Source of the DNA: Candidatus Peribacteria bacterium RIFCSPHIGHO2_01_FULL_51_35
GTDB taxonomy: Bacteria > Patescibacteriota > Gracilibacteria > Peribacterales > Peribacteraceae
DNA length: 45,903 bases
Direction of reading: 5' to 3'
Assembly: GCA_001787535.1 (NCBI GenBank)
Contig: MFXP01000008.1
Span: 27,219-73,121, forward strand
How positions within the stretch are numbered: position 1 is the stretch's first letter; each line of letters begins with the position of its first letter. Positions 1 to 45,903 of the stretch are shown here, piece after piece. The position numbers were made by a program, and so were the translations under genes. The notes under the pieces were generated by a model. That model searched no databases. It had not been told where the DNA came from and saw nothing but the letters and a program-made list of their open reading frames with translations.

Positions 1-855
1 ATGCACGGGAATACGGATGGTGCGCGCCTGGTCTGCAATGGCACGCGTGATCGCCTGGCGAATCCACCATGTCGCATACGTGCTGAACTTGAATCCGCGT
101 TCGGGATCAAACTTTTCCACGGCGCGGAAGAGTCCAATGTTTCCTTCCTGGATGAGATCGAGGAAACTTAAACCGCGTCCGATGTATTTCTTCGCGATGC
201 TGACAACAAGGCGGAGGTTTGCCTCCGCCAGCTGCTGTTTGGCTCCGGCATCACCTTTGAGAATGCGGCGCGCCAGTTCCACTTCCTTGCGTCCATCGAT
301 CAACGGCACACGGCCGATTTCTGACAAGTACATGCGCACGGAGTCGTTGCTGATTTCCAGCAAATCCACTTCGCGCTCGCGGCGGCGCTTTTTACGCTCC
401 TCTTCGTTCAGGTCTTTATCACTGTCCACGGCAATACCCGCCATCGCGATCATCTTCATCGTTTCATCGTCTTCTTCTTTATCGAGCGTTTCCACTTTCT
501 CCGCTTCCTCGCTCTCGGCTTCGTCATCATCACTGCCTTCTGCGGTATCGTCGGATGCGATATCGGTGAGATCTTCCGTCGCTTCCGGAATCGCGAGCGC
601 AGCTTTGCCGCGCTTCTCCCAAATGAGCGCGTCTTTCACGTCGATCACTTGAATGCCAAGATCGACGAAGAGCATGTAGACCTCGTCGAGCATGTCCACG
701 TTCTCCTCCGCATTCGGAATGGCCGCAATGATCTCCTGGTGCGTCACATAGCGCTGCTCACGTCCTTTCTTGATCAAATGGCGCACCTGATCCGGAAAAC
801 GCTTGAGGTCATCGTCGGTGGGTTGTGCTATGAATTTTCGTGGGTGAGATGCCAT
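1..855 (-). CDS. rpoD: RNA polymerase primary sigma factor (3' part outside window)
   Basis: Primary sigma-70 factor, which directs RNA polymerase to housekeeping promoters. The minus-strand frame is open from ATG 855 to the window edge, giving about 285 residues. A region 1.1-like start (residues ~13-70) is followed by an acidic linker rich in D/E, then region 1.2 ([16 protein letters not shown]) and region 2 ([37 protein letters not shown]). Regions 3 and 4, with the -35-binding helix-turn-helix, lie beyond base 1. It follows dnaG on the same strand, as in the classical macromolecular-synthesis operon. A separate TATACT box at 868-873 suggests its own promoter. The family is certain; completeness cannot be judged. 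Confidence 0.95.
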
Positions 856-867
856 AAGAGACACGGT

Positions 868-873
868 AGTATA
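868..873 (-). promoter_or_regulatory. -10 box before rpoD
   Basis: TATACT on the minus strand ends 12 nt before the rpoD ATG, leaving a leader of only about 5-6 nt. No convincing Shine-Dalgarno sequence lies between the box and the start. Confidence 0.5.
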
Positions 874-994
874 GGCGAAAATCTTCCTTCGCCAAGATAG
901 GTGGAGATAGGGTACGTATGGATGACGAAAAGGGGAAGACAAAATATCAGCAAAACCTGCTTTTTGTCTTATTTTTCAGTAAAGAATTGCTCTT

Positions 995-2746
995 TCAGCC
1001 AGCCATTTTGGCTAGTTTCAGGATCTGTTGGTACTGCGTGGAGAGTTGAGCTTCCTCGGCTACCCTACCCGCTTTGCGGGCATCGATGAGTTTTCTACCC
1101 AACTCCTTCTGTTTTGTCCGAAGCGTGTCTCTATTTGCAGCCGAAATATTTTTGCGGATCTCGCGCGCAGCCAAGGATTCAGACCAGTCCAGAAAACGGT
1201 GATACTCGCAGAAGAGCTGGAGGATGGATGCGCGCTCGCGCTCTTGGATCGGCAGTTCCAACGTCTCCAATGTCAGCGGAGCATCGGCCGGCACACTCTT
1301 GATCGCTTCGTACACGACTTTCGGGAATCCCGTGTCGGGGGGGATCAATTCATTCAAGAGATTGCGAAGCGTGGAGTAGGACAAGATGAGCCCGAGTGAG
1401 ATCTCCAGCGCCGAAAAACTCGTGATGCCATTCTGCTCCGCTTGGGGCGTTGCTTCCGCTGCAGGCGCAGGAGCTTTTCGCGCGGCCAGCAGCTGCAAAT
1501 CTTCCTGCAGTGCTGTTTCGGTCGTGCCAAACACACTCGCCGCCTTGGAAAGATAGTCTGTCCGTTCCACCGCATGCGAGAGAGAATTGATGAGTGCGAG
1601 CAAGCGCTCCAAGGCTTGGCGACGGACCAGCGGAGCGGAGAGATCAAGTGATCGGAATTGTTCCAAGACACTGTCGATGTACGGAATGGCACCCGTCGTG
1701 AGAAGATTTTTCAACCGTGAGGGATCCGCATTCGCCGCTTCATCGGGATCCTTTTCGCTGAGCCGCACGGCCTGCACGTGCATGCCCTCTCTCGCAAGCA
1801 GATTGAATGCACGCTCCGCTGCATCTTGTCCCGCACGATCTTGATCCAAACACAATGTCGCGACTTCTGCGTAGCGCTTGAGGATGGTGACGTGCTGTTC
1901 CGTGAGTGCGGTGCCACTCACAGCGCACACATTGGTGACACCGACACGGTGACACGCGATGACATCAAAATATCCTTCGACAAGGATCACTTTTTTGGAT
2001 TGGCGAATGGCTTCTTTGGCATGATGCAGTCCATAGAGAATGCTGGATTTGTGATACAAAATTCCTTCCGAGGAATTCACGTACTTGGCGTCGTCGCTGC
2101 CCAGTGTGCGGCCGCCAAAGCCGACAATCTTGCCTTGATGGTCGTGGATCGGGAACATCAAGCGGTTGCGGAAGCGGTCGTAGATGCGCTCTTCTTGTAA
2201 ATCTTTTTGGATGCCGAGTCCCGCCGCGATTATTTCCTTGCGGCTGAACCCCTGCTTCAACAGAGCATCGTACGTCGCAGAAAAAGAATCCGGCGCAAAG
2301 CCGATCTCGAAGCGTTCCAGGAGTTCCTGCGACACTCCCCTCTTCTGTACGTATTCCATCGCAAATGTGGAAGACGACAGTTGCTGTTTGTAAAAAGATG
2401 CAGCCGCATTCAAGCAATCACGCAAACGATCTTTTTCATCTTTTTTGATACTGGGCGCGGCGGTGCGTTGCTCCAGCACGACACCTGTTCGCTCCGCAAG
2501 ATCTTTCAGCGCCTGCACAAAATCACATCCTTCTATCTGCTGATAGAACGTGAAAATATCACCGCCTTTTTGACACGCGAAACAGTATGCGATCCCTTTG
2601 TCCGGCGATACGAGCAAACTGGGATGTTTATCATTGTGAAACGGACACACTGCAACTAAGTTACGCCCTTTTTTTTGGAGCGAGACATACTTCGACACAA
2701 GTTCTTCTATGGGAAGCCGTGCTTTGATCTCGAGCGTTGCGTCCAT
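995..2746 (-). CDS. dnaG: DNA primase DnaG
   Basis: Synthesises RNA primers at the replication fork. 583 aa, within the usual range. The N-terminal CHC2 zinc finger has C34, H37, C55 and C58 (VCPFHNDKHPS ... CFAC). The RNAP core and TOPRIM domain follow, with the catalytic Glu in VEGYFD (~257-261) and the DQDRAG metal-binding motif (~301-306). The C-terminal ~130 residues are the less conserved helicase-interaction region. The start at 2746 fits the family N-terminus and sits 9 nt behind a TATACT box. It is followed by rpoD after 139 nt and preceded by a pair of REP-like hairpins that separate it from the methyltransferase gene. Confidence 0.97.
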   Translation of the reverse strand: MDATLEIKARLPIEELVSKYVSLQKKGRNLVAVCPFHNDKHPSLLVSPDKGIAYCFACQKGGDIFTFYQQIEGCDFVQALKDLAERTGVVLEQRTAAPSIKKDEKDRLRDCLNAAASFYKQQLSSSTFAMEYVQKRGVSQELLERFEIGFAPDSFSATYDALLKQGFSRKEIIAAGLGIQKDLQEERIYDRFRNRLMFPIHDHQGKIVGFGGRTLGSDDAKYVNSSEGILYHKSSILYGLHHAKEAIRQSKKVILVEGYFDVIACHRVGVTNVCAVSGTALTEQHVTILKRYAEVATLCLDQDRAGQDAAERAFNLLAREGMHVQAVRLSEKDPDEAANADPSRLKNLLTTGAIPYIDSVLEQFRSLDLSAPLVRRQALERLLALINSLSHAVERTDYLSKAASVFGTTETALQEDLQLLAARKAPAPAAEATPQAEQNGITSFSALEISLGLILSYSTLRNLLNELIPPDTGFPKVVYEAIKSVPADAPLTLETLELPIQERERASILQLFCEYHRFLDWSESLAAREIRKNISAANRDTLRTKQKELGRKLIDARKAGRVAEEAQLSTQYQQILKLAKMAG

Positions 2747-2755
2747 GGGAGGGAA

Positions 2756-2761
2756 AGTATA
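2756..2761 (-). promoter_or_regulatory. -10 box before dnaG (leaderless spacing)
   Basis: TATACT on the minus strand ends 9 nt before the dnaG ATG, so transcription would start at or next to the start codon. Confidence 0.5.
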
Positions 2762-2804
2762 GCGCCGAATGAATCCCTTAGCACGTTCTTTAAAGCGCTA
2801 CCAA

Positions 2805-2827
2805 GAGCGCGTCTTCGACGCGCGATT
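2805..2827 (+). repeat. REP-like hairpin, copy 1
   Basis: GAGC + GCGTC + TTC + GACGC + GCGATT. The perfect 7-bp stem is 2807-2813 with 2817-2823, closed by a TTC loop. It belongs to a family seen five times here (see 2845, 14118, 14675, 32259) in which the outer GAGC...GCGAT is kept and the inner stem pairs change together. Confidence 0.7.
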
Positions 2828-2844
2828 ATTGGGTACACGACACG

Positions 2845-2867
2845 CATCGCAGGTCGAAGACCTGCTC
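2845..2867 (-). repeat. REP-like hairpin, copy 2 (inverted partner of copy 1)
   Basis: On the minus strand: GAGC + AGGTC + TTC + GACCT + GCGATG. The stem is 2849-2855 with 2859-2865. It faces copy 1 across 17 nt, giving a BIME-like inverted doublet between dnaG and the methyltransferase gene. The two inner stems differ at two base pairs, and both pairs are compensated. Confidence 0.7.
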
Positions 2868-2870
2868 TGC

Positions 2871-4289
2871 TTAAAGCAAAAAATTCGCTGGAAATCGATG
2901 CCGAATCTTCCCCTCCTTCGCCATTCCCATCCCCAGTGGATATCCATCAAATAAAAGGATGGCATCGCCTGCAAGTTCCATAGAGCAATCGATGGTTTGT
3001 CCTCGTTTAAATGTTTCGATGTCCGCTTGCTTCACATGCACGATCTTTTTCTTCGCACGAAGTCCGCGCAGTGAAATAATTTCATGGCTCAAGCGTGTGC
3101 GATTTTCTTTTTCTTTTCCGTATGGAAGTCCCAGCGCATAATTCGGAAACGGCAGGAGTAAATTCGCAGCGTTTTTTGGAAGAAGAAATAACAATTCTTT
3201 CTTCTGAAACAGAAGATCGTCCTCATCCAAAAAAGATGTGCCGAAGTCCTCTTCGATTTCCTCTGCGATCATCTTTCGTTTTGATGCACTCAGTGGCATT
3301 TCTTCAAACGGAATCTTTTCGATCTCCGTAGGAGTGCGCATGGAAGATTTTTTTTGAAGAACCGCTGCAAAAAATCCTTCGGTGTCGTACCGATGTGGCC
3401 ACAGGCGCGCGAAAGGTTTGGGGTCTTTGATGCCGAGATGTTTCTGTACGAGCAACGAATCTTCCACTGCCGTATTCAGCACGCCAGGAACCAAGGTTCG
3501 TGGATCAACGACCTCCAGTTGATCACTAAATGTATTCAGAATTTTCAGCATCTGTAACTCATTTTCTTCGGGCGTGAGTGTGCAAGTGGAATACACGATT
3601 CTTCCTCCGATTTTTGCTGCATGCACTGCAGATTCCAAGAGTTGCGCTTGGATCCCCGCCATTTTTTGTGTGCCGTCTTCATGTGAACGCAGGAGCGCAT
3701 CACTGTCTTTCCGGCTCGTCCCTTGCGCGGTACAAGGCGCATCACACAGGACGCGATCAAATTGCTCGATCATTTTTCCAAACGCCGTTCCGGACCGTTT
3801 CGTCACGATTACATTCGTCACACCCATTCTGTGCAGCGCGCCTTTCAGAACCCAGAGTCTTCTCTCCTGTGGATCATTCGCGATGATCACTCCCTTGCCC
3901 TGCAGGGCAGATGCAATCTGCGTCGTCTTGCTTCCGGGCGCAGCACACATATCCAGCACTGCCTCACCGGGTTTTGGATCCATCAATGTAACCGGCAACA
4001 TGCTTGCCGCCTCCTGCAAATAATAGGCACCGGTGCGATGGAGCAGATCACGCCCAAGTTCAGATTCCTCCACCCCATCCACAAAAAATCCTTCGCTGCA
4101 CCAGGGAACAGGTGAAAGTTTCCACCCCCTTTTCTTGGCCATCTCCAGCACTTCCAAAACCGATGATTTCAACACATTCACGCGGAGGGATTTGCGAAGA
4201 GCCTTATTGCTGAATGTATGCAAAGCCTTCAGATCGACAAAATCTTTATAGCGATCAAAAGTCTTCGGAAAGCGGTTTTTTGCGTACAC
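2871..4289 (-). CDS. rRNA cytosine-C5 methyltransferase, RsmF/NSUN type
   Basis: S-adenosylmethionine-dependent RNA m5C methyltransferase, probably acting on 16S rRNA. 472 aa. The SAM site is LDMCAAPGSKTTQ (~112-124). The catalytic pair of this superfamily is visible: motif IV DAPC (~183-186) and motif VI STCTL (~234-238). The C-terminal ~90 residues (HVKQADIETFKRG ... LFDGYPLGMGMA) look like the PUA-type RNA-binding tail of RsmF rather than the N-terminal NusB domain of RsmB. The start is GTG at 4289, 6 nt behind TATACT (4296-4301), again leaderless spacing. The exact rRNA target position cannot be read from sequence. Confidence 0.9.
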   Translation of the reverse strand: MYAKNRFPKTFDRYKDFVDLKALHTFSNKALRKSLRVNVLKSSVLEVLEMAKKRGWKLSPVPWCSEGFFVDGVEESELGRDLLHRTGAYYLQEAASMLPVTLMDPKPGEAVLDMCAAPGSKTTQIASALQGKGVIIANDPQERRLWVLKGALHRMGVTNVIVTKRSGTAFGKMIEQFDRVLCDAPCTAQGTSRKDSDALLRSHEDGTQKMAGIQAQLLESAVHAAKIGGRIVYSTCTLTPEENELQMLKILNTFSDQLEVVDPRTLVPGVLNTAVEDSLLVQKHLGIKDPKPFARLWPHRYDTEGFFAAVLQKKSSMRTPTEIEKIPFEEMPLSASKRKMIAEEIEEDFGTSFLDEDDLLFQKKELLFLLPKNAANLLLPFPNYALGLPYGKEKENRTRLSHEIISLRGLRAKKKIVHVKQADIETFKRGQTIDCSMELAGDAILLFDGYPLGMGMAKEGKIRHRFPANFLL

Positions 4290-4295
4290 AGCATC

Positions 4296-4301
4296 AGTAT
4301 A
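4296..4301 (-). promoter_or_regulatory. -10 box before the RsmF-like gene
   Basis: TATACT on the minus strand, 6 nt before the GTG start. The same short region separates this gene from the divergent gene at 4354. Confidence 0.45.
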
Positions 4302-4353
4302 CTTGACTCAACTTGAAAATGCAGGAGAATGCTCCCGTTTCCAATTTTTACCT

Positions 4354-4812
4354 ATGACAAAAAATAGCCTGAATTCGAGCCATCTTTATAACCAGTGGAT
4401 TGAAATCGGAGAGGGAGCCGACGGAGTTTCACCCAAACCGCAAGGTAACGACAGACAAGGTGAAGTCAAAAGAGAAAAAAGTATCACAGCTGCCCCGAGA
4501 CCAGTCAAAAATTTGAGCACGACCATCGTCCTTCATGTCAAAGCTGTTCTCAATTATACAAAAGGTTACTGCCAACGAGAGGATGTGAGAAAGCTTGCAA
4601 GCGAAATTGAGCAAAAGGCAATCAACAGCACCGCAGAAATGGATCTCACTCCCGATGAAGCCGTTGCAGAGTATGCGATTGAGTCGGGTAAAATTGATAT
4701 CTTGGAGCAGATGTTGAATGAATCCATGCAAGCTGCGGGAAAGACGGTAAGACCGACCCGAAAGACAACTGCTGACCTACTGGCGAAAGAAGAAGAAAGA
4801 CAATCGGTTTGA
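4354..4812 (+). CDS. Hypothetical protein, hydrophilic
   Basis: 152 aa if started at ATG 4354 (MTKNSLNSS). The frame opens at 4303, but that start overlaps the divergent promoter region. I recognise no family. The first ~55 residues are polar and low complexity (glycine, lysine, proline). Residues ~60-130 look like a helical domain (REDVRKLASEIEQKA, TPDEAVAEYAIES, IDILEQMLNESM), and the tail is basic, then acidic. No signal peptide or membrane segment is seen. It lies divergently from the methyltransferase gene and convergently to the small gene at 4846-5091. The helical, charged composition suggests a real soluble protein. Confidence 0.6.
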   Translation: MTKNSLNSSHLYNQWIEIGEGADGVSPKPQGNDRQGEVKREKSITAAPRPVKNLSTTIVLHVKAVLNYTKGYCQREDVRKLASEIEQKAINSTAEMDLTPDEAVAEYAIESGKIDILEQMLNESMQAAGKTVRPTRKTTADLLAKEEERQSV

Positions 4813-4845
4813 TTCGATTTTTTGATCTGCAAATATTCCTCGCGT

Positions 4846-5091
4846 TTATAATCTTTCGTAAATTTGAAACAGTGTTGGATCTTCTGAAATGGCAGAAATT
4901 ATCGCTTTGATTTCGGAATGGGCGACCGGGGTTCTACTGTGTTCTTTTCCATTGGCACTTCTTGCAAATTCTTCCACCAAGGGATGCCCTGCACTCATGC
5001 CGATTTCGGAGAGCCGCACATCGGGACCGAAAGGCTTGTTTGCCCTTTCACAATATTCAGCAAGCCAACGGAAATTCCTTTCGAAAGACAT
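4846..5091 (-). CDS. Small hypothetical protein downstream of leuS
   Basis: 81 aa beginning MSFERNFRWLAEYCERA. Its start lies 19 nt after the leuS stop on the same strand, so it may be co-transcribed with leuS. The sequence is polar and helical (EIKAIISAISEDPTLFQIYERL at the end), with one Cys and no membrane segment. I do not recognise it. The alternative is an unused open frame; the protein-like composition and the position favour a gene. Confidence 0.5.
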   Translation of the reverse strand: MSFERNFRWLAEYCERANKPFGPDVRLSEIGMSAGHPLVEEFARSANGKEHSRTPVAHSEIKAIISAISEDPTLFQIYERL

Positions 5092-5110
5092 CGGGTGCGG
5101 TAGAGTAGCG

Positions 5111-8104
5111 TCACGCTACCAAACTCACAAGCTTCCCGGGCACATAAATCTCCTTCTTGATGCCTCCGGTGATGTGCTTTTGCACATTCTCCAGTGCTTT
5201 TGCCTGCTTCAAAATCTCCTCTTTGGAGGTGCCTGCGGGAACCGTGAGTTCACCGCGAAGTTTGCCGTTCACCTGCACGACGATGATCATGGTTTCGGAA
5301 ACCGTGAGCGAGGCATCGAACGTTGGCCATGCTTGTTCGACCACGAATCCTTTCTTGCCCCCCGTAGCCTTGGCGGAGGTGGGACCACCCAGTTGTGACC
5401 ACAGTTCGTCCGCAAGATGCGGAGCCATAGGTGCAATGAGCAGCGCAAATGTTTTTGCGGTTTCCAGATCGACGGATGTTTCTTTCTCCAGTGCATTCAA
5501 GAATTCCATAAGGGCACTGATGGCAGTATTGAAATGCAGTGCTTGAATATTTTCCGTCACGCGCTTGATGGTGCGGTGCAGCGCAGCCGTCACATCTTTG
5601 GATTGCTGGTTTTTTACATCGGATTTCTTTTCGATGAATTGATTCCACACACGCTGCACAAAACGATCGATGCCTTTGATACCCGTGTCACTCCAATCGC
5701 CACCGTCGGTGAAGGGACCCATGAACATGAGGTACATACGGAAGACATCACTTCCATGACGGTCTATAAAAGAATCCGGCGAGACAACATTGCCTTTGGA
5801 TTTGCTCATCTTCGCGCCCTTGTTCGTGATCAGTCCTTGATGAACTAATTTTTTGAACGGTTCATCGTGCGACACGAAGCCAAAATCCTTCAAAGCCATC
5901 ATGACAAATCGCGCGTAGATCAAGTGCATGCAGGCGTGCTCCGGACCACCGATGTACATGCTCACTGGCAGCCATTTTTTCTCAAGACTCGCATCAATAA
6001 AATCGTCCGAACTTGTGTCTTGTGTCTTGTGTCTTGTGTCTTTCTTCGGAGCATTTTCGCTCATCAAATATCTCAAGTAGTAAAAGCTGGAACACACGAA
6101 TGTGTCCATGGTATCGAATTCCGGACGCCAACCTTTTCCGAAAATCTTTTCCGTCCGTGCGATGAACTCTTTGCTTTCCGTAAGCGGAGATTTTCCCGTC
6201 GGTTTGAACTCGACATCCGTGGGCAGCAGCCAGGGAAGATGTTCCTCCGGAACGGGATGCGGATTTCCTTCCGGATCGTACACGATGGGGATGGGGGCAC
6301 CCCAGTAGCGCTGACGGCTCACAAGCCAGTCGCGGAGACGGAAATTCGCAATGGGTTTTCCACTTCCTTTCTTTTCAAGCCACACAGAAATCTTTTTTCT
6401 GGCTTCAGCCGAGGGAAGACCGGAGAATTCACCGGAATCATAGAGAATGCCATCCCCGGAATAACAAATTTTCAATGCCCGAATATCTGCATCATCCGAA
6501 CCATCTGCGGGGCGAATGGTGGTGCGAAGCGGCAACTTGTACTTCTTGGCGAAAACAAAATCTCGTTCATCATGCGCATCGGCAAACACAGCTCCGTGTC
6601 CGTAATGTGCGAGGACGAAGTCTGCAATCCATACCTGGAGCTTCTCGCCATTTGCGGGATTCGTGACAAACGCTCCGGTGAAAACTCCCGTTTTTTCTTT
6701 GGTCAAATCCGTCCGCTGGATCTCGGTTTTCTTTTCCACTTCTTTTCTGTATTTCTCAACCTCCTTCTGTTGCTCTTTTGCTGTGATCTTTAACACAAGA
6801 GGATGGTCGGGTGCCAGGACAACAAATGCTGCACTGAAGAGCGTGTCTACGCGCGTCGTGAAAACAGTGATGGTTTCAGGAAGTTTTGAAAGCAAGCGAT
6901 CGGAAGAATTGATCCCAGCCTTTTCGGGATTCTTTTGTACATACTGAAGAACAGATTTAAATTGCTCCTGCGATAAGACTTCTTCGAAATGAAATTTTTG
7001 TCCCCATAAATGCCCCCCATCAATATCATCTGCATTTTTCAAGAATTCACGAGCACTCGCTCCTTTTAATTTTTTTACAATATCTCGTTCCAGGTGCCGG
7101 CCTTCTGCGAAACTCACGAGAAGATGCACATGATCAGGCATGGCTGCAACTTCATGAAGAACAAGGGAATGCCTAGAAGCTGTTTCTTCCAAAATCCGAA
7201 GGATCTCTTGAGCATTTGCTACCGTGTCAAACGCATCCATTCTTCCATGGGGTGTAAATGTGAGATGAACTGTCCGGACGGGCGAATGAATTCGCCCGTT
7301 CCATTCATCCGTTAGCCGCCGATTTAAATCGGCGGCTAACGGGGCATCGTTATTCGGCCAATTTATTGGCCCAATGACACCGCGAAAAGCATCAACAATA
7401 TCAAAGGAAACCTCTGCACCCTCACTCTTCCCAATCCAGTTCTGCTGCATGATCTTCGTTTTCTCCGGCCAGTCGAGATCTTGCAAGCCATCTAAAAGTT
7501 TCTGCGAATACTTTTTGATATTCCAGAACCATTGATCCAAAGGTTTTTGGATAACATCCGTTCCACAGCGCTCGCACTTTCCTTCCCACACCTGCTCGTT
7601 TGCAAGCACTGTCTGATCTTTGGGACAGAAATTCACATTCCCCAGTTTTTTGTAGGCGAGCTTGTTCTTGAACATCTGCAAAAACAACCACTGCGTCCAT
7701 TTGTAATAAGAGGGATCGGACGTGTTCAGAGTTTTCTTCCAATCGTACATCGTGCCGATGCGCTTGAGCTGTGTGACCATAGTTTCCACATTCTTTGCGA
7801 TGGACTCCGCGGGAGGAACGCCTGTTTTGATTGCATAATTTTCCGCAGGCAAACCGAAGGCATCAAAGCCCATCGGCTCAAAGACATCCTTGCCCTGCAT
7901 CCGCATGTACCGAGCGTAGCTGTCTGCAGGTGCAAAGTTGTACCAGTGTCCCACGTGGAGCTTGTCTCCGCTGGGATACGGGAACATGACCAGAGAATAG
8001 TAGGGATTCTTCGCTTTCTTCAGATCCGTTTCATGGATCTTGGCTTCATCCCATTTCTTCTGCCACTTCGCTTCGGTTACCGTTGGATCGTACAAGTACG
8101 CCAT
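5111..8104 (-). CDS. leuS: Leucyl-tRNA synthetase with an inserted Y1/HUH transposase-type domain
   Basis: Charges tRNA-Leu. 997 aa, against about 800-870 for most bacterial LeuRS. The class I signatures are intact: HVGH at 50-53 (HIGH motif) and KMSKS at 765-769. The CP1 editing domain begins normally (WIGKSEGAEVSF, ~223-234) and resumes at TVFTTRVDTLF (~413-423) and HDERD (~511-515). Between these, residues ~237-410 are foreign: a Y1-type transposase domain with HUH motif MPDHVHLLV (H325, H327) and a tyrosine motif QYVQKNPEKAG (Y388). The reading frame is uninterrupted. The editing motif TTRPDT reads TTRVDT here. A (ttgtgtc)4 tandem lies in the codons for residues ~688-698, in a surface loop. 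The start at 8104 gives the family N-terminus and sits 7 nt behind TAGGAT (8112-8117). Confidence 0.95.
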   Translation of the reverse strand: MAYLYDPTVTEAKWQKKWDEAKIHETDLKKAKNPYYSLVMFPYPSGDKLHVGHWYNFAPADSYARYMRMQGKDVFEPMGFDAFGLPAENYAIKTGVPPAESIAKNVETMVTQLKRIGTMYDWKKTLNTSDPSYYKWTQWLFLQMFKNKLAYKKLGNVNFCPKDQTVLANEQVWEGKCERCGTDVIQKPLDQWFWNIKKYSQKLLDGLQDLDWPEKTKIMQQNWIGKSEGAEVSFDIVDAFRGVIGPINWPNNDAPLAADLNRRLTDEWNGRIHSPVRTVHLTFTPHGRMDAFDTVANAQEILRILEETASRHSLVLHEVAAMPDHVHLLVSFAEGRHLERDIVKKLKGASAREFLKNADDIDGGHLWGQKFHFEEVLSQEQFKSVLQYVQKNPEKAGINSSDRLLSKLPETITVFTTRVDTLFSAAFVVLAPDHPLVLKITAKEQQKEVEKYRKEVEKKTEIQRTDLTKEKTGVFTGAFVTNPANGEKLQVWIADFVLAHYGHGAVFADAHDERDFVFAKKYKLPLRTTIRPADGSDDADIRALKICYSGDGILYDSGEFSGLPSAEARKKISVWLEKKGSGKPIANFRLRDWLVSRQRYWGAPIPIVYDPEGNPHPVPEEHLPWLLPTDVEFKPTGKSPLTESKEFIARTEKIFGKGWRPEFDTMDTFVCSSFYYLRYLMSENAPKKDTRHKTQDTSSDDFIDASLEKKWLPVSMYIGGPEHACMHLIYARFVMMALKDFGFVSHDEPFKKLVHQGLITNKGAKMSKSKGNVVSPDSFIDRHGSDVFRMYLMFMGPFTDGGDWSDTGIKGIDRFVQRVWNQFIEKKSDVKNQQSKDVTAALHRTIKRVTENIQALHFNTAISALMEFLNALEKETSVDLETAKTFALLIAPMAPHLADELWSQLGGPTSAKATGGKKGFVVEQAWPTFDASLTVSETMIIVVQVNGKLRGELTVPAGTSKEEILKQAKALENVQKHITGGIKKEIYVPGKLVSLVA
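6013..6040 (-). repeat. Tandem 7-mer repeat inside leuS
   Basis: Four exact copies of ttgtgtc (plus strand) in a row. It codes on the minus strand for part of KKDTRHKTQDTSS, in a loop just before the conserved WLPV..YIGG block of LeuRS. A 7-nt unit shifts frame in each copy, so four units remain in frame only because the insert total fits. Confidence 0.8.
7278..7299. repeat. Hairpin 1 beside the Y1 core in leuS
   Basis: acgggcgaa + tgaa + ttcgcccgt: a perfect 9-bp stem with a 4-nt loop, in coding sequence. Confidence 0.8.
7309..7342. repeat. 34-nt perfect palindrome in leuS
   Basis: Centred on gatttaaatc and flanked by gttagccgcc on one side and its complement on the other. Seventeen base pairs if extruded. 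Located in the inserted segment, 5' of the Y1 core on the coding strand. Confidence 0.85.
7356..7371. repeat. Hairpin 3 beside the Y1 core in leuS
   Basis: ggccaat + tt + attggcc: a perfect 7-bp stem. Third of three consecutive hairpins in 94 nt. Confidence 0.75.
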
Positions 8105-8111
8105 GGCGTCT

Positions 8112-8117
8112 ATCCTA
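8112..8117 (-). promoter_or_regulatory. -10 box before leuS
   Basis: TAGGAT on the minus strand, 7 nt before the leuS ATG. Confidence 0.4.
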
Positions 8118-8185
8118 CACGATTCTCATCCCGTATCGGAATCCGCATTGAGCGAATTTTAAAGATCGAAAGCATGCAATTCTGA

Positions 8186-8191
8186 TACACT
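8186..8191 (+). promoter_or_regulatory. -10 box before der
   Basis: TACACT, 8 nt before the der ATG: leaderless spacing, divergent from the leuS promoter. Confidence 0.45.
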
Positions 8192-8199
8192 GTCCGCTC

Positions 8200-9567
8200 A
8201 TGAGCAGCCTCCCGACCGTCGCCATTATCGGCCGCCCCAATACGGGCAAGTCCACGCTGTTCAACAGACTCGTGGGGCGAAGGCAAGCCATCGTGAGCGA
8301 TATTCCGGGAACGACGCGCGACCACGTTGCGGGTGTTATAGAGGAGGCAGAGATCCCCTATCTTCTGGTAGACACGGGCGGCATGGGCGGCGGCACCGAA
8401 GACAAAGCTATGGAAGACGACGTGCATGCGCAGTCGCTGCTCGCCATCGAGCATGCGGATGTCATCATCTTTACCGTGAACAGCCGCGAGGAACTCACGG
8501 CCAGCGATTTTGCAATCGTGGATATTCTGCGCAAGCGCCGACGCAAGCATGTACCGGTGCTGCTGATCATCACGAAGTGTGACAACCCGGAACAGATGGA
8601 AGAGATGCTGCCGAATTTTCATCAACTGGGTATTGCCGATGAAGTGCTGCCCGTGAGTGCACCGCATCGCATCGGCACCGATGAATTGGAAACTGCGATT
8701 CAAGAACGATTGAAAAATGCACAGTTTCAGAAGAAAGATGAACGCCAGGGCACGGCGCTCGCGAGCGCCGTGCCGCGCATCGCCATCATCGGCCAACCGA
8801 ATGTGGGAAAAAGTTCGCTGATCAATGCGTTCATGTCGGATAGCGAGCGAGATAAATCCCCCAAACTTGTGTCCGATGTTCCCGGCACCACGCGGGATTC
8901 CACGGATACGGTGATTGTGCGTGAGGGAAAAGAATTCATCTTCGTAGACACTGCGGGACTGCGCAAAGCAGCCATGAAAGCGGAAGAAATAGAAGGTCTT
9001 TCGATTCTCCGCACGGTGCAAGCACTGGAGCACTGCGACATCAGTATTTTGATCGTCGATGCGACGAAAACGGTGTCCAAGCAGGACAAGCGAATCGCAA
9101 AAATGGCGATGGAAGCCGGCAAAGGCTTCATCATTCTTCTGAATAAAATCGATCTGCTGACGACGGAACAGAAGAAAGAGAAACTGAACGAGATGAAGAT
9201 AGCACTGCACTTCTGCGAATTTGCTCCGGTGGTGCTGTGTTCCGCACAAACGCGCGAAGGCATTGTGAAAATTTTTGATCTTATTGAGATGGTGCAACGC
9301 AATCGCTTGCGCCGCATCGCAACGAAAGATCTTCAACAATGGTTTTCCGGCGTGGCAGCTTCCGGCCCCGTGGGAGAGCTCGGAAAATCGAAGTACATCA
9401 CACAAGCCGATGAACTACCGCCGACATTCGTCGTCTTCGTCAAAGATCCGCGAAAAGTGCAGCTTTCACAATTGAAATTTCTTGATCGTAAGCTTCGTGA
9501 AACGTTCGGCTTCGATGGAACGCCGATTCGGTGGATTACAAAGTCATCACTCAAGGACGAACGGTAA
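8200..9567 (+). CDS. der: Ribosome-assembly GTPase Der (EngA)
   Basis: Essential tandem GTPase that helps mature the 50S subunit. 455 aa, typical length. The first G domain has GRPNTGKS (11-18), DTGG (58-61) and a TKCD variant of NKxD (125-128). The second has GQPNVGKS (198-205), DTAG and NKID. The C-terminal KH-like domain includes PPTFVVFVKDPRKV and the ending GFDGTPIRW, as in the family. ATG 8200 starts directly with the first G domain. It stands alone, divergent from leuS. A long open frame on the opposite strand is a coding shadow. Confidence 0.97.
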   Translation: MSSLPTVAIIGRPNTGKSTLFNRLVGRRQAIVSDIPGTTRDHVAGVIEEAEIPYLLVDTGGMGGGTEDKAMEDDVHAQSLLAIEHADVIIFTVNSREELTASDFAIVDILRKRRRKHVPVLLIITKCDNPEQMEEMLPNFHQLGIADEVLPVSAPHRIGTDELETAIQERLKNAQFQKKDERQGTALASAVPRIAIIGQPNVGKSSLINAFMSDSERDKSPKLVSDVPGTTRDSTDTVIVREGKEFIFVDTAGLRKAAMKAEEIEGLSILRTVQALEHCDISILIVDATKTVSKQDKRIAKMAMEAGKGFIILLNKIDLLTTEQKKEKLNEMKIALHFCEFAPVVLCSAQTREGIVKIFDLIEMVQRNRLRRIATKDLQQWFSGVAASGPVGELGKSKYITQADELPPTFVVFVKDPRKVQLSQLKFLDRKLRETFGFDGTPIRWITKSSLKDER

Positions 9568-9586
9568 GGTCTGGATGTAAGGAATG

Positions 9587-9626
9587 GCAGGAAAGGCAGG
9601 AACGTTTCTGCCCTCGTTGCCTTTTC
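9587..9626. terminator. Candidate terminator between convergent der and SLOG-like gene
   Basis: Stem aaaggca ... tgccttt (with an inner ggcag/ctgcc pairing) followed by tcttac on the plus strand. It lies between two converging genes. The words ggcaggaa and ggcagaaat recur here in opposite orientations, so it may also belong to the word-repeat class described at 26164. Confidence 0.4.
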
Positions 9627-10250
9627 TTACATTTCTGCCCTTTTCTTGGGTACCGGATGCGCGTCGCGGATACGTCCGTCTTCTTTTATCGGGATAGGGT
9701 ACGCCTTCACCACGATTTCGATTTTATCGAGCAATTTCGCGGGATCATCGTCCATCACAAGGTTCGGAGGCATCTCCCGTTGGCAGAGTTCCTGAACAAC
9801 GTGCGGAATGTTGTTGCTGATACCACCGCTGTTCGTGACGATGCCGATGCAACGGCCTTCATCGTACGCAATGGTGAATTCATTGAGCGTGCCGATGCCT
9901 CCCCCTATGAGAACGACTGCGTCGGATGAGCGAATATTGATGATGTCGCGCTCCATGAAACCCAAGCCCGTGTAGATGATCATGTTGTGGGCATGCGGCG
10001 ATTTATACTCATTGATATGCTCGTATTCCGAGAACGCCGGCGAAATGCCGACAGTGAAACCGTTGAATTCTTTTGCACCGAGCAGCGCGTCATTCGGGAG
10101 TCCCGGACATGCGCCATTGATGAAGATGTACCCTCGCTTTGCAATTTCATTGCCGAGCTTGCGCGCTTTTTCACGCGCAACGGGATCCTCGATTTGAGGA
10201 CCGCTTGCGGATCCCATGACGCCGATTTTGAGCTTGTGATGATGAGCCAT
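9627..10250 (-). CDS. SLOG/LOG-family (TIGR00725-like) nucleotide-binding protein
   Basis: 207 aa from ATG 10250 (MAHHHKLKIGVMGSAS). It has a Rossmann-like LOG/SLOG fold: IGVMGSASG at the N-terminus, then GACPGLPNDALLGA and the glycine-rich LIGGGIGTLNE motif near residue 120, equivalent to the PGGxGTxxE motif of LOG proteins. LOG enzymes release free cytokinin bases from nucleotides, while other SLOG proteins sense nucleotides; which applies here is not clear. The open frame reaches 10388, but homology starts at 10250. It is probably the last gene of an operon with 10271-10684 and 10684-10932, 20 nt after the former. Confidence 0.75.
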   Translation of the reverse strand: MAHHHKLKIGVMGSASGPQIEDPVAREKARKLGNEIAKRGYIFINGACPGLPNDALLGAKEFNGFTVGISPAFSEYEHINEYKSPHAHNMIIYTGLGFMERDIINIRSSDAVVLIGGGIGTLNEFTIAYDEGRCIGIVTNSGGISNNIPHVVQELCQREMPPNLVMDDDPAKLLDKIEIVVKAYPIPIKEDGRIRDAHPVPKKRAEM

Positions 10251-10270
10251 GATGAGGGCTAGGGTTGGGG

Positions 10271-10684
10271 TTAGGATCCGGATAGTTCTCGTATGCAAAT
10301 ATCGCGCAATGCAGGCTTGATTGTAGCATTTATCTGTTCGCAGCGCCGTGCATCCAACTTGATGCGCGCGAGACAGTACGCAATCCAATCTCCCATGCTC
10401 GGTGCATTATCGTACGCCGGAATCGGTTCCAACTTGTTGCATCCGTGAATATTATCTTGCTTCGTTGCATCTTCAATTCTTTTATAAATCTGCCGCGTGT
10501 CTTCATTTTCTTCCGTCGCAATCATCTGCGCGAGCAGCGGTTTGAGGGCAACGCTCACTTTGGAAAGTTGATTCAGCGCGCCATTCGCATGCGCTTGCAC
10601 TTTTTCCAAAGAAACATCCGCAGGCAACCGGATGCCGACACCCATGTACAGAAGCAGCGCGATGATGGGAATAAATTTTTTCAT
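10271..10684 (-). CDS. Small exported hypothetical protein
   Basis: 137 aa. The N-terminus MKKFIPIIALLLYMGVGIRLPA is a basic stretch plus hydrophobic core, so a signal peptide or anchor. The mature part is mostly helical with four Cys (contexts HGCN, YCLA, RRCE, DICI), which could form disulfides outside the cell. No family is recognised. Its ATG overlaps the stop of the upstream gene (TAATG), which implies translational coupling. Confidence 0.65.
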   Translation of the reverse strand: MKKFIPIIALLLYMGVGIRLPADVSLEKVQAHANGALNQLSKVSVALKPLLAQMIATEENEDTRQIYKRIEDATKQDNIHGCNKLEPIPAYDNAPSMGDWIAYCLARIKLDARRCEQINATIKPALRDICIRELSGS

Positions 10685-10932
10685 TAGGCGACATTGAGAA
10701 CGGTTTCCGTGAGCGGAGTTGGTTGGTATCTGTGTTGCATCAAAATCGTCGGTGTATGCAAAAGCCGTTGTCCTTCCTCAATCAAAGCATTGTCGTTAAG
10801 GATCACATAGAGTTCCTGCCCGGTCTTACCGATGCCCTGATCAATCATCAGATCCTTCGCCATGGGATTCATATCTGCCGCAAGAATGCGTTGATTGTAT
10901 TCAGCCGGGCTAATGGTGTCTTTTGGACTCAT
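10684..10932 (-). CDS. Small hypothetical protein, first gene of three-gene operon
   Basis: 82 aa beginning MSPKDTISPAEYNQRILAAD. Soluble, no membrane segment, unknown family. Its stop overlaps the start of the exported protein gene by one base (TAATG). The divergent gene at 11030 shares the upstream AT-rich region 10933-11020. Confidence 0.6.
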   Translation of the reverse strand: MSPKDTISPAEYNQRILAADMNPMAKDLMIDQGIGKTGQELYVILNDNALIEEGQRLLHTPTILMQHRYQPTPLTETVLNVA

Positions 10933-11014
10933 TTGTGTGTTTTTGTGAGCTTTTAGAGTTAGTTCTACTTCTCAATATGATACCATAATATTGGATTTTA
11001 CGCCAGTATTAAGC

Positions 11015-11020
11015 TATCCT
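11015..11020 (+). promoter_or_regulatory. -10 box before the acidic hypothetical gene
   Basis: TATCCT with TTGGAT at 10991-10996, spacer 18 nt. It ends 9 nt before GTG 11030. Confidence 0.35.
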
Positions 11021-11029
11021 TGCAATCCT

Positions 11030-11701
11030 GTGAAAAACGACGAAATGGGCAAAAATGGCGTCAATATTGACCTCGAATTCGAGGAGAAACTCAGGGAAAT
11101 CCTTTCACTGCTGGACAAAGGAAAAACTATTGAAGCGAGACAAAAGCATGAAATGGCTATGAGAAGAAACGAACTCCTCTTCCAGGTGAGTGATGTTTTA
11201 CGAAAAAAATTCCTGGATCTCATCCCCACATTTTCCAATAAAGTAAGTGTCGACGAACCACTCGTGGCGAAAGCGAAACCGTTGCCAAAATGGCTCCTTC
11301 AAAAACCCAAACCCCGAATCCATCTGCGAAAACCGGAGAATCGACCGGAGCGAGATGACGGGGAATTGAAAGATGAGGATGAGGAACTGCGTCAGAATTT
11401 ATTATTTCGATTCTTTGAGGTGCGTCTTGGATTAACGGAAGCGGCGCTGGAAGAAAATAAAAAAGAGATGGAACGCGTGAGACAATGCTTGGCAGGCTTG
11501 ACAGACGAGCATTCCAAAGAAGAAGTGTTCGAAGCAATCGCACCTCTGCTTGCCTCTCCCCCGCCGGGGAAAATCGGCGTCGCCCTCATGCAATTCTTCT
11601 CAGACAAAAGTTGGCTCTCTGTTAACGAAGAGGAACAAGAACCGAATGAAGACGAACTCCGAGAGATCGAAGAAGAACTGAAAAGAACCAAACTCCTTTA
11701 A
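11030..11701 (+). CDS. Hypothetical acidic coiled-coil protein
   Basis: About 223 aa if started at GTG 11030, or 218 from ATG 11045; the promoter spacing favours 11030, and the frame itself opens at 10991. No family recognised. Two helical charged halves (LEFEEKLREILSLLDKGKTIEARQ and LTEAALEENKKEMERVRQ) are joined by a proline/lysine-rich linker (KPLPKWLLQKPKPRIHLRKP). The tail is strongly acidic (EEEQEPNEDELREIEEELKR). No signal peptide is seen. It ends 4 nt into the convergent mltG stop region, so the two 3' ends overlap. Confidence 0.65.
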   Translation: MKNDEMGKNGVNIDLEFEEKLREILSLLDKGKTIEARQKHEMAMRRNELLFQVSDVLRKKFLDLIPTFSNKVSVDEPLVAKAKPLPKWLLQKPKPRIHLRKPENRPERDDGELKDEDEELRQNLLFRFFEVRLGLTEAALEENKKEMERVRQCLAGLTDEHSKEEVFEAIAPLLASPPPGKIGVALMQFFSDKSWLSVNEEEQEPNEDELREIEEELKRTKLL

Positions 11702-12711
11702 CGAATATAATTGTATTTGTTGATATTATGCTCCTCATTTGTTTCCGCGTAATGAATCTGCCCATCCGTACCATGAAGGTAGTACCAATACGGTGAATCT
11801 TTCGGATGCAAGGCAGCGCGGATGGCGGCAATGCTCGGGCTTGCGATGGGACCCGGCGGAAGACCACGGAACTTGCGCAGGTTGTACGGTGAATTGGTAT
11901 TGAGATCGGCAACCGTGATCGCACCGGTGGGCTTTTCCAAGATGTACCTGACCGTCGCATCCACGCCCAAACCCGATCCCGCATCGTACCGTTTCCAAAG
12001 AATGCCGGCGACCGTGGGACGCTCATTATCGGTGCGTGTTTCTTCTTCTATGAGCGATGCCATCGTGACGATCTCATGCAGCGAGCGGTCGGAGGCAGCC
12101 AGATCTTTTTCCAGCGGAACGAGCACTTTTTTATCGAACGTGCCGAGGAGTCTTTCCAGGAAAAACTTCGGCACGAATTCTTGCACAACGATGAAGTAGG
12201 TGTCGGGATACAAGTAGCCCTCCACTTTTCCACCACGGTCTGCAAGAGTCGCACCCTGCGGCAAGAAATCAAAGGAAGAGAAGTCACACGTTTTTGCGCA
12301 CGCCATCAATTCCCCTGCTTCGATGACGCCTTTTTCCGCAAGCACGGCATCGATGTCTTTGACGGTGAACCCTTCCGGAATGGTGATGACGCCCTCTTCG
12401 CCGATTCCTTTGGTAAGAGCCTCTGCGATCTCTGCAACACTTTGATTCTGTTTCATGATGAATGTCCCCGCTTGCAGCTTGGTATCCAAGCCTTTGGAGC
12501 GAACATACAGCTCAAATGCCAATGGAGAGCGGATAACTTTTTCCTCATCCAACGTCGCTGCAATCTGCTTCACCGATGATCCTTTTTCTATTTTTACTGA
12601 TTGCCGCGTGTCATCATTCGCATCCACAGGCGCAAGCGCACGCAGATACCAGAGATAACTGGCTCCGGATACAGTGCCTAGGATGCAGACGAGAACGAGA
12701 AATTTTTTCAT
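11698..12711 (-). CDS. mltG: Endolytic murein transglycosylase MltG
   Basis: Inner-membrane lytic transglycosylase that cuts nascent glycan strands. 337 aa. An N-terminal membrane anchor (KKFLVLVCILGTVSGASYLWYL) is followed by a LysM-like subdomain (SSVKQIAATLDEEKVI) and the YceG catalytic domain. The latter has GYLYPDTY and ASLIEEET, which contains the catalytic Glu, and ends with NTYNT-like motifs (NTNSPYNLRKFRGLPPGPI). It starts 4 nt after the ybaB stop, in one operon. Together with the RlpA-like and 3D-domain proteins in this window it shows an active peptidoglycan wall. Confidence 0.95.
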   Translation of the reverse strand: MKKFLVLVCILGTVSGASYLWYLRALAPVDANDDTRQSVKIEKGSSVKQIAATLDEEKVIRSPLAFELYVRSKGLDTKLQAGTFIMKQNQSVAEIAEALTKGIGEEGVITIPEGFTVKDIDAVLAEKGVIEAGELMACAKTCDFSSFDFLPQGATLADRGGKVEGYLYPDTYFIVVQEFVPKFFLERLLGTFDKKVLVPLEKDLAASDRSLHEIVTMASLIEEETRTDNERPTVAGILWKRYDAGSGLGVDATVRYILEKPTGAITVADLNTNSPYNLRKFRGLPPGPIASPSIAAIRAALHPKDSPYWYYLHGTDGQIHYAETNEEHNINKYNYIR

Positions 12712-12715
12712 AGCA

Positions 12716-13003
12716 TTATGATGTCTTCATGCCCATCTCGCCCATAATCCCCTGCATGCGCTCCGCGGAAACAACTTGCGCCTTTTTCATGGCGCGGTTC
12801 AGTGCGTCTTTTGTCAGCGCCGGGATTTGGTTTCGATCCACAGATTCCGCAATTTCAATGGAAATGATCTCCTGTTCGCCGGATACGACGACTTTTACAC
12901 CGTTCGCTTCCGCTTCCACATGGATATTCTTCAGTTCTTTCTTCACACGCTTGGCTTCCTTCTGCAATTTATACGCGTTTTTGAGGTCAGAAAAAGATGT
13001 CAT
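12716..13003 (-). CDS. ybaB: YbaB/EbfC nucleoid-associated protein
   Basis: Small DNA-binding dimer often found beside recombination or replication genes; here it sits with mltG. 95 aa from ATG 13003 (MTSFSDLKNAYKLQKEAKRV). The heptad-like helix, then beta segment (VKVVVSGEQEIISIEIAES), then the C-terminal helix ending MGEMGMK are family-typical. An upstream in-frame ATG at 13033 is less likely because TATTAT (13013-13018, extended TG) lies 9 nt before 13003. Confidence 0.9.
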   Translation of the reverse strand: MTSFSDLKNAYKLQKEAKRVKKELKNIHVEAEANGVKVVVSGEQEIISIEIAESVDRNQIPALTKDALNRAMKKAQVVSAERMQGIMGEMGMKTS

Positions 13004-13012
13004 AGGGATTGG

Positions 13013-13018
13013 ATAATA
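13013..13018 (-). promoter_or_regulatory. Extended -10 box before ybaB-mltG
   Basis: TGCTATTAT on the minus strand, 9 nt before the ybaB ATG. Confidence 0.5.
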
Positions 13019-13049
13019 GCAAAAATAATGCACTTACCAAACAGTTGAC

Positions 13050-13571
13050 TTAGAAATGAGTCTGCCAGTTACGAATGCTTTCCACAGCCTCCCATACGTT
13101 TCCAGCATATGTTATTCTTGCTTCCCTGCGCTTCTTTTCGGGAATTGATGTTGGCAAAACAACAACTGCACCGGGTGCCGTCTGTCCAAACATAAAACAG
13201 CATTTTTCGAGCGTTTTGAGAAATAACCGCACATCGGAAGGAGCAACTCTTACGGTAGATACATTCAAAATATATGCATTGGAAATTCCCGGATCATTAT
13301 CATTTGCATCAACAATGGATCGAAACGCATCCATGCTTTCTTTCGAAAAAGTTCCCGTTAGTCGAATACATGGAACACCTCGACGAATAGAACATGTGAC
13401 ATGAAATACGCCGGCTGCTTCCAATTGTTCTTCATGGAGTTTTTTTATCCTGTTAGAAAAATCTTCAAATAACTCATCCGGAATCATAAAATCCACCTCT
13501 CGTCTTCCTATTCTGGGAATGGAGCTCTGCTCCGGAGAAAGATTCAGATCATCTTGATTCTCTTCGATCAT
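13050..13571 (-). CDS. Hypothetical protein, possibly STAS-like
   Basis: 173 aa. After a polar N-terminus (~50 residues), the remainder alternates strands and helices: CIRLTGTFSKESMDAFRSIVDA, then NAYILNVSTVRVAPSDVRLFLKTLEKC, then GAVVVLPTSIPEKKRRE, ending WEAVESIRNW. This order resembles a STAS domain (anti-sigma-antagonist fold), but I see no clear phosphorylatable Ser motif, so the match is weak. No membrane segment. It lies between ybaB and the YbaK-like gene, all on the minus strand. A weak promoter TTGCAA/CAAAAT lies directly upstream. Confidence 0.6.
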   Translation of the reverse strand: MIEENQDDLNLSPEQSSIPRIGRREVDFMIPDELFEDFSNRIKKLHEEQLEAAGVFHVTCSIRRGVPCIRLTGTFSKESMDAFRSIVDANDNDPGISNAYILNVSTVRVAPSDVRLFLKTLEKCCFMFGQTAPGAVVVLPTSIPEKKRREARITYAGNVWEAVESIRNWQTHF

Positions 13572-13612
13572 ACGAGGATTTTGCTCTGAAACAGAAAATT
13601 TGCAACACTCGT

Positions 13613-14095
13613 TTACCGCTCCGGAACGACCAAAACTCTCGGTTCATGGCCAGTCACCTTCATAAATTTCTCCAGGCCATCGTGCGAGATGATCAAAGTC
13701 GCCGTATTCACGAGCGGATGGCACTGAATCTGTTCGGCATCCCAGAGCTCTTGGTCGATAATCACTTCGACGCGGTGATCGACATCATGAATCAAACCGA
13801 GCAATGTGACGGATCCCGGTTCGACACCAAGGTATTGTTTGAGCATCTCCGGCGAACCGAAGCTCAGTTTTTTCGCAGCGAGAATTTTTCCCAGATCTTT
13901 CAAACTCACACGTTTCTCGTGCGAGACGGATGCCAAAAAAAACCGGGATCCTTTTTCATCACGCAGAAAAAGATTTTTGGTTCCTGCTCCAGGTATAGGT
14001 GGAAGCTTGGATGATTCTTCGACTGTGAAGACTGCAGGATGATCAAATCGTTCGAAGGAAATGTTGTTCTCTGCAAGAAAAGACAGAAGATCCAT
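13613..14095 (-). CDS. YbaK/PrdX-type aminoacyl-tRNA deacylase
   Basis: Trans-editing domain protein that removes mischarged amino acids from tRNA; the ProXp-ala/PrdX branch clears Ala-tRNA-Pro. 160 aa from ATG 14095 (MDLLSFLAENNISFERFDHPAVFTVEE). Family motifs are GTKNLFLRDEKG, FFLASV, VSLKDLGKIL, LSFGSPEML and GSVTLLGLI. The open frame runs up to 14236, but those extra residues pass through a REP-like hairpin and lie upstream of TATAAT (14102-14107), so 14095 is the start, only 6 nt after the -10 box. Confidence 0.88.
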   Translation of the reverse strand: MDLLSFLAENNISFERFDHPAVFTVEESSKLPPIPGAGTKNLFLRDEKGSRFFLASVSHEKRVSLKDLGKILAAKKLSFGSPEMLKQYLGVEPGSVTLLGLIHDVDHRVEVIIDQELWDAEQIQCHPLVNTATLIISHDGLEKFMKVTGHEPRVLVVPER

Positions 14096-14101
14096 AGAAA
14101 G

Positions 14102-14107
14102 ATTATA
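14102..14107 (-). promoter_or_regulatory. Extended -10 box, leaderless, before the YbaK-like gene
   Basis: TGCTATAAT on the minus strand, consensus sequence, ending 6 nt before ATG 14095. One of the clearest leaderless arrangements in the window. Confidence 0.6.
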
Positions 14108-14117
14108 GCAAAAACCA

Positions 14118-14140
14118 GAGCGGCCATTCTTGGCCGCGGT
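14118..14140 (+). repeat. REP-like hairpin, copy 3
   Basis: GAGC + GGCCA + TTCT + TGGCC + GCGGTT. The 7-bp stem is 14120-14126 with 14131-14137. The 25 nt 14114-14138 are identical to 32256-32280. Lies just 3' of the RAYT gene. The following bases (14138-14190) repeat the words ggttgattgg, ggttggttgg and gttggttag. Confidence 0.75.
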
Positions 14141-14181
14141 TGATTGGAACAGTCGCGGTTGGTTGGTGGAACCGTAGTTGG

Positions 14182-14619
14182 TTAGAAAAACCATTCCAAC
14201 GTCGTAACATCCCATTTTCCGGATGCAGATGACCATGGATAATCTTCCGCATTATCAGAAAGACCTTTCTTCACGGGATTTAAATGAATGTATTTTAAAA
14301 CTTCTCGTGATTCTTTTGGAAAAGTCATATGGAATCTCGGTTGCCATATGGATCCGAGCCCGATGTTTAAGCTCACGATCCCTTTATAGACATTCATTAT
14401 TTTTGATATTTTCTCAGGTTCAACTACCTGCATCAGAAAATGGCAATGATCAGGCATGATCACAAATCCATACAAGAAAAAAGGGTGTAATTCTTGGACT
14501 CTATACAACGTATCAATTGCCTCACGAGCAAAGGCTGGATTTGCAAAGAGAGGCTTTCTATCACGAATGTTTGTTGTAATAAACATTGTCCCCTGTTGAT
14601 CGGGATGTCTTTGCGACAT
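14182..14619 (-). CDS. REP-associated tyrosine transposase (RAYT, Y1_Tnp)
   Basis: 145 aa single-domain HUH nuclease of the TnpA_REP type, which binds and nicks REP palindromes as single strands. The HUH motif is MPDHCHFLM (H58, H60), with a Cys between the histidines. The nucleophile motif is KYIHLNPVKKG (Y110), followed by the family ending YPWSS (~127-131). It is complete, though at the short end for the family. ATG 14619 lies 8 nt behind TATGAT (14628-14633), which sits in the loop of a small hairpin. REP-like copies 3 and 5 lie on either side in opposite orientation, the arrangement called a REPtron. Confidence 0.88.
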   Translation of the reverse strand: MSQRHPDQQGTMFITTNIRDRKPLFANPAFAREAIDTLYRVQELHPFFLYGFVIMPDHCHFLMQVVEPEKISKIMNVYKGIVSLNIGLGSIWQPRFHMTFPKESREVLKYIHLNPVKKGLSDNAEDYPWSSASGKWDVTTLEWFF

Positions 14620-14624
14620 AGCAA

Positions 14625-14642
14625 GAAATCATACGAGATTTC
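14625..14642. promoter_or_regulatory. Hairpin overlapping the RAYT promoter
   Basis: gaaatc + atacga + gatttc: a 6-bp stem. The minus-strand -10 TATGAT (14628-14633) lies in its stem and loop, 8 nt before the RAYT start. It could serve autoregulation; this is inference. Confidence 0.4.
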
Positions 14643-14674
14643 GAATCAAATATGAAATGTATTAAATACCTCAG

Positions 14675-14719
14675 AATCCGCGCCCAAGAACCTGCCTGCC
14701 GGCAGGCAGGTGGGCGCTC
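14675..14719 (-). repeat. REP-like hairpin, copy 5, with nested palindrome
   Basis: On the minus strand: GAGC + GCCCA + insert + TTCT + TGGGC + GCGGATT. The stem is 14680-14686 with 14711-14717. The loop holds the perfect 20-nt palindrome cctgcctgccggcaggcagg (14691-14710). Lies 5' of the RAYT gene. Confidence 0.7.
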
Positions 14720-14735
14720 TGCGGTATGACATGAT

Positions 14736-17345
14736 TCATCGAACAATCCCAATCCGATCTTCGATCTCCTGGTTCACGAACACTTTCTTTCGCCCATACT
14801 TCATTCTGCTGTATTCCTTAATGAGCGCACCAAGCTTGTCATTGCGCTGCGATTCGTCGTAGATGGTCGCCATACTGAAGGGACGGGACGTGGTGTTATT
14901 GATGTTGAGCTTGGTGTAGCAGTGGAAATTCGGAATGCCGATGACGTCCTGTTCACTGAGCACGGGCGCCATTTCTTTCGCCATGTACTCGGCGTCCTCT
15001 GCGCCGATCTTGAAACTGAGGATGGAACCCACGTTGCCGAAAACTGCGTCGCGCATCTTGGTGCTTGCTTGATCGTACGCCGCGGTCTTGCCGACGAGCT
15101 GCCCGATGTACTGGTGCGCCATGATGAGCCCGAGTTCGTACTTGCGCGCCTCGCTGAGGATGGTGGCGAACGCATCCGTCACGAAGTTCTGGAATTCATC
15201 GACGTACAGGTAGAACCGCTTGCGCTGAGCCTCCGGCACATCGGCGCGGCTGAGTGCGGCCATGTTCACTTTGTTCACGAAGATGAGCCCGAGCAGCTGT
15301 GCGTTCACGTCGCCGATTTTTCCTTTGCTCAGGTTTACGAGGAGCACTTTGCCGCTATCCATCACTTCGCGGATGTTAAAGGCGCTCTTCGGCTGGCCGA
15401 TGATATTGCGCATGGTCGTGTTCGTAACGAACGGACCGAATTTTGCGGAGAAGTACGGGATCATTTCTTCTTTCTCGCGCGCGCCGGTCTTTGCGATTTC
15501 ATGTTCCCAGAAACTGCGCACGACGACGTTTTTGCATTTGGACACTTTATAGCGCTGGAATTCATCATCGACGAAGAGGCGCGGAACATCGATGAGCGTC
15601 GCACCTTCCTCTTCGTCATCCATGAGCGTGAGACAACCGTTACGGAAATAGTGCTGAATGCGCGGCCCGAAGATCTCGTTGCCGAAAAGCTTGATGAATA
15701 TTTCCATTGCGTCGAGTGATGCGCGATCTTTCTCTTCATCTGTTTTTGCCTCAAGCAAGTTGAGTCCCATGGGGCGCTCGCCATCCGAAGGATCAAAGAC
15801 AATGATATCCTTCGCGCGCTCTTTTGGAACATGCGCCAGCACGTCTTCAATCAAGTCTCCGTGCGGATCCACCACGCAGAGACCTGCGCCATTGGCGACA
15901 TCTTGGCGCGCCTGGAAACTGAGGAGTGCGGATTTGCCGCAACCGGATTTTCCGATGATGTACTGATGCCTCGTGCGATCTTTATCCATGAAACGAATGG
16001 GTGTCTCCACGGCACGGTGCCTGTTGATGCCGATCAGGAGCCCTTCTTTCGGGATATTCGGCGGAGGCGGCAATACTTTGTACGTAATCCACTGGATCAG
16101 CGGGATCTTGTTGTAGCGGCTATCGGGGAAGTGGTAGAGCCCTGCAAGTTCTTTCTCCACGAGGAGCGGTCGCTTGCTGATGAACCCGTTGATACGGTGC
16201 TTCCAGAACCAATGGATGATGGGCGCGTTGAGGGAGAGCGGGAAGAAGTCGAAAAAAATGCGGCGGTTCACGAACCAGTTTCCGTAAATGTCTTTGAAAA
16301 CGTTGTAGGCCACTTGCATGTTGTTTGTGATATCCAAGGCGCGCTTCCAGGTTTTTGCGGCAGCCATCATGCGGATGGTGCAATGGAATCCGCTCATGCC
16401 CGCCTTCTGTCCCATGCGCTTGTAGAGCTCCTCTTCCGGTTGGATCATGCGGACGAAACTGTCGCCGGAACTGGACCCCGGAGCGAACGTGCTGCCTTCT
16501 GTCCCCGTCGCGATGCCGCCGAGAACGCGGATGAACGAGGAAAGGATGGGAATGCGAGACACCCAGCGATCTTCTTTGCCTTTAAACTTGGTACTGGCAT
16601 ACCGCTTGACGGTCTTGCTCCATTTGTCCGAAAAACACGGCGTGATGATCACTTGGATCGTTGCGGTTTCACCGGGTTCTGTTTTGGAAAGAACGTTTGC
16701 AATGTCATTCAAGGGGTCATCCTGCATTTCCTCGTAATAGCGGACGGGGAAAATAAACTTTTTCTTTTGCAACATGTTGTAACCGACGAGCTTCTGCCCT
16801 TTCTGCCAAATCTCCGGCGTTTTTTGAAGTGTCACTTCCGCATCGGAATAGAACGCCGTGATTTGTTTTTCCACGATGGAAACCAAACTTGGATGCGTGA
16901 GCACGTAAAACGTGAGTTCTCCATTTTCCAAAAAGAGTTCGAAACTGATGGTCGCGTATCGGAAGATCCAGAAATGCACAAGGCGCCAGAAGGTGAGAGA
17001 CTTCACTTCCCACAGTGCGCGGTAGAGCTGCTCCATGACCGCAACTTTTTCTTTGAAATCTTTTTCGGTGCGTTTCTCTTGGTCGATCTTGCTGTCGCTT
17101 CTGGGGAGCATCACTTTCATCGACACAAGCTTGTACGACATCCAGTACGCGTACGAAAATCGGAGCCACCGGCGCGCCAGCATGAAGAGCCAAATTCCCG
17201 TGGCGATGCTGATGCCTGCTTCCAGCGGATCTGCTATGAACCATGCGTAGAGGAACCCCCACAAATCCCAGTGAAACGCCCAGCTAAGAAGCTGCAGTGT
17301 GAGCAGGACGGCCGGCCAGAAACAGAGACGAAGGAAGGTGATCAC
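14736..17345 (-). CDS. VirD4/TraD-like membrane ATPase (type IV secretion coupling-protein type)
   Basis: 869 aa. Two N-terminal hydrophobic segments (~8-24 and ~42-58) anchor it in the membrane. A ~380-residue middle part of unknown fold follows, then an AAA+/HerA-VirD4-type motor. Walker A is GKSGCGKS (465-472), VVDPHGDLIEDVL is at ~491-503, Walker B is YVDEFQNF (~714-721), and IMAHQYIGQL is at ~741-750. Such proteins pump DNA or protein through type IV secretion or conjugation pores, and CPR genomes commonly carry them beside pilin genes; a VirB2-like pilin lies at 21893. GTG 17345 is the start; TATAAT lies 46 nt upstream, so this transcript has a real leader. Confidence 0.85.
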   Translation of the reverse strand: MITFLRLCFWPAVLLTLQLLSWAFHWDLWGFLYAWFIADPLEAGISIATGIWLFMLARRWLRFSYAYWMSYKLVSMKVMLPRSDSKIDQEKRTEKDFKEKVAVMEQLYRALWEVKSLTFWRLVHFWIFRYATISFELFLENGELTFYVLTHPSLVSIVEKQITAFYSDAEVTLQKTPEIWQKGQKLVGYNMLQKKKFIFPVRYYEEMQDDPLNDIANVLSKTEPGETATIQVIITPCFSDKWSKTVKRYASTKFKGKEDRWVSRIPILSSFIRVLGGIATGTEGSTFAPGSSSGDSFVRMIQPEEELYKRMGQKAGMSGFHCTIRMMAAAKTWKRALDITNNMQVAYNVFKDIYGNWFVNRRIFFDFFPLSLNAPIIHWFWKHRINGFISKRPLLVEKELAGLYHFPDSRYNKIPLIQWITYKVLPPPPNIPKEGLLIGINRHRAVETPIRFMDKDRTRHQYIIGKSGCGKSALLSFQARQDVANGAGLCVVDPHGDLIEDVLAHVPKERAKDIIVFDPSDGERPMGLNLLEAKTDEEKDRASLDAMEIFIKLFGNEIFGPRIQHYFRNGCLTLMDDEEEGATLIDVPRLFVDDEFQRYKVSKCKNVVVRSFWEHEIAKTGAREKEEMIPYFSAKFGPFVTNTTMRNIIGQPKSAFNIREVMDSGKVLLVNLSKGKIGDVNAQLLGLIFVNKVNMAALSRADVPEAQRKRFYLYVDEFQNFVTDAFATILSEARKYELGLIMAHQYIGQLVGKTAAYDQASTKMRDAVFGNVGSILSFKIGAEDAEYMAKEMAPVLSEQDVIGIPNFHCYTKLNINNTTSRPFSMATIYDESQRNDKLGALIKEYSRMKYGRKKVFVNQEIEDRIGIVR

Positions 17346-17391
17346 GGATGTGTGTTTTTGAATGAAATCTCGACAACGCGAGAATCCATTT

Positions 17392-17400
17392 ATTATAGCA
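17392..17400 (-). promoter_or_regulatory. Extended -10 box for the VirD4-like gene
   Basis: TGCTATAAT on the minus strand, 46 nt before GTG 17345. Confidence 0.5.
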
Positions 17401-17430
17401 GAAATGTTGCTTTCGTACCAGATATAGTAG

Positions 17431-17453
17431 AGATCAACCGATGGTCGATCTCG
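17431..17453 (-). terminator. Hairpin after the RlpA-like gene
   Basis: gagatcaacc + gat + ggtcgatctc, a 10-bp stem with one mismatch, starting 4 nt past the RlpA-like stop. There is no T-run, so it may be a processing or attenuating hairpin rather than a strong terminator. Confidence 0.4.
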
Positions 17454-17456
17454 GCT

Positions 17457-18524
17457 CTAAGAACAGGCTTCCACCTTCATTTTCATCACTCTGGAACGAC
17501 CGGAAATCAACCCAAACCGGAACTCATAGTCCCCCGGAATCAAAGGAGTAAATTCAAAAGCCTCATCCTTCAAAACAAAATCCTGCAACCGTATGCGTGT
17601 GCCATCCGGAAAGGTGACACCGCGCACGACGAAAACATCATTCGCCTTCAGCGTGAGCGCCCCACCGAGTGCAAACATGTGCGGCACACCACGCTGAAAA
17701 CGAATAGAACGTGAGAGTCGTTGCTGGAAGCGTTGGGGCACGTCACCGCAGGTTTGAGCCAGTGTCGCGTCTCCCAACCGCTCAAACCGCGCCATAATTT
17801 TTCCCTTGGACCGTTCGGCAATCGAAGTGAATGCGCCGAGACTCAGATCCATATCGCGACCTTCCACATACGGACCGCGATCATTGATGCGCACGATCAC
17901 GCTTTTTTGATTATCCACGTTTGTCACGCGCACCAGCGTGTTATGCGGAAATGTCCTGTGCGCAGCCGTCAGCGCATGCATATCGAACGTTTCGCCAAAG
18001 GCAGTCCCATCACCGTGGAATTTCTCCGCATACAAACTCACTTCATGTTCTTCATTGCGTAAATTTTCATCCAATTTTCGCATGAGATCGGTGAGCTCAT
18101 CCGCCGTGATAGATCGGTCGATGATGCGCGGAGGCTCCGCAGCAGCCGAATTGTAAATGAAATCCCCGAGAGGATAGCGCCCCAGAAGATTCGGAAGATT
18201 TTCCGTAGTCAGATGTTCGATATCATCCACACTGCGCGTGCGATACAACCAGAGCAGTGCATCGGAAAGCGAGAGCGGATCATTCGGATGAAAATTTGCA
18301 TCGTCGTCATCCACAATGCCGCGATATTTTGCATACGTGATCGCGAGCGATCCTTCACTTTCGGCAGGAACGTCGGCAAACGGCTTTTCTCGGCTTTCCA
18401 CCATGGCGCGCTGGATGCTGTTCCAGATCATCAAAAATCCATCCCTGCGAGAAACAGCATTCTCTTGCGCAAAAACGATGGTCGGAGCGATGAAGAGAGC
18501 AAGAAAAAATCCTGCGAATCTCAT
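17457..18524 (-). CDS. Exported RlpA-like protein with SLH-type repeat
   Basis: 355 aa. Signal peptide MRFAGFFLALFIAPTIVFAQ. Residues ~45-97 resemble one S-layer-homology repeat (PFADVPAESEGSLAITYAKYRGIVDD ... NDPLSLSDALLWLYR, quoted in parts). Residues ~161-237 form a double-psi beta-barrel of the RlpA/3D type: SLYAEKFHGDGTAFGETFDM, ALTAAHRTFPHNT and INDRGPYVEGRDMDLS. RlpA homologues bind or cleave peptide-free glycan strands at septa. The C-terminal ~100 residues look like a small beta domain of unknown role. A 6-bp GAAA-loop hairpin (18535-18550) precedes the start. Likely in a run with 18579-19046 and 19061-20467. Confidence 0.85.
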   Translation of the reverse strand: MRFAGFFLALFIAPTIVFAQENAVSRRDGFLMIWNSIQRAMVESREKPFADVPAESEGSLAITYAKYRGIVDDDDANFHPNDPLSLSDALLWLYRTRSVDDIEHLTTENLPNLLGRYPLGDFIYNSAAAEPPRIIDRSITADELTDLMRKLDENLRNEEHEVSLYAEKFHGDGTAFGETFDMHALTAAHRTFPHNTLVRVTNVDNQKSVIVRINDRGPYVEGRDMDLSLGAFTSIAERSKGKIMARFERLGDATLAQTCGDVPQRFQQRLSRSIRFQRGVPHMFALGGALTLKANDVFVVRGVTFPDGTRIRLQDFVLKDEAFEFTPLIPGDYEFRFGLISGRSRVMKMKVEACS

Positions 18525-18534
18525 AGGGATTCAT

Positions 18535-18550
18535 GCTGTCGAAAGACAGC
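18535..18550. repeat. Small GAAA-loop hairpin before the RlpA-like gene
   Basis: gctgtc + gaaa + gacagc, a perfect 6-bp stem, 10 nt upstream of the RlpA-like ATG. Possibly a weak terminator or a 5' mRNA hairpin. Confidence 0.4.
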
Positions 18551-18578
18551 GTAAATGACAACCCATTTTTCTATACAT

Positions 18579-19046
18579 TCATTTTGACTTCGGTGGTTCG
18601 TAGGGATTTTTCGTATCCTCACTCTGCCCTGTTTCTAAACCACGTAATACGGCATCAATACAGCGCTGGAAAAAGCTGGTCTTTTTTTCAACATCCGCTT
18701 TGCCAGGCTTGCCAACAGCAAGTTGGTTGGACTTCAAATAAGCTTCAATACGAGGGGATAGAAACTTCTCCCACTTGGGAGACACTTCTGCAAATGTCAT
18801 TGGATCATGAGGATTGCACACATGACAGACGCCTCCTTCATCGACTCCAGTATAAAACATAACCTGGCAAAGTATATTTTTGCTATCCATAAAATAAATA
18901 CAAATGTTTTTTTCACCCCAATAATTCCAGGCATTGTTAATTGGAATTTTATAAAAATCCTTGCCATCAAGTTGGGCTGCAAATGCATGTATGGCATTTT
19001 CGTCGAGTCTCTTTTCGCGTGCCTCTGAATTATCAAATTTTGTCAT
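18579..19046 (-). CDS. Hypothetical protein
   Basis: 155 aa, MTKFDNSEAREKRLDENAIH... No signal peptide or membrane segment. A compact middle with several aromatic strands (NNAWNYWGEKNICIYFMD, ILCQVMFYTGV) contains a CHVCNPHDP motif, which could bind metal. The tail is polar and proline-rich (KNPYEPPKSK). Unknown family. It lies between two exported wall-protein genes, 14 nt from the upstream one, so it is probably co-transcribed, though a TAATAA box 6 nt before its ATG could also drive it alone. Confidence 0.6.
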   Translation of the reverse strand: MTKFDNSEAREKRLDENAIHAFAAQLDGKDFYKIPINNAWNYWGEKNICIYFMDSKNILCQVMFYTGVDEGGVCHVCNPHDPMTFAEVSPKWEKFLSPRIEAYLKSNQLAVGKPGKADVEKKTSFFQRCIDAVLRGLETGQSEDTKNPYEPPKSK

Positions 19047-19060
19047 AAAAATTTATTACA

Positions 19061-20467
19061 TCATATGGCATTCCACCCTGCTCCTCGCACAACTTTATAC
19101 AGATTATTTCTCAGTTGCCGTTTCATAGCAGCAAGGGTCGCAGGACCAAAGAATCCTGCACCTTTATCGGAAATCTTCTCGATGATCTTCGCATCCAACT
19201 GATAGGTGATGAGTGCATCACGCGTGACAGTACCAAAGAGTCCGCTCACACGGTCTGCAGGGAAGAATCCCCTATCACGAAGTAGCACCTGGAGTTTCCG
19301 CACGTCTGATCCTTTGTCGCCTTCCGCAAGGAAGGAATCCGGAATATCGCCGCGCTCTGAAAGGAGCGATTCGATTTTCTTAAGCGCCAGCAACCGTTCA
19401 GCAGAACGGGCAACGTGCTTCCGCTGCCACGACGTGACGAGTTTTTTCTTGGTAAGAGGACCAATGCGTCCCGCACCACTGTCGGTCGCACTGCCAACAA
19501 GCTGATGATCTTTCTGGAATGCAAGAATGGCATTAAACAGCTGATCATCGTACATGCCATTCGTGCGTCCTTTGTAGTATCCCAAGAACCTAAGCGTGCG
19601 CTTTGCTTTGAAGATCACCTCGGGCGGACTTCCTCTCTCAACGATCATCGCGAGCGGAGTGGCATCTTTCCGACGCTTTGCTGCAATCAAGTACGCAGCG
19701 GTCTTCTCAAGTAATTCCTCCGATGATTCTTCGATGAGAAAATCTTTCTGAAATGCTTGGAGCGACGTCTGTGTCACCGGACCAAAGAGTCCGCTGATGG
19801 CATCGCGGAAGTAGCCAAGATCGCGCAGGTGTTCTTGGAGCAGTTGCACCGAAACCGATGTCTCCCCGAGCTTGGGATGCAGTGATAGAAGATCCGGTTC
19901 CTCTGCAAGGAATGGATGTAGAAGCGCAAGCGGTGAAGAAAAATTCTCGAACGTAAGCGATTCTCCCGGTTGATCGGAGCCCGGAGGATAGACAGTTCCT
20001 TTCACGTGCTGCACACCGAATGCCAATGCGCGTGCCAAACCTTCCTCTCCGTGTCCCACCCAAAGATCGAGTCGATGAATGCCTGTTGAAAGCTCATTGA
20101 TGGCTCCCCCACGATCATGCACGGTGACGTTGCCGATACCGGGGAGAATGATGCGTGTTCCAAAATCATAGGTCTTGGGAGCAGCTGCCATGCCCGGGTA
20201 GACTGCCGTTCCATCTGCGCCGGCAATCCCCTGTCCGTTCAAAATCATGTCTGCTGCATACGTTCCTTTTACGTAGCAACACTGACTGGGCAACGGCGAG
20301 TAATACGCCGTGATCATAAATTCTTGCGTGTAGGGCTCCGGCGGCACGGGAGCAGTGACTGCCGCAGGCGGTGCAATCAATGCGGCAAACAATGCCGCAC
20401 CAAGAATGCGTCGCGGAATGCGAACATGATGCTTCGTTGTGATTTTTTTCTTTTTTTGTTTGTTCAT
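19061..20467 (-). CDS. Exported 3D-domain protein with peptidoglycan-binding repeats
   Basis: 468 aa from ATG 20467. A lysine-rich N-terminus and hydrophobic stretch (ILGAALFAALIAPPAAV) indicate export. Residues ~50-155 form a 3D (Asp-Asp-Asp) domain like that of MltA/YabE-type wall enzymes: MITAYYSP, TYDFGTRIILPG, VTVHDRGGAI, HRLDLWVGHGEEGLARALAFG. Three PG_binding_1 repeats follow (LLQEHLRDLGYFRDAISGLFG, AKRTLRFLGYYKGRTNGMYD, LQVLLRDRGFFPADRVSGLFG). Likely a wall-bound glycan-cleaving or glycan-binding protein. An ATG at 20476 is 3 nt from TATAAT (20480-20485) and would hardly be transcribed, so 20467 is preferred. Confidence 0.88.
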   Translation of the reverse strand: MNKQKKKKITTKHHVRIPRRILGAALFAALIAPPAAVTAPVPPEPYTQEFMITAYYSPLPSQCCYVKGTYAADMILNGQGIAGADGTAVYPGMAAAPKTYDFGTRIILPGIGNVTVHDRGGAINELSTGIHRLDLWVGHGEEGLARALAFGVQHVKGTVYPPGSDQPGESLTFENFSSPLALLHPFLAEEPDLLSLHPKLGETSVSVQLLQEHLRDLGYFRDAISGLFGPVTQTSLQAFQKDFLIEESSEELLEKTAAYLIAAKRRKDATPLAMIVERGSPPEVIFKAKRTLRFLGYYKGRTNGMYDDQLFNAILAFQKDHQLVGSATDSGAGRIGPLTKKKLVTSWQRKHVARSAERLLALKKIESLLSERGDIPDSFLAEGDKGSDVRKLQVLLRDRGFFPADRVSGLFGTVTRDALITYQLDAKIIEKISDKGAGFFGPATLAAMKRQLRNNLYKVVRGAGWNAI

Positions 20468-20479
20468 AGAAATCATAGT

Positions 20480-20485
20480 ATTATA
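20480..20485 (-). promoter_or_regulatory. -10 box deciding the start of the 3D-domain gene
   Basis: Consensus TATAAT on the minus strand, 3 nt before ATG 20476 and 12 nt before ATG 20467; only the second can lie on the mRNA. Confidence 0.55.
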
Positions 20486-20658
20486 CCAAAAAATCGATCC
20501 TCACGGGACGGTCTGAAGATGACAGAATCTATGAATAATAGATTGGCAATTGAATGTTAAGTATACTTGCATATGGCTTCAGGATGCTGAAAACTGAATA
20601 TTGAATAAAAAAATCCAAGTCTTTAGCAATGCGAGGCTTATGCAAAAATTTCTTGCAT

Positions 20659-20702
20659 AACCCTCTCCCTGTCCCTCCCCCTACAGGGGGAGGGAACGTC
20701 AT
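20659..20702 (+). repeat. Left arm of inverted repeat (REP/MITE-like)
   Basis: 44 nt beginning aaccctctcc and ending gaacgtcat. It contains its own hairpin (cctcccc ctac ggggagg type). Matches the reverse complement of 20737-20780 at 37 of 44 positions; four of the seven differences are two compensated pairs in the inner stem. Confidence 0.8.
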
Positions 20703-20736
20703 TTTTCTTCTTTTCATACAATTACAAAAAATCTTA

Positions 20737-20780
20737 ATGACGTTCTCTCTCCCTTAAGGGAGAGAGACAGAGAGAGGGTT
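20737..20780 (-). repeat. Right arm of inverted repeat
   Basis: Reverse complement begins aaccctctct and ends gaacgtcat, with inner hairpin tctctccc ttaa gggagaga. Separated from the left arm by 34 nt of AT-rich sequence. Confidence 0.8.
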
Positions 20781-20822
20781 GAAAATAAACAAAGAAACAT
20801 CTCACTAATTTTAATTTGAGCA

Positions 20823-21818
20823 TCATTTTACATACACCATCGACTCTAACCTCATCCCAAACTTTCCCGGAAAATACACGCCGGGCTCTATCGTGATCAC
20901 TTCATTCTTCAATAATTTTTCTTCTTTCGCTTTCCGGGAAAGAATCACACCTTCATGGATGTCGAGTCCGACACCGTGGCCCAAGGAATGTGTGAATGCC
21001 GATTCCATTCCTTCGCGCGCAAGCACTTTTCTGGCAGCTCGATCCAGGACGTGTGTGCTCACTCCCGCTTTCACCAGATCCATCGCCGCATCACGTGCCT
21101 CGGATACCGTTTCATACACAAATTTTTGCGCATCCGTCGGCTTGGTCGTGAAAAATACTTCACTGCGGTCGGCACAGTAGCCGCGATACTTCGCACCGAT
21201 GTCGATCTGCACAATGTGTCCTTTTTTTAAACTTCGATTCGTCGGTCGGTGATGCGGAACGCTCGTGTGCGTACCGAATGCAACGATCGGATCAAAAGAC
21301 ATACCCTCTGCACCCAACTCAAGTGCCCAAATGGTGATGTCGCGCGCGAGGCGCTCCTCTGTCGTCCCCTTTCGGAGTGCGAACGGGATACGGCGCAGAA
21401 GCTCGATCGTAATCTTCTCCGCGCGGTGAAGATTGATAAGTTCTTGCGGCTCTTTTGAGCGGCGAAATGCCTCGCATACATCTATCTTTCGAACAAATTT
21501 TGTATGCGGAAATTTTCTCTTCCACTGGGCTAATCTCAAAATAGACACCTTGTCTGCTTCTATGCCAGTTTCCCGAATTTCCTTCATCTCAGCAGCAAAA
21601 TCACCGATGTCGCGTACGGCAAAGCCCTGTGGGATATTCTTTACTGCCATTTCCCGGTACCGGTCATCTACGAAGAGGGTGAAACGTCGTGGCAGCGCCA
21701 GCAGGATGCCTGCGGAAAGGTTGAGGCCTGTCAGGTAGCGGATATTCGTCAAATCGCTCACCAGAAAAGCCTTCAGGGAAGCCACGGAAAGCAGGACTTT
21801 GGATGACCGAGGACGCAT
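20823..21818 (-). CDS. M24-family metallopeptidase (Xaa-Pro aminopeptidase/PepQ type)
   Basis: 331 aa cytosolic peptidase for N-terminal Xaa-Pro bonds. An N-terminal creatinase-like domain (~1-115, YLTGLNLSAGILLAL, TLFVDDRY) precedes the pita-bread catalytic domain. Metal ligands are visible: two Asp in VQIDIGAKYRGYCADRSEVF (D200 and D211 by rough count), His in SLGHGVGLDIHEG, Glu in ITIEPGVY and Glu in MRLESMVYV. A further His is in GTHTSVPHHRPT. Length is slightly short but complete. It stands alone, divergent from the pilin gene. Confidence 0.9.
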   Translation of the reverse strand: MRPRSSKVLLSVASLKAFLVSDLTNIRYLTGLNLSAGILLALPRRFTLFVDDRYREMAVKNIPQGFAVRDIGDFAAEMKEIRETGIEADKVSILRLAQWKRKFPHTKFVRKIDVCEAFRRSKEPQELINLHRAEKITIELLRRIPFALRKGTTEERLARDITIWALELGAEGMSFDPIVAFGTHTSVPHHRPTNRSLKKGHIVQIDIGAKYRGYCADRSEVFFTTKPTDAQKFVYETVSEARDAAMDLVKAGVSTHVLDRAARKVLAREGMESAFTHSLGHGVGLDIHEGVILSRKAKEEKLLKNEVITIEPGVYFPGKFGMRLESMVYVK

Positions 21819-21892
21819 GGAGAAGGGATGGATAAAAAGCCTTTTTTATGCTATCATAGAGAGAAAGGAAAAGACCTATTCCCATACCAAAA

Positions 21893-22261
21893 ATGCTTCA
21901 AACATATACAGCACTTCTGGCATTGCCGCTCACATTCTTGGTGCAACGAGCATCCGCACAAGTTTTTAATGGCGGCTCACTGGTGGAAGGATTGGAACAT
22001 GCCGCAGGTATCGGCGGTCTTGCGAAAGGAGACCTCCGCGAAGTCGTCTTGCATGTGCTCATCTTTGTTTTGAACTTCCTGGCGCTTGCCGCCGTCATTG
22101 CGATAGTCGTTGCAGGCATTTGGTTGGTTGTCGGAGGCGGATCGGATGAATCCAAAGAGAAGGCGAAGAAGATCATCCTGTATGTGATCATTGGATTGCT
22201 CGTGATCCTGTTTGCCCGCGTCATCGTCGGGCTGCTCTTAAGCATTACGACTTCGTTCTAA
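21893..22261 (+). CDS. VirB2/TrbC-like pilin subunit
   Basis: 122 aa. A signal peptide (MLQTYTALLALPLTFLVQRASA) is followed by a short loop and two hydrophobic helices (LNFLALAAVIAIVVAGIWLVVG and ILYVIIGLLVILFARVIVGLLL) around a charged turn GGSDESKEKAKK. This is the VirB2/TrbC layout of conjugative-type pilins. It is transcribed with the PKD protein gene 3 nt downstream. TATCAT (21853-21858 region) lies ~35 nt upstream, leaving a short purine-rich leader. With the VirD4-like ATPase it suggests a reduced type IV secretion or pilus system; no VirB4 or VirB6 gene is present in the window. Confidence 0.75.
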   Translation: MLQTYTALLALPLTFLVQRASAQVFNGGSLVEGLEHAAGIGGLAKGDLREVVLHVLIFVLNFLALAAVIAIVVAGIWLVVGGGSDESKEKAKKIILYVIIGLLVILFARVIVGLLLSITTSF

Positions 22262-22264
22262 TCC

Positions 22265-24181
22265 ATGCGCAATTCTCGTCTTGCACTGGCCTTGGCGGCG
22301 CTCCTGATTCTCGTTCTGGGGTGGAGCCTGCATTCCAGTCTTGCGCAGGAATTCTTGGTGCAGAATGAGCAGGCATTCAATATCGAAGCAGGAACAGTGT
22401 TTGAAATTCTTGCAGTGACCGATGAAACGGACGCACAGGTAAGTTGGGTGCTGACGGAGGAACGACAGTTTGTGGAGGCGGGGCGCGATCGTATTTTCCG
22501 CACGCGTTTCGCAAAAACGGGAAATTACATTCTGGATGGCGGCGTCTACTCGCCCACGAATAAAACGGGTATTCGAAAGACACTCAAGATCGCCGTTACG
22601 GCTCCCACGCCGCTCCCGACGGGAACCGGTGCAACGGAAATTCCGGAACCGCTCTTCGTAGAAACGGAACCCGCGCTCCAAGGAAACGGTCTTGTCCTCC
22701 AAGAGGAAGGCTTCGTATTTGCAATCAAGGGAAACAGAGCAGCCGCACCTTTCACGCTGGATTTGAACGCGGAGAGCGATACGAACGGAGACGGTAATCC
22801 CGAAAATGACAATGATGCAGAGAAGACATTCTTCATCACCGATGCGACTCCATTGCATGTGTGGATTGTCGCACCCGTCACGAAACGCACCATTCACATT
22901 GGTGCCGGTGCGCAGGAAAAAACAATCACGCTCTACGGCAATGGAGAAAGCATTGCCGCGCCGGAGATTGAAAGTGAAGTGGGGGAGAACGGCGCAGTCC
23001 TCTTCTCCGTCCGGTTCGTGGATGATGAAAAACCGGATACGCCGCTGCACTACGAATGGGATTTCGGCGACGGGACGCAGAGTCTGCTCACGAGTCCGGA
23101 ACACGTGTACGCCGTCAATGACACCTATACCGTTCGCGTGAATGTCATCAATTTGGACAGTGCCCTTTCGCTTGCGACGGCCGAAACGACGGCGAATGTC
23201 ACGAACGCCGGAGCCGTTCCACCGCCGGAAACGCCGGGAGAGGAACCGCAGGGGAACGGGAGCGGAGTAGGTTCTTTCCTCTGGACAATCTTGAAAGGTT
23301 TGCTGTTGCTTCTTGTTGCCGTGGGAATCGGACTCGGTGCCATGTTCCTGCTTGCCCGTTTCCGCAAGAGCGGCGGCCTCCAGAAGAAATTGGACCAGAT
23401 CGAATCCACGCTCGTTCCAAAGAAAGAGGGAAAGAAGGGAGAAACATCTCCGAAGAGCGTGATCGATGTTGCTCCACCCATGGAACTCAAGCGCACGCAG
23501 GAAAAAGAATCGGTCGTGCAAGACAAAAAAGAAACGCCGAAACCGGCTGCTCCCGCTACACCGGTGAAGCCCGAAGAAGCTCCGACTCCTTCATGGCTCA
23601 AGAAAGGATTGGATGCGTCCGCAACAACGAAGCCTGCTGCTGCCACTCCTGCTCCAAAAGCACCGACCTCTCCTGTTGCACAGCCACCTACACCAAAACC
23701 AGTTGCGACCCCTCCTGCACCGAAACCGGAAGCACCGAAGGCTCCTCCTGCTCCGACTCCGACTCCTCCACCCGCCCCCAAAGCTCCCGTGGCTCCTCCA
23801 CCGGAACTTCCCAAGAGCGCCCCGGTAGAGCAATCGAAGCAAGAGACAGTCACTCCACCATGGCTCAACGGTATGGGTGAGGAAACAAAACCTGCTCCGA
23901 TCGTTCCCAAGAAAGAGCCGACTCCCACGCCCGCACCAAAACCTGTGCCGACTCCCGCACCTGTCGCGCCGCCCGCGCCGGAAAAGAAAGAAATGACACC
24001 GGTGCAAGCTCCCACACCGCCTGCTCCATCCAAGCCCGTGGAAGTGAAAAAGGAACCGACGTCTATGCCCATTCCCGAAGCAAAAAAGGAATCCACGGAC
24101 GATGAAGAACCCATCGCCTTCATTCGTGCGGACAGCATCGAAGAGCAGAATGGAAAGAAGGAAGATCAGACGAATATCTGA
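22265..24181 (+). CDS. PKD-domain membrane protein with long proline-rich tail
   Basis: 638 aa. Signal peptide 1-28; an extracellular part with beta-sandwich character (~30-230); a PKD domain (~240-312) with EWDFGDG (264-270) and the VYAVNDTYTV strand; one transmembrane helix (~338-364); then a cytoplasmic tail. Residues ~423-625 are rich in P, A, K and E and contain two short motifs, PSWLKKGL (~442) and PPWLNGMG (~531), that may dock a partner. It follows the VirB2-like pilin gene by 3 nt, so a role in the same pilus or secretion structure is likely but inferred. High C/G runs in the tail reflect proline codons, not foreign origin. Confidence 0.7.
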   Translation: MRNSRLALALAALLILVLGWSLHSSLAQEFLVQNEQAFNIEAGTVFEILAVTDETDAQVSWVLTEERQFVEAGRDRIFRTRFAKTGNYILDGGVYSPTNKTGIRKTLKIAVTAPTPLPTGTGATEIPEPLFVETEPALQGNGLVLQEEGFVFAIKGNRAAAPFTLDLNAESDTNGDGNPENDNDAEKTFFITDATPLHVWIVAPVTKRTIHIGAGAQEKTITLYGNGESIAAPEIESEVGENGAVLFSVRFVDDEKPDTPLHYEWDFGDGTQSLLTSPEHVYAVNDTYTVRVNVINLDSALSLATAETTANVTNAGAVPPPETPGEEPQGNGSGVGSFLWTILKGLLLLLVAVGIGLGAMFLLARFRKSGGLQKKLDQIESTLVPKKEGKKGETSPKSVIDVAPPMELKRTQEKESVVQDKKETPKPAAPATPVKPEEAPTPSWLKKGLDASATTKPAAATPAPKAPTSPVAQPPTPKPVATPPAPKPEAPKAPPAPTPTPPPAPKAPVAPPPELPKSAPVEQSKQETVTPPWLNGMGEETKPAPIVPKKEPTPTPAPKPVPTPAPVAPPAPEKKEMTPVQAPTPPAPSKPVEVKKEPTSMPIPEAKKESTDDEEPIAFIRADSIEEQNGKKEDQTNI

Positions 24182-24183
24182 TA

Positions 24184-24217
24184 CGAAAATCGGAAAGTTT
24201 CGTTCTGTATTTTTTGT
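24184..24217 (+). terminator. Candidate terminator after the PKD protein gene
   Basis: acgaaa + atcggaaag + tttcgt followed by tctgtatttttt. Weak 6-bp stem, but with a T-run, 2 nt after the stop codon. Confidence 0.45.
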
Positions 24218-24219
24218 GC

Positions 24220-24297
24220 TGGGGCGATCGATGGGATTCGAACCCACGACCCTCTGGACCACAACCAGATGCTCTAACCAACTGAGCTACGATCGCC
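24220..24297 (-). tRNA. tRNA-His(GTG)
   Basis: Full cloverleaf on the minus strand. The acceptor GCGATCG/CGATCGC is complete. The D-arm carries GCTCAGTTGGTTAGAGC, the anticodon stem-loop is TCTGG-TTGTGGT-CCAGA with anticodon GTG, and the T-arm carries GTGGG-TTCGAAT-CCCAT. Histidine identity is confirmed by an encoded extra G at position -1 opposite C73, and CCA is encoded (24220-24222). It lies divergently, 142 nt from the hisS start. Confidence 0.97.
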
Positions 24298-24439
24298 GCT
24301 TTTTTCAGTGTAATAGGAATTTTTGCGTGTGACTAGGCCGTAGAATGACATTCTCACAGCGTGTTCGATGGAAGGAGACACTTTGCGAACCCAAGTAGCT
24401 CTGGTAGGATTCCTGTCACTCCCTATGGGAGCGTTTTCT

Positions 24440-25789
24440 ATGTCAGAACCCACCTTCCGAACACCGAAAGGCACGCACGATGTCCTCCCCGAGGATCATC
24501 AGTACATGACGTACATCAAAAAAGCCGTGCGTCATCGCGCGCGTCAGGCCGGCTACAAACGCATCGATACGCCGATGTTTGAAGATAAAGGAATTTTTGA
24601 GCGCGGCATTGGTGAGCACACGGACATTGTCGAAAAAGAACTTTTCACCGTAACAGGCAAAAGAGATGGTGAAGGAAAAGAGAGAACCTATGCACTTCGT
24701 CCGGAATTCACGGCCGGCATCTGTCGTTCTTACATTGAGCACGGCATGCAGCTGTTGCCACAGCCCGTGGAATTGTATGCCATCGGACAATGTTTCCGCT
24801 ATGACAGGCCGCAAAAAGGCCGCTACCGACAGTTCCATCAGTTTGATTTTGAAGTGATCGGCTTGAAAGATCCCAGTTTGGATGCGCAGCTGATCTCCAT
24901 GACCTGCAATATCTTTAAAGATTTGAAGATCCTTCCCCGTCTGAATTTGCAGATCAATAACATCGGATCGCAGGAAAATCGCCAAGCGTATGTCACGGCC
25001 TTGAAAGATTTCTTCATCGGCAAAGAGCGTCATTTGCCGGAACAAGATCGCGAGCGCTTGAAGTTGAATCCGTTGCGCCTTCTCGATTCGAAAGAAGAAG
25101 ATACAAGGATTCTTTTGAAGAGTGCTCCGACATTCTCACAATTTTTGAGCGACGAGAGCAAGCAGTACCACGCAACGCTGCTGGAATATTTGGATGCTCT
25201 GAACGTGACATATGTACCAAATGAGCAGCTGGTGCGCGGCCTGGATTACTACACACAGACCGTGTTCGAATTCTGGGACCAGAGCACGGGCGCCCAGAAT
25301 GCCGTGGGCGGCGGAGGGCGCTACGATGGTTTGATGGAATTGTTGGGAGGCAAGCCAACACCCGGCGTGGGGTTTGCGGGCGGCATCGAACGCACGATTT
25401 GGCACATGAAGGAAGCGGGCGTGCAGGTGCCGAACAAAGACCAAGTGGATGTCTTCGTTGCACAGCTTGGCCCCGAGGCGAAGAAAGCCTGTCTGCAACT
25501 GGTGGCGGAGCTCCGCGACAAAGGCGTGCACACGGTTGGAGCCTTGGGCGAAGCCAGTTTGAAATCACAGATGCGCTTGGCCGACAAATTTGAAGCACGC
25601 TACACGCTGCTCCTTGGCAAACTGGAAGTGAAGGAAAACACGATCATCTTACGTGACATGAAAGCAGGCAAACAGAAACAGATCGCCTTCAAGGATGCAA
25701 TTCCGCAGGTTGTTGATCTTCTTGGAAAGGAGAACTTGGATACGTATGTGCTCCGCGACCACATTGGAGGAGAGACAGACGAGGATTGA
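24440..25789 (+). CDS. hisS: Histidyl-tRNA synthetase
   Basis: Class II synthetase for tRNA-His. 449 aa from ATG 24440 (MSEPTFRTPKGTHDVLPED), where family homology begins; the frame is open from 24368, but those 24 residues are unlike the family. Motif 2 region: YAIGQCFRYDRPQKGRYRQFHQFDFEVIG (shown in part). The HisRS signatures LVRGLDYYTQTVFEF and GGGGRYDGL are present, and the C-terminal anticodon-binding domain starts near VDVFVAQLG. Stops with TGA. A small hairpin ctccc-tat-gggag followed by cgttttct (24410-24434) lies in the leader and could be an attenuator or weak terminator. The neighbouring tRNA-His is its own substrate. Confidence 0.96.
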   Translation: MSEPTFRTPKGTHDVLPEDHQYMTYIKKAVRHRARQAGYKRIDTPMFEDKGIFERGIGEHTDIVEKELFTVTGKRDGEGKERTYALRPEFTAGICRSYIEHGMQLLPQPVELYAIGQCFRYDRPQKGRYRQFHQFDFEVIGLKDPSLDAQLISMTCNIFKDLKILPRLNLQINNIGSQENRQAYVTALKDFFIGKERHLPEQDRERLKLNPLRLLDSKEEDTRILLKSAPTFSQFLSDESKQYHATLLEYLDALNVTYVPNEQLVRGLDYYTQTVFEFWDQSTGAQNAVGGGGRYDGLMELLGGKPTPGVGFAGGIERTIWHMKEAGVQVPNKDQVDVFVAQLGPEAKKACLQLVAELRDKGVHTVGALGEASLKSQMRLADKFEARYTLLLGKLEVKENTIILRDMKAGKQKQIAFKDAIPQVVDLLGKENLDTYVLRDHIGGETDED

Positions 25790-26086
25790 TTACTTTTTTG
25801 ATGGAATGTTTTCTATTTTCACGATTCCATCTTTGTACTCTTCTGGAGAGATCGAGTATTCATCCAGTCCGATACTCTGCTTGATCGCATCCGAAAAAGC
25901 TTCCGCGCCTTTTTCAATCGTTTTTTGTTCTTTCCGCTGTTCATCCATTCGATATTTTGAATATGCACCTCCCACGCCCGTGAAAGCCATCAATAGTAAC
26001 AATGAACGCGTGGAAAATTGTAACCAACGAACAAGCGATGATTTCTGTTTGATGCCTTCGGAGTTTGATCGAGGCGAATTGACCAT
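25790..26086 (-). CDS. Small single-pass membrane protein, hypothetical
   Basis: 98 aa from ATG 26086 (MVNSPRSNSEGIKQ). One hydrophobic segment (STRSLLLLMAFTGVGGAYS, about residues 28-45) is followed by a charged helical tail (MDEQRKEQKTIEKGAEAFSDAIKQ), presumably outside or along the membrane. Unknown family. An ATG at 26095 overlaps the -10 box TAGAAT (26094-26099, extended TG), so 26086, 7 nt after the box, is preferred. Its stop abuts the convergent hisS stop. Confidence 0.6.
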   Translation of the reverse strand: MVNSPRSNSEGIKQKSSLVRWLQFSTRSLLLLMAFTGVGGAYSKYRMDEQRKEQKTIEKGAEAFSDAIKQSIGLDEYSISPEEYKDGIVKIENIPSKK

Positions 26087-26163
26087 GTAGACCATTCTAG
26101 CAGAGGGTTCTATGCCGGTTTAGAACTTGTTTTATGGCTTACAGAAGAGCAAAACTCAATAAG

Positions 26164-26194
26164 AGGAAACCAACGTGACCAAGGAGACCAAGGA
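26164..26194 (+). repeat. Left inverted repeat bracketing the four-helix-bundle gene
   Basis: Built from the words gaaacca, gtgaccaagga and gaccaagga. The 20 nt gaaaccaacgtgaccaagga match the reverse complement of the right repeat (26582-26620) at 19 positions. Confidence 0.75.
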
Positions 26195-26212
26195 AAAGAC
26201 ATAAAGGGTGCC

Positions 26213-26218
26213 TACAAT
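26213..26218 (+). promoter_or_regulatory. -10 box before the four-helix-bundle gene
   Basis: TACAAT, 6 nt before ATG 26225: leaderless spacing. Confidence 0.45.
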
Positions 26219-26224
26219 GCTTTT

Positions 26225-26581
26225 ATGCACCTTAGAATGCATGAACGGCTCATTGTTTGGCAGGAAGCCTATAAATTCTGCGTTTGGATCTATGTCCTTA
26301 CAAAAAAATTCCCCAAGGAAGAAAAATACGGTCTCACAAGCCAAATACGAAGATCAAGCATGAGCGTACCGACCAATATTGCTGAAGGGAATGCGAAGAA
26401 ATCCGGAAAAGAAAAGCGTCACTACATGGAAATTGCTTCTGCCTCATTGGAAGAAGTTCATGTGGAAATTCTTCTCGCACGAGATCTGAAATACATCAGT
26501 CCGGAGGAATTTTCAAAAACTGACCAATGGATCAATCGAATCAGTTATCTCATCATGAAATTCTCGAGTTCCATCGAATAA
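26225..26581 (+). CDS. Four-helix-bundle protein (S23/23S-rRNA-IVP family, Avd-like)
   Basis: 118 aa. Family hallmarks: RLIVWQEAYKFCVWIY, TKKFPKEEKYGLTSQIRRSSMSVPTNIAEG (shown in part) and the last helix GWxxx-like QWINRISYLIM. Relatives are the proteins encoded in 23S rRNA intervening sequences and the Avd accessory protein of diversity-generating retroelements, but no reverse transcriptase is nearby. Role of stand-alone members is unknown; Avd-type bundles are basic and bind nucleic acid. Start ATG 26225 or 26237. It is bracketed by inverted word repeats (26164-26194, 26582-26620) and sits between unrelated genes, so gene plus repeats looks like a small mobile unit. Confidence 0.88.
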   Translation: MHLRMHERLIVWQEAYKFCVWIYVLTKKFPKEEKYGLTSQIRRSSMSVPTNIAEGNAKKSGKEKRHYMEIASASLEEVHVEILLARDLKYISPEEFSKTDQWINRISYLIMKFSSSIE

Positions 26582-26620
26582 TCCTTGGTCACTTTGGTTT
26601 CCCTGGTTTCCTTGGTCACC
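26582..26620 (-). repeat. Right inverted repeat bracketing the four-helix-bundle gene
   Basis: Directly after the stop codon. Plus strand reads tccttggtcac, tttggtttccctgg, tttccttggtcacc in succession. The gyrB stop follows 3 nt later, so it also marks the gyrB 3' end. Confidence 0.75.
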
Positions 26621-26623
26621 TCA

Positions 26624-28786
<2,163 letters not shown>

Positions 28787-28876
28787 TTATACAAAAAGGA
28801 CAGTTTTCTTCACGAAAAAGTGATGTAAAAAGGACATCTTCCGATGGCGTCACAGACCTCTTTCAAGGGTTCACCC

Positions 28877-28905
28877 TTGTCACTGTCCCCCGATCTCCCT
28901 ACACT
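28877..28905 (+). promoter_or_regulatory. Promoter of rpsU
   Basis: -35 TTGTCA (28877-28882), 17-nt spacer, -10 TACACT (28900-28905), then 9 nt to ATG 28915. A small hairpin aaggg-ttca-ccctt overlaps the -35. The rest of the 28658-28876 gap shows no gene. Confidence 0.6.
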
Positions 28906-28914
28906 GTCCCGGCT

Positions 28915-29130
28915 ATGGCGATTCATGCACACAAGAAAGGCGACGAAAGTAACGACAGGCTCCAGCAGCGCTTCAAAAAGCAGGTGCAAAAATCAGGTCT
29001 CCTGAAAATGCTCCGCGAGCGAAACGTCTACAAGCATCCGCTCACACGTCGTCTGCAACGTCTCCGCGCACTCAAGCGCGAAGGATACAGAGCTGCCAAT
29101 AAGAAGAAGCAGTTCTACAGCAACATGTAA
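28915..29130 (+). CDS. rpsU: Small ribosomal subunit protein bS21
   Basis: 71 aa, very basic (MAIHAHKKGDESNDRLQQRFKKQVQKSG ... quoted in part). It has the bS21 layout: an N-terminal strand, the RFKKQVQKSGLLKMLRERNVYK helix, and a second basic helix RRLQRLRALKREGYRAA. bS21 helps the 30S subunit bind mRNA near the anti-Shine-Dalgarno region. ATG 28915 is chosen because it lies 9 nt after a well-formed promoter; the frame is open further upstream without family similarity. Confidence 0.85.
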   Translation: MAIHAHKKGDESNDRLQQRFKKQVQKSGLLKMLRERNVYKHPLTRRLQRLRALKREGYRAANKKKQFYSNM

Positions 29131-29147
29131 AAATATGACTCCACAAG

Positions 29148-29396
29148 ATGATCCGCAAGCAGCGACCAACGAAACACGACATTGCCATGCTTATGGATGA
29201 AGTTGGAAAACTTTATGTTGCAAATCAAAAATGGAAAGATGAAATCATCAGTCACTTTGATGTTGTTGCTGAAAACATGCATCACGATTTACTGGGCGCT
29301 CACAAAGATAAAATCGGAGTATTAAGCGATCGATCGGACAAGCACGAAAAAAGAATCGCAAAACTTGAGCAGCACACGGAATTGATTGCCGCTTAA
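29148..29396 (+). CDS. Small hypothetical coiled-coil protein
   Basis: 82 aa, MIRKQRPTKHDIAMLMDEVGKLY... A hydrophilic helical protein with heptad-like spacing in the second half (HKDKIGVLSDRSDKHEKRIAKLEQH). No signal or membrane segment. Follows rpsU by 17 nt, so possibly co-transcribed. Function unknown. Its end overlaps the stop of the convergent gene by 4 nt. Confidence 0.6.
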   Translation: MIRKQRPTKHDIAMLMDEVGKLYVANQKWKDEIISHFDVVAENMHHDLLGAHKDKIGVLSDRSDKHEKRIAKLEQHTELIAA

Positions 29397-29740
29397 TCCG
29401 ACGCCGCTATCAATGTAGAAAGTTCTACTGGCCGGCTATGCCTTCCCGCTTTGACAGGTCTGCTGCTTAAAACCAGATTGCCCAGTTGTTCTGTCCGTAA
29501 AAAATCGGCCAACTTTGCACAAGCCTCTTCGTGCCCCAGAACGCCCACTAAACCAACCAGTTTATTGGGAGCTACAAGTGTTACATCTGTGAGGAGAGGG
29601 GCAATATGTTCCATGCGATCCAGGAAGTACCCCATCAGCAAAGCGGGACGATCTTGTTTCGGAGCCGAGGCAACATGTTTGGCAAATTCAGCATCTCGGT
29701 CGAATTGCATTACCCACAATTTTTCATCCGCTTCGGGCAT
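29393..29740 (-). CDS. Hypothetical protein downstream of atpG
   Basis: 115 aa beginning MPEADEKLWVMQFDRDAEFAKH. Soluble, helical, unknown family. It follows atpG on the same strand after 39 nt, but has its own strong promoter: TTGACA (29769-29774), 16-nt spacer and AATAAT (29747-29752), 6 nt before the ATG. So it is probably an independent gene rather than the last of the atp operon. Confidence 0.6.
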   Translation of the reverse strand: MPEADEKLWVMQFDRDAEFAKHVASAPKQDRPALLMGYFLDRMEHIAPLLTDVTLVAPNKLVGLVGVLGHEEACAKLADFLRTEQLGNLVLSSRPVKAGRHSRPVELSTLIAASD

Positions 29741-29746
29741 AACCTG

Positions 29747-29774
29747 ATTATTCCACTCGAATAAATGTTGTCAA
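29747..29774 (-). promoter_or_regulatory. Promoter with consensus -35, leaderless
   Basis: Minus strand TTGACA - 16 nt - AATAAT, then 6 nt to ATG 29740. The perfect -35 makes this one of the best promoters in the window. Confidence 0.6.
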
Positions 29775-29779
29775 TAAAC

Positions 29780-30706
29780 CTAATCCAATGCTGCCTTACT
29801 CGCACTCAGTTCCGCAAGCTCTGCCGTAATCCCCGCCTGGCGCGTTTGGTTATAGGTGAGTGTGAGATCATCCAAAATGTCCGATGCATTGTCCGTGGCG
29901 CTGCGCATGGCCACCATGCGAGCGGAATGTTCGGAGGCCGTTGCTTCCAGCACCGCCTGGAACACTTGCATCTCGGTGAGCTGCGGCAGAATCACCTCCA
30001 GGATTTTATTCTGTGAGGGTTCGAAAACGTATTCCGTCACTTCTCGCTCGCGCTTCACAATGTCTTCCGCTCGTGTATGGCGTCGCTGAATCAAGCTCGC
30101 GAGCATGGTTTTGAGATCGGATTTTGTGAACGGCAGCAGCACCTTTGCCACGGGTTCCTGCACGAGTGCGGAAATGAAATCCGGGTAGAGCACGACCACG
30201 GAATCGTACGTGCCGGCAAGAAATCCTTCGGTCGCAAGGCGCACGGCGGGCAAAATGTCTTTGAACGTCGGGTGGTTACTGAGCGCCGGAAATGCGGCAA
30301 CGACATCTTGGTTGTTGCGCGCCAAGAATTGCTGGCCTTTTTTGCCGATGGCGATGAAAGAGAGGCTCTCAAAGCTCGGCATCGCTTTTGTTTCCTTCAT
30401 GTAACTCGCAACCATGCGGAACATCTGCGTGTTCAAGCTCCCGCAGAGGCCGCGATCGGATGTGAAGAGTATGGCGAGAATTTTCTTCGCAGGACGTTCC
30501 GTGAGGTACGGATGGAGTCCCGGGTGCACCTCGGCCATGTTCTCCAAAATATTCCACGCCGTGAGCGCGTAGCGACGAAGCATCTGTGCATTCTGCACAG
30601 CACGACGCATCTTGGACGCTGCAACCAGTTCCATGGCTTTGGTCACCTGGCGCGTGGCCTTGATGGCTTTGATCTTACGCCGAATATCGCGCAGATTGCG
30701 TGCCAT
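29780..30706 (-). CDS. atpG: F-type ATP synthase gamma subunit
   Basis: Central rotor shaft of F1. 308 aa, slightly long. N-terminal signature RNLRDIRRKIKAIKATRQVTKAMELVAASKMRRA (shown in part); middle Rossmann-like part with LFTSDRGLCGSLN; C-terminal helix ATDNASDILDDLTLTYNQTRQAGITAELAE (shown in part), all family-typical. Starts 3 nt after the atpA stop; last atp gene of the operon. Confidence 0.96.
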   Translation of the reverse strand: MARNLRDIRRKIKAIKATRQVTKAMELVAASKMRRAVQNAQMLRRYALTAWNILENMAEVHPGLHPYLTERPAKKILAILFTSDRGLCGSLNTQMFRMVASYMKETKAMPSFESLSFIAIGKKGQQFLARNNQDVVAAFPALSNHPTFKDILPAVRLATEGFLAGTYDSVVVLYPDFISALVQEPVAKVLLPFTKSDLKTMLASLIQRRHTRAEDIVKREREVTEYVFEPSQNKILEVILPQLTEMQVFQAVLEATASEHSARMVAMRSATDNASDILDDLTLTYNQTRQAGITAELAELSASKAALD

Positions 30707-30709
30707 GAT

Positions 30710-32236
30710 TTAGGATTTGGCCAGATAACCGCGATCTTTCTTAAAGGACTCGATGAGACGCTTGAGCGTTTCCTCCGCCTCTTTCGTGATTTCTTTCTGG
30801 AGAATTTTCAACACATCGTAATGTTTCTCTCGCAGGTGCGTGAGGAATTGTTTCTCGAATGCCTTCACTTGCTCCACGGGAACATCATCCAAGTACCCGT
30901 TGACGCCGGCGTAGAGGATAGCAACCTGTTCCTCCACGGGCATCGGCTCGTACTGGAGCTGTTTTAGGATTTCCGTCAGGCGCGCACCGCGATCCAATTG
31001 CTGCTTTGTTGCGGCGTCAAGATCGGATCCGAATGCGGCAAAGACGGCGAGCTCGCGGTACTGTGCAAGATCGAGACGAAGTTTGCCCGCTACTTTCTTC
31101 ATGGATTTCACTTGTGCAGCCGAACCCACGCGGGAAACGGAAAGACCGACGTTGACGGCCGGGCGAATGCCTTTGTAGAAGAGATCCGATTCCAAGTAGA
31201 TTTGTCCGTCCGTGATGGAGATGACGTTCGTCGGAATGTATGCGGACACGTCGCCGGCTTGCGTCTCGATAATGGGCAGCGCTGTCAGCGTTCCGCCGCC
31301 GCGGCTGTCATCCAAACTCACTGCGCGTTCCAACAAGCGAGAGTGCAAATAGAACACGTCGCCGGGGTACGCTTCGCGTCCCGGTGGACGACGGAGTAGG
31401 AGGGAAATTTGGCGGTACGCCCATGCATGCTTGGAAAGATCGTCGTAGATACAGAGCACATCTTTTCCTTTGTCTAAGAAGTACTCCCCCATCGCGCATC
31501 CCGCGAACGGTGCGATGTACGAGAGGGACGCGGGCTCGGAGGCTCCGGCCGAGACGACGATGGTGTAATCCATCGCGCCGTGCTTCTTCAGTTCCGCAAC
31601 AATCTTCGCGACCTTGGATTCCTTTTGTCCGATGGCGACGTAGATGCAGATGACGGGACGATCGGAGGACTGCGTCTGCTTTTGATTGAGAATCGCGTCG
31701 ATGACGACGGCCGTTTTTCCCGTTTGGCGGTCGCCGATGATGAGCTCGCGTTGTCCGCGCCCGATGGGAATCATGGTATCGATGGCCTTGATGCCTGTCT
31801 GGAGCGGAATGGTCACGGACTTGCGTTCGATGACGCGCGGTGCGATTTTCTCGATGGGATAGTGTGTCTTGCTTTGGATCGCGGAACCGCCGTCTTTCGC
31901 TTCGCCCAGCGGGGAAACCACACGACCAATGAGCGACTCTCCGACCGGAACGGAAAGAATTTTTCCCATCGCCTTTACGGTGTCGCCTTGGTTCACTTTG
32001 CTGAAATCACCGAAGATGATGGCGCCGACTTCGTCTTCGCCAAGGTTCAAAGCGCTGCCCAAGACGCCGTTTCCGAAATCGATCATTTCCGCCGAGCCGA
32101 TCTTGGAGAGTCCGGACAATTTCGCGATGCCGTCACCCACTTCCAGCACCGTTCCCACATGTTCGTGCTTCACTTCCTTTTTATAGGACGCGACGCGTTC
32201 TTCGAGTGACTTGATGAGTGTATCGCTGAGGGACAT
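30710..32236 (-). CDS. atpA: F-type ATP synthase alpha subunit
   Basis: Non-catalytic nucleotide-binding subunit of F1. 508 aa from ATG 32236 ([15 protein letters not shown]). Walker A GDRQTGKT and the family signature [21 protein letters not shown] (shown in part) with the alpha Arg finger region ([10 protein letters not shown]) are present. The 49-nt gap to atpH holds a REP-like hairpin (32259-32281); no Shine-Dalgarno sequence is obvious in front of the start. Confidence 0.97.
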
Positions 32237-32258
32237 GGGATGAGTGGTGAAAGATACC

Positions 32259-32281
32259 AGAGCGGCCATTCTTGGCCGCGA
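32259..32281 (+). repeat. REP-like hairpin, copy 4
   Basis: GAGC + GGCCA + TTCT + TGGCC + GCGATT, between atpH and atpA. 32256-32280 is identical to 14114-14138, 18 kb away. Confidence 0.75.
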
Positions 32282-32285
32282 TTAA

Positions 32286-32702
32286 TTAGGACAAGGATGG
32301 AAGCGATGATCGCACGTGCGTTTCAAATTGTTCCAGCGCCGTTTGCACGCTCACATCCAAGCGCTCATCGCCGAAAGAAAGACGTGCACCGCCAAGGAGT
32401 GCTGCATCCGCGCTTTCCTCCATAACGATTTTCTTGGAGAGAGATTTCTCGAGTGTCTGCACGATCCCCTCTTTCGTATGGCCGGCATCGCCGGAGGGCG
32501 TAACGAGCGACGCGGGAACGGAATTATTTTTCTTGTGCCATTCGGTTTTGAGTACTTTCGGAAAATTGCGGATCTCTCGTGAAAGTCCGCGCTGTTCCAA
32601 CATGTGCAGTGCGGCATCAAAAAGTTTCATATGGTCTGTCGCAGGAAGCGTCTCTGCAAGATCGATAACGGCGTGTGCCAGTGATCGGATATCGAATTTC
32701 AT
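32286..32702 (-). CDS. atpH: F-type ATP synthase delta subunit (short)
   Basis: Peripheral-stalk cap joining b to alpha3beta3. 138 aa, shorter than the usual ~175-180, mainly through a reduced central region. The N-terminal helical part (RSLAHAVIDLAETLP) and the C-terminal motif LLGGARLSFGDERLDVSVQTALEQF (shown in part; compare GGxxIxxGDxxxDGSVxxxL) identify it. Overlaps the atpF stop by 4 nt (ATGA), so translation is coupled. Confidence 0.85.
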   Translation of the reverse strand: MKFDIRSLAHAVIDLAETLPATDHMKLFDAALHMLEQRGLSREIRNFPKVLKTEWHKKNNSVPASLVTPSGDAGHTKEGIVQTLEKSLSKKIVMEESADAALLGGARLSFGDERLDVSVQTALEQFETHVRSSLPSLS

Positions 32703-33205
32703 CGCAGGTGCTTGGGTAATTCTTGGCTGAGAGAAGCTAAAATTCGATCTTGGTCATCTTTGGAGAATTCTCGCTCGATGATCTTCTGCGTCATCTTCAT
32801 GATGACGGTGGTAAGAACTTGCTGCACATCCGCAAATACGCGTCCGCGCTCACTCTCCAACTGTTGACGGCCGCGCTCCAGGAGCTGTTCCGATTCTTTC
32901 TTGGCGGTTGCAAGAATTTCCTGGCGCATCTTCTCCGCTTGCTGTTTTGTCTTCTCCATAAATGCGCCGCATTCTTGGTCTATCTTTCGCAGTTCCGCCT
33001 CGCGAAGAACCTCCATATCTTTCTTCTGTCGTTCGATCAATTTTACATCCTCCATGGATTTGCGGATCTTTTCGCGGCGCGCATCCAGCACATTGAGGAG
33101 CGGCTTGTAGACGAGAAAAGTCAGAAGTCCCACAAGCACCCCGAAGTTCACCATCTGCGCCACAAGCAGACTCCAGTCGATGCCGAGCTTTGAAAGTAAC
33201 TCCAT
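32699..33205 (-). CDS. atpF: F-type ATP synthase b subunit
   Basis: Peripheral-stalk subunit. 168 aa: an N-terminal membrane helix (LVAQMVNFGVLVGLLTFLVYKPLL), the conserved junction LDARREKIRKSMED, then a long charged helix for dimerisation. A single b gene is present, so the stalk is probably a homodimer. Separated from atpE by 118 nt that contain an inverted repeat. Confidence 0.93.
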   Translation of the reverse strand: MELLSKLGIDWSLLVAQMVNFGVLVGLLTFLVYKPLLNVLDARREKIRKSMEDVKLIERQKKDMEVLREAELRKIDQECGAFMEKTKQQAEKMRQEILATAKKESEQLLERGRQQLESERGRVFADVQQVLTTVIMKMTQKIIEREFSKDDQDRILASLSQELPKHLR

Positions 33206-33239
33206 GGACGAAGGTAAATGAAAAGATAAGCACCGGATG

Positions 33240-33322
33240 GTTATATTGCCCTATTGTTATATTGTTAGGAATTTCTGAGTGCGCTTGCGAACAATAGTAC
33301 AATGAAACAATATAACAATTTT
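33240..33322. repeat. Word-type inverted repeat between atpE and atpF
   Basis: The 14-nt word attgttatattgtt occurs at 33253-33266 and inverted at 33306-33319. Degenerate extra copies lie at 33241-33258 and 33290-33303. The inner ~23 nt are unrelated. AT-rich unlike the neighbouring genes. Confidence 0.7.
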
Positions 33323-33323
33323 C

Positions 33324-33578
33324 TTAGACGAATTTAATGATCAGAGCGACCACGAGCGAGTAGATGGCAATGGCTTCTGCGAACGCGACGGAGAGCACCA
33401 AGGACGTCTGCACTTTGCTGGCTGCCTCCGGGTTGCGGCCGATGGCTTCCATGGCCTTGCCGGCGATCATGCCGATGGCAAGAGCCGGTATCATCGATCC
33501 GAACGCCATCGTCAGTGCAACAATCAGGTTTTTGTCTGCAAAAATGGAGAGACCGGTTGTAACAGCTTCAGGTTCCAT
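33324..33578 (-). CDS. atpE: F-type ATP synthase c subunit
   Basis: Proton-carrying rotor-ring subunit. 84 aa from ATG 33578 (MEPEAVTTGLSIFADK): two hydrophobic helices with a polar loop GRNPEAA. The ion-binding Glu is in the second helix (SVAFAEAIAIYSLV). The position after Glu is Ala rather than Ser/Thr, and the first helix lacks the Gln of sodium-type rings, so proton coupling is expected. The upstream extension of the frame is not family-like. Inverted repeats lie on both sides of this gene. Confidence 0.95.
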   Translation of the reverse strand: MEPEAVTTGLSIFADKNLIVALTMAFGSMIPALAIGMIAGKAMEAIGRNPEAASKVQTSLVLSVAFAEAIAIYSLVVALIIKFV

Positions 33579-33666
33579 AGGGAAAGTGGGAAAAACGGAT
33601 GAAATGCTAAAAAGCGCGCGGATTGTATAGATCCGTTCACTATCAAGCAAGGGTCTAAGACGATAC

Positions 33667-33749
33667 TTAGGAGATAGGAATTAGGATTTAGGAAATAAAA
33701 TCCACCGATGTCAAAATCTGTCCTAATATCCTAATTCCTAACATCCTTA
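33667..33749. repeat. Word-type inverted repeat between atpB and atpE
   Basis: Left arm 33667-33692 (words ttaggaga, taggaatta, ggatttagga) and right arm 33721-33749, whose reverse complement reads taaggatgttaggaattagg and then atattagga. About 24 of 27 positions pair; 28-nt spacer. The right arm runs into the atpB stop codon. Confidence 0.75.
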
Positions 33750-34556
33750 TGCGGCATGGGCAGCATGACCACCTGCATCAGCACGCTCTTCATGTCCCCC
33801 ATGCGTTGTAACCGCCATCTTCAGGAACACAAGTGTCAGGAGACAAAAGACAAGTCCTTGAATAAAGCCCACAAAGATTTCGAGTCCTAGGAAGGGCAAA
33901 GGAGCGACGTATGGCATCAGCGCGAAGATGACAACCAGGAGCACTTCTCCCGCGAAGATGTTCCCAAAGAGACGGAAGGTGAAGCTGATCATCTTTGCAA
34001 ATTCTGCGACCAGTTCCAGGATGCCGACGAAACAGCCGACGGGGTCGCGCCACGGAGCCACAAAGAATTTTCCCGCGTACGGCATCATGCCGAGCGCCGC
34101 GATGCCAAACGCCTGCGTGGCAACGACGGAGATGATGGCGATGGCCAGTGTCATGTTCACGTCCGCATTCATGGAACGGAAGATGGGAATATTCATGAGG
34201 TGTCCATCATGCATTCCTTCGATGGTGATGGAGTTCACGCCCGGCAAAATTCCCATCCAGTTCGCAATCGTGATGAAGATGAGGATCGTGGCGACGAGCG
34301 GAAAGAACCTCCGCGTGGCTTTTGGATCTTGGACGATGCTGTCGAAAAAATCGAAGAGTCCTTCGATGAGCATTTCCATGAACGCCTGGAAGCGGCCGGG
34401 GATTTCCTTATACTTCGTCCTGCTGAGCAGGAGACCGACTCCAATGAGGAGCGCCATCGCAAGCCACGCCATGACCATGGTGTTTCTGAGTTCAAACGCG
34501 CCGATGTGCGCGATGGTTTCGGAAGCCAATGTGGGTGCGTGGACGGCGATAGCCAT
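33747..34556 (-). CDS. atpB: F-type ATP synthase a subunit
   Basis: Membrane stator with the two proton half-channels. 269 aa, five to six hydrophobic helices. The essential Arg lies in TFRLFGNIFAGEVLL. An extra histidine-rich tail (HGGHEERADAGGHAAHAA) extends past the usual end. The N-terminus is exported-like as in the family. Follows the atpZ/I-like gene by 44 nt. Confidence 0.95.
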   Translation of the reverse strand: MAIAVHAPTLASETIAHIGAFELRNTMVMAWLAMALLIGVGLLLSRTKYKEIPGRFQAFMEMLIEGLFDFFDSIVQDPKATRRFFPLVATILIFITIANWMGILPGVNSITIEGMHDGHLMNIPIFRSMNADVNMTLAIAIISVVATQAFGIAALGMMPYAGKFFVAPWRDPVGCFVGILELVAEFAKMISFTFRLFGNIFAGEVLLVVIFALMPYVAPLPFLGLEIFVGFIQGLVFCLLTLVFLKMAVTTHGGHEERADAGGHAAHAA

Positions 34557-34600
34557 GTGTCGAGAGTGTAAAGGGATGGTTTGATGCAGATCAAGACGGA

Positions 34601-34837
34601 TCAGTCTTTTTCCGCCGCCGTGATCTCCTTAATCTTTCTGCGAACACCCAGGTACGAGAGCGTAATGGCGATGATAAAACCTGCGAGCAGGAATCCCGGA
34701 GACGTTTCGAGCGTTTTGTCCAGATAGGCACCGCCGAAGCCAAAGAGCACTGCCGGAATGGCGATGATGTAGCCCAGACTCCACGCCAAGCGTAGAGCCA
34801 GGAAGAGCGGCCGCCAGGAAGATTCTTCAGCAGACAT
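34601..34837 (-). CDS. AtpZ/AtpI-like small membrane protein of the ATP synthase operon
   Basis: 78 aa with two hydrophobic helices (LAWSLGYIIAIPAVLFGFGGAYLD and GFLLAGFIIAITLSYLGV) and a charged tail. Matches the AtpZ/AtpI group that assists c-ring assembly or magnesium supply. Lies between atpC (1-nt gap) and atpB, the usual place just before atpB. Confidence 0.8.
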   Translation of the reverse strand: MSAEESSWRPLFLALRLAWSLGYIIAIPAVLFGFGGAYLDKTLETSPGFLLAGFIIAITLSYLGVRRKIKEITAAEKD

Positions 34838-34838
34838 T

Positions 34839-35270
34839 TTACGATTCTATGTGCGGCATTCCTCGACGCGATCGATGTCTTCGAGCAACGTGCAATCGAG
34901 CCAATTCTCGTTCCAAGATGGCGGTAGCTTCGGCAAAGCCTTCGACATCATTGTGTTTTTCCTGCAGCAATTTCTCGGCGGCATTCTTCGCTTTTTCGAT
35001 CGCCTCTTCTTGCAAATCGGCTGCACGGTCCGCCGTTTCTGTGAGGACGCGGATGCTCTTGCCATCGACCTCAATCACACCACGCGAGACGGCGAAGAGT
35101 TGTTCTTCTTTTCCTTTTCGGACGAGCACACTGCCGGCAACGACAATACTGATCAAAGGAATGTGATGCGGGAGAATGGTGATTTCACCATCCGGCGTCG
35201 GCAGCGACACGCTGTCCGCCTCGCCTTGGAAGACGACGCGCTCCGGTGTGATGATCTCGAGGTGAATCAT
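34839..35270 (-). CDS. atpC: F-type ATP synthase epsilon subunit
   Basis: Rotor subunit and inhibitor of F1. 143 aa. N-terminal beta sandwich (MIHLEIITPERVVFQGEADSVSLPTPDGEITILPHHIPLIS, shown in part) and C-terminal two-helix hairpin (AKNAAEKLLQEK ... ERELARLHVARRH). Lies upstream of atpB rather than at the end of the operon. Confidence 0.94.
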   Translation of the reverse strand: MIHLEIITPERVVFQGEADSVSLPTPDGEITILPHHIPLISIVVAGSVLVRKGKEEQLFAVSRGVIEVDGKSIRVLTETADRAADLQEEAIEKAKNAAEKLLQEKHNDVEGFAEATAILERELARLHVARRHRSRRGMPHIES

Positions 35271-35278
35271 AAAAATAA

Positions 35279-35863
35279 TCAGTGCGTATTGTAATACCTT
35301 AAAGACATGTCGTTAAAGATTCGTTCATCCAGGAGCAATGGAACACACGTATCAACAACTTTCCTCGTCTTCTGTCGGTACGCAGAAAGCATCACGTTGG
35401 GAAGTTCTTTGCTCATTCCATAATTAAAGTCGGGATGCACAACCATTCCATGCAATCGCGGAAAGGGCACTTGTTTCGATTCCTGAATAAGCATGCCGCC
35501 GATTGCCGCTCCCGCTCGTTGCTCTTCGATGGCAAGAGCAACGTCCTCATCCTGCCTCCATAAATTGCGCCCGTTCGATTCCCAGTATTGATGCGCTCGA
35601 TACCGTGTTGAACATCGTTCGAAGTCATACTTCGTCGTATCTCGTAACAGAAATCCTTTCATGCCGTCGAATCCCAGAATCTTATCGAGCTTTTCCGGGT
35701 CCCAGCGATGCGGACACAAGCATTCAAAAAAAGCCCTGCGAAGAGTTCTGTCGTGCGCACTGACGGGATGCATTTCAATATCTCGATCATAAGCCGTCTT
35801 TCCCGACCAAACATTCATCCCCGGATGCCATTGAAGATTCGGTATGGTGTTGGAAGCAGTCAT
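35279..35863 (-). CDS. Unknown protein inserted in the atp operon, GNAT-like
   Basis: 194 aa, MTASNTIPNLQWHPGMNVWSG... The second half resembles a degenerate GNAT acetyltransferase: AHQYWESNGRNLW then DVALAIEEQRAGAAIGGMLIQE, HGMVVHPDFNYGMSKELPNVML (acetyl-CoA loop region, but without the clear R/QxxGxG/A), and CVPLLLDERIFNDMSLRYY at the end. It lies between atpD (2-nt gap) and atpC (8-nt gap), so it is certainly co-transcribed. Whether it acts on the ATP synthase is unknown; the GNAT call is a weak inference. Confidence 0.6.
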   Translation of the reverse strand: MTASNTIPNLQWHPGMNVWSGKTAYDRDIEMHPVSAHDRTLRRAFFECLCPHRWDPEKLDKILGFDGMKGFLLRDTTKYDFERCSTRYRAHQYWESNGRNLWRQDEDVALAIEEQRAGAAIGGMLIQESKQVPFPRLHGMVVHPDFNYGMSKELPNVMLSAYRQKTRKVVDTCVPLLLDERIFNDMSLRYYNTH

Positions 35864-35865
35864 AA

Positions 35866-37257
<1,392 letters not shown>

Positions 37258-37272
37258 CTAAAAGCGACTGGC

Positions 37273-37278
37273 ATCCTA
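37273..37278 (-). promoter_or_regulatory. -10 box of the atp operon
   Basis: TAGGAT on the minus strand, 39 nt before the atpD ATG. Confidence 0.35.
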
Positions 37279-37332
37279 CGCGATCGATTTTCTCCTGCCA
37301 AGGGGCTAAGAGCTTATTTCAAAAAAGTGCCT

Positions 37333-37370
37333 GCCCACCGTAGTCCCGCAAGAGCGGGACGAAGGTGGGC
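37333..37370. repeat. Two-storey hairpin in the atpD upstream gap
   Basis: Outer stem gcccacc (37333-37339) with ggtgggc (37364-37370), inner stem gtcccgc (37343-37349) with gcgggac (37354-37360), loop aaga. Thirty-eight nt, 14 bp. It lies between divergent genes, so it is not a terminator of either. Confidence 0.75.
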
Positions 37371-37485
37371 CAAGGGTTTAAGACTTCATTCTGTTTCCCT
37401 TCCAAAGTGGCCTCTTAGACCCTTGACTTCCGAGGTCAAATTCGTTTAATGGTTGCTTAACGATTTACTATTTTTACGCTATAAT

Positions 37486-38466
37486 ATGATGAAAAGTCTA
37501 GATTTCTCCCACGACGATCCTGTGAACCAATTGCCTGCAGTTCCATCGCCGGAAGGAACCCCTGAAAAACGCCTTATTCCTCTGGAAGATAATCCCATCA
37601 CGCGGCGCACCGCGATGAAATATGGAATCGCCGCTCTTTTCGTTGGAGGCGCTGCCGCCGGAATTCCGTGGAAAGAAACCGAAGCAAAAGATGCGGATCC
37701 CAAACATGTTCTGGAGCTCAAACATCAAGCATTGAAAGAAAATCGAGGTATCATTCGTCACCTGAGAGACCTTAAAAAAGGATCACCAAAAGAAGTCTTG
37801 GGACAGGGAATGACAACTGAGCTTTTCAGAAAATTACAGCTCCTGATGGGATGCATCGATGAGAGACTCACACACAAAGGGCTGCACAAGATCGGCATCG
37901 CCGGGTTGGGCGCCGGAATGTCGAAAGAAGAAATGAACTTGCTCAAGCTTTTTTTCCGCGAGCATCCGGAGATTGCAAAAAGAATCATGGAAGTTTGTTG
38001 GCATGAACACTGCGCAGCTCGGGAAAGTGACGATGCAGCAGCCGAAGCCGGCGGTAAGGAACTTGTCGATCAGCTCGGAATGCCACTCAGCAAGCTCAAA
38101 AGAGCCGGTTTTTCTGACGCAGCAAACGTAAGCATGAGCGGCGATTTGCACGTGCATCCGGGTCAGATGTTGGTTATCGACGGCACGGAAGAGTACACCT
38201 GCAACGGAGAAGTTTTGGGTGCTCCGGCGTACGGGATCGCAGCCACAGGAGTTCCCCTGGAGTATGTCAAAAATGAGGTGGCCCTGATAGGGACTGTCAT
38301 GGGTGGCAAATCCGGTATGGGAGAAGTGCTCGGGCCGGATGATCCCATTCTTGCGTTCATTGCGAGCGATACATCGGACGGAGCAAAAGAATTGGAAGTA
38401 AAATTAAAACCGGCGTTCGCAAAGTTTCCCAAAGAGCCCGAATTCATCCACTTGGTGAGATCGTAA
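37486..38466 (+). CDS. Exported beta-carbonic-anhydrase-like protein (Tat signal)
   Basis: 326 aa from ATG 37486. The N-terminus has a twin-arginine motif ITRRTAMK (~38-45) followed by a hydrophobic stretch GIAALFVGGAAAG, so Tat export after folding is likely. The core resembles beta-carbonic anhydrases: C123 with D125 and R127 in MGCIDERL, then H173 and C176 in CWHEHCAA, the CxDxR / HxxC zinc pattern. Glycine-rich IGIAGLGAGMS follows the first motif as in that fold. Overall similarity to true carbonic anhydrases is low, so activity is uncertain. TATAAT at 37480-37485 abuts the ATG, so either this box is not the -10 or the TACGCT slightly upstream (-35 TTGCTT, 17-nt spacer) is used. Confidence 0.6.
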   Translation: MMKSLDFSHDDPVNQLPAVPSPEGTPEKRLIPLEDNPITRRTAMKYGIAALFVGGAAAGIPWKETEAKDADPKHVLELKHQALKENRGIIRHLRDLKKGSPKEVLGQGMTTELFRKLQLLMGCIDERLTHKGLHKIGIAGLGAGMSKEEMNLLKLFFREHPEIAKRIMEVCWHEHCAARESDDAAAEAGGKELVDQLGMPLSKLKRAGFSDAANVSMSGDLHVHPGQMLVIDGTEEYTCNGEVLGAPAYGIAATGVPLEYVKNEVALIGTVMGGKSGMGEVLGPDDPILAFIASDTSDGAKELEVKLKPAFAKFPKEPEFIHLVRS

Positions 38467-38477
38467 CTGGAAAACGG

Positions 38478-39116
38478 TCATGTCTTCCGGAACCGGTGCC
38501 GCACGAACTCGATGATCCCTGGGAGGATCGAAATCACGATGATAGCAACGATCACGGTTTCGAAGTTTTCTCGCACAAGTGGGATGTTGCCAAAAAGAAA
38601 TCCGCTTCCAAGGAGCAGCGTCACCCAGAGCAGACCGCCGACCACGTTATAAAAGAAGAATGTCGCATAATTCATGTTGCCGACTCCCGCGACGAACGGC
38701 GCGAACGTGCGGATGATGGGCAGGAACCGCGCGATGATGATGGTCTTGCCGCCGTGCTTCTCGTAAAAAGCTTCCGTTTTCATCAAATACTCGTGTTTGA
38801 AAAAACGATTGTTGATCGTGAATGCTTTCTTGCCGATCAAACTGCCGATCCAGTAGTTCACGCTGTCTCCGATGATGGCGGCGCATGTGAGCAAAACAAA
38901 CGATGTGACGAGATGGAGCGAGCCTTCCGCTGCAAAAGCACCGACGGCAAACAGCAGCGAATCCCCCGGCAGGAACGGCATGATGACCAGCCCCGTTTCC
39001 GTGAAGATGATGCAGAAAAGGATGACGTACGTGTAGACCCCGAACTGCTGGATGACGGCACTCAGGTGCGTATCCAAATGCAGGAAGAGGTCGATGGCTT
39101 GTTGCAGTAAATCCAT
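38478..39116 (-). CDS. DedA-family membrane protein
   Basis: 212 aa, DedA/VTT (SNARE-associated) family; recent work shows members flip phospholipids or undecaprenyl phosphate. Hallmarks: FTETGLVIMPFLPGDSLLFAVGAFA, the GDSVNYWIGSLIGKKAF segment, and FARFLPIIRTFAPFVAGVGNM (IIARFLPIIRTF). Four to five hydrophobic helices. Stands between the convergent carbonic-anhydrase-like gene and the S41 protease gene, separated from the latter by an inverted repeat. Confidence 0.92.
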   Translation of the reverse strand: MDLLQQAIDLFLHLDTHLSAVIQQFGVYTYVILFCIIFTETGLVIMPFLPGDSLLFAVGAFAAEGSLHLVTSFVLLTCAAIIGDSVNYWIGSLIGKKAFTINNRFFKHEYLMKTEAFYEKHGGKTIIIARFLPIIRTFAPFVAGVGNMNYATFFFYNVVGGLLWVTLLLGSGFLFGNIPLVRENFETVIVAIIVISILPGIIEFVRHRFRKT

Positions 39117-39128
39117 AGGAAGAATACT

Positions 39129-39213
39129 GGAGTATTGGAATACTAGAGTACTGGGACGTCACTTCGCGAGTGACATTGGCCAGTATTCCAGTACTCCATT
39201 ATTCCAATAATCC
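39129..39213. repeat. Word-type inverted repeat between the DedA and S41 genes
   Basis: Left arm 39129-39154 (ggagtattggaatactagag + tactgg) and right arm 39188-39213 pair at 23 of 26 positions. The words ggagtattgg, ggaatact and gagtactgg recur. The spacer holds its own hairpin gtcact-tcgcg-agtgac (39158-39174). Confidence 0.75.
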
Positions 39214-39237
39214 TTTCAGGAAATCGACAATCAAGAT

Positions 39238-40860
39238 TTACCGCAATAACTCCAACGCTTTCAGCATCTGCTCATCGCGATCGCCGAGTTCCACCACAAA
39301 GTCCGGTGTCACGCCCAGACCGTCGATCTTGCGACCGGACGGCGTGAGCCATTCGGCAACGGTCATCTTCAGGCTGGAACCGTCCGTGAACTGGAGCACC
39401 TGCTGTACCGTTCCTTTTCCGAATGTTTTTTCGCCGACGATCTTCGCTCTGCCCGCGTCTTGGAGCGCGCCTGCCACGATCTCGGACGCACTGGCAGAAC
39501 CTTTGTTCACAAGAACAACAAGGGGAACCGTGGGCAAGATGGTGGGAGGATCCCCCGTCATTTCTTTGTTTTCCGTTTGCGAGGAAACGATCTTTGCAAC
39601 CATGCTTCCTTCGGGCAGAAAGTTGCTGACAACCACGTCGGCTGCATGGAGCAGACCGCCGGGGTTGTTGCGAAGATCCAAGACCACGCCGGTCGGATTC
39701 TTATTTTGCACATCCACCATCAAGGACCGAAGATCGCGGTCGGTGATGCTGCCGAACTGGTGCAGTTTGACGACGGCGATGTTTCCCTGGAAGGAAATTT
39801 CAATCTCAGGAACTTTGACGGTGTCGCGGAGCACCGTCACCTGCATATCCGAGCCGTTGCGGCGGACGGTGAGTTTGACGGAGGAACCTTTGGGGCCGCG
39901 CACTTTCCCGACGGAATCCTCGAAACTGAGTCCTGCGAGACTCACGCCGTCGACGGCAATGATTTCATCGCCGGGCAGCAGCCCTGCTTTTTCAGCAGGA
40001 GATCCTTTGAGAGGCGTCACGATGAGGAGCACGCTGTTCTTCTGTTCCACCTGCGCGCCGATGCCGCTCACTTCGCCTTGAATCTGCGTCTGGAAATTCT
40101 TATTCGACGCAGGACGCATGAAGACCGTGTAGGGATCTTTCAAGCTTTGCACCAATCCTTCGGCGGCTTTGTAGGCGGCTTCCTCGCCGTTGATCTTGTC
40201 CTTATATAAATATTCATCATTCAAGAGCTGCCAGATGGTGCGGAGAATGTCATCTTTGGGCAGCGACGTATCCTTGCGCTTCAGATTCACGCGAATGGTC
40301 TGCGTCGTCTGGCCAAGATCATCCATACCCGGAGTCTGCGGTGCTTTGAGACGTGTCAGCACAAGCTTGAATTCTCGCTGGCTCAGCGCCCTGTCCAAGC
40401 CAAAGAGACGAGGACGCACGGGCTTCATCCACTTGCGGGCAACGGCCAGCTGTACCGCGCGCGCGTAGGGAGAATCCGTCGGCACATCGGAATATTTTCC
40501 CGCAGGCGGCGGGGACGAAGACATGCTTTGCAATTTCATAAGAACCACCGCCGCTTCTCCTCGCGAAATTGCTTTCGTGTGATTGATGGATGTTCCGAAG
40601 ATCGCGAGCGCTCCGCGTTTGTGCGCGGCGCCGAGGTACGGCAGGAGCACTTGGGGAATGCGCTCGGTCGGCTGCATGGCATCGTCGTCCAAAGGAATCG
40701 CCAATGTTTTCACCGCCGTGCGAATGAATTCGCCACGACTTACGGTATCGGTGTCTGCATCCGCCGCAACACCGGTGATAGGCAACGGGAGAAACGTGAG
40801 GGAGAGCAAGACTGCCGAGAGCGTGCGCAGAGATCGTGATCGGGTTCCGGATGATGACAT
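39238..40860 (-). CDS. Exported SLH-PDZ-S41 carboxy-terminal processing protease
   Basis: 540 aa from ATG 40860 (MSSSGTRSRSLRTLSAVLL), with a signal peptide ending near VAADAD. Residues ~40-175 hold two SLH-like repeats (SRGEFIRTAVKTLAI, GALAIFGTSINHTKAISRGEAAVVLMKL, KYSDVPTDSPYARAVQLAV), which would bind the cell wall. Then come a PDZ domain (GIGAQVEQKNSVLLIVTPLKGSPAEKAGLLPGDEIIAVDGVSL, in parts) and the S41 domain. The Ser is in KGSASASEIVAGAL and the Lys in GEKTFGKGTVQ, the CtpA Ser-Lys dyad. Probably trims envelope proteins. Confidence 0.93.
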   Translation of the reverse strand: MSSSGTRSRSLRTLSAVLLSLTFLPLPITGVAADADTDTVSRGEFIRTAVKTLAIPLDDDAMQPTERIPQVLLPYLGAAHKRGALAIFGTSINHTKAISRGEAAVVLMKLQSMSSSPPPAGKYSDVPTDSPYARAVQLAVARKWMKPVRPRLFGLDRALSQREFKLVLTRLKAPQTPGMDDLGQTTQTIRVNLKRKDTSLPKDDILRTIWQLLNDEYLYKDKINGEEAAYKAAEGLVQSLKDPYTVFMRPASNKNFQTQIQGEVSGIGAQVEQKNSVLLIVTPLKGSPAEKAGLLPGDEIIAVDGVSLAGLSFEDSVGKVRGPKGSSVKLTVRRNGSDMQVTVLRDTVKVPEIEISFQGNIAVVKLHQFGSITDRDLRSLMVDVQNKNPTGVVLDLRNNPGGLLHAADVVVSNFLPEGSMVAKIVSSQTENKEMTGDPPTILPTVPLVVLVNKGSASASEIVAGALQDAGRAKIVGEKTFGKGTVQQVLQFTDGSSLKMTVAEWLTPSGRKIDGLGVTPDFVVELGDRDEQMLKALELLR

Positions 40861-40939
40861 GAAAAAGAATGGGAAAAAGCGAAATGCCACTCGCCATGGT
40901 AAAGAACCCGACCATTGCTGACAATAAAACGCCGAAGAT

Positions 40940-42301
40940 TTATGCGGTTTCCTCCGTCGTCACGAAGGAATCGGATGAAATGATGTGTCCGCGTATTTTC
41001 ATGTTCTCCTTGCGCGCAAAAAGCATCGTCAGCAGCCAAAATCCACCCACGACGTACAGCAGCGCCGGCACAACAAGAATGGACAGATACTGCAAAAATG
41101 ATTCCGAAGACAGTTGGAACAGATCACCGAACGTGCGCGGATTGCCGGGAAGAATATCCGGCAATGTCACCAGGAAGTTGGACAACGCATGGAGCACGAT
41201 GGCCGCGACAAAACCGCATGTGAGCATCTGCACTTGGAAAACCGATTTTGTCCGCAATCGAAGCAAGCCGGCTATGTACGTCGCCATGGAATGGGTGACG
41301 CCACGAGCGCGACGCTCTTCCAAATACGGTCCCGCGAAGATGGCGAGTCCGAGGAAGTAGCCCATCACGCCGGTGGAGACGATGTGCACCATGCTCGTGA
41401 GGACGGAACGTCCGATGACGTTGCCGAAGAACCCCGCGATGTCGCGCTCGGAAGAGAGAAGGTATTCCCGCACGAACGAGAGGAAGTAGCCTTGATTCGC
41501 AATGTTCTCTGCGAACGCGAATCCGATGGCGACGATAATGGCGAGTTGCATGACGTCGTCGATACTGGCGAACACTTTCTGTCCGCTTTTGCGGAGCACC
41601 CAGTACTTACTGAGCTCTTCGATGAGACCGACGATGAGGAAGGACAAAAAGACGGAGAGGAGCGTGCGCGGCACGCCGGTGACCCCGGGGAACTGCACCG
41701 CCATGAAGCGTTCCGTGTTGTTGCCGAAACTTTCCGGCACGATTTTAAAGAGAAAGAAATGCATTTCGATGCCACGCCGCACGAGCACATCGTAGAAAAG
41801 GATGGGTGCGGTGCTCAGCATGCCGGCGAAGAACATCAGGAACACGCGGCTCAAGCGTTCACGGTGATAGCCCAGGAAAAGCGCGCACCAGACGACGGCA
41901 GGCAGCAGTGCAACGGTGATGGCGATTATGTGCGCTAACCGCATCTCCGGCGGTTCGTTCCAGAGAATGTGCAGCGTGATCCAAAAGACGAAGGAACCGA
42001 GTATGGTTGCTTTCGTTTCCGTTTCCCAGGGACCGAACAGCAACCTCCATGCAATGAGAATCAAAAGCAATCCGAACGCCATCAGGAATCCGTCCGTTTT
42101 GGGCGCGGACGTAAACAGAAGATCGGTAAAACCGATGAATCCCGCGGAAAGAATAGTGCCGAGAATGCACGCGAATAAGTAGTGCGCATTGCGGTTCTTT
42201 ATGCGCTGCATCAAGTCCCAGCTCGCGAGGATGGCGACTGCCAGCAGCACGATGACGGTCTTCGTCAGCGAAAATTCGTTGTGTGTGAGGAGCTCAAACA
42301 T
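40940..42301 (-). CDS. PrsW-family intramembrane protease
   Basis: 453 aa with about ten hydrophobic helices. PrsW/CAAX-like motifs: LIEELSKYW (E228, E229, K232), AFAENIANQG (E265, N266), MVHIVSTGVMGY and LHALSN. PrsW in Bacillus starts proteolysis of the anti-sigma factor RsiW; here the substrate is unknown. Start ATG 42301 lies 8 nt behind consensus TATAAT (42310-42315). Confidence 0.85.
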   Translation of the reverse strand: MFELLTHNEFSLTKTVIVLLAVAILASWDLMQRIKNRNAHYLFACILGTILSAGFIGFTDLLFTSAPKTDGFLMAFGLLLILIAWRLLFGPWETETKATILGSFVFWITLHILWNEPPEMRLAHIIAITVALLPAVVWCALFLGYHRERLSRVFLMFFAGMLSTAPILFYDVLVRRGIEMHFFLFKIVPESFGNNTERFMAVQFPGVTGVPRTLLSVFLSFLIVGLIEELSKYWVLRKSGQKVFASIDDVMQLAIIVAIGFAFAENIANQGYFLSFVREYLLSSERDIAGFFGNVIGRSVLTSMVHIVSTGVMGYFLGLAIFAGPYLEERRARGVTHSMATYIAGLLRLRTKSVFQVQMLTCGFVAAIVLHALSNFLVTLPDILPGNPRTFGDLFQLSSESFLQYLSILVVPALLYVVGGFWLLTMLFARKENMKIRGHIISSDSFVTTEETA

Positions 42302-42309
42302 TTCATACT

Positions 42310-42315
42310 ATTATA
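42310..42315 (-). promoter_or_regulatory. -10 box before the PrsW-like gene, leaderless
   Basis: Consensus TATAAT, 8 nt before the ATG on the minus strand. Confidence 0.55.
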
Positions 42316-42372
42316 CCACAGAATTTGCTGTAACAGAAGCCATTTGTAGCGCTTTAGGATACCAAAGAAGCC

Positions 42373-42436
42373 AAGGAGACCAATGAAACCAAGGAACTAA
42401 AAAAACCTTGGTCTCCTTGGTTTCATTGGTCTCCTT
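42373..42436. repeat. Perfect 23-bp inverted repeat, solo word-repeat copy
   Basis: Arms 42373-42395 and 42414-42436 are exact reverse complements, spacer 18 nt. Left arm reads aaggagaccaatgaaaccaa then gga, sharing the ccaaggagacca and gaaaccaagga words of the repeats around the four-helix-bundle gene at 26 kb. It lies between divergent genes, so it is not a terminator. Confidence 0.85.
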
Positions 42437-42468
42437 CGAAAGAATTCTCTCCTTCCCCCAACCTCTGC

Positions 42469-42474
42469 TACTCT
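42469..42474 (+). promoter_or_regulatory. -10 box before glyS
   Basis: TACTCT, 10 nt before ATG 42485. Confidence 0.35.
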
Positions 42475-42484
42475 TGGAGCACCC

Positions 42485-43894
42485 ATGCCCGCTTCCTCGC
42501 TCGACGCCGTCGTTTCCCTCTGCAAACGCCGAGGCTTTGTTTTCCCGGGCTCGGAAATTTACGGCGGCCTCGCCAATACCTGGGATTACGGGCCGCTGGG
42601 CGTGGAACTGAAAAACCGTGTGAAGAAGCAGTGGTGGAAGACATTTATCCGCGACCGCAGCGATATGGTTGGGTTGGATGCATCCATTTTGATGAACCCG
42701 AAAGTATGGGAAGCCAGCGGACACGTGAGTTCCTTCGCCGATCCTCTTGTCGAATGTAAGAATTGTCACGATCGAACTCGTGGAGACAAATTGCTTGAGG
42801 CAAAATTGGGTGTGGAAGCTGCAGCCGTCCTCAAGATCGATCAGATCCAAAAGATGCTCATTGCTGAGAAAATTCCCTGTCCCAAATGTGGCAAAGTCCA
42901 ATGGACGGAAGCAAAAAAATTCAATCTTATGTTCAAAACACAGCAAGGCGTTATAGAAGGAGAGGGCGCCACGATTTACCTTCGCCCCGAAACCGCACAG
43001 GGAATTTTTGTGAACTTCAAAAACATTGTCGACACCATGCGCATGCGTTTGCCCTTCGGCGTCGGCCAGATAGGCAAAGCATTCCGCAACGAGATCACGC
43101 CGGGAAACTTTACGTTCCGCACGCGCGAGTTCGAACAAATGGAGATCGAATATTTTTTTGATCCCGAAGCAAATCCATGGGAAAAAATCTTTGAGGAATG
43201 GAAGAAGGCCAGCTGGGCGTTCGTCGTCGATACACTCGGCATCTCCAAAGAGAACCTCCGCTTCCGCGACCATGAGAAAGATGAACTCTCGCATTATTCC
43301 AAAGGAACCACGGACATCGAGTACAAATTCCCCTTCGGTTGGGGCGAGCTCTGCGCCGCCGCTGCGTACCGCACGGACTATGATTTGAAACAGCACGAAA
43401 CCTTCAGCGGACAGGAACTCAAGTACACCGATCCGGATAATCCACAGCGAAAAATCACGCCGCATGTCATGGAGCCGTCCTTCGGTTCCGATCGCATTAC
43501 CTTGGCTGTGTTGCTGGATGCATATACCGAAGAAAAAGTCGGCGATGATACGAGAACCGTGATGAAATTTAAGAACGGCCTCTCCCCTTTCGATGTCACC
43601 ATTCTTCCCCTCTCAAAGAAGGAACACCTCATTGCGAAGGCCGAAGAGTTGTACAAAAGAATTATACAAGAAACAGAGTTCACCGTGGATTTTGATATCA
43701 CGGGATCCATCGGCAAGCGGTATCGCAGACAGGATGAAATCGGCACGCCCAAATGCATCACCGTCGACTTCGGAACCATCGGGGAAGATGCCGCACAAGG
43801 TGAGAAAGACACGGTGACGATCCGCGACCGCGATACGCTGAAACAAGAGCGCGTAACAATCGATGAGCTTGTTCAGACGCTCAAGAAACCGTAA
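42485..43894 (+). CDS. glyS: Glycyl-tRNA synthetase (dimeric type)
   Basis: Class II synthetase, alpha2 type as in archaea, eukaryotes and some bacteria. 469 aa. RGFVFPGSEIYGGLANTWDYGPLG opens the protein. A zinc-site insertion has CKNCHDRT and CPKCGK (four Cys). Motif 2 has GQIGKAFRNEITPGNFTFRTREFEQME (in parts), and motif 3 has EPSFGSDRI. The anticodon domain is at the C-terminus (SPFDVTILPLS ... DEIGTPKCITVD). Complete; ends with TAA. Confidence 0.96.
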   Translation: MPASSLDAVVSLCKRRGFVFPGSEIYGGLANTWDYGPLGVELKNRVKKQWWKTFIRDRSDMVGLDASILMNPKVWEASGHVSSFADPLVECKNCHDRTRGDKLLEAKLGVEAAAVLKIDQIQKMLIAEKIPCPKCGKVQWTEAKKFNLMFKTQQGVIEGEGATIYLRPETAQGIFVNFKNIVDTMRMRLPFGVGQIGKAFRNEITPGNFTFRTREFEQMEIEYFFDPEANPWEKIFEEWKKASWAFVVDTLGISKENLRFRDHEKDELSHYSKGTTDIEYKFPFGWGELCAAAAYRTDYDLKQHETFSGQELKYTDPDNPQRKITPHVMEPSFGSDRITLAVLLDAYTEEKVGDDTRTVMKFKNGLSPFDVTILPLSKKEHLIAKAEELYKRIIQETEFTVDFDITGSIGKRYRRQDEIGTPKCITVDFGTIGEDAAQGEKDTVTIRDRDTLKQERVTIDELVQTLKKP

Positions 43895-43903
43895 CCAAGA
43901 TCT

Positions 43904-44035
43904 TTACGACTCCAGTGCATCCGTCACGCGCTGACTTGTGCGCTCCAAGACTTCCGCGATGGATTCGATGGGATCGCAACTTCGTTCGGGGAAAAATTCT
44001 TCAGCCGATGGGAATTCCTCTGTTCGTATGATCAT
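43904..44035 (-). CDS. Possible 43-aa small protein
   Basis: MIIRTEEFPSAEEFFPERSC then DPIESIAEVLERTSQRVTD and ALES. Acidic, with a helical end that looks protein-like. The frame is blocked upstream by a stop, so it could be the tail of a decayed gene. No ribosome site seen. Confidence 0.3.
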   Translation of the reverse strand: MIIRTEEFPSAEEFFPERSCDPIESIAEVLERTSQRVTDALES

Positions 44036-44195
44036 GTATAAAAATGGGGATCTGCATATGTTTGGACGATTTCAAGCAACGCTTCTTACTGCTGAACAAA
44101 TTTTTTGTTCAATTTCCGATGCTTCCCAAACTTGCAGAAAGGCATTCCTATCTGTATAAAGTACTCATTCCGCGTTCCACCGATCGTGCGGTCCT

Positions 44196-44222
44196 GCCCT
44201 TCGTCGCTTCGCTCCTCAGGGC
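44196..44222. repeat. REP-like hairpin in the glyS-rpsB gap
   Basis: gccct ... agggc outer pairing around tcgtcgcttcgctcctc. The reverse strand reads gccctgaggagcgaagcgac then gaagggc, a type of GAGC-containing palindrome I recall as common in CPR intergenic DNA (recollection, not checked). Imperfect stem. Confidence 0.4.
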
Positions 44223-44321
44223 GAGCTTCGCACAAGGAATCCTCCGCAAAGTACGAGAAGACGTTGAGCGTTAGAGTTAAGGATTTACTTCTTCATTCCT
44301 GATCACCATTCCTGTTGCATT

Positions 44322-44387
44322 TTGTTTGCTGGTTCCTCGTTTGCTGGTTTGCTGGCACGACGAGCAAACAAGCAAACTAGCAAACAA
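44322..44387. repeat. Word-type inverted repeat before rpsB
   Basis: Left side 44322-44355 repeats gtttgctgg three times; right side 44362-44387 repeats gcaaac three times (agcaaacaagcaaactagca + aacaa). Ends 20 nt before the rpsB start. Confidence 0.75.
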
Positions 44388-44407
44388 TCCCCCTCCTTCA
44401 TCCTTCT

Positions 44408-45154
44408 ATGCCTATCCCCTCCGAAAAAGAACTGATCACCAATGCCTGCCACTTTGGTCACCGCAAAGAAAAGTGGAACCCGAAGATGAAACAGTATTTG
44501 TATGGCGTCCGCCGTGGCATCCATATTTTTGATCTGACGCAGACCAAGAAGAAACTGGAGGAAGTCTGCAACGCCTTGAAGAAGCTGCAAGATGAAGGAA
44601 AGACGATCCTCTTTGTCTCCACGAAACAGCAGAGTATTCCACTCATTGAACATATTGCGATGACACTCGGCCAGCCGATGGTGACGAAGAAGTGGATCCC
44701 GGGGCTCCTGACTAACTGGTCGACCATCAAGCGCCGCTTGAAATACTACCTGGATTTGCAACGCTCCTTCCAAACGGGAGAAGTCGAAAAGTATACGAAG
44801 AAGGAACAGACGGAACTCAGAAAGAAACTCGCGAAGCTGGACATTGCTCTCGCCGGTGTTTCCAAAATGACGGGGCTGCCGGATGCTGTCTTCGTATTGG
44901 ATGCCATCCGCGACCGCGTCGCAGTGTTGGAAGCAGCCAAGCTTAAGGTTCCGCTCTATGGCATCTGCGACAGCAATGCGGATCCGGAACTCTTTACGGC
45001 ATTCATCCCCGCAAACGATGATGCGGTAAAATCCATCACACTGATCTTGCACACGCTGGAAAGCGAACTCGGTTCCGGAAAGAAAGTTCCTGCTGCAAAA
45101 CCCGAGGGAAGGAAAGAAATCCCTTCCGAAATGCGCGAAAAAATGGCCGCCTGA
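44408..45154 (+). CDS. rpsB: Small ribosomal subunit protein uS2
   Basis: 248 aa. Typical sequence ITNACHFGHRKEKWNPKMKQYLYGVRRGIHIFDL (in parts), then FVSTKQQS, WIPGLLTNWSTIKRRL, and KMTGLPDAVFVLDAIRDRVAVLEAAKL (in parts), YGICDSNADPELFTAFIPAND with the conserved IPxND. The tail is short and lysine-rich. Followed by tsf after 32 nt, the universal rpsB-tsf pair. No strong Shine-Dalgarno sequence in front of ATG 44408. Confidence 0.97.
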   Translation: MPIPSEKELITNACHFGHRKEKWNPKMKQYLYGVRRGIHIFDLTQTKKKLEEVCNALKKLQDEGKTILFVSTKQQSIPLIEHIAMTLGQPMVTKKWIPGLLTNWSTIKRRLKYYLDLQRSFQTGEVEKYTKKEQTELRKKLAKLDIALAGVSKMTGLPDAVFVLDAIRDRVAVLEAAKLKVPLYGICDSNADPELFTAFIPANDDAVKSITLILHTLESELGSGKKVPAAKPEGRKEIPSEMREKMAA

Positions 45155-45186
45155 TCGTTTCACTTTTCACTTTCCTCTTCTCTCCC

Positions 45187-45903
45187 ATGTCTCCCGTCTC
45201 CGCCTCCGCCGTTCAATCTCTTCGCGCCCGCACGGGCGTGTCCATTTCCGCCGTTCGCGATGCATTGGAAGAAGCAGGCGGTGATGAGGAAAAGGCAATC
45301 GAAATTCTCCGCAAGCGCGGACAAGCGCAAGCGGTGAAAAAAGCAAGTCGCGACCAAATGGAAGGCGCCATTTTTGCCGCCACGGACGGCTCCAAGGCCG
45401 CTCTGATCCTTTTGAAATGCGAAACGGACTTCGTCGCACGCGACGCGGGTTTCCGCGCCCTGGGGCAGGAACTCGCCGACACGCTCCTGAAGAAAGGGTC
45501 GGACGCGCAAAAAAAACTGGCTGAGGACAAGATTCCGGCAGCCGTCCAGAAATTGGGCGAAAATATTTCCGTAGGGGAATCGATCCTCGTGGACGCCGCC
45601 GTCATCGGCACCTATGTCCACAGCAACAACAAAATCGGCGTCATCGTGGGACTCGACAAAGGCTCTGCGGATGCCGCGAAAGACGTCGCGATGCACGCCG
45701 CTGCCATGAACCCTCTCTACACGACACCGGACGAAGTGCCGACCGCAGCCATCGAGAAAGAAAAAGAGATCTGGAAGGAGCAGTTGGCAAAAGAAGGAAA
45801 ACCCGCGCAGATCATGGAAAAAATCATGATGGGCAAAGAGAAAAAATTCCGCGAGGAGAACGCCCTGGTGAAACAAGCCTTCGTGAAAGATCCTTCCAAA
45901 ACT
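45187..45903 (+). CDS. tsf: Elongation factor Ts (3' end outside window)
   Basis: Nucleotide exchange factor for EF-Tu. 239 residues visible, open to the window edge. The UBA-like N-terminus (SAVQSLRARTGVSISAVRDALEEAGGDEEKAIEILRKRG, in parts) is family-typical, as are LLKCETDFVARDAGFRALG (compare CETDFVARN) and MHAAAMNPLYT (HIAAMNPxYL). Stop not visible; typical length ~200-300 aa, so little is missing. Confidence 0.95.
   Translation, partial: MSPVSASAVQSLRARTGVSISAVRDALEEAGGDEEKAIEILRKRGQAQAVKKASRDQMEGAIFAATDGSKAALILLKCETDFVARDAGFRALGQELADTLLKKGSDAQKKLAEDKIPAAVQKLGENISVGESILVDAAVIGTYVHSNNKIGVIVGLDKGSADAAKDVAMHAAAMNPLYTTPDEVPTAAIEKEKEIWKEQLAKEGKPAQIMEKIMMGKEKKFREENALVKQAFVKDPSKT

Follow-up and report, generated by a model that had tools for sequence, protein, structure and literature searches.

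Small S23-encoding elements bracketed by inverted short-word arrays: a copy beside gyrB in a Candidatus Peribacteria genome and its relatives across bacteria

The genome of Candidatus Peribacteria bacterium RIFCSPHIGHO2_01_FULL_51_35 contains a short gene for a four-helix-bundle protein of the S23 family set between two arrays of short words, and the question raised by this arrangement is whether gene and arrays together form a mobile unit and, if so, what part the protein plays in it. The window referred to throughout is the whole stretch of DNA analyzed (45,903 nucleotides of contig MFXP01000008.1), and positions are counted from its first nucleotide. The gene (26225-26581, plus strand, 118 aa) is preceded by a left, or 5′, array (AGGAAACCAACGTGACCAAGGAGACCAAGGAAA, 26164-26196, plus strand) with a period of 9, and followed by a right, or 3′, array (TCCTTGGTCACTTTGGTTTCCCTGGTTTCCTTGGTCAC, 26582-26619, plus strand) that is an inverted match of the left one; the words are degenerate 9-nt words of the CCAAGGA/GAAACC type, and the element as a whole (26164-26619) is 456 bp long, close to the median of 453 bp for elements of the family measured from best-matching arm to best-matching arm. 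The arms at 26165-26185 and 26582-26602 match in inverted orientation at 20 of 21 nt, a second register (26175-26196 and 26598-26619) gives a 91% inverted match, and the full 31-nt arm pair matches at 81%. The right array begins immediately after the S23 stop codon and its final base lies 4 nt before the stop codon of the convergent neighbour, gyrB (26624-28774, minus strand); the other neighbour is a hypothetical gene (25790-26095, minus strand), so that the gene positions agree with the preliminary description of the surroundings. S23 is the sole gene inside the unit, with nothing else between the arrays. A search with Rfam around the element found no rRNA, the only nearby match being a tRNA (24223-24296), and the element lies not in a 23S rRNA helix but between gyrB and the hypothetical gene. 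A leaderless promoter had also been proposed inside the unit, and the predicted one, a -10-like hexamer TACAAT (26213-26218, plus strand) at -12 from the ATG, has statistical support from the family, where 23 of 77 elements have TANNNT at precisely this offset, compared to 2.1 expected.

The product of this gene matches PF05635 (E 2.8e-36) and TIGR02436, 'four helix bundle protein' (E 2.9e-33), and its AlphaFold2 model is a confident bundle of four helices (pLDDT 96). Residues Q40, E54, G55 and E77 of the protein are invariant. Among the matches listed from a structural alignment to the PDB, the nearest solved folds are 2gsc (X. campestris XCC0516), 2rld and Avd of diversity-generating retroelements (DGRs), the last with a Z of 15-16; no transposase is among the matches listed, which is no exclusion of one. 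Although Avd has the same fold, it adjoins a reverse transcriptase and template and variable repeats, none of which accompany the window S23 gene. Pfam and NCBIfam searches of the element showed only S23 to be encoded, with no transposase family matched, and S23 carries no nuclease, transposase or recombinase signature. The gene is under coding constraint, as differences between it and a relative in the sister genome G003 number 32, 20 and 63 at codon positions 1, 2 and 3, respectively.

The 1.2-Mb source genome contains 12 PF05635 genes, ten of which lie between inverted word arrays, with words that differ from gene to gene (TTAGGATG, GACCAAGGA, GGTAGGTAAG, CAATGGACAATTGACAA, TATATTG, AATGACC and others). 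The two genes without arrays are a diverged one (L009) and one that lies beside the only RVT_1 match of the genome (L012, at C16); there is no such match beside the window S23 gene. Within the same family of genomes, 50 of 57 have PF05635 genes, with copy number reaching 21 in a 1-Mb genome. We scored the best ungapped inverted match between the 300-nt flanks of each gene, using thresholds of 12 and 14: of 101 family S23 genes, 93 score at least 12 and 77 reach 14, compared to 4.3% and 2.2% of 601 pairs of mismatched left and right flanks taken from different S23 genes, and 2.8% and 0.7% of 679 control ORFs of similar size from the same genomes. These low rates, together with the arms of 20 of 21 nt, bear out the claim that the window gene lies between inverted word repeats. 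The pattern extends well beyond the family, and a cross-phylum scan of public genomes revealed inverted arrays at 57 of 77 testable S23 loci, against 3.7% of mismatched pairs; the loci come from Bacteroidota, Acidobacteria, Verrucomicrobia, Planctomycetes, Nitrospirae, Deltaproteobacteria, Chloroflexi, Omnitrophota, Ignavibacteria, Betaproteobacteria, cyanobacteria and many CPR lineages. In ten named genomes that were searched in full, 20 of 30 S23 loci, some of them shared with the scan, have arrays (versus 2.5%), as do 26 of 29 in a sample of the class Gammaproteobacteria (versus 5.8%). The flanks of other S23 genes thus carry the repeats, in this genome, in the family and across phyla, as the preliminary description had proposed to check, and the window locus belongs to a family of very small S23 elements that extends across bacteria.

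S23 genes that lack arrays do exist, L009, L012 and several in the cross-phylum scan among them. That such loci are IVSs embedded in rRNA was considered and ruled out, Rfam finding no rRNA in 16 of them, and 20 Gammaproteobacterial S23 loci likewise gave no rRNA match in Rfam. Several of the Gammaproteobacterial elements (L341, L347, L350 and L360) directly adjoin tRNA genes. A 1.5-Mb genome of the same class (G391:C1, L351-L353) has about 11 PF05635 matches, most of them near-identical, and initially resembled a case of a multiplied element; this was rejected, as the matches are DGR accessory genes and the copy examined (L351) has no inverted arrays. In the copy read, an Avd-like gene lies between a variable-repeat-like stretch and an apparent reverse transcriptase, and the genome is unusually rich in DGRs for its small size.

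The arrays themselves have several properties that bear on their origin. In 94 family arms the word period is 7 (or 14) in 43, 9 in 29, 8 in 11 and 6 in 5, and the 5′ arm is typically G-rich, with G exceeding C in 108 of 121 arms and C exceeding G in 10. Variant words are mirrored in order, identity from arm to arm being 0.92 (a value taken at the best register and thus somewhat inflated) compared to 0.74 for neighbouring words within an arm. Words also follow the lineage of the protein: S23 protein similarity predicts shared words with r of 0.39, against a maximum of 0.105 in 2000 permutations, and the nearest S23 protein has the same period class in 61 of 90 cases, where 28.5 are expected. 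One could suppose that replication slippage at pre-existing palindromes makes the arrays and that S23 was inserted or retained there by chance, and word copy number does vary between close relatives, such as the cyanobacterial loci L275 and L285; but slippage does not account for the mirroring of variant words between arms (0.92 versus 0.74), for words that track the protein, or for an association with S23 about 25-fold above controls, arrays being rare around the 679 control ORFs, and we regard it as scarcely credible.

If the units are mobile, closely related genomes should differ in their occupancy, and the preliminary description had called for a comparison of empty sites in relatives; such sites were found, on cyanobacterial plasmids at ~97% identity and in Flavobacterium, where another site has a like pattern of changing occupancy. 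One lies in a type IV secretion operon of cyanobacterial plasmids, which is filled in Trichormus variabilis (L275) and Scytonema (L285) and empty in Aulosira, Nostoc linckia and Microchaete (L280-L282), the sequences being ~97% identical; a 5-bp GTAAT occurs a single time where the site is empty and flanks the element left and right where it is filled. The same site has a solo array, lacking a gene, in Brasilonema (L284) and a truncated S23 gene in Nostoc C052 (L283). At a second site two genomes are filled (L273 and L289) and four are empty (L286-L288 and L291), which is consistent with a duplicated TTCTA in which one more change has occurred; a third site, one gene downstream in L291, holds a different S23 whose words are also different, and at a fourth site an S23 element separates nrdB and nrdA (L279 versus L290). 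The target duplication is exact at the GTAAT site only, and is degenerate or too diverged at the other cyanobacterial sites. We note that S23 elements also lie in the sense orientation within CRISPR operons of three cyanobacterial plasmids, between cas6 and cas4 in the type I-D adaptation region (L274 and L277) and between cmr2 and cmr3 of a type III-B operon (L276), and that Picosynechococcus PCC 7002 is without the CRISPR-operon insert.

Closer to the window, elements have landed repeatedly at the gyrB-hisS junction of sister genomes. In G003 (L243) this junction is occupied by a related S23 whose words are those of the window copy and whose orientation is the opposite one, which suggests either inversion between the arms or an independent insertion. 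S23 genes with other words are found there in G038 and G045, a decayed S23 in G052, and solo arrays of unrelated words in G031, G036, G028, G054 and G011, whereas the junction is bare in G023, G055, G017, G029 and G035. An S23 gene together with its arrays is thus very probably a mobile unit. Arrays do lie behind stop codons, the left arm at a median of 6 nt from a stop on the same strand, and often between convergent genes, as they would if they were host regulatory hairpins (terminators or mRNA stabilisers at gene ends) with S23 an ordinary gene in their midst. However, this position is also as expected if selection against insertion inside genes leaves insertions tolerated only between them, and hairpins of the host should not come and go at ~97% identity with a duplication, change their words at a given site from one sister species to the next, or be nearly absent from S23-free genomes; we therefore consider such a role very improbable.

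Arrays lacking a gene are also present in the window. A solo inverted array at 42373-42436 (strand undefined) is a 23/23 palindrome, 42373-42395 with 42414-42436, closed by an 18-nt loop (AAGGAGACCAATGAAACCAAGGA) and with a single-stranded DNA fold z of -9.8; its words are the CCAAGGA/GAAACC words of the window S23, which confirms the earlier remark that solo arrays sharing these words occur elsewhere, and we take it as a non-autonomous relative of the window element. A second solo (33253-33319) shares its ATTGTTATATTG words with L008, a different S23 gene of the genome, while for a third (GGAGTATTGGAATACTAGAGTACTGG, 39129-39213) the best own match is 9 and the master S23 is not clear; neither has an assigned strand. 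There are 18-19 solo inverted word arrays in 246 kb of the source genome, four of which have the words of the single gene L008. When 19 solos were compared with the S23 arms of their own genome and with equal-sized random sets from other genomes, the sum of best scores was 230 against resident arms and 138.8 +/- 7.5 (maximum 165 of 5000) against the random sets, and 11 of the 19 scored at least 11, compared to 1.4 expected; eight have no recognisable S23 master. In the stretches sampled from 20 genomes, solos are denser where S23 copies are more numerous (Spearman 0.69, p 0.0008), and four S23-free genomes, sampled over about 319 kb, contained at most one or two marginal candidates, as against 18 in 246 kb here. 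Solos are therefore not equally common where the gene is missing (equal abundance had been named as counting against the proposal), and by correlation they depend on the resident S23 genes. The genome also contains a multi-copy inverted element, CCCTCTCCCTGTCCCTCCCCCTACAGGGGGAGGGAACGTCATT, belonging to a separate repeat family that is not built of words (window 20659-20780; L217 4033-4136; L218 18476-18993), and a similar element lies downstream of the S23-like gene L009.

What moves these units? Reverse transcriptases and Y1 transposases are the two families that were tested, and among the 50 S23-carrying genomes of the family 33 have no RVT_1 match, 15 have no Y1_Tnp (PF01797) and 13 have neither, including the single-contig genomes G028 and G030. 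Dependence on a reverse transcriptase and dependence on a Y1 transposase were thus both rejected, and neither family provides a common transposase candidate. The Y1_Tnp genes of S23-carrying genomes are associated with ordinary GC-rich, non-periodic REP-like palindromes; the exception is L222 (G000:C6:106441-106797), a Y1_Tnp gene of the source genome bracketed by the same AATGACC words as the S23 gene L011. Two Y1_Tnp matches, both on the minus strand, are also present in the window (6929-7273, inside a 1004-aa open frame, and 14362-14568).

The kinship with the Avd fold (Z 15-16) and the anatomy of rRNA IVSs might suggest an RNA-level retro-element, whose transcript folds by its arms and is copied by a cellular reverse transcriptase, Avd being a protein that works with a reverse transcriptase. 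We find this very unlikely. Beyond the 33 of 50 genomes, single-contig ones included, that have no RVT_1 match, leaderless promoters would start the mRNA inside the unit and without its 5′ arm. Mismatches between the arms are of the G.U type in 62 cases and the A.C type in 68, and this lack of a G.U preference on the coding strand gives no sign of selected RNA pairing and fits pairing in DNA.

A more serious alternative makes S23 a passenger or stabiliser, with host or foreign enzymes moving the array unit through its hairpin and S23 protecting or regulating it, for example by binding the stem. The protein has no catalytic signature, its closest folds are Avd and other S23 proteins, and the coupling of words to protein lineage follows equally from their co-inheritance as one unit. 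Yet solos are almost absent where there is no S23 and scale with its copies, the unit has no gene other than S23, whose sequence is under coding constraint, and no common transposase candidate emerges from RVT_1 and Y1_Tnp; on balance we think a passenger role unlikely.

The best overall explanation, and to our minds a reasonably probable one, is a mobile element of ~450 bp in which S23 acts on the folded ends and spreads solo arrays. From the correlations described above we infer that S23 is a trans-acting mobility factor, a role that we consider evenly balanced between true and false, the counterpoint being that its closest folds are S23 proteins without known function and the DGR accessory protein Avd. 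The S23 protein, as a pentamer, would recognise the word-array ends folded as hairpins or cruciforms in DNA and would enable copying of its own element in cis and of solo arrays in trans, with cutting and joining performed either by the protein itself or by an enzyme recruited from the host. New copies would go into intergenic gaps, as a rule directly downstream of a stop codon, and a short stretch (~5 bp) would be duplicated. The simplest idea for how the arms stay matched despite drift of their words is conversion through the hairpin during replication. The earlier suggestion of a protein that maintains or spreads short-word repeats is in this way consistent with the correlation between genes and solos, with the role itself an inferred one. 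We put forward more tentatively that S23 may represent a new class of protein for mobility, a pentamer with a four-helix-bundle fold and no known nuclease domain that drives transposition of hairpin-ended DNA through recognition of the structure of degenerate word arrays and not of a set sequence. Its products would be the rRNA IVSs and, in cyanobacteria and Xanthomonas, the heptamer repeats.

Several known systems resemble parts of this element. The 23S rRNA IVSs of Coxiella, Leptospira and others have an S23 (PF05635) ORF and terminal inverted repeats in ~430 nt; that of Coxiella burnetii, which has been called a selfish element, is 428 nt long, encodes S23p, has a terminal stem of 28 bp and carries GACAGAT heptamers in tandem upstream of the start codon (PMC4990558). 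Descriptions of IVSs place them only within 23S rRNA, from which RNase III excises them, whereas the elements reported here are intergenic and, unlike IVSs, have locus-specific words, in many cases their own promoter, and gene-less solo relatives. The proposal of a new small mobile unit stands as to mobility, which is well supported, but the unit is not wholly new, since the Coxiella IVS has the same parts (PMC4990558), and rRNA, with its IVSs, appears to be one of the places where a much wider S23 family lands. In the RAYT/REPIN system a gene is bracketed by inverted repeats and gene-less inverted pairs elsewhere match the resident gene (PMC3116915). The likeness extends to the ratio of one gene to many solos, to gene-less pairs that match resident flanks and to the presence of several families per genome; the differences are that the gene is S23 (PF05635) and not a Y1 (PF01797) transposase, and that the repeats are word arrays and not one conserved REP palindrome. 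By analogy, S23 may best be read as spreading solos in the way proposed for RAYT and REPINs (PMC3116915). DDE or IS-type transposons encode their own transposase and make a fixed-length duplication; in the window element S23 is the one protein encoded, and in the family the duplication is exact at one site (GTAAT) and degenerate elsewhere.

The heptamer repeats of cyanobacteria (STRRs), Nostoc and Xanthomonas resemble S23 arrays in being tandem G-rich heptamers, although the window element, with its period of 9, does not share the heptamer period of cyanobacterial STRRs. For the GGGAATC heptamers of Xanthomonas, often in inverted convergent pairs, and the GGGGATT heptamers of Nostoc, no mechanism has been given and they have been called not associated with mobile elements (PMC4692102). 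Cyanobacterial S23 genes lie inside heptamer arrays, and GGGAATC arrays were present in one of 369 sampled genomes (G433, probably a xanthomonad), with a frameshifted S23 gene between them in the accB-accC gap (L414); S23 elements are thus a likely source of both the cyanobacterial and the Xanthomonas repeats. In the literature searched, preprints being outside its scope, we found no link of S23 or four-helix-bundle genes to short-word repeats, heptamers beside S23p being mentioned only in the Coxiella IVS paper (PMC4990558), and an unpublished or subscription report is possible.

Among the gene-carrying mobile elements of bacteria, the S23 element seems to be one of the smallest. A single element links three old puzzles – the IVSs of 23S rRNA, the heptamers of cyanobacteria and Xanthomonas, and the stand-alone S23 proteins – and its ends, which differ in sequence from copy to copy, pose a new question, namely what keeps the two ends matched. 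If S23 is the mobility factor its class would be new, and the finding would supply a role for PF05635, a very common family of 'four helix bundle' proteins to which no function has been assigned.
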